DNA from: a virus
DNA length: 42,219 nt
Reading direction: 5' to 3' (one strand)
IMG/VR virus record: IMGVR_UViG_3300042691_025039
Coordinates: 1 to 42,219 of that record
In this document: piece after piece, positions 1-42,219 of the stretch
Position numbering within the stretch: the stretch's first letter is position 1
Layout of the letters: each line of letters opens with the position of its first letter
The notes under the pieces: model-generated
Database searches by the model: none
What the model was told of the DNA's origin: nothing
Seen by the model: the letters and a program-made list of their open reading frames with translations, nothing else
Made by a program: the position numbers and the translations under genes

Positions 1-2084
1 ACTTAGAAGTAAATCTTAATAATATTAATAAAGTTTTTTCTGGTGAAACTATTATAGGTTTGTTTTCTTCTGCTACAGCATATGTTGATGCCGTAGTTAG
101 AAAAAGAGTAAAAGGAAGATTGATAGATGTATTATACATCTCATCTTTAAACGGTAACTTTGTTACAGGCGAATATATTAATGTTGTTAATGATGGTGTT
201 TTAGATGGTGATAGAAAAACGTTTATATCTGGTTCATTAAATTCAGTTATTGTATCTGATATTGGTGTTGGCTCTGATTATTCTATCGGTGATATTGTTG
301 ATTTAAATTCAGTTTATGGTATTAATGCTAAAGCTCGTGTTGTTTCTATTAATTCTACAGTCGGAACAGTACAATTTGAACTAATAAATGGTGGTTATGC
401 GTATACTGATAACGCTAGTATAATAGTTTCTGAGAAAGTTATATCATTATCAAATGTTGTTGTATCAAATACACAAGTTAATAATTATTTCGAAATCTTA
501 AATAACTTATACCAGCCTCAAGCTAATATAAACTTTTTAAATGCTAACGGATTTTTTACTCCAAACGATTATATCTATACTTATCATCCAAACAACGATG
601 TGATGGGTATAGGCAAAGTTATATCAACTTCAACTAATACCGCTACTAATGGTCAGATTTATGTAATTAGATATTCCGGAAACCTTCAAGCTAACGCATT
701 CTATACTACAGGAAATACTATTGGAGCAAACCAGTCAGTTGTAAATGGTTATGTAGATAAGACCGTTAGCGCAAACGTAGTAGGTATATCTTCTAACGTA
801 ACTCTATATATTGCTAATACAAATAAATCATTCGTTAAAGATACAGTAATATATCAAGTAAATGATAGTAATACTGTAACTGCAAATGGCACTGTATTAA
901 AATATACGCAGACTCTTGGTTCTAATGGTATTCTGGAAGTAGCTAATAGTTTCGGAGTATTCAGATCATCAAGAGCAATATACAGCACAAATAACTTAGT
1001 TTCAAACTTATCTTCTGTTGAACTTAGAGTTGGTGTTTTTACAGTTAATGGTACATTCACATCATTTAGTAATAATTATCTTTATTCTAATTCCGAGAAG
1101 TATGATACTACTGCAGTAGTAAAAAATATTGGTCTTGGTTCTGGCGCTTCTTTCAGCATATCTAATGATATGCTATATGAAGAATATATTGATTTAAATA
1201 GTGATTACTTATATGAATTTTCTAATACAGAATTAGATACTACATACAGTTTTGATGCTTTACCAACTGCTAACTTATCTACAATTATAGATGATGCTCT
1301 CACATATGCTAATAACCAGATTGGCAAGATAAAAGCGATTACTGGAATAAATCCTGGTTCTAACTATAGTTATCCTCCATTCGTTTTAATATATGAACCT
1401 AAGACTTATAGATATCAAAAACAAGATAAGATTTTAACTATCGCAAATAATACAGCTACGTTCTTACCGGGCGAGATAGTTACACAGAACGTTGGTTCTA
1501 ATGCTTTTGCTATAGTAAAAAGCTTCAGTAATAATGAATTAAGATTAGAAAAATTAGTTTGGAATGATATATTTACAGTTACAACTAATGCAGCTACAAG
1601 AATATTTGGCGAAACTAGTGGAGCCTATGGCAATATAACTGCCATCAACATTGATTTTACTACAGATTATCTTGGTTTTAATGCAGTAGTTGATAACAGA
1701 GTGCAAACATCCAATGGCGCTATAACAGAATTACAAGTTTTAGATTCGGGTTACGGGTTTGTTAACTCTGAAACAGTTTCTATAACTTCATCTAATAATG
1801 ATTCTTTAGCTTCAGGAATAGCCATATTGACAAGACAGGGTGAAGCTCAAGGATTCTATAGTCAAAAAGGTGGTTTCTTAAGTGATCAGAAAAAACTATT
1901 CGATGGTAACTATTATCAAGATTATTCTTATGAAATAATATCATCTGTCGTTCTTAATAAATATGAAGAAATGCTTAAACAGGTACTTCATTTATCTGGC
2001 ACCAAATACTTCTCAAGATATGAATATTCTGAAGCAGCGAATTCAAATATTAATATTTTAGATGTCAACATCACGGTAGAATAA
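1..2084 (+). CDS. Virion structural protein, baseplate-associated, 5' truncated
   Basis: The reading frame is open from the left edge (first whole codon at base 3) with no stop before the TTG at base 60, so the gene starts outside the window and at least 693 residues are present. The protein is rich in Asn, Ser, Thr, Val and Gly, with many short beta-type segments, as in phage baseplate and fibre proteins. The C-terminal part has a motif (FDGNYYQDYSYEI, then a Leu/Lys-rich helix and SGTKYFSRYEY) that I recall from the ends of large baseplate structural proteins of cyanophage-like T4 relatives. It stops in the sequence TAATG, so its last base is shared with the start of gp8. Its place before gp8 suggests the gp6/gp7 baseplate wedge region, but I cannot tell which, and the N-terminus is missing. 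Confidence 0.7.
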   Translation, partial: LEVNLNNINKVFSGETIIGLFSSATAYVDAVVRKRVKGRLIDVLYISSLNGNFVTGEYINVVNDGVLDGDRKTFISGSLNSVIVSDIGVGSDYSIGDIVDLNSVYGINAKARVVSINSTVGTVQFELINGGYAYTDNASIIVSEKVISLSNVVVSNTQVNNYFEILNNLYQPQANINFLNANGFFTPNDYIYTYHPNNDVMGIGKVISTSTNTATNGQIYVIRYSGNLQANAFYTTGNTIGANQSVVNGYVDKTVSANVVGISSNVTLYIANTNKSFVKDTVIYQVNDSNTVTANGTVLKYTQTLGSNGILEVANSFGVFRSSRAIYSTNNLVSNLSSVELRVGVFTVNGTFTSFSNNYLYSNSEKYDTTAVVKNIGLGSGASFSISNDMLYEEYIDLNSDYLYEFSNTELDTTYSFDALPTANLSTIIDDALTYANNQIGKIKAITGINPGSNYSYPPFVLIYEPKTYRYQKQDKILTIANNTATFLPGEIVTQNVGSNAFAIVKSFSNNELRLEKLVWNDIFTVTTNAATRIFGETSGAYGNITAINIDFTTDYLGFNAVVDNRVQTSNGAITELQVLDSGYGFVNSETVSITSSNNDSLASGIAILTRQGEAQGFYSQKGGFLSDQKKLFDGNYYQDYSYEIISSVVLNKYEEMLKQVLHLSGTKYFSRYEYSEAANSNINILDVNITVE

Positions 2085-4123
2085 TGACAAAGAAATTAAC
2101 AACAATACATAGTAGACATCATGTAGCTACGCAGTTTGTAGAGTCAGTCTCTGAAACTACAAATACTGCTTACTACGTATTCGTTGGTGATCAATATGAC
2201 AGACCAACTGTTAAAGATATAAATGAATCTGATCGTAATATTATAATTGATACTTATCAGAACATGATTATGGGTAAAAGAGTAACACCATCAGATATAA
2301 AGCTTGTTGTAAGAAACATACCGTATACATCAAACACAAAATATGATATGTATGATGACGAAGATGAGTTTCTAAGTACAAAAAATTTCTATGCAGTAGT
2401 TAATGCTTCTTCTTATTATCATGTTTATAAATGTTTAGATAATAATGGAAACACTTATTCTACTATTACTCCTGATATATCACACATAACAGGATCTAAT
2501 ACAGAATTATATGAAACATCTGATGGATATAGATGGAAATACATGTATTCTGTTAGCTCTGCTATGAAAACAAAATTTGCTACAGAAGATTTTTTTCCAT
2601 TAATTCCTAATACTTCTGTTACTGATAGTTCAATAGATGGATCTATCAATTTAGTTAAAGTTATTGATGGTGGCAAAAGATATGATAACTATTTAGAAGG
2701 CACGTTTAGCACTTCACAAATAAAGATCAATGGCAATTCAGTTCTTTATGAAATATCTAATTCTACAATCAATACAACTAATACTTTCTATTCAAACTGT
2801 TTAATATATCTTTCTTCTGGTGCCGGTGTTGGTCAATACAGAAAAATATTAGATTACTTCACTAATTCAAATGGCAATTACATTGTTGTTAACAGTGAAT
2901 TTTCTACTGTTCCTACAAATGGAACAGAGTGGGAAATATATCCAAGCGTAAAAATTGTAGGTTCTGGTCAGACAATAAATGCTGTAGCTAGAGCAATTGT
3001 AAATTCTAGTTCTTCTAATAGTATTCACAAAATTGAAATATTAGAACCAGGAAAGAATTATAATTTTCATCAATCTTCTATTGAAGTATCAAGTGTTGTT
3101 GCAACTTCTGAAAACTTTATTCAGGCAAATGTTAGATCGATCTACTCACCACCAGGTGGTCATGGTCATAACATAGAAAACGAACTATACACTAAAAACA
3201 TGTTAATTAGCGTTGAATTTGCTAACAGTGAAAGTAATACTATCTTAACAACCAATAAGTTCAATCAAGTAGGTCTTTTGAGAGATCCTCTATTTAATAA
3301 TGTAAATCTTGCACTTGATAACGTTGTTGGTACTTTTACACCAGAAGAAAAAATAGTTAAGATTAATCCTACCAGAATTAATATAAATGCCATTACTAAT
3401 TCTACAGCAAATATAACATGTAATTCTGCTGCTTTTGATACGCAGCTTCAGGCTGGTGATGTAATTTACATCAGAACTTCTGATGATTCGGAGCATTTCA
3501 TTCATACTGTTAACAGTATAGTGAACTCAACATTAATAACTTTAACAACAAACACAGTATTTACATCAAATAGTGTATGGATACACTTAGCAAACGTCTC
3601 ATCAAACGGTTATCTTAGCGATATAAAAACTGCTAATTCTATATTACTATCAAACGTTCAAGGAATATTCCAGACAAATGATAAGATTGTTGGTTTGGAA
3701 TCTGGAACTACCGGAACTGTAACTACAGTCTATAGAAATGATGTAGCTAAAGGGTTTAATACTTTTATACAGCTTAATAAATTCGTAGGTAATCTTGTAT
3801 CTGGAACATTTACAGAAAATGAAATAATTTATCAGGGCAACTTGACAACTGCAAATGCTACTCTTCATTCAGTAATAAATACATCTAGTAACGGAATTTT
3901 ATTGTATGTAAGTAATACTGTTGGTTCTTTCTCTTTTGGTAATGTAGGCAACGTGTCTTATACTGTAACAGGAAATGATAGTTCAGCAGTAGCTCATGTA
4001 TCAAACTCATATCCTGGTGAGTTAGTTTACGGTTCTGGTGAAATATTATATCTCAATAATATTGAAGCAGTTGAAAGAGATGAATCACAAAAAGAAGTAT
4101 TTAAAATAATTTTTGAATTTTAA
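2084..4123 (+). CDS. gp8: Baseplate wedge protein gp8 (enlarged)
   Basis: 679 residues, resembling T4 gp8, which dimerises in the baseplate wedge. Matches to the family as I know it: an N-terminal part with YVFVGDQYDRP in place of the ITFGR region, the strand VYKCLDNNG (T4 VYRCLD), the following block DGYRWKYMYSV (T4 DGYVWEYLFEI), and the C-terminus GELVYGSGEILYLNNIEAV followed by a terminal IIFEF (T4 GEMIYMENRPPI ... ILFTF). T4 gp8 has 334 residues, so about 340 extra residues lie between these blocks; they are Asn/Ser/Thr-rich and look like added beta domains. Start ATG at 2084 overlaps the upstream stop by one base, indicating translational coupling. Confidence 0.85.
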   Translation: MTKKLTTIHSRHHVATQFVESVSETTNTAYYVFVGDQYDRPTVKDINESDRNIIIDTYQNMIMGKRVTPSDIKLVVRNIPYTSNTKYDMYDDEDEFLSTKNFYAVVNASSYYHVYKCLDNNGNTYSTITPDISHITGSNTELYETSDGYRWKYMYSVSSAMKTKFATEDFFPLIPNTSVTDSSIDGSINLVKVIDGGKRYDNYLEGTFSTSQIKINGNSVLYEISNSTINTTNTFYSNCLIYLSSGAGVGQYRKILDYFTNSNGNYIVVNSEFSTVPTNGTEWEIYPSVKIVGSGQTINAVARAIVNSSSSNSIHKIEILEPGKNYNFHQSSIEVSSVVATSENFIQANVRSIYSPPGGHGHNIENELYTKNMLISVEFANSESNTILTTNKFNQVGLLRDPLFNNVNLALDNVVGTFTPEEKIVKINPTRININAITNSTANITCNSAAFDTQLQAGDVIYIRTSDDSEHFIHTVNSIVNSTLITLTTNTVFTSNSVWIHLANVSSNGYLSDIKTANSILLSNVQGIFQTNDKIVGLESGTTGTVTTVYRNDVAKGFNTFIQLNKFVGNLVSGTFTENEIIYQGNLTTANATLHSVINTSSNGILLYVSNTVGSFSFGNVGNVSYTVTGNDSSAVAHVSNSYPGELVYGSGEILYLNNIEAVERDESQKEVFKIIFEF

Positions 4124-4132
4124 GGGGTTTAG

Positions 4133-7100
4133 ATGGCTATCGAGAAAGATCTTAACGTATCTCCATACTTTGACGACTACGACGAAAAAAAGAACTTCCA
4201 TAGAGTTCTGTTTAAGCCAGGCGTAGCTGTACAGGTTAGAGAACTAAACCAACTCCAGGCTATTCTACAGAATCAAGTTGAACGTTTCGGCAATAACATC
4301 TATAAGAGAGGAACTATCATAGATGGTTGTTCTTTCTCTTTTGATGATACTGTAAGATATGTTAAGCTTCTAGATAATGACTTCTATGGTGTTCCTGTAA
4401 ATCTTAGTATTTTAAATAATTCTAGCTTCAGAGTAAAGAATGGAAACAATGTTTTATCAACTATTGTTAACGTTTCTGATGGATATGAAACAACAGATCC
4501 GGATCTAAAAACTCTTTATATTCGTTATAGAAACGCAGGCGATTCTGGTTCTGAATATTCATATGATCCTAACCAAGTATTAACTGTTTATCATAAGAAT
4601 AAAAGACTCGGCGATATTACTGTAAATAATGGTTCTCTTAATTTCTCGAACTCAGATAGCGTTATTATAACACCGCAGGTCGCTGTAAATGTTACTTCCG
4701 GCACATTTACAAATGGTCAATATATTACTGATACAACTACTGGTGCTAATGTACAAATTATCGGTGTTGATACAACTACATATTCTGCTAACAGTTGGAT
4801 TCTCCTTAAATTAAAACCGCGTGATTCTGCATTAGCAGATGTAAATGCTACATCTAATTCGTGGTCGGTTGATGTAGGAAATGAAATAACAACAAATACT
4901 GCAGTAGCTACTGTTATAACAAAGTTTGGTAATGGTGCTCTTGGCTTCATTAGAACTACAGCTGCAGGAAAAATTAGTAGTATAACTTTGACTGCAAGAG
5001 GCAGTGAATATGAACATGTTCCAACTGTTAGAGTAAGATCTATCGGCAATGAAGCGGCGCTTGGTAACTTAGATCTTGAAGCTAGAAACTTTTATACAAA
5101 GTTAGTAATAGCTGATGGAAATACTGCTGTTGGCAACAGTTATCAATTTGGTGTTAGTGAAGGTGTTATCTATCAAAAAGGTCACTTCATTAGAGTTGAA
5201 CCACAATCAATTATTGTTTCTAAATATAACAATGTACCAAATAATGTTTCTGTTGTTTTCCAAACTAATGAAGATATCATTAATTCTAATATCGATACTT
5301 CTCTATTGGATAATGCTCTTGGTACAGAAAATGAAACAGCACCGGGTGCCGACAGACTAAAACTTACGGCAAATTTAGTTGTACAAACAACAGCAAATGC
5401 CGAAGCCAATTCGGAAACTTATATATTAACTAGTTTTTCCGAAGGTTATCCATTTAGACAAAACCAGTTTACAGCTTTTAATGCTATAAATGACGAGATG
5501 GCAGAAAGAACAAAAGATCAATCAGGAAACTTTGTTCTAGATCCTTTTGCTATGACAACTAGATCACCATCTAATACTGCTTACGAAGGAAATACATTCT
5601 CAATCGTTGTTGATCCTGGCAGAGCATATATTAGTGGTTATAGAGTAACAACTAAATCTAACTTTGTATTAGACGTTCCTAAGTCTTTAGACACCGTAAC
5701 AGCAAACCTCAATATAAGTTTGAACTATGGTAACTATATTAGAGTTTCTGATGTTGCTGGTATGTTCCAATTTAATACAGGTGATATAGTTAAGTTATAT
5801 GATACTGCTAAAGATTATATTGCAAACTCAGACTTGGCTACTTCTGAATCAATAACACCTGCAGGAACAAATATAGGTCAGGCAAGAGTTAGATCACTAG
5901 TGCTTGAAAATGGTGTAGCTGGTACATCTTCTGCTGTTTATCGTCTCTATCTTTTCCAAGTTAATGTATATCCAGGATATAACTTTAAAGATGCCAGAAG
6001 CGTATATTATGATGGCACAATCAAGGGTATAGCTGACATAATCTTAGATTATGATGCTACATCAAATTCTGATATTGCTGTATCAAAAGATAGTAAAAAT
6101 GGTAAACTAGTATTTAATGCTGGTAAAACTATTAAGAACGCTAATAACGTGAGATATACTTATAGAACTATAGCATCAAACGTTGCTATGGGTGGTAACG
6201 GCACTGCAACAATTTCTTATACAAGTATTGCTGATGAGTTTTTTCCATACTCATCTTCTCTAAGCACATCTGATTTGCAATCACTATATGTAGTACCGGC
6301 TGGGCAGGGTTTCAAAGCAAACGATGCTATTACAGGCACAGTAACTGCTACAACAACATCACCTAACTTAGTTGGTTCATCTACAACATTTGTAAGTGAT
6401 CTTAGAATTGGTGATTATGTTTATGTGTATTCAAATACAGCTAGCTATGATATTAAACTAGTTAAAAATATTGTCAATAATACTCTTATAATTGTTGATT
6501 CTAATGTATCATTTGCTAACACAACAACTTATGTTAAGAGATACTATCCAAGATATATTCCAATTCCCTTCGGTACTAGAGACGGGTTAAGTGCAAATGT
6601 CGATGCAAATGGAAATATATTAACGATAAATCTTGGAAGTGCTATTGAAACACCTTCTAATAACTATACTATAGTTGGTTATAATGTTGAAAGAATAGGT
6701 GCTGCTGCAGGAACTAAGACTGCAAGTAGAAACAATTTCGTAAAGATTAGTACTGCTAATAACACTGCTAATACTATTGGTCCATGGTATCTCGGCGTAA
6801 AAGATATTATTAGATTAAGAAATGTTTATAAGTCAAACAGCAGTACTGTTAATACTAATAGCACAGATGTAACTAGCTACTTCTATATCGATCATAATCA
6901 TAATGAAGATTACATAGATAATGGTTGGCTTTATTTAAACCCTAAATTTAATTTCTCATTAGCTAATACTGACTGGTTATTGGTAGAGTTTGATAGAGCA
7001 AATACTTCAGTAAGTGGTTATTATACTTCTGTATCTTACTTAACTGCTAATGCTCAGCAAATTGCTTTAAATGATTCTAAATCATTAGCTAACTTAAACA

Positions 7101-7837
7101 ATAGCATGCACACTATGGAAGTGCCTGAATTCTTTACTAACGAAAATAAGTATTATGACTTATTAAAGTGTTTTGACTTCAGACCACATTCAAATAATAA
7201 TGCGAACTTAACTTCAAATGTTGCTTTAGCTACAATCAATCCAGAAGAATTGAATGCTAATAACTTATTTGCTAATGTAGAATATAAGTTCCCTCTACCA
7301 GATAGTAGACTTACTGCACAAGTAGAATACTATACAGGTAGAACTGACACTGTTAGAGTTAATAAAAATAATACTATAACGGTGACTGAAGGTATAAGTA
7401 ATGGTGGATTTGCAACTACCGGAAAAACAAGAGATAGCATTAAGATAGGAAATGTTAAAGTACCTCCATATCCTTCTATTCCTGAAAATCCTTCTACACA
7501 GTTACAAGAAATATTAGATAAGCAAATAGCTAGTGAAAATTTTGTTTTCAATAGAATCATTGATAGAACTATCTCTAGACAACTTGATAACACATCACAA
7601 GCAAAAGCTTATAACATGAAAGATATTGGCAGACTTGATAGAAGAGTTCAAAATCTAGAGTATACAGTAAGTCTTTCATTAGCAGAAAGTAATCTAAAAA
7701 ATAAAGTAATTCCAAGTTCTATTTCTCCTGACATTAATAGATTCAAATTTGGATTCTTTATTGACGATTTCTCTAATGATAATTTTACAGAAAAGAAAGA
7801 TCCGGAATACTCTGCAACGTTGGATATAAACAAGTAA
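4133..7837 (+). CDS. DUF4815-type baseplate/tail structural protein (N-terminal part of a split family)
   Basis: 1234 residues. The N-terminus (SPYFDDYDEKKNFHRVLFKP, then VQVRELNQLQAILQNQVERFG) is the hallmark of DUF4815 proteins, which lie near the baseplate genes in cyanophage and other marine T4-like phages. Middle part: long Asn/Thr/Val-rich beta regions. Last 100 residues: IGRLDRRVQNLEYTVSLSLAE followed by RFKFGFFIDDFSNDNF and EYSATLDINK. In relatives as I recall them this block sits in the middle of a longer protein, so the gene here appears to end early, with the remaining family regions carried by the next two genes. Ribosome site AAGGGG ten bases upstream. Role inferred: baseplate periphery or fibre attachment. 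Confidence 0.8.
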   Translation: MAIEKDLNVSPYFDDYDEKKNFHRVLFKPGVAVQVRELNQLQAILQNQVERFGNNIYKRGTIIDGCSFSFDDTVRYVKLLDNDFYGVPVNLSILNNSSFRVKNGNNVLSTIVNVSDGYETTDPDLKTLYIRYRNAGDSGSEYSYDPNQVLTVYHKNKRLGDITVNNGSLNFSNSDSVIITPQVAVNVTSGTFTNGQYITDTTTGANVQIIGVDTTTYSANSWILLKLKPRDSALADVNATSNSWSVDVGNEITTNTAVATVITKFGNGALGFIRTTAAGKISSITLTARGSEYEHVPTVRVRSIGNEAALGNLDLEARNFYTKLVIADGNTAVGNSYQFGVSEGVIYQKGHFIRVEPQSIIVSKYNNVPNNVSVVFQTNEDIINSNIDTSLLDNALGTENETAPGADRLKLTANLVVQTTANAEANSETYILTSFSEGYPFRQNQFTAFNAINDEMAERTKDQSGNFVLDPFAMTTRSPSNTAYEGNTFSIVVDPGRAYISGYRVTTKSNFVLDVPKSLDTVTANLNISLNYGNYIRVSDVAGMFQFNTGDIVKLYDTAKDYIANSDLATSESITPAGTNIGQARVRSLVLENGVAGTSSAVYRLYLFQVNVYPGYNFKDARSVYYDGTIKGIADIILDYDATSNSDIAVSKDSKNGKLVFNAGKTIKNANNVRYTYRTIASNVAMGGNGTATISYTSIADEFFPYSSSLSTSDLQSLYVVPAGQGFKANDAITGTVTATTTSPNLVGSSTTFVSDLRIGDYVYVYSNTASYDIKLVKNIVNNTLIIVDSNVSFANTTTYVKRYYPRYIPIPFGTRDGLSANVDANGNILTINLGSAIETPSNNYTIVGYNVERIGAAAGTKTASRNNFVKISTANNTANTIGPWYLGVKDIIRLRNVYKSNSSTVNTNSTDVTSYFYIDHNHNEDYIDNGWLYLNPKFNFSLANTDWLLVEFDRANTSVSGYYTSVSYLTANAQQIALNDSKSLANLNNSMHTMEVPEFFTNENKYYDLLKCFDFRPHSNNNANLTSNVALATINPEELNANNLFANVEYKFPLPDSRLTAQVEYYTGRTDTVRVNKNNTITVTEGISNGGFATTGKTRDSIKIGNVKVPPYPSIPENPSTQLQEILDKQIASENFVFNRIIDRTISRQLDNTSQAKAYNMKDIGRLDRRVQNLEYTVSLSLAESNLKNKVIPSSISPDINRFKFGFFIDDFSNDNFTEKKDPEYSATLDINK

Positions 7838-7848
7838 ATAGGAATAAG

Positions 7849-7865
7849 AATTCATGAATTTTTTT
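7849..7865 (+). terminator. Weak stem with T-run after the DUF4815 gene (possible terminator)
   Basis: The perfect palindrome AATTCATGAATT (7849-7860) is followed directly by further T residues (7 Ts in all, 7859-7865). The stem is A/T-rich and short, so it could only weakly attenuate transcription before the acidic gene at 7879. It could equally be chance in A+T-rich DNA. Confidence 0.2.
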
Positions 7866-7878
7866 AAGGTAAAAAACT

Positions 7879-8340
7879 ATGTTATATCCTCTTAGAGAAA
7901 ATCTTTATATTGCTGTAGATGGCAGCGGAGAACCGGCTTATCAAGAGTTTCAAATAGTTTCTCAGCCTATAGCAACATATGTTTATGTTCCACCGACAAC
8001 TGGAACCGGTGTTGTAACACCACCTGTAACTGGTGGTACTGGCACCGGTGTTATTGATACTGGTGGCACTGGTGTTGATTGGACAGGAACAGGCGTTGTA
8101 ACACCACCTGTAACTGGTGGTACTGGTGTTGTTGATACTGGCACCGGCGTTGGTGTAGATTATCCGGAACACGATGATGGCGATGATGATGACGACGACG
8201 ATGATGGTGTTGGATGCACTGGAGATACAGACACCGGCAACTCATGTACATCAGCTGATTCAGAAGATGATGATGCCGATGATGATGCCGATGATGATGC
8301 AGGTGACGATGATGATGGTGGTGACGATGATGGTGAATGA
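7879..8340 (+). CDS. Thr/Gly-repeat and poly-aspartate protein
   Basis: 153 residues in three parts. Residues 1-35 (MLYPLRENLYIAVDG) resemble the segment that follows the FxDxF block in DUF4815-type proteins. Residues 36-95 are repeats of Thr/Gly/Val/Pro (TGTGVV, TPPVTGG), partly coded by an exact 32-bp direct repeat. Residues 96-153 are extremely acidic: runs of Asp, with GCTGDTDTGNSC between them. It has no membrane segment. The start has AAGGT eight bases upstream. The function is not recognised; an acidic flexible linker, a cation-binding tail or a spacer between two tail proteins are possible. Lies between the DUF4815 protein and the 917-residue protein, in the same frame as the latter but separated from it by stop codons. 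Confidence 0.6.
   Translation: MLYPLRENLYIAVDGSGEPAYQEFQIVSQPIATYVYVPPTTGTGVVTPPVTGGTGTGVIDTGGTGVDWTGTGVVTPPVTGGTGVVDTGTGVGVDYPEHDDGDDDDDDDDGVGCTGDTDTGNSCTSADSEDDDADDDADDDAGDDDDGGDDDGE
8011..8126 (+). repeat. Exact 32-bp direct repeat pair inside the Thr/Gly gene
   Basis: Bases 8011-8042 and 8095-8126 are identical (beginning GTTGTAACACCACC), 84 bases apart start to start. Between and after them are degenerate ACTGG(T/C) motifs. Such repeats can change copy number by slippage or recombination. Confidence 0.9.
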
Positions 8341-8391
8341 TTATATTTTGAAGCTAAATAATAAAAGATATATTTCGGAGAAATTAAAGCA

Positions 8392-11145
8392 ATGGTAGCA
8401 TTTAACAAGCTGAGAAGATCAAATAGATTTAAACTCAATAAAGCTTCTCTAGAATTTAGAACTTATGGATTGAAGCCAAATACTATCTACAATTTTGTAG
8501 ATGAGTACGGCCAAGATTTAAATTCATACACTCAGCAAGTTAAAAAAGGCGAAAATTATAACGCTGTTTTTAGTTATTATTATGCTAATCAAAGATCTCC
8601 AAATCAAGACACTGATGGATATTATATTCCATATTCTCATAGTAATATTCATTATGAGATTCTTTTTAATGATTATAACTATTCAGACTTAAATACAAAA
8701 ATTGATAATGTAATTGAAATCGGTAATATTGGTGATCCATTAAAATCTGATGAAAATGGAATGCTTGCTTTTTATTACTATCATCCGGATACTAATAATC
8801 TCACAGATGACCTTGTTAACAATACTTCATTAAAAGTTAACAGATATAAAGACTTTTTATTCAAAACTTATAAATTGACTCTTCCGGATGGAACTCATAC
8901 TGTTAATATTAATCCTGGTAAAAAGTTTGTTAAAAGCAAAAATATTGATAAGACTGATAATTCTACGTTTACAGAAAGAGTTTCTTCTGCAGAAAAAATA
9001 TATTTTAACCTTGCACAAACTTTTTATATAGATGCAGATGCTGTAAATAATGCTACTGAAGTTTTCATTAGTAGCGTTGATTTATATTTTAAATCAAAAT
9101 CAAGCCCAAACTCAACTACAACAATAAGTGCTATAGAAGAACCAGGTTGCAGCGTTAGTATTGTTCCTACAAAAGATAGAATACCTATTATTGATGAAAT
9201 TTCATCAATGCCATTTTCTAGATTAGAGTATAGTTATATCGGTGTTGATGCAACTTCTGCTTCAGTTAAAACAAAATGTGTTTTTCCAAACTTAGTAAAT
9301 GTTAAAACTAATACAGAATATGCTATACTAATTAAGTTTGATGGAAATTCTAATTATAAGCTTTGGGCTAGCACAGAAGGTGAATATATCTTAGGTACTA
9401 CAGATAAAACTGCAGGACCAGCCGGCAAATATATTGGAAACTACTATAGCTATTCTAGTTCAGGAAATAGCTGGATACCGAACAATAATACTGATTTAAA
9501 ATTTAACGTTAATATTGCACGATTTGCAACAAACGGAACACCTTTTAATGCAAATTTATCTAACATTATTGTTAGAAATAATAGTAGAGAATTTATACAC
9601 TTTAATGAATTAAGTTCTTCTGCTAAAGATTTTAAACACAATGAAAAAGTTTATCAAGTACAAGCTAATGCTACTGGAAATATTTCTGTAAGTAATACTT
9701 CTACAACTATTACCGGAAATGGAACATTATTTGATAGTTATTTTGATCAAGGTTCTGATTATGAATGGATAGTTATCCAAAATTCTGGTGGTCAAAACGA
9801 ACTTAGAGAAGTTATTTCAGTAACTTCAAATACGGTTTTAACAATCGATAGACCAACTAGCTTTACAAATACAGCATGTAAGTTTTATAAAGCTCCAGTT
9901 GCTTGGGTAGAAGCAGTGAAATCTTCTCATCTAGATGGTGGAAAATCTAACTTATTAGTATTAGCTTTTTCGCAAGCCAACAGCTCTCTTAAGTTTTCAA
10001 ACAACGGAACAATTTATGGTTCTGTAACTAATGCTTATGTAACTAATACTCAGATAATAGATATAAAAGTAAACGAATCTTCTTTGGCATTAGATTTAAT
10101 TAATCCTGCTCAAGTAGAGTATAGCACTGATATAACTTTTAATTATACACTAGATGCTGGCGGTAATACTATAGTAGATGCTACACCATTTACAAGAAAT
10201 GTAAGTAACTTTACAAGCTATACTTTTACACCACAAGATGCAGTAGTTGTGCCTTCTAGATCAAATGAAATTTCTGCAATTGTTGCTAGCGGAACGCCAA
10301 CAGTTTATGCTAATGATTATGGTAATTCTGTAGTATTGCAAGTAACACCAACTGTTGTTAATGACTTTGTCTCACCAAAAATCGGTGTTCTAAAAGATGT
10401 TGTTCTAACAAGATACGTCATTAATAATGATTATACAAATGAAAATACTAAGTATGGTAATGCTTATAGTAAACATATCACTACTAAAGTAAATCTTGAA
10501 GCTAATGTTGCGGCAGAAGATCTGTTAGTTTATATTAATGCATATAGACCAATTGGAACGGATGTAAAAGTATTTGCTAAAGTATATAATAACTTAGATA
10601 TAGATGCATTTGATGATAAAGATTGGACTCTTTTAGAACAAAAGAGTTCTGCTGTAAATGCTTATTCTAAAAACAAGAATGATATAATTGAATATACTTT
10701 TGGTTTTAGTCAGTATCCTAATACAGAATTTACTTCTGTTGGTTATGTATCAACAGTAATTGATCAGTCAAATGTTACTGGAACAAATACAACATTTACT
10801 ACCGATTTTGCTACGAACGATCTAGTTAAAATATATCCTTCGTTGTTCCCGAATAACTATATTGTTGGTGTAGTTGATAGCGTTACTAGTAATACTCTAC
10901 TGACTCTAAAAACACCAATAACAAATAATAGTATCACTGGATCTGGCTTAAAGATTGATAAGTTACAATATAAGTATCAAGCTTTTAACAATATTACAAC
11001 TGATAACGTTGCAAGATATTACAGTTCTAGCATGACAGAGTTTGATAAGTTTAATAGCTTTAAGTTGAAGATAGTATTCTTATCAAGCAACAATTATAGT
11101 ATTCCATTTGTTCAGAGCATGAGAGCTGTAGCGGCTTCAACATGA
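8392..11145 (+). CDS. Virion structural protein, C-terminal part of the DUF4815-type assembly
   Basis: 917 residues. Around residues 205-225 there is FNLAQTFYIDADAVNNATEV then ISSVDLYFKSKSSP, and further on VNVKTNTEYAILIKFDGNS followed by YKLWASTEGEY. I know these blocks from the C-terminal half of long DUF4815-type tail proteins (a QTFFI strand, a VDLFFKSK strand and a TEYAI strand followed by an xWxAxxGE turn). This supports the view that the 4133, 7879 and this gene together correspond to one protein in relatives. The remaining part is Asn/Ser/Thr-rich beta structure, including GTNTTFTTDF-like repeats that also occur in the 4133 protein. Good ribosome site CGGAGAAA before ATG 8392. The stop overlaps the next start (ATGA). 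Confidence 0.7.
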   Translation: MVAFNKLRRSNRFKLNKASLEFRTYGLKPNTIYNFVDEYGQDLNSYTQQVKKGENYNAVFSYYYANQRSPNQDTDGYYIPYSHSNIHYEILFNDYNYSDLNTKIDNVIEIGNIGDPLKSDENGMLAFYYYHPDTNNLTDDLVNNTSLKVNRYKDFLFKTYKLTLPDGTHTVNINPGKKFVKSKNIDKTDNSTFTERVSSAEKIYFNLAQTFYIDADAVNNATEVFISSVDLYFKSKSSPNSTTTISAIEEPGCSVSIVPTKDRIPIIDEISSMPFSRLEYSYIGVDATSASVKTKCVFPNLVNVKTNTEYAILIKFDGNSNYKLWASTEGEYILGTTDKTAGPAGKYIGNYYSYSSSGNSWIPNNNTDLKFNVNIARFATNGTPFNANLSNIIVRNNSREFIHFNELSSSAKDFKHNEKVYQVQANATGNISVSNTSTTITGNGTLFDSYFDQGSDYEWIVIQNSGGQNELREVISVTSNTVLTIDRPTSFTNTACKFYKAPVAWVEAVKSSHLDGGKSNLLVLAFSQANSSLKFSNNGTIYGSVTNAYVTNTQIIDIKVNESSLALDLINPAQVEYSTDITFNYTLDAGGNTIVDATPFTRNVSNFTSYTFTPQDAVVVPSRSNEISAIVASGTPTVYANDYGNSVVLQVTPTVVNDFVSPKIGVLKDVVLTRYVINNDYTNENTKYGNAYSKHITTKVNLEANVAAEDLLVYINAYRPIGTDVKVFAKVYNNLDIDAFDDKDWTLLEQKSSAVNAYSKNKNDIIEYTFGFSQYPNTEFTSVGYVSTVIDQSNVTGTNTTFTTDFATNDLVKIYPSLFPNNYIVGVVDSVTSNTLLTLKTPITNNSITGSGLKIDKLQYKYQAFNNITTDNVARYYSSSMTEFDKFNSFKLKIVFLSSNNYSIPFVQSMRAVAAST

Positions 11146-11387
11146 TACAGAATAAAAATAAGAAAAAGAAAAGAAAGAACAATTTAATTGCAACAAACTT
11201 ACCTGGTTTTTATAAAAATAAGAATACCGGAATCATTATAAATAAAAATAAAAACGAATTAGCTCTAGTAAAAAATGCAGTTAAAAATGCTAAGCTTGCC
11301 AATGAGAATAAAGAAAAAGTTGAAAAATTAGAAGATGAAGTTAAGCAATTAAAAGAGTTATTATTACAAGTTATAGAACGGAAGTAA
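11142..11387 (+). CDS. Small basic coiled-coil protein
   Basis: 81 residues. The first 12 are almost all Lys/Asn/Arg, residues 15-45 contain NLPGFYKNKNTGIIINK, and residues 45-80 form a heptad-type helix (NENKEKVEKLEDEVKQLKEL), predicted coiled coil. Starts in an ATGA overlap with the preceding gene, so it is translationally coupled to a tail protein. Probably a small virion or assembly accessory factor; no family recognised with certainty. Confidence 0.6.
   Translation: MIQNKNKKKKRKNNLIATNLPGFYKNKNTGIIINKNKNELALVKNAVKNAKLANENKEKVEKLEDEVKQLKELLLQVIERK
11237..11244 (+). promoter_or_regulatory. TATAAATA box inside the small coiled-coil gene (weak candidate)
   Basis: An exact TATAAATA lies 147 bases before the ATG at 11391, inside coding DNA that reads IIINK. 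The distance is much larger than for the other boxes in this window and Asn/Lys/Ile codons easily make this string, so it is only a possible internal late promoter. Confidence 0.2.
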
Positions 11388-11390
11388 TTT

Positions 11391-12323
11391 ATGTCTAAAA
11401 CTCTATCTTCTATCAACACAGCTGCTGATACTTTTCAAAACTGGATAGATAGAACAAATAGTATTATTACTTTAATAGATACTGAAGTTGTAACGGCTAA
11501 TACTGCTGGTGCTCTTACTTCCGGCAACGGCTTCGTGAATGGACATTTTGGAGCAAATACATTAGTTGCTACAAATATTAGAGGCGGAAATGTCACTACA
11601 AATAGTGTTTTAACATTTCAAACTAATACAACGTTCAGCGCAAATGTTCTAATAAGTGATCAACTAGTAGTTACTAATACTGTTTCTTTTTCTAATACAT
11701 TAAGTGTTACTGGAAATAGTACTTTATCAAATACATTAGCAGTAACTGGTGCTACTACTTTATCAAATACATTAGCAATAACAGGTTTAGCAAATGCTGC
11801 GGGTGGTATTAATACTACTACAGCAAATGCTACGGCTATTAATATTGGTGCAAATGTAAACCTTACTACAAGCTATTTAAATATAGGTAACTCTTCAGTT
11901 AATGTTGTAATAAATTCTACGTCTATTACAACAGGTTCTATTATTGTTAACTCATCTATGATGACCGTTGGTGGTAGTAATGTAGCTACTGTTGCTGCTC
12001 TATCTGGTATTGGTATTTCAAATACTATTACTTTTACCGGAACTTCTTCACAGGTAATGGATAGCGTAACTTTATCTTCTATAAGATCGGCAGAGTATCT
12101 TATATCTGCAAATAATAATGCGGCTAATGCTTATCAAGTCACAAAAATATTAGTAATTCATGATGGAACTGATACTTATATCACAGAGTATGGTACACTG
12201 TATACAAATACATCAGTAATTTCAATAACAGCAGGCGCAAATGCTACTCATATGCTAGTTAACTGTACTCCTGTTTCATCTAATACTACAGTCAAGTTTA
12301 CTCGATTTGCACTAGGTGTATAA
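11391..12323 (+). CDS. Tail-fibre-type structural protein
   Basis: 310 residues. N-terminus SINTAADTFQNWIDRTN then IITLIDTEVVTAN, a short helical start known from fibre-cluster proteins of T4-like phages. Residues 75-135 contain repeats of the type LSVTGNSTLSNTLAVTG / ATTLSNTLAITG, the shape of a trimeric beta fibre. Residues 215-310 form a separate module (RSAEYLISANNN, KILVIHDGTDTYITEYG, final VKFTRFALGV) that reappears in the 924-residue fibre at 15544. Ribosome site GGAAG upstream of ATG 11391. Role inferred: minor fibre or fibre adaptor. Confidence 0.7.
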   Translation: MSKTLSSINTAADTFQNWIDRTNSIITLIDTEVVTANTAGALTSGNGFVNGHFGANTLVATNIRGGNVTTNSVLTFQTNTTFSANVLISDQLVVTNTVSFSNTLSVTGNSTLSNTLAVTGATTLSNTLAITGLANAAGGINTTTANATAINIGANVNLTTSYLNIGNSSVNVVINSTSITTGSIIVNSSMMTVGGSNVATVAALSGIGISNTITFTGTSSQVMDSVTLSSIRSAEYLISANNNAANAYQVTKILVIHDGTDTYITEYGTLYTNTSVISITAGANATHMLVNCTPVSSNTTVKFTRFALGV

Positions 12324-12325
12324 AA

Positions 12326-12655
12326 ATGGCAACTAAAGCAAACTTAGTAATAGATCAAGGAACAACATATACTACGGATCTAAACTTAACCGATGAAAAC
12401 GGTGATCCTCTAGTATTATCTGGATATTCTGCTAACTCTCAGATCAGAAAACATTATACCTCTACAAATTCAGTAGCTTTTTCTGTTGCTGTCAATGCGA
12501 CTGCTGGTGTAATAACCTTGTCATTATCAGCAAATCAAACAGCTAACATGACTAGTGGCAGATATGTATATGATGTAGAACTAACTGATGCATCTAACAG
12601 TGTATCCAGAATAGTTGAGGGTATAGTTACCGTAACACCACAGGTTACTAGATAA
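12326..12655 (+). CDS. Small beta-sandwich virion protein (BppU/Ig-like appearance)
   Basis: 109 residues. Sequence pattern: DQGTTYTTDLNLTDENGDPL, LSGYSANSQIRK, GVITLSLSANQTANM, GRYVYDVELTDASN, and an end in IVEGIVTVTPQVTR. This alternation of strands is typical of small phage fibre-cluster proteins with an Ig-like or baseplate-upper-protein-like fold. It starts two bases after the previous stop, and its stop shares one base with the next start (TAATG). Likely a fibre-associated domain made as a separate protein. Confidence 0.6.
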   Translation: MATKANLVIDQGTTYTTDLNLTDENGDPLVLSGYSANSQIRKHYTSTNSVAFSVAVNATAGVITLSLSANQTANMTSGRYVYDVELTDASNSVSRIVEGIVTVTPQVTR

Positions 12656-12924
12656 TGGTTAATATAGTTGTTTCATCTAAGAAAGCGATAAGAGTTACTG
12701 CTAACACAACAGGTGAAGTCATACAATCTTCTACGCCTGTTACTTTAAAAAATACTACGAATATTAGTAATGCTTCTAGACTAGATGAATTGGCAGATGT
12801 AATAGAACCGGCAATCCCCGAGGATGGAGCTACTCTAGTATATAATGCAAATACAGATACTTACGAAGTTAAAAAAGTTAATCTGAGTGAAGTTGAGGGC
12901 AATCTTAACGGTGGAACGTTCTAA
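12655..12924 (+). CDS. Small fibre-cluster protein ending in GGTF
   Basis: 89 residues; contains SRLDELADVIEPAIPEDGAT then LVYNANTDTYEVKKVNL, a segment common in phage fibre proteins (LxDV...DGxxLVYN), and ends NLNGGTF. The end resembles the DGGSF end of the following 676-residue fibre. Coupled by a one-base overlap to the preceding gene. Role unknown, probably fibre associated. Confidence 0.55.
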   Translation: MVNIVVSSKKAIRVTANTTGEVIQSSTPVTLKNTTNISNASRLDELADVIEPAIPEDGATLVYNANTDTYEVKKVNLSEVEGNLNGGTF

Positions 12925-12926
12925 AA

Positions 12927-12934
12927 TATAAATA
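12927..12934 (+). promoter_or_regulatory. Late promoter TATAAATA upstream of the 676-residue fibre
   Basis: Exact match to the T4 late -10 element, in the intergenic gap 24 bases before ATG 12959, followed by an A-rich stretch and the ribosome site AAAGGA. In T4-type phages this box is read by RNA polymerase carrying the late sigma factor gp55. Confidence 0.7.
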
Positions 12935-12958
12935 ATTAAAAAAATAAAGGAACCACCG

Positions 12959-14989
12959 ATGGCAAATCAAATTCAAATTAAAAGAAGTACTACTACAGCA
13001 ACACCAGGATCACTTGCTAATGGTGAGTTAGCATTCTCATCAAATGGTGACGTTCTCTTTATTGGAGCCAACGGAGTAGTTGAACCGATTGGTGGTAAAA
13101 GAACTCCCGGTACTCTTACAGCTAATCAAGCACTCGTAGCTAACTCTACATCTGGAATTGACAAAGTCATAGTAGCAAACCTTGTGCCTACATCGGTATG
13201 GGCAAATGGTGCTGCTGGTACTGGTGGCCAAATCCTTACTTCAAATTCAAGTGGTGGTGTTTATTGGGCTTCTCCAGCTGCGACCACTGCTGGTGCTAAT
13301 ACACAAGTTCAGTTTAACGATGAAGGCGCTCTTGCCGGCGATGCAGACTTTACTTTTAATAAAACTACAAATACTCTTACAGTAACAAATATTGCCGGTA
13401 ACGGCGCTGCTATTACTTCTGTTAATGCTTCTGCTGTCGGTGGTAATACTGTAGCAGATCTTAATACGTATGCAGATAATAAAGCAGCTAATGCTTATTC
13501 AAATGCAATGTCTGACACACTATCACGCAGTGGTAGTTATACAGGCAATAACACGTTTGGTGGTACAAATACAGTAATCACATCGAACGTAACTATCAGT
13601 GGTACAATAAACAGAGCTCCAACAATCACTCTTGCTGGTGACTTAACTGGTTCTGTTACACTTACTGATTTAGCCAACGGCACTCTAACTGCAACAATCG
13701 CTGCTGATTCTGTTGCTCTCGGTACTGATACAACTGGTAACTATGTTGCTACTATTACAGCAGGAGCAGGTATTTCCGGTGCATCTTCTGCAGAAGGCGG
13801 AACACCAACAATCGCAGTTGTAGCAAATAACGGTATTACTGCAAACTCATCTGGTGTGTTTGTTAATGGTCAAGATGGTCTAACAACAAACTCTACTGGT
13901 GTGTTCGTTAAAGCTGGAACCGGTGTTACTGTTAATGCTACCGGTGTTCATATTGGTCAGGCTGTTGGAACAACTGACAATGTAACATTCAACGATATTA
14001 CTATAAACGGAAATACTACTATTGGCAGTAACAGCAGTGATGTAGTATCAGTTAATGGTAGAATTAACACTGCTCTTGTTCCTGCTGCTAACGTTACCTA
14101 TGATCTAGGTTCAACAACAATGAGATGGAAAGATCTTTATCTTTCTGGCTCAACACTCGTTCTTGGCAACGTAACTCTTTCTGATGCTTCTGGCTCACTA
14201 TCAGTTAATAGTGCTTCTGTTGGTGAAAATTTATCTGTACTAGGAAATGCTGCTCTTGGTAGTAATTCTTCAGATATAGTTTCTATAAATGGTGTTGTTA
14301 ATACTGCTATTACACCTAGTGCAAACATAACATATGATCTAGGCACAAATACTTCTCGTTGGAGAGAAATTCACGCAGCTAACGTTCACTCAGTAGATGG
14401 TTATTTCGATGGTAACCTTCAGGTTTCTGGTAACCTTGTAGTACTTGGTGATGCATTAACTGTGAACGTTGCAACACTTGCTGTTGAAGACTCTCTCATC
14501 CAGCTAGCAACAAATAATACTTCAACAGACCTTCTTGATATTGGTTTCTATGGAAACTACCAAGTTGGTGGTGGTGGTCATGAACATGCTGGTTTATTTA
14601 GAGATGCATCAGATGATGGTATCTTTAAAATATTCTATGGTCTCCAAGATGCTCCTACTACTACAATTGATATTGCTGGTGTTGGTTACACACAAGGCAC
14701 TATTCAAGCATATCTAAAGTCTGGTGCATTAATTTCTAATGCAACACATGTTGCTATTACAGCTAACTCTACAGTAAACGTAGCTATTACTGCTAATACA
14801 TTATCTCTTGCTACTGCGCTTGCAGCAACAGATGGTGGTACTGGATTTGATACGTATACAAGTGGTGATTTATTAGTAGCTAACACAGGTAATGCTCTTT
14901 CCAAGTTGTCTCTTGGAACTGATGGCTACGTATTGCAATCAAATGGTACAGCGCTAATTTATAGCACTCTTGACGGTGGTTCCTTCTAA
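12959..14989 (+). CDS. Long tail fibre protein A
   Basis: 676 residues. N-terminus IQIKRSTTTATPGSLANGEL, AFSSNGDVLFIG: the short fold at the start of many phage fibres (similar to the N-domain of tropism determinant proteins). Residues 80-110 GTGGQILTSNSSGGVYWAS, then Asn/Thr/Gly-rich fibre repeats with several NSTGVFV units. Around residues 385 and 460 are two copies of a module TYDLGSTTMRWKDLYL / TYDLGTNTSRWREIHA. Near residue 520 is DIGFYGNYQVGGGGHEHAGL then FRDASDDGIFKIF, a C-terminal fibre module shared with fibre B (15544). It ends STLDGGSF. Driven by its own late promoter. Inferred role: host recognition or fibre shaft. Confidence 0.8.
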   Translation: MANQIQIKRSTTTATPGSLANGELAFSSNGDVLFIGANGVVEPIGGKRTPGTLTANQALVANSTSGIDKVIVANLVPTSVWANGAAGTGGQILTSNSSGGVYWASPAATTAGANTQVQFNDEGALAGDADFTFNKTTNTLTVTNIAGNGAAITSVNASAVGGNTVADLNTYADNKAANAYSNAMSDTLSRSGSYTGNNTFGGTNTVITSNVTISGTINRAPTITLAGDLTGSVTLTDLANGTLTATIAADSVALGTDTTGNYVATITAGAGISGASSAEGGTPTIAVVANNGITANSSGVFVNGQDGLTTNSTGVFVKAGTGVTVNATGVHIGQAVGTTDNVTFNDITINGNTTIGSNSSDVVSVNGRINTALVPAANVTYDLGSTTMRWKDLYLSGSTLVLGNVTLSDASGSLSVNSASVGENLSVLGNAALGSNSSDIVSINGVVNTAITPSANITYDLGTNTSRWREIHAANVHSVDGYFDGNLQVSGNLVVLGDALTVNVATLAVEDSLIQLATNNTSTDLLDIGFYGNYQVGGGGHEHAGLFRDASDDGIFKIFYGLQDAPTTTIDIAGVGYTQGTIQAYLKSGALISNATHVAITANSTVNVAITANTLSLATALAATDGGTGFDTYTSGDLLVANTGNALSKLSLGTDGYVLQSNGTALIYSTLDGGSF

Positions 14990-15005
14990 ATAAAGGGTTT
15001 ATATT

Positions 15006-15512
15006 ATGATCAATGATGAAAATAAAGATCAATATGCTCTTGCTTATATACAGAAGCAAGAGCAACACATAACAGAGTTGTTAAGAAAAACTATAGATCT
15101 AGAAATCAAGATCGGTATGCTCAACAACTCTGTAAATTACATAAGCAACAGTTTAGAAGAGTCTCAGAAGAATGTGTCTATATCAAATGATATGATGGCA
15201 CAGGCTACGACTAGCATAGAAGATCTTACTCTGAAGAATAAGCAACATGTTGAAAGAGAAGAAACTTTAGTCAAGACTATAACCAACTTACAAGTTGAAA
15301 ATGATAAGTTAAAATCAGAGATTGGTTCAATAAACATTCAAAGAGAAGAAGCAAAAAGACAAGTAGCTTCTCTTGATAATAGCATCGAACAGTATAAAAA
15401 AGAAATTGCTAGACAGACTGATGAGCTTCAAGCTATGTTTAGAGAAAATGAAGAATTAAAATCAAATATAAATACAAAAAAGCCTTCTAAAAAGAAGGAT
15501 GATACTTTTTAA
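15006..15512 (+). CDS. Coiled-coil protein in the fibre cluster
   Basis: 168 residues, helical throughout: heptad patterns from about residue 14 to 150 (QEQHITELLRKTIDLEIKI, LVKTITNLQVENDKLKSEI), then a Lys-rich tail KKPSKKKDDTF. No catalytic motif. Located between two long fibres, so a fibre-assembly chaperone, trimerisation aid or structural rod is plausible. Ribosome site AAAGGG before ATG 15006. Confidence 0.6.
   Translation: MINDENKDQYALAYIQKQEQHITELLRKTIDLEIKIGMLNNSVNYISNSLEESQKNVSISNDMMAQATTSIEDLTLKNKQHVEREETLVKTITNLQVENDKLKSEIGSINIQREEAKRQVASLDNSIEQYKKEIARQTDELQAMFRENEELKSNINTKKPSKKKDDTF
15467..15474 (+). promoter_or_regulatory. Possible late promoter for fibre B
   Basis: Exact TATAAATA 69 bases before ATG 15544, inside the 3' end of the coiled-coil gene. 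A transcript from here would begin near 15481 and carry both the hairpin at 15483 and the palindrome at 15514 in its leader. It is in coding DNA, so chance is possible. Confidence 0.4.
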
Positions 15513-15527
15513 TCCAGTATATACTGG
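15483..15527 (+). other. Hairpin plus 14-bp palindrome ahead of fibre B
   Basis: CCTTCT-AAAA-AGAAGG (15483-15498) can form a 6-bp stem. A T5 run at 15506-15510 is followed by the perfect palindrome CCAGTATATACTGG (15514-15527), immediately after the stop codon of the coiled-coil gene and 16 bases before ATG 15544. It could be a weak terminator, an mRNA stability hairpin or a leader structure controlling fibre B; the palindrome ends just before the ribosome site GAGG. Confidence 0.4.
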
Positions 15528-15543
15528 TGAATGAAGAGGCCAC

Positions 15544-18318
15544 ATGGCGAATACTACTATCCAGCTTAAGCGCTCATCTGTAGCCGGTAAGCAACCAAAC
15601 ACAACTACGCTGAGCATAGGCGAGCTCGCGATTAATCTTACTGATAAGAAGATATACTCTTCTGATGGTACATACGTATTCGAACCAGCTGGCAATGTTA
15701 CCAATTTAAACGTCACTGCCGGCATTAAAGCAAATGGCTCTTACGGTGTAACAGGTCAAGTACTTGCTACGAATGGATCTTCAGTGTATTGGACTGCAGA
15801 TCAAACCGCTAATGTAATTGCTGCTAATAGCTTAACAGCTAGTTATATAACTATTACAACTGGTACATTATCTGTTGGTAACTCTACAGTCAATACAGAT
15901 ATTGGTAATAACTATATTAGTGTTGGAAACAGTTCTAGCTTTGTAAATGTTTATAGTTCTTATATTAGTATTGGCAATATTTCTACTACTGATTCTTTAC
16001 AGACAAACTCTTCTAGTATCATTCTTGGTAATGTTACACAGGGTGCTACAGAAACAAATACTGTCTTTATAAGCAGTAAACTTCTTCAAGATAAAAATTA
16101 TTCTGGTCAAACAGGTCTAGGATCAGCAATTGCACTTGGTCACCCTGGATGGAATGGACCCGGTGGAAAAGTTCATTATGCTCCTCAAGGCACTATCTAT
16201 GCTACTGATGCTAATCTATTTTTCGTAAATACTTCATTTATGCAGATGGGTAATAGCACTGCATATTTTAATATGACGCCTAGATCATTGACAATCGGAA
16301 ATACTATTGTTAATAGTTCTTTAATATCTACTACAGCTCTAAGAGCAAATGGTTCACTTGGTACTGCAGGACAAGTACTTGCAACAAATGGTACTGCAAT
16401 ATATTGGACTGCAGATCAAGGTGCTAATGCTATTACGGCAAATAGCTTAACTGCAAATCTTATAACTATAACTACCGGCACACTATCTGTTGGTAATTCT
16501 ACAGTTAATACAGATATTGGTAATAATTATATTAGTGTTGGCAACACTTCTGGATATGTAAATGTCTATAGTAATAGAATTTATCTAGGTAATTCTTCTG
16601 CTAATGCTACAATAAATTCAACAATATATACTGGCACTTCAAATAATGCTAACTATTTGGGTACAGTTGCTGCAGCTGCATACATTCAAAATACTGATAG
16701 TAGAACATTAAGTGGTAACTTAGTATTTTCTGCAGCCAATGTTGCATTTACAGGAAACGTCAGATTAAATGGTGTTATTGCTAATGGATCTTTAGGAACT
16801 GCAGGTCAAGTTCTTTCTTCCAATGGTTCTGCTGTTTATTGGGCTCCTGCATCTAGCGGTTCATCTGTAAATACAACACCATCTAATATTAAAAATATTG
16901 TTAATACTAGTGTCGGCATTACACAATCAGTTATCGATACAGCTTCTGCTACAGGTATATCAACAATAGAATACTTAATATCTGCAAGAGATAACACTAA
17001 TCTAAATTATAAATCTTCTAGAGTACTAATAACTACAGATGGAACTTCTTCTTTTGTAACAGAATATGGTATAGTATTGAGCAATAATTCTGCTCAGGTT
17101 TGTTCATTTGACTCTGATATTAATACAGGAAGTATAAGATTATTAGCAACCGGTGACAGTGCAGATGTTGATGTAAGTTTACAGAGAGTTGTGCTTGGTT
17201 CTTCTACCGAAGCTGGTGATATTGCTGCGGCTCCTGTTTTAGATAGTGTAACAAATACTTCAAATATAATAGCAGCTTCAGCTAACTCTGTCAAAACTGC
17301 TTATGATGTTGGCATAGCAGGACAAACATCTGCGGCGGCGGCATATACAAATGCTGTATCATACACCGATACAAAAGCTGCTACAGCGTATTCTAATGCA
17401 ACTTCTTATGCTGATACAAAAGCTGCTGCAGCGTATTCTAATGCAACATCTTATACAGATTCTCGTATAATTGATTCTGTAACAAACACATCTATAACAT
17501 ACGCTGCTTCAGCCAACTCTGTTAAAAACGCATATGATAGAGCAATAGATGCTAACACGCGAGCAAGCTCGGCGCAGACGTCTGCTACAGATGCATATTC
17601 TAATGCTATAATGTTTGCATCAAACGCAAGTAATATTAATACTGGAACTCTAGCAGAAGCAAGACTTCCATATAGAATGAATCAAAATGTTCAGACAACC
17701 GATACTGTAGAGTTTGCTGGGCTTACTCTTTCTGGTAATCTTGTCGTATCTGGCAACGTTAATATCATTGGTGCAAATAATCTATCTATCTCAGATAATA
17801 TGATTTATCTGAACTCAAATAATGATGTATCTAATCCTGATCTTGGTTTTGCTGGTAACTATAACGATGGCACATATCATCATGCTGGTTTCTTTAGAGA
17901 TGCATCAGACGGTATTTGGAAAGTATTTGATAACTATGGGCCGGAACCAGATGCTTCTGCATTTATAGATACAACAAACACAACATTTCATATAGCAGAT
18001 TTTCAGACAAACACACTGTTTGCAAGTTCATTAAGTGCTAATGGATCTCTTGGTACTGCTGGACAAGTACTTACATCTAATGGAACTACTTTATATTGGT
18101 CAACAGTTTCTGGAGGTGCCGGTGGATTTACTAATGGTCAATCAATATCAGTAAATAACTTTGTTATAACTGGTGCATTTTCTGCTAATAGTTCCAACGG
18201 AACTTCTGGTCAGGTACTTACTTCAAATGGAACAGGTACTTATTGGTCAACTGTTTCTGGTGGTTCCGGAATTTCATCAGGTAAAGCTATCGCTATGGCG
18301 TTAGTATTCGGAGGATAA
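15544..18318 (+). CDS. Long tail fibre protein B
   Basis: 924 residues. Same kind of N-domain as fibre A (IQLKRSSVAGKQPNTTTLSI, then GELAINLTDKKIYSSDG). Internal duplication: GQVLATNGxxxYWTADQ plus ITTGTLSVGNSTVNTDIGNN occurs near residues 70-135 and again near 277-345. Residues about 455-560 hold the module shared with the 11391 protein (EYLISARDN, TEYGIVLSNN). Residues 599-640 have 15-residue repeats (SYADTKAAAAYSNAT). Near residue 770 is the module DLGFAGNYNDGTYHHAGFF, RDASDGIWKVF, shared with fibre A. Two final GQVLTSNGTxxYWSTVSGG units are near the C-terminus. Ribosome site GAGG. Probably a distal or alternative fibre. Confidence 0.8.
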   Translation: MANTTIQLKRSSVAGKQPNTTTLSIGELAINLTDKKIYSSDGTYVFEPAGNVTNLNVTAGIKANGSYGVTGQVLATNGSSVYWTADQTANVIAANSLTASYITITTGTLSVGNSTVNTDIGNNYISVGNSSSFVNVYSSYISIGNISTTDSLQTNSSSIILGNVTQGATETNTVFISSKLLQDKNYSGQTGLGSAIALGHPGWNGPGGKVHYAPQGTIYATDANLFFVNTSFMQMGNSTAYFNMTPRSLTIGNTIVNSSLISTTALRANGSLGTAGQVLATNGTAIYWTADQGANAITANSLTANLITITTGTLSVGNSTVNTDIGNNYISVGNTSGYVNVYSNRIYLGNSSANATINSTIYTGTSNNANYLGTVAAAAYIQNTDSRTLSGNLVFSAANVAFTGNVRLNGVIANGSLGTAGQVLSSNGSAVYWAPASSGSSVNTTPSNIKNIVNTSVGITQSVIDTASATGISTIEYLISARDNTNLNYKSSRVLITTDGTSSFVTEYGIVLSNNSAQVCSFDSDINTGSIRLLATGDSADVDVSLQRVVLGSSTEAGDIAAAPVLDSVTNTSNIIAASANSVKTAYDVGIAGQTSAAAAYTNAVSYTDTKAATAYSNATSYADTKAAAAYSNATSYTDSRIIDSVTNTSITYAASANSVKNAYDRAIDANTRASSAQTSATDAYSNAIMFASNASNINTGTLAEARLPYRMNQNVQTTDTVEFAGLTLSGNLVVSGNVNIIGANNLSISDNMIYLNSNNDVSNPDLGFAGNYNDGTYHHAGFFRDASDGIWKVFDNYGPEPDASAFIDTTNTTFHIADFQTNTLFASSLSANGSLGTAGQVLTSNGTTLYWSTVSGGAGGFTNGQSISVNNFVITGAFSANSSNGTSGQVLTSNGTGTYWSTVSGGSGISSGKAIAMALVFGG
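17338..17466 (+). repeat. 45-bp tandem repeats in fibre B
   Basis: Nearly three copies of a 45-base unit coding for AAYSNATSYADTKAA-like 15-residue repeats. Copies two and three are almost identical at the DNA level, so the duplication is recent. Confidence 0.85.
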
Positions 18319-18319
18319 A

Positions 18320-18676
18320 ATGGCTAACCCTAATATAGTGAACACCACTACAATCTATGGAAATACTGCTGCGTTGGCAGTATCATCAACTACTACTAAC
18401 GTAGTTAGTAATCCAACAAGTTCTGGCAGTGTTTATAAAATAAATCTTTTATCAATTGCAAACTATTCGACTAATAATTATTCTGTTACGGCTGAATTAA
18501 ATATTGCAGGTACAAATACCAATATTGTGAAGAACGTTGTTATACCTTCTAACTCGTCTCTAGCAGTCATAGGTAAAGATACTGCGATCTATCTTTTAGA
18601 GAATAGTTCAATTCAACTTTCAACAACACAAAACTCTGCATTTCATGCTATTTGCAGTTGGGAGCAAATAAGCTAA
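18320..18676 (+). CDS. Small virion protein of the fibre cluster
   Basis: 118 residues: MANPNIVNTTTIYGNTAALA, then SGSVYKINLLSIANYSTNNY, VVIPSNSSLAVIGKDTAIYL and an end in SWEQIS. I recognise this pattern from small conserved hypothetical proteins next to fibres in T4-like cyanophages and other marine phages (xxNPNIVNVTSIxGxT and KDTxIYLxE signatures). An all-beta domain is likely; it may cap or connect fibres. Strong ribosome site GGAGG before ATG 18320; stop shares its last base with the start of the LamG protein. Confidence 0.65.
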   Translation: MANPNIVNTTTIYGNTAALAVSSTTTNVVSNPTSSGSVYKINLLSIANYSTNNYSVTAELNIAGTNTNIVKNVVIPSNSSLAVIGKDTAIYLLENSSIQLSTTQNSAFHAICSWEQIS

Positions 18677-21456
18677 TGCCAAGAATTAGACCAGAAGGTG
18701 GACTATCAGGTACATATCAAACACCTACTCCATACGCAGCAAGTGGCATGTGGACTATGCGTGATCTAGATAGAAATAGAAGAATTGGTTCTTGGCCAGC
18801 TGATGTTGGAGCAAGTGATGAAGTTTATAAGTACACAGGTTTATTAACACATTTTGATGGCACTGCCAATGATAATAATAATAATATAAAAGATTCACTA
18901 ACTAACACCGAATTTACTAAAATTCCATTTGCAGATACATTCAGCGTATATTTTCCAGGTTCAATAGGTTATAGAACACCGTTAAGTAATAATTTTGTTC
19001 TTACAAGTGATTTTACTATGGAAATGTATGTATATTTTTCTGGTTCTCCAACAGACGTAGCACTGTTTAATAACTATGGTGGTAATAATCTTTCAACAAA
19101 TTTTGCTTTAGAAATAACTGCAAGCAATAAAGTAGCTCTATTTATCAATGGTCTTAGTACTGTAAGAATAACCGGAACAACTACTGTAACAACTGGTGTT
19201 TGGTATCATATTGCAGTAGTCAGATCTTCTGGAGTTGTAAAATTATATGTTAATGGTATTCAAGAAGGATCTTCTTATTCTTTTTCTGGAGAAGTAGGAG
19301 CTAATACAGAAGAATATTATATTGCACAATATAATGCTGCCAGTAGATTAACTGGTTATTTATCAAATTTTAGAGTCACAAATACAGCAGTATATACAAC
19401 TACTTTTACACCACCAACTACAACTCTTACAGCTATAAGTGGTACACAATTATTAATAGCAAACTCTTCTACTTTTGTTGATAATTCTGTTAATGCATAT
19501 ACATTAACTATAAGTCAAACTGGTAACGAAGTTATTACAATTAATCCTATTTCCTTTACAAGAACTGGAAATCCTGGTCAAGGAACATTTAGTCCATACA
19601 GTCAACCTGCAGGAAACTGGTCAACTTATTTAGATGGTGCTTCTATTTTAAGCATTGCTGCAAACGCTAATTTCCTTATTGGTACACAAAATTTTACTAT
19701 AGAATGCTGGGTATATATAAACTCAACAGGAACAATACAAGGTCTTGTAACATCACATCAAACTGGTGGCATGTTTCAATTCTATGTTACAGCTTCCCGA
19801 AATATATTTGCTGCAGTCAATACAGATGGTGGTACAACAACAAATTATACTAACTTAACAAGTGCAAGTACAATTAGTAATGGTGTATGGAATCATCTTG
19901 CTTTAGTACGCAACGGTACTGAAGTAGCTATCTATATTAATGGAGTAAAAGATACAAATACAGCGACACTTTCTGCTGGCGCAAACATCGGTAGCTATGG
20001 TGGTAACAAAGCAATATACATTGGCTCTGCTGCAGATCAAAACAATAAAACTACCGGTCATTTTTCAAATGTTAGATATGTTGTAGGAAGCGCTGTATAT
20101 ACATCTAATTTTACTCCACCGGGACCATTAACAGCCATAAGTGGTACGCAGTTATTAACATGTCAAGATTATAGATTTAAAGATAATTCTGTAAATGGAT
20201 TTACCGTTTCTATCGTAAGCGCACCATCTATATCACCGTTTTCTCCTTTTGCTCCAACAGAAGAATATTCTGTATCCGCAAAAGGTGGTAGTTATACATT
20301 AAATGGCGGTGAATATTTTAGAATATCAACAGCTCAAACTGCGTTTGGTTTAAGTACAGGCAATTGGACTATAGAACTTTGGGCATATTTCACCATCCCG
20401 AATGGTATGATCTGGGATACCAGAACTTCCGGCGGTGGTGGAAATCAAGTTAAACCTACATTATATTTTTCTAGTGCTAATAATTTATCATTTTATGTTT
20501 CAGGTGCTACAAGAATATCAGCTTCTGGCATAACTTCTGGTCAATGGTATCATATTGCTATTGTAAAATCTAGTAACAGCACACGTCTTTATATAAATGG
20601 GGTGCAAACCGGCTCAGCTTATACAGATACAAATGATTATGGCGCAAGCGCGCAACTTGCAATTGGCGCATCAAATGATAGCGTTGGTTTAATTACTCTT
20701 AGTGGTGGCTATATAACCGATTTTAGAATAACAAAAAGTGCAGTTTATACATCATCATTTACACCACCTACATCACCATTAACAGATAACTCATGTTCAT
20801 TATTATTAAACGGAACTAATGCAAAAATTATAAATCAAACTGGTAGTACAAATATTAGCACTATAAGTGGTGCTAAGCTTTCTACTACACAGAGTAAATT
20901 TGGTGGATCAAGTTTAGTATTAAATGGTACAACAGATTATTTAACGTTAACATACTTAAACAACATTGCAGCAAATCCATCAGCCATAGCTCTCGGTATA
21001 TCTAATTTTACTATTGAAGGTTGGTTTTATACTAATGGTTCAGCTTCAATACAAACCTTATTCCAAATAAATGGCAACTCTGCTGGTTATGCGGCCGCCC
21101 GCTTAGATATTACAACAAGTAATACATTACAACTTCTTGTTTCTGCAACAGGATCAGCTCATGCTATAAACTACACGACACCAAGCGCACCAATTGTCAA
21201 TTTAACTTGGCATCATATTGCTCTCGTAAGATCTGGATCTAATTTTTATATTTTTGTTGATGGTATACAACGTGGTGTTACACAAACAAGCAGTCTAGCA
21301 CTAATGGCAGGAAGTGGTTATAATTTAATAGGTGCAGTTATTGCAACAAGCTTACAGGGTTATTTTAATGGGTATATTGATGAGTTTCGTATAACCAGAT
21401 ATGCTAGATACACATCAAACTTTACTCCATCATCGATACCTTTTTCTAATAGGTAA
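18676..21456 (+). CDS. Adhesin with four LamG (concanavalin-like) domains
   Basis: 926 residues from the ATG at 18676, chosen over the in-frame TTG at 18652 because it sits in a TAATG overlap with GGGAG upstream. Residues 1-80 form a capture region (RPEGGLSGTYQTPTPYAASG, WTMRDLDRNRRIGSWP). Four LamG-type repeats follow at about 85-245, 312-480, 538-698 and 743-916. Each has a strand FTxExWxY, then G.WYHIAxVRS.....LYxNG, and closes with FRxT..AVYT..FTPP. These folds bind glycans or proteins, so this is a good receptor-binding candidate for surface polysaccharide. Two of the domain ends also carry the linker LTAISGTQLL. Confidence 0.85.
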   Translation: MPRIRPEGGLSGTYQTPTPYAASGMWTMRDLDRNRRIGSWPADVGASDEVYKYTGLLTHFDGTANDNNNNIKDSLTNTEFTKIPFADTFSVYFPGSIGYRTPLSNNFVLTSDFTMEMYVYFSGSPTDVALFNNYGGNNLSTNFALEITASNKVALFINGLSTVRITGTTTVTTGVWYHIAVVRSSGVVKLYVNGIQEGSSYSFSGEVGANTEEYYIAQYNAASRLTGYLSNFRVTNTAVYTTTFTPPTTTLTAISGTQLLIANSSTFVDNSVNAYTLTISQTGNEVITINPISFTRTGNPGQGTFSPYSQPAGNWSTYLDGASILSIAANANFLIGTQNFTIECWVYINSTGTIQGLVTSHQTGGMFQFYVTASRNIFAAVNTDGGTTTNYTNLTSASTISNGVWNHLALVRNGTEVAIYINGVKDTNTATLSAGANIGSYGGNKAIYIGSAADQNNKTTGHFSNVRYVVGSAVYTSNFTPPGPLTAISGTQLLTCQDYRFKDNSVNGFTVSIVSAPSISPFSPFAPTEEYSVSAKGGSYTLNGGEYFRISTAQTAFGLSTGNWTIELWAYFTIPNGMIWDTRTSGGGGNQVKPTLYFSSANNLSFYVSGATRISASGITSGQWYHIAIVKSSNSTRLYINGVQTGSAYTDTNDYGASAQLAIGASNDSVGLITLSGGYITDFRITKSAVYTSSFTPPTSPLTDNSCSLLLNGTNAKIINQTGSTNISTISGAKLSTTQSKFGGSSLVLNGTTDYLTLTYLNNIAANPSAIALGISNFTIEGWFYTNGSASIQTLFQINGNSAGYAAARLDITTSNTLQLLVSATGSAHAINYTTPSAPIVNLTWHHIALVRSGSNFYIFVDGIQRGVTQTSSLALMAGSGYNLIGAVIATSLQGYFNGYIDEFRITRYARYTSNFTPSSIPFSNR

Positions 21457-21464
21457 CTCTACTT

Positions 21465-21472
21465 TATAAATA
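21465..21472 (+). promoter_or_regulatory. Late promoter TATAAATA (first of a tandem pair)
   Basis: Exact late box in the intergenic gap after the LamG gene, 40 bases before ATG 21513 and ten bases upstream of a second exact box. Confidence 0.6.
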
Positions 21473-21474
21473 AG

Positions 21475-21482
21475 TATAAATA
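21475..21482 (+). promoter_or_regulatory. Late promoter TATAAATA (second of a tandem pair)
   Basis: Exact late box 30 bases before ATG 21513, one helical turn after the first. The ribosome site AGGGGAAAGGG follows. Serves the 88-residue fibre fragment and probably the genes up to the 2OG-like gene at 23862. Confidence 0.65.
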
Positions 21483-21512
21483 TTCTTAAAATAGGGGAAA
21501 GGGAACCTATTC

Positions 21513-21779
21513 ATGGCAGACAAAGCTTTCATAGTAAAAAATGGTCTTATAGTAAACACAAACCTAATATATACTTTAGGTTCGAATGTTGGTATAATGA
21601 CTACAACGCCCGGAGCTACTCTTGCTGTAAATGGCAATATCTCTGCAACAGCAAATATTCAAGTTGGTAACGTTAATATAAATACAACTATGGTAACAGT
21701 CTCATCATCAAACGTGATGACTTATGCTACTACATTAAAAGTGTATTATGCAAATAATACACAAGCGTTCCCAACTTAA
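21513..21779 (+). CDS. Short fibre-type protein (possible truncated fibre)
   Basis: 88 residues: MADKAFIVKNGLIVNTNLIY, VGIMTTTPGATLAVNGNI, GNVNINTTMVTVSSSNV. This is the N-terminal module found at the start of much longer fibres (VKNGLxVNT, VGIxTxxPxxxLxVNG). Here the gene stops after one module. It may be a remnant of a fibre or a small capping protein. It has a strong ribosome site and two late promoters, which argues that it is still made. Confidence 0.6.
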   Translation: MADKAFIVKNGLIVNTNLIYTLGSNVGIMTTTPGATLAVNGNISATANIQVGNVNINTTMVTVSSSNVMTYATTLKVYYANNTQAFPT

Positions 21780-21798
21780 TAATGTTTAAGGTGTATTG

Positions 21799-22743
21799 AT
21801 GCCAAGACCGTTAAAGATAGATACAGGTACAACACCAGTCTCATTTAAAGAGATGAGTGATGCAGACTATGATTATCTAACACATGTTATCTTAACTCAG
21901 TTTGCTGCATCAAATACAGGTGTTGGAACAGTATCTTCAAACAGTAGCTTCACACTAATAGGAACTTTCTCTGATACGTATAGACCATATACGGTTGGTC
22001 AACATCCTATTGGCACTGACATCACTACAGTAACTTATAATTTCTATCAAGATTATGGTACTGCTACAGAAACTTTAGTAAGACCTGTGCACTATGATGT
22101 AGGTGCAAACACATTCGAGCAGGATGATACGACTCTTAATACTACAGTCATGGCAAACGTTCTTGCTAACTTAGTAAACTATGGTGTTGGAAGCTATTCA
22201 CTTTCTCCTACTGCTCCGGTCGGTGGAACATGGGTAGCAGAGAGAACTATTCAGAATACTACATCAGCTGCAAATAATGTTACATATGTCTGGAGAAAAA
22301 CTGCAGCTACAGCTCCAAGCACAGTTAGACCACTAAAGGTAAACTCAACATCGCCGATCTCTGTAAAAGAAATGAGTGATGCAGAGATACAGACATTGAC
22401 AGACAGATTAAGAAATAGAATTGTAGCTACAGGCATAGGTAAATATGCTGTGCAGTCGACTGCTCCTGTATCTGGTGGTACTTGGGTAACAAGAGGATCG
22501 GCGTTCTCTGATACTAGAGAAACTACTTCGACGGTTAGTTATACAGGCACGTACTCAGGCACATATAGTGGAAACTACACTGGAGCGTATACAAGATTCT
22601 TTGCTGGAAGTATTGGTGGATTTTTCTCTGGTACATATATAGGTTTTTATACAGGAAACTATTCAGGAAATTATTCAGGTTTAACATTAAATTCAGGCAC
22701 AGAAACTGTTTCAACAGTATCATTATGGGTGAGGACATCTTAA
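21799..22743 (+). CDS. Fibre-cluster protein with duplicated N-module and Tyr/Gly repeats
   Basis: 314 residues from ATG 21799 (AAGGTG five bases upstream), preferred over the TTG just before it. The segment RPLKIDTGTTPVSFKEMSDA near the N-terminus and RPLKVNSTSPISVKEMSDAE near residue 180 are two copies of one module, each followed by a helix and a SxxPTAPxxGTW-type strand. The C-terminal 65 residues hold GTYSG/GNYSG/GNYTG repeats with aromatic residues every 4-5 positions. Similar Tyr/Gly repeats occur in fibre proteins of marine T4-like phages and are probably surface-exposed adhesive strands. Function inferred: receptor binding or fibre tip. Confidence 0.65.
   Translation: MPRPLKIDTGTTPVSFKEMSDADYDYLTHVILTQFAASNTGVGTVSSNSSFTLIGTFSDTYRPYTVGQHPIGTDITTVTYNFYQDYGTATETLVRPVHYDVGANTFEQDDTTLNTTVMANVLANLVNYGVGSYSLSPTAPVGGTWVAERTIQNTTSAANNVTYVWRKTAATAPSTVRPLKVNSTSPISVKEMSDAEIQTLTDRLRNRIVATGIGKYAVQSTAPVSGGTWVTRGSAFSDTRETTSTVSYTGTYSGTYSGNYTGAYTRFFAGSIGGFFSGTYIGFYTGNYSGNYSGLTLNSGTETVSTVSLWVRTS
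22540..22680 (+). repeat. Degenerate 12-15-bp repeats coding for Tyr/Gly units
   Basis: Repeated ggc/ggt-acg-tac-tca and gga-aac-tac units code for GTYSG, GNYSG, GFYTG. The copies differ mainly in third bases, so selection acts on the protein pattern. Confidence 0.75.
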
Positions 22744-22744
22744 C

Positions 22745-23164
22745 ATGAGAATTATTAGAGCGCCGCGCTGGGCAAATGAAGAAAAAACACACATCATCTG
22801 TCAGTTTGAGTATGATGATGGTAGAGTTTTAACAGCTAGTGTTACAGACACTGAAGAAGGTAATCCGGATTGGAAAGAAATCCTTGAAGTCTTTTCTACT
22901 GAAGTTATAGATGAAAATACAAAGAAAGACATTGAACTTCATAATGAAAGAAAGACTCAGAGAGAAGAGCAGCAAAAGCAAGAAGAAGAGATTGCTAAGC
23001 AAAATATATTGTTCTTAGCTAAGTCTGAAGCTTTTGATCTTGATATTATCAGAGACTCAAGCTATACTGATCTAAAGTCAAACCTCAGAAAAGCTTCATC
23101 ATTAACAGAAATCCATGCATATGCTGGTGCTATAGTAGCTTTAGAGACTCTTAAAAATAGCTAA
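22745..23164 (+). CDS. Small accessory protein, possibly fibre chaperone
   Basis: 139 residues. N-terminus MRIIRAPRWANEEKTHIICQ, then FEYDDGRVLTASVTDTEEG, a short domain found near fibre genes in T4-like phages. Residues 45-90 are a highly charged helix (ERKTQREEQQKQEEEIAKQN). The C-terminal 50 residues are helical (LRKASSLTEIHAYAGAIVAL). The layout resembles tail-fibre assembly chaperones, which follow the fibre they fold, but no diagnostic motif is present. Starts one base after the previous stop; ribosome site GAGG. Confidence 0.55.
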   Translation: MRIIRAPRWANEEKTHIICQFEYDDGRVLTASVTDTEEGNPDWKEILEVFSTEVIDENTKKDIELHNERKTQREEQQKQEEEIAKQNILFLAKSEAFDLDIIRDSSYTDLKSNLRKASSLTEIHAYAGAIVALETLKNS

Positions 23165-23173
23165 TTATTCTTC

Positions 23174-23884
23174 ATGAATAAGGGTATTATACTGATAGCT
23201 TCTATGTCTAGAGCATACTATGATTCTGCTATTAGATGCGCTGTATCAATAAAAGACTATTCGCCGGAAATCAGTATAACTCTCTTTACTCATCTTGAGT
23301 TTATAAAAGAGAGAGATAAAAAATACTTCGATCACATCAGCTATGATATACCTTATCATAGAAGAGCTAAGATGAAAGGTATGTATATGTCACCTTATGA
23401 CATCACTGCATACCTTGATGCTGATATGGAAGTCATGTCTTCAGAGTTATCAACCATCTTTGATCATTTTGGTGATAATGAAATAATGCTAACTAATATA
23501 AGAGAGCATGTTAGCAAAGAAGTATTCATAGATAAAAATAAAACAATAAAGATGCAGTATCATGGTGGTTTCATGCTTTATAAAAAGAATGAAAATACTA
23601 TGAAACTTTTAAAAGACTGGTATGAAGAGTTTTTAATACAAGATAGCACTGAGTGGAAATACTCTGAATATTTCCCGTCTATGAAAAAGTGGGATCAGTT
23701 TACACTTTGGAGATTACTTAAAGATAGTAAATACAAATATAAGATTGGCATTATGCCAGATGATTATAGATGGAACTATATCTGGCTTTATGACATTAAG
23801 GGTGCAGACGGTGATAAGTCACCAATAATATATCATCATACTATACCAGATAGGATTGTTCATGCAGGTTATATCAAACATTAA
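23174..23884 (+). CDS. Glycosyltransferase-like protein (GT-A fold)
   Basis: 236 residues. N-terminal beta strand GIILIASMSRAYYDSAIRCA, then SIKDYSPEISITLFTHLEF, and the metal-binding type DxD motif in YLDADMEVM (Asp82, Asp84). YHGGFMLYKKN and later KWDQFTLWRLL fit the acceptor-side elements of small GT-A enzymes. C-terminus HTIPDRIVHAGYIKH has His residues like those that complete the metal site. The sugar donor and acceptor cannot be told. No clear ribosome site upstream. Overlaps the next gene by 23 bases. Lies on the plus strand just before the inverted enzyme cassette, so it may act in the same pathway. Confidence 0.65.
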   Translation: MNKGIILIASMSRAYYDSAIRCAVSIKDYSPEISITLFTHLEFIKERDKKYFDHISYDIPYHRRAKMKGMYMSPYDITAYLDADMEVMSSELSTIFDHFGDNEIMLTNIREHVSKEVFIDKNKTIKMQYHGGFMLYKKNENTMKLLKDWYEEFLIQDSTEWKYSEYFPSMKKWDQFTLWRLLKDSKYKYKIGIMPDDYRWNYIWLYDIKGADGDKSPIIYHHTIPDRIVHAGYIKH

Positions 23885-24536
23885 TCCTGAACTTAAAAAT
23901 ATCTTAGAAGAGTTTAGTACATGGTTTTTTAATTCAAACTATAACATAGAGTTATCACCATTTGAAAAATTAGATGATAATGAAAAGGGTGACTTTGCAA
24001 CTTCTAATGAATATCTAAAGCAAGCTCTAAAAGATCCAGAAGCATATGGTTATCCTAAACATATGCTCGGCGCTGTTATGGAAAATAATCTAAATACAAA
24101 TAGATTACAACCTAAACTGTATAGAGAAGCATGTGATAATATTGATAAAAAACTTATCAACTACTTTGGTGCTAGAAACAATGCGCTAAGAGCATACTAT
24201 CCTAAAAACGGTTACATAGGTTGGCACAATAATGCGAACGCTCCGGGATATAACATAATCATAACATGTAATCCTGATGGTGACGGTGAGTTTGAACACT
24301 ATGATCATAACACAGGCATGATCACCAGATATCACGATAAAAAAGGATGGTTCGTTAAGGCCGGTTACTTTGGTTCAATGAAAGAACCAGAGAATCTATA
24401 CTGGCATTGTGCTAGAACAAGATCTCCTAGAATCACGCTAAGTTATATTGTCCCGCATAAAAGCATTTGGGAATCCATGATTACTGATATTGGTATTCCG
24501 GATACAACTCTACAAATAAGTTATAGTACTCTCTAG
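23862..24536 (+). CDS. 2OG-Fe(II)-oxygenase-like protein
   Basis: 224 residues from ATG 23862 (AGGAT upstream); the in-frame TTG six bases earlier is less likely. Residues 109-150 (LRAYYPKNGYIGWHNNANAP, GYNIIITCNPDGDGEFEHYD) and 181-198 (YWHCARTRSPRITLSYIVP) match the double-stranded beta-helix pattern of phage prolyl-hydroxylase-like proteins: first metal His122, second His182, and Arg187 or Arg190 for the co-substrate. The usual HxD is HxN here (His122, Asn124), so the metal site is altered and activity is uncertain. It overlaps the converging gene at 24481 by 56 bases. Confidence 0.55.
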   Translation: MQVISNINPELKNILEEFSTWFFNSNYNIELSPFEKLDDNEKGDFATSNEYLKQALKDPEAYGYPKHMLGAVMENNLNTNRLQPKLYREACDNIDKKLINYFGARNNALRAYYPKNGYIGWHNNANAPGYNIIITCNPDGDGEFEHYDHNTGMITRYHDKKGWFVKAGYFGSMKEPENLYWHCARTRSPRITLSYIVPHKSIWESMITDIGIPDTTLQISYSTL

Positions 24537-25143
24537 GATAAAACTTCTTCATACTGTTTAGAAGACATATTTTCTTTTCAGGCTTATAGTATCTAGTCTT
24601 AGTCTTTTCTTCACCATAGACTCTAGAATAAAACCAGTTTTGCTGGTAATGATCAAACTCAAAGTTGTTGAAAAGAAAATCATCATCTCCTATGTTTTTA
24701 CACATATGATAGTCGGTATTTTCTACAAATCTTTCCCAGATATATCTATCTCTAATAGTGTCTATTGACATCACGCTCGAGTTATAAGTATTTTTCCATA
24801 CTTCTGATTTTTTCCACCAAGCTTTTATTAGTGTCAATCTTTTATTATAGTCTAATATTTCATCTATATTATTCTGGATAACAACGTCTAGATCGATATA
24901 TGTAAAGTTATCAAGACCAACAACATCTTTATTGAATAGATACATCTTATTCCAATGACCTTCTAGATCATTATCTTTCGGAAAAGATATTATCTCAATA
25001 CTTCTATTGATATTAAAACAATCATCGGTTAGACAATAAAGCTGAAAAGGATATGTTACGTTTTCTTTTAACATGTACTCAAGCATGTTAACATCTTCTG
25101 CAGAATAAAGGTGACCCCACTTAATACATACTATGTTTTTCAT
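24481..25143 (-). CDS. Glycosyltransferase-like protein
   Basis: 220 residues. N-terminus IVCIKWGHLYSAEDVNMLEY; a strand FQLYCLTDD; then YIDLDVVIQ with a DxD (Asp84, Asp86). The middle part has NSSVMSID and IGDDDFLFNN. This arrangement is typical of small GT-A-like phage proteins. It is a distant paralogue of the 25849 gene (shared KWG....EDVN/EYVN start and (F/L)D(I/L)DV). Last gene of the inverted cassette, coupled by an ATGA overlap to the gene before it. Its 3' end overlaps the convergent 2OG-like gene. Confidence 0.65.
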   Translation of the reverse strand: MKNIVCIKWGHLYSAEDVNMLEYMLKENVTYPFQLYCLTDDCFNINRSIEIISFPKDNDLEGHWNKMYLFNKDVVGLDNFTYIDLDVVIQNNIDEILDYNKRLTLIKAWWKKSEVWKNTYNSSVMSIDTIRDRYIWERFVENTDYHMCKNIGDDDFLFNNFEFDHYQQNWFYSRVYGEEKTKTRYYKPEKKICLLNSMKKFYPREYYNLFVELYPEYQYQ

Positions 25144-25856
25144 ATTTTTCCTAGAGCTAGATACATCTTGATGCCGTTTAAATCATATTTTTCGGCGAAT
25201 AAAGTTTCACTAAATCCACACTGTTCTACAAGATCTTCGATACAAAGAACTGTATTAATTTTTCTTTTCTCGTCATCATCTTTTTGATTGAAGACTAAAA
25301 CATACTGTCCTTCGTTGAAAATATTAAGTTCATTCAATATATACAAATATTCGCTGTATGGTATTATTACTAAACTATCTTTTGTTATATCTCTGATATC
25401 TTCAAAATTTACATTTTTGTTATGATACTCTATTGATAAATTTTCAAAATGTTCTTTAATAATATTAAATGTAGATTTGATAAGTGGACTATAATCAATT
25501 AGTTTAATAGTTTTAATGTTATTTTGTCTTTCAACATTTTCTTTTTTAATTAAATCTATGAAAGTAATTTCAAATAATCCATCATCTTGATTTATTATTT
25601 TTTTACTTCTATTTAGATATTTAAATTCTTTATCGCATTCATAAAATCTTTTATTTAAAACATTAATCATAAAAAATGGTAAGCCACTAGCGACAAAGCT
25701 CACATTTTCATTCTTAATAAAATCGAACTTATTAAGTACTGATTCAAATATTTTTGACTTTTCTTCTTCATAAGCAGAAATAAATGCTCTAAGTCTTGAA
25801 TTATAAAACTTATTATATGAATCCATCTGCTTTTTGAGCTGAGACATATTAAGCAT
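25140..25856 (-). CDS. Unknown cassette protein, possible degenerate methyltransferase fold
   Basis: 238 residues from ATG 25856, which overlaps the upstream stop by eight bases; an ATG at 25898 would overlap by 50 and one at 25847 would not overlap. No motif is diagnostic. A strand VSFVASGLPFFMINVLN, then TIKLIDYSPLIKSTFNII, DSLVIIPYSEYL and GQYVLVFNQ are spaced like the strands of a Rossmann methyltransferase, but the GxGxG loop is missing. Very A+T rich and Lys/Asn/Ile rich. Sits between two glycosyltransferase-like genes and is coupled to both. Confidence 0.55.
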   Translation of the reverse strand: MLNMSQLKKQMDSYNKFYNSRLRAFISAYEEEKSKIFESVLNKFDFIKNENVSFVASGLPFFMINVLNKRFYECDKEFKYLNRSKKIINQDDGLFEITFIDLIKKENVERQNNIKTIKLIDYSPLIKSTFNIIKEHFENLSIEYHNKNVNFEDIRDITKDSLVIIPYSEYLYILNELNIFNEGQYVLVFNQKDDDEKRKINTVLCIEDLVEQCGFSETLFAEKYDLNGIKMYLALGKI

Positions 25857-26574
25857 CGTTATCAACCCACATCTTCTTTGCCCAGCCATCAACTTCATGA
25901 AGTTCTTTACCTACTCCATGCGATGTATTAAATAAACAAAAATAGTAATTATCTCTAAGAATATCTGGTTTCATGTCATCTCTATGATCAGCACCAAAGT
26001 TATAAGCATAAACAATATTTCTTGGATGATATTTTAATTTATCTCTGAATATGCCAAAAAGAGATTTATCGAAGCTTTTAAATAAGAAATTTATTTTCTT
26101 TTTATTGTCTATATAGAATTTATAAAGTGGTTCTAATTGATTATCTTTCCATGTAATAAAAGAACTGTTTATATCACAGGCTCCTTTATGGAAATAAGCA
26201 ACGCATTGCTCAGGATTAGCCCAATAATTCTTAATAAATCTTGGTTCAACAAAATTATATTCTTTTATATAAGAAGTAAAATCTTTTAAACATAAGACAT
26301 CAATATCAAACAATATGTTATTGCCAGGACCAACATAGTTTGGATCAAATAGTTTTAATTTTTCAATAGTAAAAACATTATTAAGACTATGTATTTTACT
26401 GGTATTGTAATCAATAATATTGATATTCGAATTTAATCCAGTCTTATCATCGGTTATACACGTAAATACAATGCTGCCCTTATAATTTTTACATATAGAT
26501 TTGTACAACCTATTCACGTATTCAGGACCGTACTTAGTACCCCACTTGAAACAATATATTTTTAGTGTCATCAT
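25849..26574 (-). CDS. Glycosyltransferase-like protein
   Basis: 241 residues. IYCFKWGTKYGPEYVNRLYK at the N-terminus, strand SIVFTCITDDKTGLNSNINI, and ILFDIDVLCLKDF with DxD at Asp90/Asp92, then EPRFIKNYWANPEQCVAYF and INSSFITWKDN. The His in NTSHGVGKELHEVDGW near the end may complete the metal site. Start ATG 26574 overlaps the upstream stop (ATGATG; the second Met is also possible). Paralogue of the 24481 gene. Substrate unknown. Confidence 0.7.
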   Translation of the reverse strand: MMTLKIYCFKWGTKYGPEYVNRLYKSICKNYKGSIVFTCITDDKTGLNSNINIIDYNTSKIHSLNNVFTIEKLKLFDPNYVGPGNNILFDIDVLCLKDFTSYIKEYNFVEPRFIKNYWANPEQCVAYFHKGACDINSSFITWKDNQLEPLYKFYIDNKKKINFLFKSFDKSLFGIFRDKLKYHPRNIVYAYNFGADHRDDMKPDILRDNYYFCLFNTSHGVGKELHEVDGWAKKMWVDNDA

Positions 26575-27275
26575 ATATCCATATTATAAAAACAAATTTG
26601 TGTCCTGTAATCAGGATCACCCTCACCACTTGGATTTAATAGTTGAATAGCTTTAATATGTTCACTAACTGGTTTTTCATCTATATTAATTTGCAATTTA
26701 TTTTTAAACAAAGAATTAGTTGGAGCATATAAAAGATAACCGCAATCATTGATAAACTTTTTTATGCTTAGTTGTTGTTTATTAAACTCTTTATATAGAT
26801 CTTTATCTTTATACCATTCATAACATGGATAAGTTATATCAAATCCACCAGCGCTTTGCCACCATTCAACACACTCTTCTATAGGTTGTTTTATTACAAA
26901 AATAATTTTGCTTTTTGGAAAGTTATTAACTAACCAATCTAGATTGTATGCTAAAGAATGACTTTTTATCAGGTAATTTTTATCATCATCTAACTCAGAA
27001 AAAGCTCTAGCTAGTTCATTCTTAAAAGATATTTTGTTATAGAAACTTTCTGGATCTTCAAACCTATAACCAAATTCCATTTCAGACCCGAAATAAGAAC
27101 CCTGATGATTTATTAGGTGAGACCATGACTTACTATTTTTAATATAGTATTGCCTCTCTGATGAATAATCAGAGAGGTTTAGATTTAGTTTTGGTGAGTA
27201 TCCAAGAATAGTTGCTATTCTTGACCAAGAACTACCTGGTGCTCCAACAAAAAATATAAGTTGATCATCTCTCAT
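26571..27275 (-). CDS. P-loop sulfotransferase-like protein 1
   Basis: 234 residues. N-terminal strand and loop LIFFVGAPGSSWSR (loop at residues 11-19) resemble the 5'-phosphosulfate-binding loop of sulfotransferases. NYLIKSHSLAYNLDWLVNNF and KSKIIFVIKQPIEECVEWW follow the order seen in that family (KxH strand, then the RxP-type strand; here KQP in place of RDP). Paralogue of the 27924 gene in the same cassette. True PAPS use is not proved; another P-loop transferase is possible. No strong ribosome site; it starts 24 bases after the unknown gene before it. Confidence 0.55.
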   Translation of the reverse strand: MRDDQLIFFVGAPGSSWSRIATILGYSPKLNLNLSDYSSERQYYIKNSKSWSHLINHQGSYFGSEMEFGYRFEDPESFYNKISFKNELARAFSELDDDKNYLIKSHSLAYNLDWLVNNFPKSKIIFVIKQPIEECVEWWQSAGGFDITYPCYEWYKDKDLYKEFNKQQLSIKKFINDCGYLLYAPTNSLFKNKLQINIDEKPVSEHIKAIQLLNPSGEGDPDYRTQICFYNMDI

Positions 27276-27299
27276 TAAATATAATTCACACTTAAAATA

Positions 27300-27923
27300 T
27301 TAAGGAATTACGTGCAATCTGTAAAGTAATCCTGTGTTTGTTTCAGATCCACCGGTTACAAAATGAGATTGATTGAATTCTGAAAAAGCAGTTGCATATA
27401 TAGAAGAAAAATATGCATCAACATAGTTGTATACATCATACACAGCATCAGAAATTTGTTGATGTGTAACTGTTTCACCTGGCAAACAAAAAAGTACTTT
27501 TCTTCTCATTTGATCTGTACGAGATGAAGAAGCAGTAAGCGTATCATAAAGATTTTGATAATAAGTAACAGTATCTGACAAGTCTTGTTTTTTAATAAAG
27601 AACAATCTAGATCCAGCAGGAAGCTTTTCATTAAATGCACTTATTAGTCTAGTTGTTGGTGCTAAACCATTCATCATTCTAAGACCAAAATTAACTTCTT
27701 CTCTTCCAGTAGTATCAAACATATTTTCAATAAGTGTTGGTAAAGCCCCACTCAATATACTAGATCTATATGCTCTTCCGGAAATTACATTAATATTCTG
27801 ATAAGGAAACTCAAAAAGAGATTCACTTTTATCTTCAATAATATCTGCTGTAGTTTGATGTTCTAGAACAGTGTTGATCTCTGAAAATAGAGGATCAAAT
27901 GATATAAAAGCATTAATTCTCAT
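27300..27923 (-). CDS. Unknown cassette protein
   Basis: 207 residues, not recognised. MRINAFISFDPLFSEINTVL at the start; VISGRAYRSSILSGALPTLI; NFGLRMMNGLAPTTRLISAF; FIKKQDLSDTVTYYQNLYDT; ends GLLYRLHVIP. Mixed alpha/beta, no membrane span, no signal peptide and no known catalytic motif. Base composition is a little less A+T rich than its neighbours. Good ribosome site AGGAG ten bases before ATG 27923, directly after the stop of the P-loop gene. It lies between the two sulfotransferase-like paralogues. Confidence 0.6.
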   Translation of the reverse strand: MRINAFISFDPLFSEINTVLEHQTTADIIEDKSESLFEFPYQNINVISGRAYRSSILSGALPTLIENMFDTTGREEVNFGLRMMNGLAPTTRLISAFNEKLPAGSRLFFIKKQDLSDTVTYYQNLYDTLTASSSRTDQMRRKVLFCLPGETVTHQQISDAVYDVYNYVDAYFSSIYATAFSEFNQSHFVTGGSETNTGLLYRLHVIP

Positions 27924-28802
27924 TTATTTTTCTCCTGCTATAATAGCATGAATTCTATCTAACCAATCTTTTCCATAGAGGTTTGTCAATATATCATCTA
28001 TACGACCCTCTACATGTTTGCTTGAAATCTTATTATTTATGCTTGGTAACAAGTCATCTAGATTGCTGGAAGCTTGTATTTCTGGGTTATATACGGATAT
28101 GGTAGTTCCTATACCATACTTTTTAAATCCTTTAGTATATTTCCTACCAGCAAAATAATCAGAATCCTCATCATGCATAGTATCATAAAAATTTAAGTCT
28201 TCATCTAATTTAAGACACTTTACTAGTTCTTTAAAATCTCTAATGTCAAAACTCAGATTATTTTTTCTCATAAAATCAAATATTAATCTATTTTCTATCT
28301 TTATATGTTTATAAAGCTTTTCATCTGTACCGTACCAGTCATAATATGGAAACTTAATATTCCATCCACCAACAAGATGCCACCATTTAAAAGCTTCAAC
28401 ATCACCGTTATAAACCATTATGATTTTAGCTTTTGGAAAATTTTCTTTTAACCAGTCGAGATTATATGAAAACCAGTGTGACTTTATTATTTTATAACCT
28501 TGATCAAAATTATCAAAAGCTTTTTCTATTTCGTTTAAAAAATCTTTTTTTGTATGTCCAGATAAATCATCAAACCATTCACCTATCCCATGACCTGGTC
28601 CAAAATATGCTGCAGAATGCATACCAACATTTTTTTCTTGACCGTGAAAATCTACTTTAGTTTGATAAGTAGGAAATTTATTTTTATCAGATGAATTAAT
28701 ATCTTTATGATGAGCTAGGATACTTAAAACTCTACTCCATTTACTTCCGGGTGCACCAGCTGCAAATATAAGATCACTGCCGTCTGTCAATTTTTTCTCC
28801 AT
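27924..28802 (-). CDS. P-loop sulfotransferase-like protein 2
   Basis: 292 residues from ATG 28802; the reading frame also has a TTG two codons earlier. DLIFAAGAPGSKWSR carries the P-loop-like turn (residues 16-24), aligned with the same element in the 26571 protein. YKIIKSHWFSYNLDWLKENF and KAKIIMVYNGDVEAFKWWHL, then GGWNIKFPYYDWY, also align (KSHSLAYNLDWL, GGFDITYPCYEWY in the paralogue). The extra C-terminal 80 residues (YFAGRKYTKGFKKYGIGTTI) are absent from paralogue 1. Overlaps the preceding methyltransferase gene by 16 bases. Confidence 0.55.
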   Translation of the reverse strand: MEKKLTDGSDLIFAAGAPGSKWSRVLSILAHHKDINSSDKNKFPTYQTKVDFHGQEKNVGMHSAAYFGPGHGIGEWFDDLSGHTKKDFLNEIEKAFDNFDQGYKIIKSHWFSYNLDWLKENFPKAKIIMVYNGDVEAFKWWHLVGGWNIKFPYYDWYGTDEKLYKHIKIENRLIFDFMRKNNLSFDIRDFKELVKCLKLDEDLNFYDTMHDEDSDYFAGRKYTKGFKKYGIGTTISVYNPEIQASSNLDDLLPSINNKISSKHVEGRIDDILTNLYGKDWLDRIHAIIAGEK

Positions 28803-29410
28803 ATCCAATAAAGTCTTTCGATAGGTCTAGGCTGAACACCAGCTTCTGTAGAGATTCTATCTTTCCATTTATCATTTATTTCTTTTCTACCTCTTTTCAA
28901 CCTTCTTATAATGATTGGTTCTACTTGCAGAGTAAAATTTAATTTTTTAGTCCAATAATTAACTTTTTCTTCTGACCATACATAATAAGGTAACATATCA
29001 CTCTTATGAATATTGCCTCTAAAAACAGAGATAGCATTAACTTTTAATACTCTTTTCAATTCTCTAATTTGTTTTTCTATGACTTCATCATCACCGAAAT
29101 TAATACTTCCATAACACAAACATGCATCTACACTATTATCTTCGTAAGGTAGATTGGCAATATCAGCTATTATATCTGCATTTTTATTTGCTATATCTAT
29201 TCCTATTAAATTTTTAATATGTTCTTTATATTGATTATCACCGCACCCCAGATCAAGTACTAAACTTGGGTTTAAACTATTAATCAATTCAATAGTCTCA
29301 TCACCACATTTTTCATATTTGTTATAATGAAATTTTCTAAAATCAGTTCTATGAAAAACTTTTTTTATAGATTCATTTAGATCATTCATATCGAAATTAA
29401 TCTCGGACAT
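28787..29410 (-). CDS. Class I SAM-dependent methyltransferase 1
   Basis: 207 residues. Motif I LVLDLGCGDNQY (residues 50-61), acidic strand IGIDIANKNADIIADI, and DACLCYGSINFGDDEV in the place of motif IV. Paralogue of the 30192 gene (shared LDxGCGDNxYK..IKNL(I/V)G(I/L)D and (Y/L)GS(I/L)NFG). The first ATG at 29410 overlaps the upstream gene by 25 bases; Met8 at 29389 sits in an ATGA overlap with the upstream stop and may be the true start. Acceptor unknown. Confidence 0.75.
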   Translation of the reverse strand: MSEINFDMNDLNESIKKVFHRTDFRKFHYNKYEKCGDETIELINSLNPSLVLDLGCGDNQYKEHIKNLIGIDIANKNADIIADIANLPYEDNSVDACLCYGSINFGDDEVIEKQIRELKRVLKVNAISVFRGNIHKSDMLPYYVWSEEKVNYWTKKLNFTLQVEPIIIRRLKRGRKEINDKWKDRISTEAGVQPRPIERLYWIWRKN

Positions 29411-30195
29411 GATTTTAAAAACTCATAAGTTTTTTCAGTTACTGCGCCAGTAATATTTAGAGTTGGTCTAGGATCATGGCCGAAATTGCATGTACCGTGA
29501 GGAACATCTCTCCATGGCCATGTTATACAATCACCCTTCTTCCAGTGGATATATTCATTTCCTTGTTTCCATACTTGACCTTCTTTTTGATCATCTAAGA
29601 AAACTATCACTCTCATTATCAAACGTTGATCATGATCGCACGGCGCAAAAGTATTATAATCATTTCTTTGTTCTTTAAGAATGCCACCGAAGTTATCAAG
29701 ATGCCAATAAAACATTTGTCCTGGCATCTGAACATCAAATTTAATATTAGGTTTTTTATTCTTTCTGCCAGATGGATTATCAAACTGAAATAATTCAGCA
29801 ATCTTTATCATACTTTCTGGAAGATCTGCGTGTCTTATCCTATTTAAAACTGCATAAGAATCATCTTCACCATCTACTTTATAACCCCATTTTTTAAAAT
29901 CATTATATTCCATGTTGTTATTATTATCAAATCTTGGATTAGATCTGAAATCAAAAGTAGCAGGTTCAGTCTGAGATATCATTTGTTTTACATCATCTTC
30001 CCACTGACCATCAAACTTACATATAGGAATATAATTTGGTATATCTCCTGCTTGATCTCCAACTTTTTTATTAAAATCATAAAGACTAGTTGCTTTACAA
30101 AATTCATATAACCCATTAAACCCATGATATGTTACTGGTTCTTTAGTCTTTAGCGATATCCACTGATCATATGGAGATGTGTTATAACTAATCAT
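29386..30195 (-). CDS. 2OG-Fe(II) oxygenase (aspartyl-hydroxylase/JmjC-like)
   Basis: 269 residues. The facial triad is visible: YWHLDNFG gives His165-x-Asp167, and DVPHGTCNFGHDPRPTLNIT gives His233 and Arg243 for the 2-oxoglutarate carboxylate. MFYWHLDNF and QGNEYIHWKKGDCITWPW have the pattern of phage oxygenases related to aspartyl hydroxylases. Expected reaction: hydroxylation (or related oxidation) with O2 and 2-oxoglutarate; substrate unknown. ATGA overlap with the methyltransferase before it. Intact catalytic residues, unlike the plus-strand relative at 23862. Confidence 0.7.
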   Translation of the reverse strand: MISYNTSPYDQWISLKTKEPVTYHGFNGLYEFCKATSLYDFNKKVGDQAGDIPNYIPICKFDGQWEDDVKQMISQTEPATFDFRSNPRFDNNNNMEYNDFKKWGYKVDGEDDSYAVLNRIRHADLPESMIKIAELFQFDNPSGRKNKKPNIKFDVQMPGQMFYWHLDNFGGILKEQRNDYNTFAPCDHDQRLIMRVIVFLDDQKEGQVWKQGNEYIHWKKGDCITWPWRDVPHGTCNFGHDPRPTLNITGAVTEKTYEFLKSCPRLISI

Positions 30196-30893
30196 CCTAA
30201 CCTCTGCATTATGTAAAAGTATCTCTCGTCACCCTGCTGATTTCTTTCAATTGCAAACCTAATCATTTTAAGGTTGTGAATTTTCATCAAACCAAATATA
30301 TGTTCTTGTGTCCATGGGAACCAATCAATAAACTTAAAGCTAGTCTTGTCTTTAGTGAATGGTTTATGATCGATGCCGGGATTAAATCTAAAATAGATAT
30401 ATCCGTTTATTTTCGTCATATTAATAACTTTAGCAAACATTTCATCAATGTGTTTTCTATCAGTACCAAAGTTCAAGCTTCCGAGAGCTAATACTTGATC
30501 ATATTGTTTCTTAGGTTGAAATTCTTCAAGAGTCTTCTTGATATCTGCTTTAGGATGATAAGGATCTAAGCCTACTAGATTTTTAATCTTGTCTTTATAG
30601 TAATTATCTCCACATCCAACATCTAAGATAGACTGTGATTTTTGCATGTTAGCAAACTTAATCAAGTATCTGCCAGATTCTGCATATCCATGCTTAGATT
30701 TCCAGACTCCGGAGAAGTATCTAGAAATATATTTTACATGCATTGCTTCGCAAAACTCTTGTAGAGTCTGATAATCTGAAGCTTTAAGATCAAACATAAA
30801 GTTTTCATCTACCCATTCTGGGGTAAGAAACTTATGAAAGTTTTTGTTATTGATCTTAGGAAATTCATTTTTAATGTAGTTTAGGATCTTCAT
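30192..30893 (-). CDS. Class I SAM-dependent methyltransferase 2, first gene of the inverted cassette
   Basis: 233 residues. Motif I SILDVGCGDNYYKDKIKN (residues 88-105), LVGLDPYHPKADI, then QVLALGSLNFGTDRKHIDEM. The 85-residue N-terminal part is helical (TLQEFCEAMHVKYISRYFSG) and may bind the acceptor. Paralogue of the 28787 gene. Start ATG 30893 with ribosome site GGAGA five bases upstream. First gene after the minus half of the palindromic late promoter, so the whole cassette down to 24481 is probably one transcript. Confidence 0.8.
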   Translation of the reverse strand: MKILNYIKNEFPKINNKNFHKFLTPEWVDENFMFDLKASDYQTLQEFCEAMHVKYISRYFSGVWKSKHGYAESGRYLIKFANMQKSQSILDVGCGDNYYKDKIKNLVGLDPYHPKADIKKTLEEFQPKKQYDQVLALGSLNFGTDRKHIDEMFAKVINMTKINGYIYFRFNPGIDHKPFTKDKTSFKFIDWFPWTQEHIFGLMKIHNLKMIRFAIERNQQGDERYFYIMQRLG

Positions 30894-30925
30894 GTGTTCT
30901 CCATATTATATTAGTCACTCTGACT

Positions 30926-30933
30926 TATTTATA
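30926..30933 (-). promoter_or_regulatory. Late promoter for the inverted cassette (minus half of palindrome)
   Basis: Read on the minus strand this is an exact TATAAATA, 32 bases before ATG 30893. It shares four bases with the plus-strand box at 30930-30937, making the perfect palindrome TATTTATAAATA (30926-30937). Confidence 0.6.
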
Positions 30934-30937
30934 AATA
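30930..30937 (+). promoter_or_regulatory. Late promoter for gp13 (plus half of palindrome)
   Basis: Exact TATAAATA 25 bases before ATG 30963, with the ribosome site CCGGAG following. Same spacing as the other late boxes in the window. Drives the neck-terminase run. Confidence 0.7.
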
Positions 30938-30962
30938 CTTAAAAGGCCTTCCGGAGTTTAAA

Positions 30963-31703
30963 ATGGCAGTACCAACAACAAGATCACAGTTTAAAGAATA
31001 TTGTCTCCGTACGCTTGGCAAGCCGGTTTTGGAAATCAACGTAGATGATGATCAAGTTGAAGACCGTATAGACCAAGCATTAAGATACTATTGGGACTAT
31101 CATTTTGATGGTTCTGAGAAAATTTATTATAAACACCAAGTTACAGCTCAAGATAAGATCAATAAGTATATTACTCTACCAGAGAATATAATTGGCGTTG
31201 TAAACATCTTTAATATTGGTGATGCTTTAAACACTAATAATATGTTCAATATTAGATACCAGATCGCTTTAAATGATCTTTATACTTTAACTTCTGTGTC
31301 TATGGTTCCATACTATATGGCTCTCCAACATATTCAGATGTTGGAATATCTTCTTGTTGGAAAACAACCATTAAGATATAATAGACATATGGATAAATTA
31401 AATATTGATATGGACTGGAATAAACTAGAAGATAATCACTATCTTATTGTTGAAGCATATGAAGTTGTAGATCCTGACGTTTATACTGATGCTTGGGGTG
31501 ATCGTTGGTTACTACAATATACAACAGCTCTTATTAAAAAACAGTGGGGTACAAACTTAAAGAAATTTGAAGGTATGACTTTACCCGGTGGTATAAAATT
31601 TAATGGTCAAAAAATATATGATGAAGCAGATGATGAAATCAAAGCTTTAGAAAAAGAAATGATAAGCAGCTATAGTCTGCCAGTAACAGATATGATAGGC
31701 TAA
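30963..31703 (+). CDS. gp13: Neck protein gp13
   Basis: 246 residues. SQFKEYCLRTLGKPVLEINV, DDDQVEDRIDQALRYYWDYH and YYKHQV are signature segments of gp13 in T4-like phages (the CLRxLGxPVxEINVDDDQ block is especially conserved). gp13 forms the neck with gp14 and seals the filled head at the portal. First gene after the divergent late promoter; its stop shares a base with gp14 (TAATG). Confidence 0.9.
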   Translation: MAVPTTRSQFKEYCLRTLGKPVLEINVDDDQVEDRIDQALRYYWDYHFDGSEKIYYKHQVTAQDKINKYITLPENIIGVVNIFNIGDALNTNNMFNIRYQIALNDLYTLTSVSMVPYYMALQHIQMLEYLLVGKQPLRYNRHMDKLNIDMDWNKLEDNHYLIVEAYEVVDPDVYTDAWGDRWLLQYTTALIKKQWGTNLKKFEGMTLPGGIKFNGQKIYDEADDEIKALEKEMISSYSLPVTDMIG

Positions 31704-32428
31704 TGGCTACAAATTTTTATTTTAATAACTTTCAAAATAGTCAAGAACAGCTTCTCATTGAGAATCTTATTATTGAGTCCATAAAAATCTATGGGCAAGA
31801 TATGTATTATGTTCCAAGAGTTATTAAAAATAAAGATGACATCTATGGTGCTGATGATGTATCAGAATATAATAGAGCTTATCCTGTAGAACTATACATT
31901 AAGTCTGTTGATGGTTTTACAGGTGATGGTAATTTCATGTCTAAGTTTGGTCTAGAAATTAGAGATCAAGTTGTATTCTCTGTTGCGCAGAGAGTATTCT
32001 ACGAAGAAGTTGGTATGGACAGCACATTACTTAGACCGAATGAAGGTGATCTAATTTATTTTCCACTTAATAATAAAGTGTTTAAGATCATGTTCGTCAA
32101 TAAGTTTGAAATGTTCTATCAACTCGGAGCTCTACAAACTTGGGAACTTACATGTGAACTCTTCGAATATTCAAACGAGAAGTTTGACACAGGTATACCA
32201 GAAATCGATTCCATTCAAAAGAATTTTTCATTAAATGTATTTGATTGGGCGCTTCTAAATGAAGATGGTGAAAGAATAATAGACGAGAATTCGGACTACA
32301 TAGTAATGGAAAAGTTTACTTTAGAAGAGATTGATGATCTTTCTGATAACAGCTTTATACAAAATGAAACAGATGATTTCTTAGACTTCACTGAAAAAGA
32401 TCCATTCTCAGAGAACGGAACATATTAA
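31703..32428 (+). CDS. gp14: Neck protein gp14
   Basis: 241 residues. NFYFNNFQNSQEQLLIENLI, ESIKIYGQDMYYVPR and KFGLEIRDQVVFSVAQRVF are the family pattern. It works with gp13 in head completion and tail joining. The C-terminal part is acidic (SDNSFIQNETDDFLDFTEKD). One-base overlaps on both sides indicate coupled translation of gp13-gp14-gp15. Confidence 0.9.
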   Translation: MATNFYFNNFQNSQEQLLIENLIIESIKIYGQDMYYVPRVIKNKDDIYGADDVSEYNRAYPVELYIKSVDGFTGDGNFMSKFGLEIRDQVVFSVAQRVFYEEVGMDSTLLRPNEGDLIYFPLNNKVFKIMFVNKFEMFYQLGALQTWELTCELFEYSNEKFDTGIPEIDSIQKNFSLNVFDWALLNEDGERIIDENSDYIVMEKFTLEEIDDLSDNSFIQNETDDFLDFTEKDPFSENGTY

Positions 32429-33267
32429 TGTTTGGTCATACATTTTATTTCAGCACGATAAGAAAATATGTAACTTTATTTGGAACTCTGTTTAATGATA
32501 TTCATATCACCAGAACAGATTCAACTAATACTACTGTAGCTTTGATAAAAGTACCTTTAGCATATGCGCCTAAAGAAAAAGTATTAGCTAGAATAGATGC
32601 TGACCCTAATATAGATAGGCAGACTGCTATAGTCTTACCAAGAATGTCTTTTGAAATGTTAGATATGAGATATGATGGTAATAGAAAATTAAATACCGTT
32701 GGTAGAACAGTAGTTAGAGATGCAGATTCTACAAGTAAATTAAAGTATCAATATAATCCAGTTCCTTATAATATATCTTTTAGACTTTATGTATACGTAA
32801 AAAATGCTGAAGATGGCACTAAAATTATAGAACAAATACTTCCATTTTTTACTCCTGATTGGACAACTACTGTTCAACTAATACCTGAAATGGGTATTAA
32901 TATGGATATACCTGTTGTATTAGATAATATAAATATTGAAGATTCATATGAAGGAGACTTTGAGAGAAGAAGAGCTCTAATATGGACTTTAGATTTCACT
33001 TTAAAAGGATATATATATGGTCCTGTTAAGAAATCTGGTATAATAAAGTTTGCTAATACTAATTTTTATATTCCAAACGTGCCTGATGATCAACTCCAAA
33101 GTGCAGTCGGCGTAACAAATCCTTCAGAAAGAGTTACGGTAAGACCAGGTCTTACTGCAAATGGCACTCCAACATCAAACGTATCACAATCTGTAGCATT
33201 ATCTGAGATTGAAGCAACTGATGATTTTGGTTATTGTGTCTCCATAGATAACATTATAACAGAATGA
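32428..33267 (+). CDS. gp15: Tail sheath stabiliser / tail completion protein gp15
   Basis: 279 residues. MFGHTFYFSTIRKYVTLFGT then LFNDIHITR is a typical gp15 start; YAPKEKVLARIDADPNIDRQ and VLPRMSFEMLDMRYDGNRK are strongly conserved. gp15 caps the top of the tail sheath and tube and binds the neck. Length close to the T4 protein (272). The last 60 residues (RVTVRPGLTANGTPTSNVSQ) are a less conserved tail. Confidence 0.9.
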   Translation: MFGHTFYFSTIRKYVTLFGTLFNDIHITRTDSTNTTVALIKVPLAYAPKEKVLARIDADPNIDRQTAIVLPRMSFEMLDMRYDGNRKLNTVGRTVVRDADSTSKLKYQYNPVPYNISFRLYVYVKNAEDGTKIIEQILPFFTPDWTTTVQLIPEMGINMDIPVVLDNINIEDSYEGDFERRRALIWTLDFTLKGYIYGPVKKSGIIKFANTNFYIPNVPDDQLQSAVGVTNPSERVTVRPGLTANGTPTSNVSQSVALSEIEATDDFGYCVSIDNIITE

Positions 33268-33274
33268 GTGAAAA

Positions 33275-33682
33275 ATGTCAACAGCAAATAACGATCCTAT
33301 TGGTAATGCGCTAGGAATAAGTCCAATAACATCAGTTGTAAAACAATTAGAAAAAGAAGCAAATGATGATACAGCTAAAGATGACTTTACGGTAGCGCGT
33401 GCTAATATCCATAATATCATAGAGACTGGATCTGATGCTCTTGATAAGCTTATGCAACTTGCTGACCAATCACAATCTGCCCGCGCTTATGAAGTTGTAG
33501 CAATCCTTATGAAAAATTTACTTGATGCTAATAAAGATCTTCTTGGCATACAAAAAACTATAAGAGAGATTGAGGATATTGAAAAGCCAACAAATAATAC
33601 TACTGTAAATCATAATAACTTATTTGTTGGCTCAACGGCAGAACTGCAAAAAGTAATCCAGGATATGAGAAAGAATGACTGA
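33275..33682 (+). CDS. gp16: Small terminase subunit gp16
   Basis: 135 residues. DFTVARANIHNIIETGSDAL, LMQLADQSQSARAYEVVAIL, LLDANKDLLGIQKTI: the central coiled helices that form the DNA-packaging small subunit ring. Shorter than T4 gp16 (164), mainly at the ends. Its 3' end overlaps gp17 by eight bases, the usual arrangement in T4 relatives. Confidence 0.9.
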   Translation: MSTANNDPIGNALGISPITSVVKQLEKEANDDTAKDDFTVARANIHNIIETGSDALDKLMQLADQSQSARAYEVVAILMKNLLDANKDLLGIQKTIREIEDIEKPTNNTTVNHNNLFVGSTAELQKVIQDMRKND

Positions 33683-35315
33683 AGAAGTCATAATTGAAGG
33701 TGGTTATAAGGGTAACGTAAATCTTAAAAGACGTTCTGTAGAGATACAATGGACTCCAGAACTCGTACAAGAATACGTGAAATGTGCTAAAGATCCGATA
33801 TACTTTATTGAAAAGTATATGAAAATTATTAGTATTAATGAAGGTCTTATAAATTTTAATCTTTATGATTATCAAAAAGAAATGATAACATCGATGGCCG
33901 AAAACAGATATACGGTCATCGCAACAGCACGTCAGGCTGGTAAGTCTACAACAACCTGCGGTTTCATATTATGGTATATTATATTTAATCCAGACAAGAC
34001 TGTTGCTCTTCTTGCCAACAAGGGTGATACTGCTAGAGAAATTCTTGGTCGTATCCAGCTTGCATATCAACATCTTCCTAAGTGGTTACAACAAGGCATT
34101 ATTGAATGGAATAAGGGTTCATTTGTTCTAGAAAATAACTCTAGAGTTATAGCTGCTGCTACATCATCAGATGCTATTCGTGGTTATTCTATCAACCTTC
34201 TGTTCATCGATGAAGCAGCTTTTATTGATACATGGGATGAATTCTTTACCTCAGTTTATCCTACAATTTCTTCTGGTAATGATTCTAAAATCGTATTGGT
34301 TTCTACACCAAATGGACTAAATCATTTTCATAAAATTTGGGTAGAAGCTGAACAAAAAAAGAATCAGTATAAACCTATCAAAGTTATGTGGTATGATGTT
34401 CCCGGCAGAGACGATAAGTGGAGAGAAGATACTATCGCTGCCATGAGCTTTGATACTGAGAAGTTCGAGCAGGAATATTGCGTAGAGTTTCTCGGCAGTT
34501 CTGGTACTCTTATTGCTGGTTGGAAATTAAAAGAACTAGTAGCTAAGATACCACTTTTTGATAAGAACGGTATCAAACAATACGTAGAACCTAAACAAGG
34601 TCACTCATACGTCATGGTTGTTGACGTATCACGTGGTAAAGGTTTAGATTATTCTGCGTTTCAAGTTATAGACGTAACTAAAATGCCATACGAACAAGTA
34701 TGTGTTTTTAGAGATAACATGATTACTCCTACTGATTATTGTTCTATCATTCATAGGATTAGCAGATCATACAATAATGCTTCTGTGCTTGTAGAAATCA
34801 ATGATATTGGTGGTCAAGTTTCAGACATGCTATATTATGAATATGATATGGATACTCTCTTATCTTCTGAAAATGACGGTAGAGCAGGTAAGAGAATCTC
34901 ATCTGGTTTTAGTGGATCTAGCGCTGATAAAGGGATTAGAACAACCAAGACAGTCAAGTCTGTAGGTTGTTCAATAATGAAACTTTTAATAGAACAGAAC
35001 CAGTTGATCATTAATGATCATGAAACAATACATGAACTATCTGTTTTTTCTAGAAAAGGCAAATCATATGAAGCTGAGTCAGGAAACCATGACGACTTGG
35101 TTATTGGACTCGTACTTTTTGCTTGGTTATCAGATCAACACTACTTTAGGGAAATGACAGATATTAATACTTTGACCAAAATTAGAGACAAAGATGATGA
35201 TCAAATAGCAAGTGAACTAACACCATTTGGATTCTTTTCAGAGGGTGAAGATGAACCAGATTTAGACTTACCAAAAAGTGAGAACTGGATGTGGGCAAAT
35301 GAGAAACTGACATGA
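33675..35315 (+). CDS. gp17: Large terminase subunit gp17 (packaging ATPase/nuclease)
   Basis: 546 residues. ATPase domain: Walker A ARQAGKST (85-92), Walker B LLFIDEAAF with Asp179 and catalytic Glu180, and the coupling segment LVSTPNGLNHF. Nuclease domain: MVVDVSRGKGLDYSAF (Asp317), VLVEINDIGG (Glu374) and GNHDDLVIGL (Asp473/474), the three acidic residues expected. It pumps DNA into the prohead and cuts headful lengths. Shorter than T4 gp17 (610). No sign of the introns or inteins sometimes found in this gene. Confidence 0.95.
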   Translation: MTEEVIIEGGYKGNVNLKRRSVEIQWTPELVQEYVKCAKDPIYFIEKYMKIISINEGLINFNLYDYQKEMITSMAENRYTVIATARQAGKSTTTCGFILWYIIFNPDKTVALLANKGDTAREILGRIQLAYQHLPKWLQQGIIEWNKGSFVLENNSRVIAAATSSDAIRGYSINLLFIDEAAFIDTWDEFFTSVYPTISSGNDSKIVLVSTPNGLNHFHKIWVEAEQKKNQYKPIKVMWYDVPGRDDKWREDTIAAMSFDTEKFEQEYCVEFLGSSGTLIAGWKLKELVAKIPLFDKNGIKQYVEPKQGHSYVMVVDVSRGKGLDYSAFQVIDVTKMPYEQVCVFRDNMITPTDYCSIIHRISRSYNNASVLVEINDIGGQVSDMLYYEYDMDTLLSSENDGRAGKRISSGFSGSSADKGIRTTKTVKSVGCSIMKLLIEQNQLIINDHETIHELSVFSRKGKSYEAESGNHDDLVIGLVLFAWLSDQHYFREMTDINTLTKIRDKDDDQIASELTPFGFFSEGEDEPDLDLPKSENWMWANEKLT

Positions 35316-35327
35316 GATGTTCTTTTT

Positions 35328-35335
35328 TATAAATA
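35328..35335 (+). promoter_or_regulatory. Late promoter upstream of gp18
   Basis: Exact TATAAATA in the gp17-gp18 gap, 46 bases before ATG 35382; the ribosome site GGAAGGAGAG follows. The T-run just before it (TTCTTTTTT) could also end upstream transcripts. Confidence 0.7.
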
Positions 35336-35381
35336 AAATAAACATTAATAATAATATTTCCATCTATGGAAGGAGAGAAAA

Positions 35382-37949
35382 ATGCCATTTCAAGTTAGCC
35401 CGGGCGTAAATGTTTCTGAAATCGACCTAACAACGGTTGTGCCTGCAGTTTCTACTACAGAAGGTGCAATTGCCGGTATATTCAGATGGGGCCCGTTAGA
35501 TAAGCGTGTTTTAATTGATTCAGAAAATGCTCTAGTACAGCGCTTTGGTACACCACATAAGAATTTTGCAGAAGAAACATTCTTTACTGCAGCAAGCTTC
35601 CTTTCATATGGAAACAAGCTATACGTTGTTCGTGTTGCAAATACAACAACAGATACTGTAAACGTTGGTACTCTCAGTGCTTTTGCAAACGTTGGTGCTG
35701 TATCAAACTCTATAGCTCAAATTGTTAAGAATGAAGAACACTATGAAGAAATGGATGGTAACTTTGATTCTGATGTTCTCTATGTTGCAAGATATCCAGG
35801 CACAATTGGTAATTCACTAAGAATCTCAGTTTGCGACTCTGCAAATGCTTACCAGTCAAATATTCAAATTTCAAACACTGAAAATGATTATAGCGGTACA
35901 TTTACTGCTAATTCTTCAGGTTTATCTGTAACAGTTGGTGCAAATAGCGTATCATTTAATACAAATACAGGTATTGATGCAAATGGTTTCTTCACAATTG
36001 CATCAAATCCAATCGCAAATGGTACTTATGTTAAGTATCTTACAGCAGCTGGAAACACAGCTCCAACTGGTTTAACAAATAACTCTCTATACCTTGTTAT
36101 CTCTTCAAATGGCACAGGTATCCAGCTTGGTAACACAAGTTACTTTGCAAATGCTGTTTCATTTAACGCTAACTCATCTGTTAATGATACAGATGAAACA
36201 ATCGCGATTGCTTCAGCAAATACAAAATACGCTGTTGGTGATAAGGTACAGTATATTGTTGCTGCTGGAAATACTGCAATCAGTGGTCTATCTAATGGTT
36301 CATACTATTGGATTGCAACTGCCAACTCAACAACAGTTACTCTCGCCGCAACATACGGCGGTTCAAACGTAAATATAACAAAGGGTGCTACAGAATCTGG
36401 TCATAGCTTAACAGCTGTTGAAAGATTAATTGTTCCAACACCAAAAGCAAACTCTGAAAACCATACATTCGTTGCTTGGAGCTTAGCTCAAACAGCTATT
36501 CTTTCTCTATCATCTTCAATTACTGCAGGTGATTTGATTAAAGTTGGTAACGCATCAATTGGTGAACAGTACATGAAAGTTACTTCAGTTGGAAGTAATG
36601 TTACTGCAACAAATACAACTCTGACAATCTCTATTTCATCTTCTGATAGATATAGACTTCGCGAAGCATACACAACAAATACAATCAATCGCTACTGGGA
36701 ATTCTATAATACTGTTGATAGAGCACCAGGACAATCTGATTATGTAACAGAATATGGTAACACATCAGCAAATGACGAACTACATGTAGTCATTGTAGAT
36801 GAAAACGGAAGATTTAGTGGAGTTGGTGGTACTCTTCTAGAAGTTTATAGAGGTCTATCAAGAGCAGATGATGCTAAGACTGCCGATGGCGGAGCATTAT
36901 ATTATAAGACTGTTATTAATGAACAGTCAAAATATGTTTGGTTCGCTAACGACAGAACTGGTGCTGTTCATAACAACGCTGTCAATATTGTTAGCTCAAC
37001 AAATGAAGCTCCATTGAATCTACAGTTTAATAGTGGTCAAGACGGTTATGGTGAATTAAATGCTCCATTATCTGTTATAGCTGCTGGTTACGACAAGTTT
37101 GCTTCTGCAGAAGATGTTGATGTTTCTCTAATCCTTCAGGGTAAGGGCAAATCAAATGCAGATCTAGCAAACTATATTATTGATAACATCTGTGAAATAA
37201 GAAAAGATTGCGTAGCTTTCATTTCACCACTTAAGTCAGACGTTGTTAACAATTCTGGCAATGAGATGGAATCAATTCTTGGATTTAAGAATAATGTAAG
37301 AAGTACTTCTTATGCTGTTGTTGATTCTGGTTATAAGTACATGTACGATAAGTATAATGATGTTTATCGTTGGGTACCACTGAATGGTGATATTGCTGGT
37401 CTATGTGTTCGCACAGATTCTACAAATGATCCTTGGTGGTCACCTGCTGGTTTCAACCGTGGCAATATTAAGAATGCTATCAAACTAGCTTATAACCCAT
37501 CAAAAGCAGATCGCGATCAGCTTTATAAAGCCGGTGTAAACCCAGTTGTTGCATTCCCTGGTCAAGGAATTGTTCTATTCGGTGATAAGACAGCTCTCAA
37601 TAAGCCATCTGCATTCGACAGAATTAACGTTCGTAGATTGTTCATTGTTCTTGAAAAAGCAATCGCAACAGCTGCTAAATTTACACTCTTCGAGTTCAAC
37701 GATGAATTTACAAGAGCACAGTTTAGAAACCTCATCATCCCTTATTTAAGAGATGTTAAGGGCCGTCGCGGTATCACTGACTTCTTAGTTGTTTGTGACG
37801 GAACAAATAACACACCTGAAGTTGTTGATCGTAACGAGTTTATTGGTGATATCTACATTAAGCCAGCTCGTTCAATCAACTTCATCCAGTTGAACTTCGT
37901 TGCTGTTAGATCTGGTGTCGCCTTCTCTGAAGTTGTCGGCAAGTTCTAA
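35382..37949 (+). CDS. gp18: Tail sheath protein gp18 with a tandem insertion
   Basis: 855 residues. N-terminus QVSPGVNVSEIDLTTVVPAV then GAIAGIFRWGPLDKRVLI, and a C-terminus VKGRRGITDFLVVCDGTNNT, DIYIKPARSINFIQLNFVAV, are classical sheath blocks. Compared with T4 gp18 (659) it has about 190 extra residues in a block at roughly 160-350: Asn/Thr/Ser-rich, with two copies of one beta domain (201-264 and 273-343). This is placed where sheath proteins carry outward domains, so the particle surface is likely decorated. The sheath contracts to drive the tube into the host. Confidence 0.95.
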   Translation: MPFQVSPGVNVSEIDLTTVVPAVSTTEGAIAGIFRWGPLDKRVLIDSENALVQRFGTPHKNFAEETFFTAASFLSYGNKLYVVRVANTTTDTVNVGTLSAFANVGAVSNSIAQIVKNEEHYEEMDGNFDSDVLYVARYPGTIGNSLRISVCDSANAYQSNIQISNTENDYSGTFTANSSGLSVTVGANSVSFNTNTGIDANGFFTIASNPIANGTYVKYLTAAGNTAPTGLTNNSLYLVISSNGTGIQLGNTSYFANAVSFNANSSVNDTDETIAIASANTKYAVGDKVQYIVAAGNTAISGLSNGSYYWIATANSTTVTLAATYGGSNVNITKGATESGHSLTAVERLIVPTPKANSENHTFVAWSLAQTAILSLSSSITAGDLIKVGNASIGEQYMKVTSVGSNVTATNTTLTISISSSDRYRLREAYTTNTINRYWEFYNTVDRAPGQSDYVTEYGNTSANDELHVVIVDENGRFSGVGGTLLEVYRGLSRADDAKTADGGALYYKTVINEQSKYVWFANDRTGAVHNNAVNIVSSTNEAPLNLQFNSGQDGYGELNAPLSVIAAGYDKFASAEDVDVSLILQGKGKSNADLANYIIDNICEIRKDCVAFISPLKSDVVNNSGNEMESILGFKNNVRSTSYAVVDSGYKYMYDKYNDVYRWVPLNGDIAGLCVRTDSTNDPWWSPAGFNRGNIKNAIKLAYNPSKADRDQLYKAGVNPVVAFPGQGIVLFGDKTALNKPSAFDRINVRRLFIVLEKAIATAAKFTLFEFNDEFTRAQFRNLIIPYLRDVKGRRGITDFLVVCDGTNNTPEVVDRNEFIGDIYIKPARSINFIQLNFVAVRSGVAFSEVVGKF
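35982..36410 (+). repeat. Two tandem copies of an inserted beta domain in gp18
   Basis: Coded segments GTYVKYLTAAGNTAPTGLTN, NSLYLVISSNGT and GDKVQYIVAAGNTAISGLSN, GSYYWIATANST align residue by residue (VxYxxAAGNTAxxGLxNxSxYxxxxxN). The DNA copies have diverged, so the duplication is old. Confidence 0.75.
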
Positions 37950-37955
37950 TAAATA
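37948..37955 (+). promoter_or_regulatory. One-mismatch late box before gp19 (weak)
   Basis: AATAAATA differs from the late consensus at one base and lies 23 bases before ATG 37979. The first two bases belong to the gp18 stop. The spacing fits, but A/T-rich gaps make such strings easily. Confidence 0.25.
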
Positions 37956-37978
37956 AAAATAAAAGAGGAGTCTAACAG

Positions 37979-38578
37979 ATGGCTTTTAACGTAGACGCAT
38001 TTAGATCACAAGGTCTGATTTTTGGTGGTGCAAGACCAACACTTTTCAGAGTGCTTATGCAATTTCCTGGCGGTGTTGCTGGGGATGTTGAGAGAGCTAG
38101 TTATTTAATTAGATCAACATCCTTACCATCATCTTCAGTATCTTCAGTTCCTGTTCCATATTTTGGAAGAACAATAAAGGTGGCAGGAGACAGATCATTC
38201 GAAGATTGGTCAGTAACTTGCATGAATGATGAAGATTTTGATCTTAGAAATTCTTTTGAATCATGGCTTAATTTAATTAATGCTCATGCTTCAAACAGAG
38301 CTGGAACTCTTGGTGGTATTCAGGGTGGAACACCAGATCTTTATAAAGTAGATCTAATAGTTCAGCAGTTTGGTAAAGCTGGTCCATCTAATGATTCTGG
38401 TATCATTAGACAATACAAGTTCAATGGCGTATTCCCAACATCAGTTGGAGCTATTTCATTGGATTGGGATTCAACAAATACAATTGAATCTTTTGACGTA
38501 ACATTCTCTTACGATTATTGGGAACCTCTACCAACAGAATCTGGACCCATCTATAACGTTGAATTAAATCCGGTTTAA
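37979..38578 (+). CDS. gp19: Tail tube protein gp19
   Basis: 199 residues. NVDAFRSQGLIFGGARPTLF, YLIRSTSLPSSSVSSVPVPY, FGRTIKVAGDRSFEDWSVTC and FNGVFPTSVGAISLDWDSTN are tube-protein blocks. Stacked hexamers form the inner channel through which DNA leaves. Length close to T4 gp19 (163) plus a loop near residues 105-125. Ribosome site AGAGGAG. Confidence 0.95.
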   Translation: MAFNVDAFRSQGLIFGGARPTLFRVLMQFPGGVAGDVERASYLIRSTSLPSSSVSSVPVPYFGRTIKVAGDRSFEDWSVTCMNDEDFDLRNSFESWLNLINAHASNRAGTLGGIQGGTPDLYKVDLIVQQFGKAGPSNDSGIIRQYKFNGVFPTSVGAISLDWDSTNTIESFDVTFSYDYWEPLPTESGPIYNVELNPV

Positions 38579-38622
38579 TTTATATAACTATATTATGAAA
38601 CTTAACAGTAAAGTAGGTATTG

Positions 38623-40374
38623 ATGGCACAACTATTTGGATTTGAATTCAAAAGAGCAGAAAAAGAAGAACAGCTCCCGTCGTTTGTCCCGCAAGAAAAC
38701 GACGATGGAGCTGTTGTTGTTTCCGCTGGCGGTTCTTATGGTACTTACGTTGATTTAGACGGTACCGTAAGAACTGAAGCTGAATTAGTTTCTAAGTATA
38801 GAGAAATGGCTATACAACCAGAAATTGATGCAGCTGTTGATGAAATTATTAATGCTTCAATATGTGTTGATGAAGATGAAATAGTTAAGATTGATTTAGA
38901 TAAAGTTAATTTAGATCCTAAGATTAAAAAAGTATTAGACTACGAATTTAAAAATGTTTTAAATCTTATAGATTTTAATAATAATGCTTATGACACATAT
39001 AAAAGATGGTATATCGATGGAAGATTATACTATCATGTTGTTATTAAAGATACAGATACTAAAAGCGGTATTCATGAAATAAGATACATAGATCCAAGAA
39101 AAATTAGAAAAGTAAAAGAAGTATCTAAAAAGAGATCTAAAACAAGTGAAATAACTTTAACAAAAACAGAAGCAGAATACTACATTTTTAATGATAGAGG
39201 TTTTAATGTTGGCAACAAAAATGTAGGACCAACTACACACTCTGCTGGTTTAAAAATAGCTAAAGATTCTATAATTCACATAACTTCTGGTTTAACAGAT
39301 AGTTATGGAACTATGGTTCTTTCACATCTTCATAAAGGTATTAAGCCTCTAAACCAGCTTCGTACACTTGAAGATGCAACGGTAATCTATCGTATCTCTC
39401 GTGCACCGGAACGTCGTCTTTGGTATATTGACGTCGGTAACCTTCCTAAGATGAAGGCAGAACAGTACGTTCGCGAAATCATGGTTAAACATAAGAATCG
39501 TCTTGTCTATGATGCTGCGTCCGGTGAGATCAGAGACGATCGTAAATTCATGACGATGCTAGAAGACTATTGGCTTCCACGTCGTGAAGGCGGAAGAGGT
39601 ACGGAGGTTACTACCCTTCCTGCCGGTCAAAATTTAGGTGAGATGGAAGACGTATTATACTTCCAAAAGAAACTTTATAGATCACTTAACGTACCTGTAA
39701 GTAGACTAGAACAAGAAAATACAGGGTTTAATCTTGGAAGATCTTCTGAAATTACAAGAGAAGAAGTTAAGTTTGCTAAATTTATTTCAAGACTAAGAAG
39801 AAAATTCTCGTCATTGTTCCTAGAGCTACTAGAAAGACAAGTTGTTTTAAAGGGAATCATGACTATTGAAGAATGGAAAGCATATTCTAAGCAAATTACT
39901 TTTGACTTTGCTAACGATGGTTTCTTCAAAGAATTAAAAGATAATGAAATTGCAATGGCTAGAATAGATACTTACAATGGAATAGCTCCATTGATTGGTA
40001 AATACTATTCACACAGTTGGGTAAGAAAGAATATCTTACAACAAACTAAAGAAGACATTGATGTTATGAATCAAGAAATTATAGCCGAACAGTCAGATCC
40101 TATATTAAATCCACCTATGATTGATGATGGTTCCGGCAACTTAGTTCAGAATCCAAATTCAATGCAAAATGTACAAACTGGCTCAGCTGGTGGCGGCGAT
40201 GATTCTAATAAATTAACACAGGCTACTAATACATATCAACGTTTGATAAATAAAGATAACAAATCTTTACAAGATCAGGCTAAATTAAAATCAGCTTCTC
40301 AGATCATAGCAAAAAGCGGTGATCCAAGAGCAAAGCAGATACTACAAAAATATAACGCTGGAGTTAAGTTATAA
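38623..40374 (+). CDS. gp20: Portal vertex protein gp20
   Basis: 583 residues from ATG 38623, preferred over the TTG just before it because AGTAGG is well spaced from the ATG. AELVSKYREMAIQPEIDAAV, DEIINASICVDEDE, then the highly conserved core ISRAPERRLWYIDVGNLPKM, RLVYDAASGEIRDDRKFMTM and WLPRREGGRGTEVTTLPAGQ. Forms the dodecameric head vertex that docks gp17 and the neck. The conserved core (about 39357-39640) uses CGT for Arg while the rest of the gene uses AGA. Overlaps the next start (TAATG). Confidence 0.95.
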   Translation: MAQLFGFEFKRAEKEEQLPSFVPQENDDGAVVVSAGGSYGTYVDLDGTVRTEAELVSKYREMAIQPEIDAAVDEIINASICVDEDEIVKIDLDKVNLDPKIKKVLDYEFKNVLNLIDFNNNAYDTYKRWYIDGRLYYHVVIKDTDTKSGIHEIRYIDPRKIRKVKEVSKKRSKTSEITLTKTEAEYYIFNDRGFNVGNKNVGPTTHSAGLKIAKDSIIHITSGLTDSYGTMVLSHLHKGIKPLNQLRTLEDATVIYRISRAPERRLWYIDVGNLPKMKAEQYVREIMVKHKNRLVYDAASGEIRDDRKFMTMLEDYWLPRREGGRGTEVTTLPAGQNLGEMEDVLYFQKKLYRSLNVPVSRLEQENTGFNLGRSSEITREEVKFAKFISRLRRKFSSLFLELLERQVVLKGIMTIEEWKAYSKQITFDFANDGFFKELKDNEIAMARIDTYNGIAPLIGKYYSHSWVRKNILQQTKEDIDVMNQEIIAEQSDPILNPPMIDDGSGNLVQNPNSMQNVQTGSAGGGDDSNKLTQATNTYQRLINKDNKSLQDQAKLKSASQIIAKSGDPRAKQILQKYNAGVKL

Positions 40375-40631
40375 TGGAAAATGATGAAATTCTAAAAAAT
40401 TTAATAAATCATGCTGTATTGGAAAAACCATTAGATTTTCAAAGTGTGTTCAACTCAGCTTTAACAGACAGAATAAATGATTCTATAAATAATAAGAAAA
40501 TAGAAATAGCTCAAAGTATTTTTAATTCAGAAGAAGATATTCCGGATGAGTCTTCAGAGGAAGATCAACCTTCAGAAGAAGAAGTACAAAACGATACAGA
40601 GGAATTAGAAGGCAATGGCGAAGAATCTTAG
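40374..40631 (+). CDS. gp67: Prohead core protein, gp67-type
   Basis: 85 residues: helical N-terminus LINHAVLEKPLDFQSVFNSA, LTDRINDSINNKKIEIAQSI, then an acidic tail (DIPDESSEEDQPSEEEVQND). The length (T4 gp67: 80), the Asp/Glu tail, the KIxIAxxxF segment and the place directly after gp20 all fit gp67, an internal core protein later cleaved by gp21. Overlaps both neighbours. Confidence 0.75.
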   Translation: MENDEILKNLINHAVLEKPLDFQSVFNSALTDRINDSINNKKIEIAQSIFNSEEDIPDESSEEDQPSEEEVQNDTEELEGNGEES

Positions 40632-41211
40632 AGATATCATAAGCAAAAACGCTGGTAGAAATGTTCCTAAAGGCGAAGAAGATTTTCTCGCAACACATAC
40701 TGTTAATGATCGTGGCGATGTTAACAAGAATAAGAATGTTTTTACCGCCGATAATGTAAAGCCTGAAGCTAAAGTTCAGAAGAATGATCCTGGCAAGAGA
40801 CATGGTTATCGTAGCGTTGAAGCCGCCGCCGCAGCTTATGAAGAAACAGAAGTCGCTGAAGCTAAGAAGAAAACTACTGGTTCAAAAGTTGGTTCAGAAG
40901 ATGATAGAAATGTAAATGCAACTGATTATGGATATGCATCAACAGGTAGCACAGTATCTGAAAAAAAATGCAATATGACTGCAGAGAACGTAATGTGTGA
41001 AGTACATGGACTTAAAGAATGTTGGAAAGAGGATACATTCTACCATGGAAAAGAACTCGGTGAAAGAGAGATGTCTGACGCTGAGATGAAGAAGCGCGAA
41101 GATATTGTTAAGGGTATGAAAAAAAACGTAGCCGGTTTCAAGCAGAGATATGGTGAAAGAGCAAAAGAAGTAATGTATGCTACTGCAACTAAGAAAGCTA
41201 TGGGCAAATGA
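40615..41211 (+). CDS. Prohead core region protein (gp68 position) with Cys/His cluster
   Basis: 198 residues. The C-terminal segment KKREDIVKGMKKNVAGFKQR, YGERAKEVMYATATKKAM is a widespread signature of a conserved protein at this place in T4-like phages. The N-terminus ISKNAGRNVPKGEEDFLATH is also conserved in style. Residues 119-136 contain CNMTAENVMCEVHGLKEC (Cys119, Cys128, His131, Cys136), a possible metal site. Many Lys and Glu residues, as for core proteins. It overlaps gp67 by 17 bases and the next gene by 4. Role inferred: internal core or scaffold component; T4 gp68 similarity is by position only. Confidence 0.65.
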   Translation: MAKNLRDIISKNAGRNVPKGEEDFLATHTVNDRGDVNKNKNVFTADNVKPEAKVQKNDPGKRHGYRSVEAAAAAYEETEVAEAKKKTTGSKVGSEDDRNVNATDYGYASTGSTVSEKKCNMTAENVMCEVHGLKECWKEDTFYHGKELGEREMSDAEMKKREDIVKGMKKNVAGFKQRYGERAKEVMYATATKKAMGK

Positions 41212-41450
41212 ATATAATTAAACCTACAGCTAATCAAATTTCTTTAACTACAGCTAATACGATTTATAATTCACCTATTGTTTATATTAGTGCAACTACT
41301 GCTGCTGTTATAACAATAGCAAATAGTAGTGTTACTATTGGAACGTTCACAATACCAGCAAATCAATATATTTTTGTTCAAAAGAATCCAACTGATACGA
41401 TTGCTGCTAACGTTGCAGTATTAGCAACTGCCGCATCATATAGAGGTTAA
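41208..41450 (+). CDS. Small beta protein between core genes and protease
   Basis: 80 residues: IIKPTANQISLTTANTIYNS, PIVYISATTAAVITI, FTIPANQYIFVQKNPTDTIA. I know similar small proteins (IIxPTAxxISLxTAN, VxKxPTDT) from marine phages; they look like all-beta virion or decoration proteins. ATGA overlap with the previous gene and only two bases before gp21. T4 has no gene of this kind between gp68 and gp21. Confidence 0.6.
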   Translation: MNIIKPTANQISLTTANTIYNSPIVYISATTAAVITIANSSVTIGTFTIPANQYIFVQKNPTDTIAANVAVLATAASYRG

Positions 41451-41452
41451 AA

Positions 41453-42127
41453 ATGAAACTTATAGCAGAACAAGTCGTAGACGTAGAATATATTTCTGAA
41501 GCTAAAGAAAATGGTGAAAAAGAACATTTCATCAAGGGAATTTTCTTACAAGCTGAACAGAAAAATAGAAACGGCAGAATTTATAGAAAGCCAATCCTTG
41601 AAAAAGAATTGGAAAGATACGTTAGAGAAAATGTAAACTCTAATAGAGCATATGGAGAGCTTGGTCATCCTCAGGGTCCATCTATCAACCTTGATAGAGT
41701 TTCACATATGATTACAGAATTAAAGTGGTCTGGTAATGATGTTTATGGAAAAGCAAAGATTACTGAAACACCAATGGGAAATATTGTAAAAGGTCTTCTA
41801 AAGTCTGGTGCAAATTTAGGTGTTTCATCGAGAGGTATGGGATCTCTAGTAGAAAAAAATGGTGTGATGGAAGTTCAAAATGATTTTCATCTAGCAACTG
41901 CTGCAGATATCGTTGCTGATCCATCTGCTCCAAACGCGTTTGTTCATGGTATCATGGAAAACGTAGATTGGGTTTATGACGAAAGAAATGGCATTTGGGT
42001 TCAAGAAGCAGCTGAAAAGATTAAAACACAATTCAAAAAGATGACTATGGATGAAATTGAAGCTAATAAGCTAGTTGTTTTTGAAAATTTCATTAACAGC
42101 ATTTCATCCAATAAAACACTTATCTAA
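41453..42127 (+). CDS. gp21: Prohead core protease gp21
   Basis: 224 residues. IKGIFLQAEQKNRNGRIYRK, GELGHPQGPSINLDRVSHMI (His72), LKSGANLGVSSRGMGSL (Ser125/Ser126) and DIVADPSAPNAFVHGIMENV match the T4-type serine protease of the herpes/HK97 protease fold. It cleaves core and capsid proteins during head maturation. Length close to T4 gp21 (212). Confidence 0.92.
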   Translation: MKLIAEQVVDVEYISEAKENGEKEHFIKGIFLQAEQKNRNGRIYRKPILEKELERYVRENVNSNRAYGELGHPQGPSINLDRVSHMITELKWSGNDVYGKAKITETPMGNIVKGLLKSGANLGVSSRGMGSLVEKNGVMEVQNDFHLATAADIVADPSAPNAFVHGIMENVDWVYDERNGIWVQEAAEKIKTQFKKMTMDEIEANKLVVFENFINSISSNKTLI

Positions 42128-42139
42128 ACGTATTAATTA

Positions 42140-42147
42140 TATAAATA
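42140..42147 (+). promoter_or_regulatory. Late promoter upstream of the gp22-position gene
   Basis: Exact TATAAATA in the gap after gp21, 29 bases before ATG 42177, with AAGGAGA as ribosome site. T4 also has late transcription starting near this point of the head gene cluster. Confidence 0.7.
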
Positions 42148-42176
42148 ATTATTAAAAATACTAAGGAGATCCTTAA

Positions 42177-42219
42177 ATGAGTAAAGAACTAGAAAATCAA
42201 GAAATTGAAGTAACAGAAA
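42177..42219 (+). CDS. Start of a gene at the gp22 (prohead scaffold) position, 3' truncated
   Basis: Fourteen codons are present: MSKELENQEIEVTE. Strong ribosome site AAGGAG eight bases upstream and a late promoter. In T4-type phages the gene after gp21 is the major scaffold gp22, a Glu-rich helical protein; the acidic start fits, but the sequence ends at the window edge. Confidence 0.55.
   Translation, partial: MSKELENQEIEVTE

Follow-up and report, generated by a model that had tools for sequence, protein, structure and literature searches.

VrlC is described as integral to the two-layered baseplate and, in pelagi- and cyanomyophages, as an apparent replacement of T4 gp7; it is also one of the five proteins common to 35 genomes of these phages (PMC7029224). 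Members of this family in T4-like phages (phrog_358; DUF4815, PF16075) consist of one chain, of two, or of three with a stand-alone 'GLKPNT' ORF: the two phrog_358 regions are joined in a single gene in phiM12, Rhizobium phage RHph_I1_18 and Pelagibacter phage Mosig, and are carried by two genes in Caulobacter phage Cr30. The solved phi812 baseplate entries also contain a DUF4815 chain (protein ORF65; PDB 9euf, 9eui, 9euj). Split genes, like linkers in phage proteins, are of already known kinds. Among T4-type phages the published cases comprise nrdA of Aeh1, genes 39/60 of T4 and gene 43; the split proteins are reported to function in pieces, and gene 43 of phage 44RR to be divided by an untranslated intercistronic sequence (PMC2988022).

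The locus analyzed here lies in a virus record of 42,219 bp with a T4-like baseplate module (the whole stretch is hereafter the window), in which a 153-aa ORF, P0001, separates the two halves of a VrlC protein (Table 1). The upstream protein, P0002, scores 150 bits against Pfam DUF4815 (cut-off 30) and matches phrog_358 with E=3e-143 over profile positions 96-1029; its likeness to the phi812 protein concerns the DUF4815 core (chain 9euf, E=2e-17, best stretch query residues 374-526). The downstream protein, P0003, matches phrog_358 positions 1404-1582 (E=3e-27). The flanking genes are thus the halves of VrlC, and the head of P0001 corresponds to an internal segment of the same protein; this locus differs from other members in that its extra chain combines this conserved segment with an acidic tail and lacks the usual beta domain. 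As in the T4-type split genes, the gene is contiguous in relatives and divided here, with an untranslated divider as in 44RR gene 43, but the cases presented for T4-type phages are enzymes, whereas here a virion protein sheds a small low-complexity end across a gap that holds no endonuclease.

Table 1. Features of the split VrlC locus in the window.
Feature	Coordinates	Strand	Support
VrlC/DUF4815 baseplate protein, N-terminal half (P0002, 1234 aa)	4133..7837	+	DUF4815, phrog_358, 9euf
Intercistronic stretch of 41 bp between N-half and head; TTAAGG SD-like site 9 nt before ATG	7838..7878	+	
P0001, 153 aa, detached C-terminal piece of the N-half	7879..8340	+	
P0001 head, residues 1-39, last conserved segment of the N-half (Y-x-E-F-x-I-V-S-Q-x-x-A-T)	7879..7995	+	segment profile
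Thr/Gly/Val/Pro repeat linker, P0001 residues 40-95	7996..8163	+	
Exact 32-bp repeat, copy 1	8011..8042	+	
Exact 32-bp repeat, copy 2	8095..8126	+	
Asp-rich tail, P0001 residues 96-153; 29 Asp, Cys113, Cys123	8164..8337	+	
VrlC C-terminal half (P0003, 917 aa), 'GLKPNT' domain at start	8392..11145	+	phrog_358, motif

P0001 contains 34 Asp, 6 Glu, a single Arg and no Lys, for a net charge of -39, and harbors the most acidic 50-residue stretch among the window's ORFs of at least 60 aa (56% Asp+Glu; next 38%). The original prediction, made from the letters of the window, had described an ORF placed at the split, with an exact 32-bp repeat and an Asp-rich tail of about 55 residues with two Cys. All of this was recovered: the two copies of the repeat are its sole sites on the plus strand of the window, and the tail measures about 58 residues, including 3 Glu beside its Asp and the Cys pair. 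The further claim that nothing similar lies elsewhere in the window held for the head, which has no second match there under E=0.38 in unfiltered blastp, but not for the Thr/Gly part, which finds low-complexity look-alikes alone (a minus-strand ORF at 6e-5, others at 0.001 or above). Searches of P0001 against PHROG and Pfam profiles retrieved no family at E<=0.001; when the PHROG scan was relaxed to E<=10, the whole protein matched phrog_38696 alone, at a chance-level 1.2, and its 44-aa start matched none. A direct similarity search of the phage collection with the low-complexity filter on gave no match.

Relatives were collected by searches of environmental virus contigs (the best 80 of 94 and the best 80 of 592 confirmed). 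Both halves were present in 137 of the 182 sources scanned, which comprised 181 loci and the window; these 137 yielded 113 regions unique by exact sequence, near-copies included, with L021 being the window's own copy. Two relatives, L001 and L003, whose flanking protein is 92% and 90% identical to that of the window, retain the P0001 gene. Because it is kept in frame in both at 76-77% identity, and because its GC content at third codon positions (0.20) is like that of its neighbors (0.19 and 0.16), P0001 can be taken as a real gene. Synonymous/non-synonymous codon differences between L001 and L003 amount to 11/4 in the head, 16/2 in the Thr-Gly part and 14/6 in the tail; the corresponding counts are 5/7, 17/18 and 14/11 between the window and L001, and 12/5, 16/16 and 16/12 between the window and L003. 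Based on these counts, constraint at the protein level is clear when L001 is compared with L003 and is weak in the window's own repeat section, which has turned over.

The head could be assigned with a segment profile built from 47 relatives, with the window, L001 and L003 not among its rows. Searched against the window's six-frame ORFs of at least 30 aa, this profile retrieves P0001 as the best match (E=6.5e-5; next 1.1), in line with the family-like start noticed beforehand (35 residues then, 39 here); the score of 21.5 bits is reached by none of 1991 scored shuffles (2000 made; best 12.9). The segment alignment kept 53 rows after exclusion of ten named loci and of all rows scoring below 170 bits; omission of L025, L119, L122 and L126 gave the 49 rows of alignment A4, at least 90% of which keep the segment's Gln, and for alignment A5 the near-copies L138 and L142 were left out of 38.

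Not foreseen in the original prediction was the origin of P0001: it is the C-terminal end of the upstream protein, detached in the window and still joined to that protein in L015 and L102. In L015 the fused N-half has 1441 aa and reads ...FLDIQNKLLYPL...LVSQNIATEP followed by a Gly/Asp tail, and L102 likewise runs from the N-half through a head-like segment and a Gly-rich linker to an Asp-rich end; both continue past the point where the window's N-half stops, so that what is contiguous in these two is separate in the window, L001 and L003. Among the matches listed, an N-half that ends 9 aa past the anchor occurs in just three rows, those of the window (as L021), L001 and L003; in the remaining 69 of 72 split rows the N-half extends at least 114 aa past the anchor, and in 41 rows it continues into the C-half without a break. 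A midpoint-rooted tree of 76 N-halves groups the window with L001 and L003 at support 1.0 and places L015 and L102 next to this clade, likewise with 1.0; of the leaves outside the clade, 60 (including L015 and L102) have the later break and 13 no break. Given this tree and the distribution of break types, the early break, before the head, is to be seen as the derived state. The comparison with relatives establishes P0001 as the C-terminal end of the VrlC N-half, freed by recent gene fission. The two Cys of its tail are missing from the fused tails of L015 and L102, and the pair is therefore not a lineage-wide feature. The L102-type tail has identical amino acids in each of the four contigs examined that carry it (L184, which is the contig of L102, L185, which is that of L151, L187 and L188). 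One of these contigs is 167 kb long, and the tail shows no length variation within the type.

The segment profile was offered 115 proteins, of which 74 carried the segment at the chosen cut with at least 30 residues after it; the 47 relatives behind the profile come from the same set as these 74 scored rows. The next 60 aa are of low complexity in 23 of the 74 rows at the 5% background level and in 20 at the 1% level (19 and 16 of 63 when counted by sequence cluster). The linkers are of TP, PA, GTGNT, NTTP, PPVV or poly-Gly type and differ widely between lineages. It had been anticipated that other low-complexity linkers would occur at this position and that the repeat section would vary in length; both expectations were borne out, the latter by the close relatives L043 and L045 (3 versus 5 non-overlapping GTGNT matches) and by the window versus L001 and L003. 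An Asp+Glu fraction of at least 0.30 after the segment is restricted, among the 74 rows, to the window, L001, L003, L015 and L102, the next value being 0.14.

A beta domain of about 120 aa follows the linker in 38 of 69 split tails. It is lacking in L015 and L102, and also in the window's ORF, which consists of head, linker and tail. Its predicted structure is confident (pLDDT 93), and Foldseek returned no match at E<=0.001 (best 0.22); a second-look comparison gave a best Z of 4.7 (C. difficile CspA) and no clear PDB match. With these values, naming of the fold was dropped. A homologous ordered domain at this site in relatives had been put forward as an observation that would speak against the original prediction. 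An ordered domain does occur there, in the split relatives just counted, but shares no homology with the acidic tail, and the lineage with the tail is without it.

In the reading that we favor with moderate confidence, P0001 is the end of the N-half set free by fission, its head would be docked on the baseplate and the remainder would form a flexible acidic projection. In the ancestor of the lineage, the last conserved segment would have ceased to be followed by the folded beta domain, through loss or displacement of the latter, and would have been followed instead by a Gly/Thr linker that ends in poly-Asp; both states are seen, and we infer the order of events. The 38-41 bp with a ribosome-binding site would have been gained later, ahead of the segment, and head, linker and tail would then be translated as a separate protein. 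The head may still dock non-covalently at the site of its former covalent joining, as we infer by analogy, because of its descent and of the precedents reported for split T4-type proteins (PMC2988022). Linker and tail, presumably disordered, would stand out from the baseplate arm and make up a flexible, charged spacer or brush that may carry divalent cations: with 29 Asp in 58 residues, cation binding is plausible. No conserved Ca-binding motif was found; the RTX nonapeptide GGxGxDxUx is absent from all three sequences (a single GGTGVD half-match occurs, in the window only), and matches to DxDxDG are by-products of Asp runs. In an AlphaFold2 model of the fused L102 end (mean pLDDT 64), the segment is not confidently packed on the N-half and reaches pLDDT 51-62 in blocks over residues 301-360, low values that would also fit a flexible segment or one that takes on order only within the complex. 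Foldseek matched this model to phi812 baseplate chains alone, as a weak fold match (E=6.5e-3).

Linker and tail might instead be functionless, low-complexity sequence left to neutral decay after loss of the folded domain, which we consider unlikely. The turnover of the repeat section between the window and L001 or L003 (17/18 and 16/16, as above) and the wide differences in linker type across lineages are what such decay would leave, but frame, Asp content and acidic C-terminal end are retained in all five lineage members, the differences between L001 and L003 are mostly synonymous, and a separate origin of an Asp/Gly tail is apparent in the stand-alone ORF of L049 (see below). That the freed acidic protein acts outside the virion, as a soluble mimic of DNA or as another factor against the host, seems to us very improbable. 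DNA mimics such as Ocr and ArdA are folded and helical, unlike the low-complexity tail of P0001. A net charge of -39 with 34 Asp in 153 aa is as strongly negative as a mimic should be, and the protein has its own gene with its own start; such a role is possible for the freed form, yet would be at odds with the fused state in sister lineages, where the tail is still covalently attached to a baseplate protein, and with the retention of the conserved head in a gene that sits among structural genes.

The extra break before the head measures 41, 40 and 38 bp in the window, L001 and L003, respectively, and is without counterpart in the fused L015; no homing endonuclease or remnant of one was found in the 41-bp gap, which is too short to hold a gene. 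In all three sequences an SD-like AAGG lies 9 nt before the ATG, and an in-frame TAA two codons ahead of the ATG closes the P0001 frame. That the break is only apparent, with ribosomes frameshifting or hopping over the 41 bp to make a fused protein like that of L015 and L102, is scarcely credible and was rejected on sequence: T4 gene 60, translated with a 50-nt hop, offers a precedent, but here a TAG is met at once after a frameshift at the stop codon, the TAA just upstream argues against frameshift and hopping alike, the take-off codon is AAG in all three where the receiving codon is AAA, AAA and GAA, the gap length is not constant, and the ATG has its SD-like site.

Other rearrangements were observed at the VrlC junction. 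Hint-like domains occupy the C terminus of the N-half, directly ahead of the break, in L005 (9427-11163), L107 (11625-12623) and L122 (13233-13757; the same domain in L138 and L142); the Pfam Hom_end_hint cut-off is reached by those of L107 and L122, and L005 remains under the Hint cut-off. Between the halves of L018, an ORF with a NUMOD3 motif (6292-6840, E=1.2e-9) is homing-endonuclease-like. VrlC break sites may attract mobile elements. In L049 the halves are separated by a stand-alone ORF with a 'GLMPST' domain (8402-8974), which ends in DDYDGGDDGDDGDDGDDGGDD; because this locus is far from the window on the N-half tree (their common ancestor spans 59 of the 76 leaves), an acidic end probably arose there a second time at the VrlC junction. 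The 'GLKPNT' domain was located at the N-half end in 28 of 112 rows, as a separate ORF in 11, at the C-half start in 18 and in fused genes in 20, the motif being undetected in 35 (example rows L004, L037, L017, L015). This one domain, found in different chains, moves between them.

We found no description of a freed acidic piece between baseplate-protein halves in the titles and abstract openings of the VrlC/phage and DUF4815 literature, and our searches of the phage tail literature returned none on Asp-rich or acidic tails. A wider and distinctly doubtful proposal would make the VrlC junction a cut-and-swap site of the myophage baseplate, opened by Hint/intein-like domains and homing endonucleases, at which domains change chains and, in the lineage of the window, an acidic, repeat-tuned brush has turned into a detachable third subunit. 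If true, the length and charge of the brush could evolve apart from the arm. The series from folded domain to fused acidic tail to freed acidic tail would display a virion protein dismantled with its pieces kept, in a family that is reported to be common among marine T4-like phages (PMC7029224). It makes the in-trans docking of a conserved segment on the baseplate a testable question, and likewise the contribution of a low-complexity acidic extension to adsorption.
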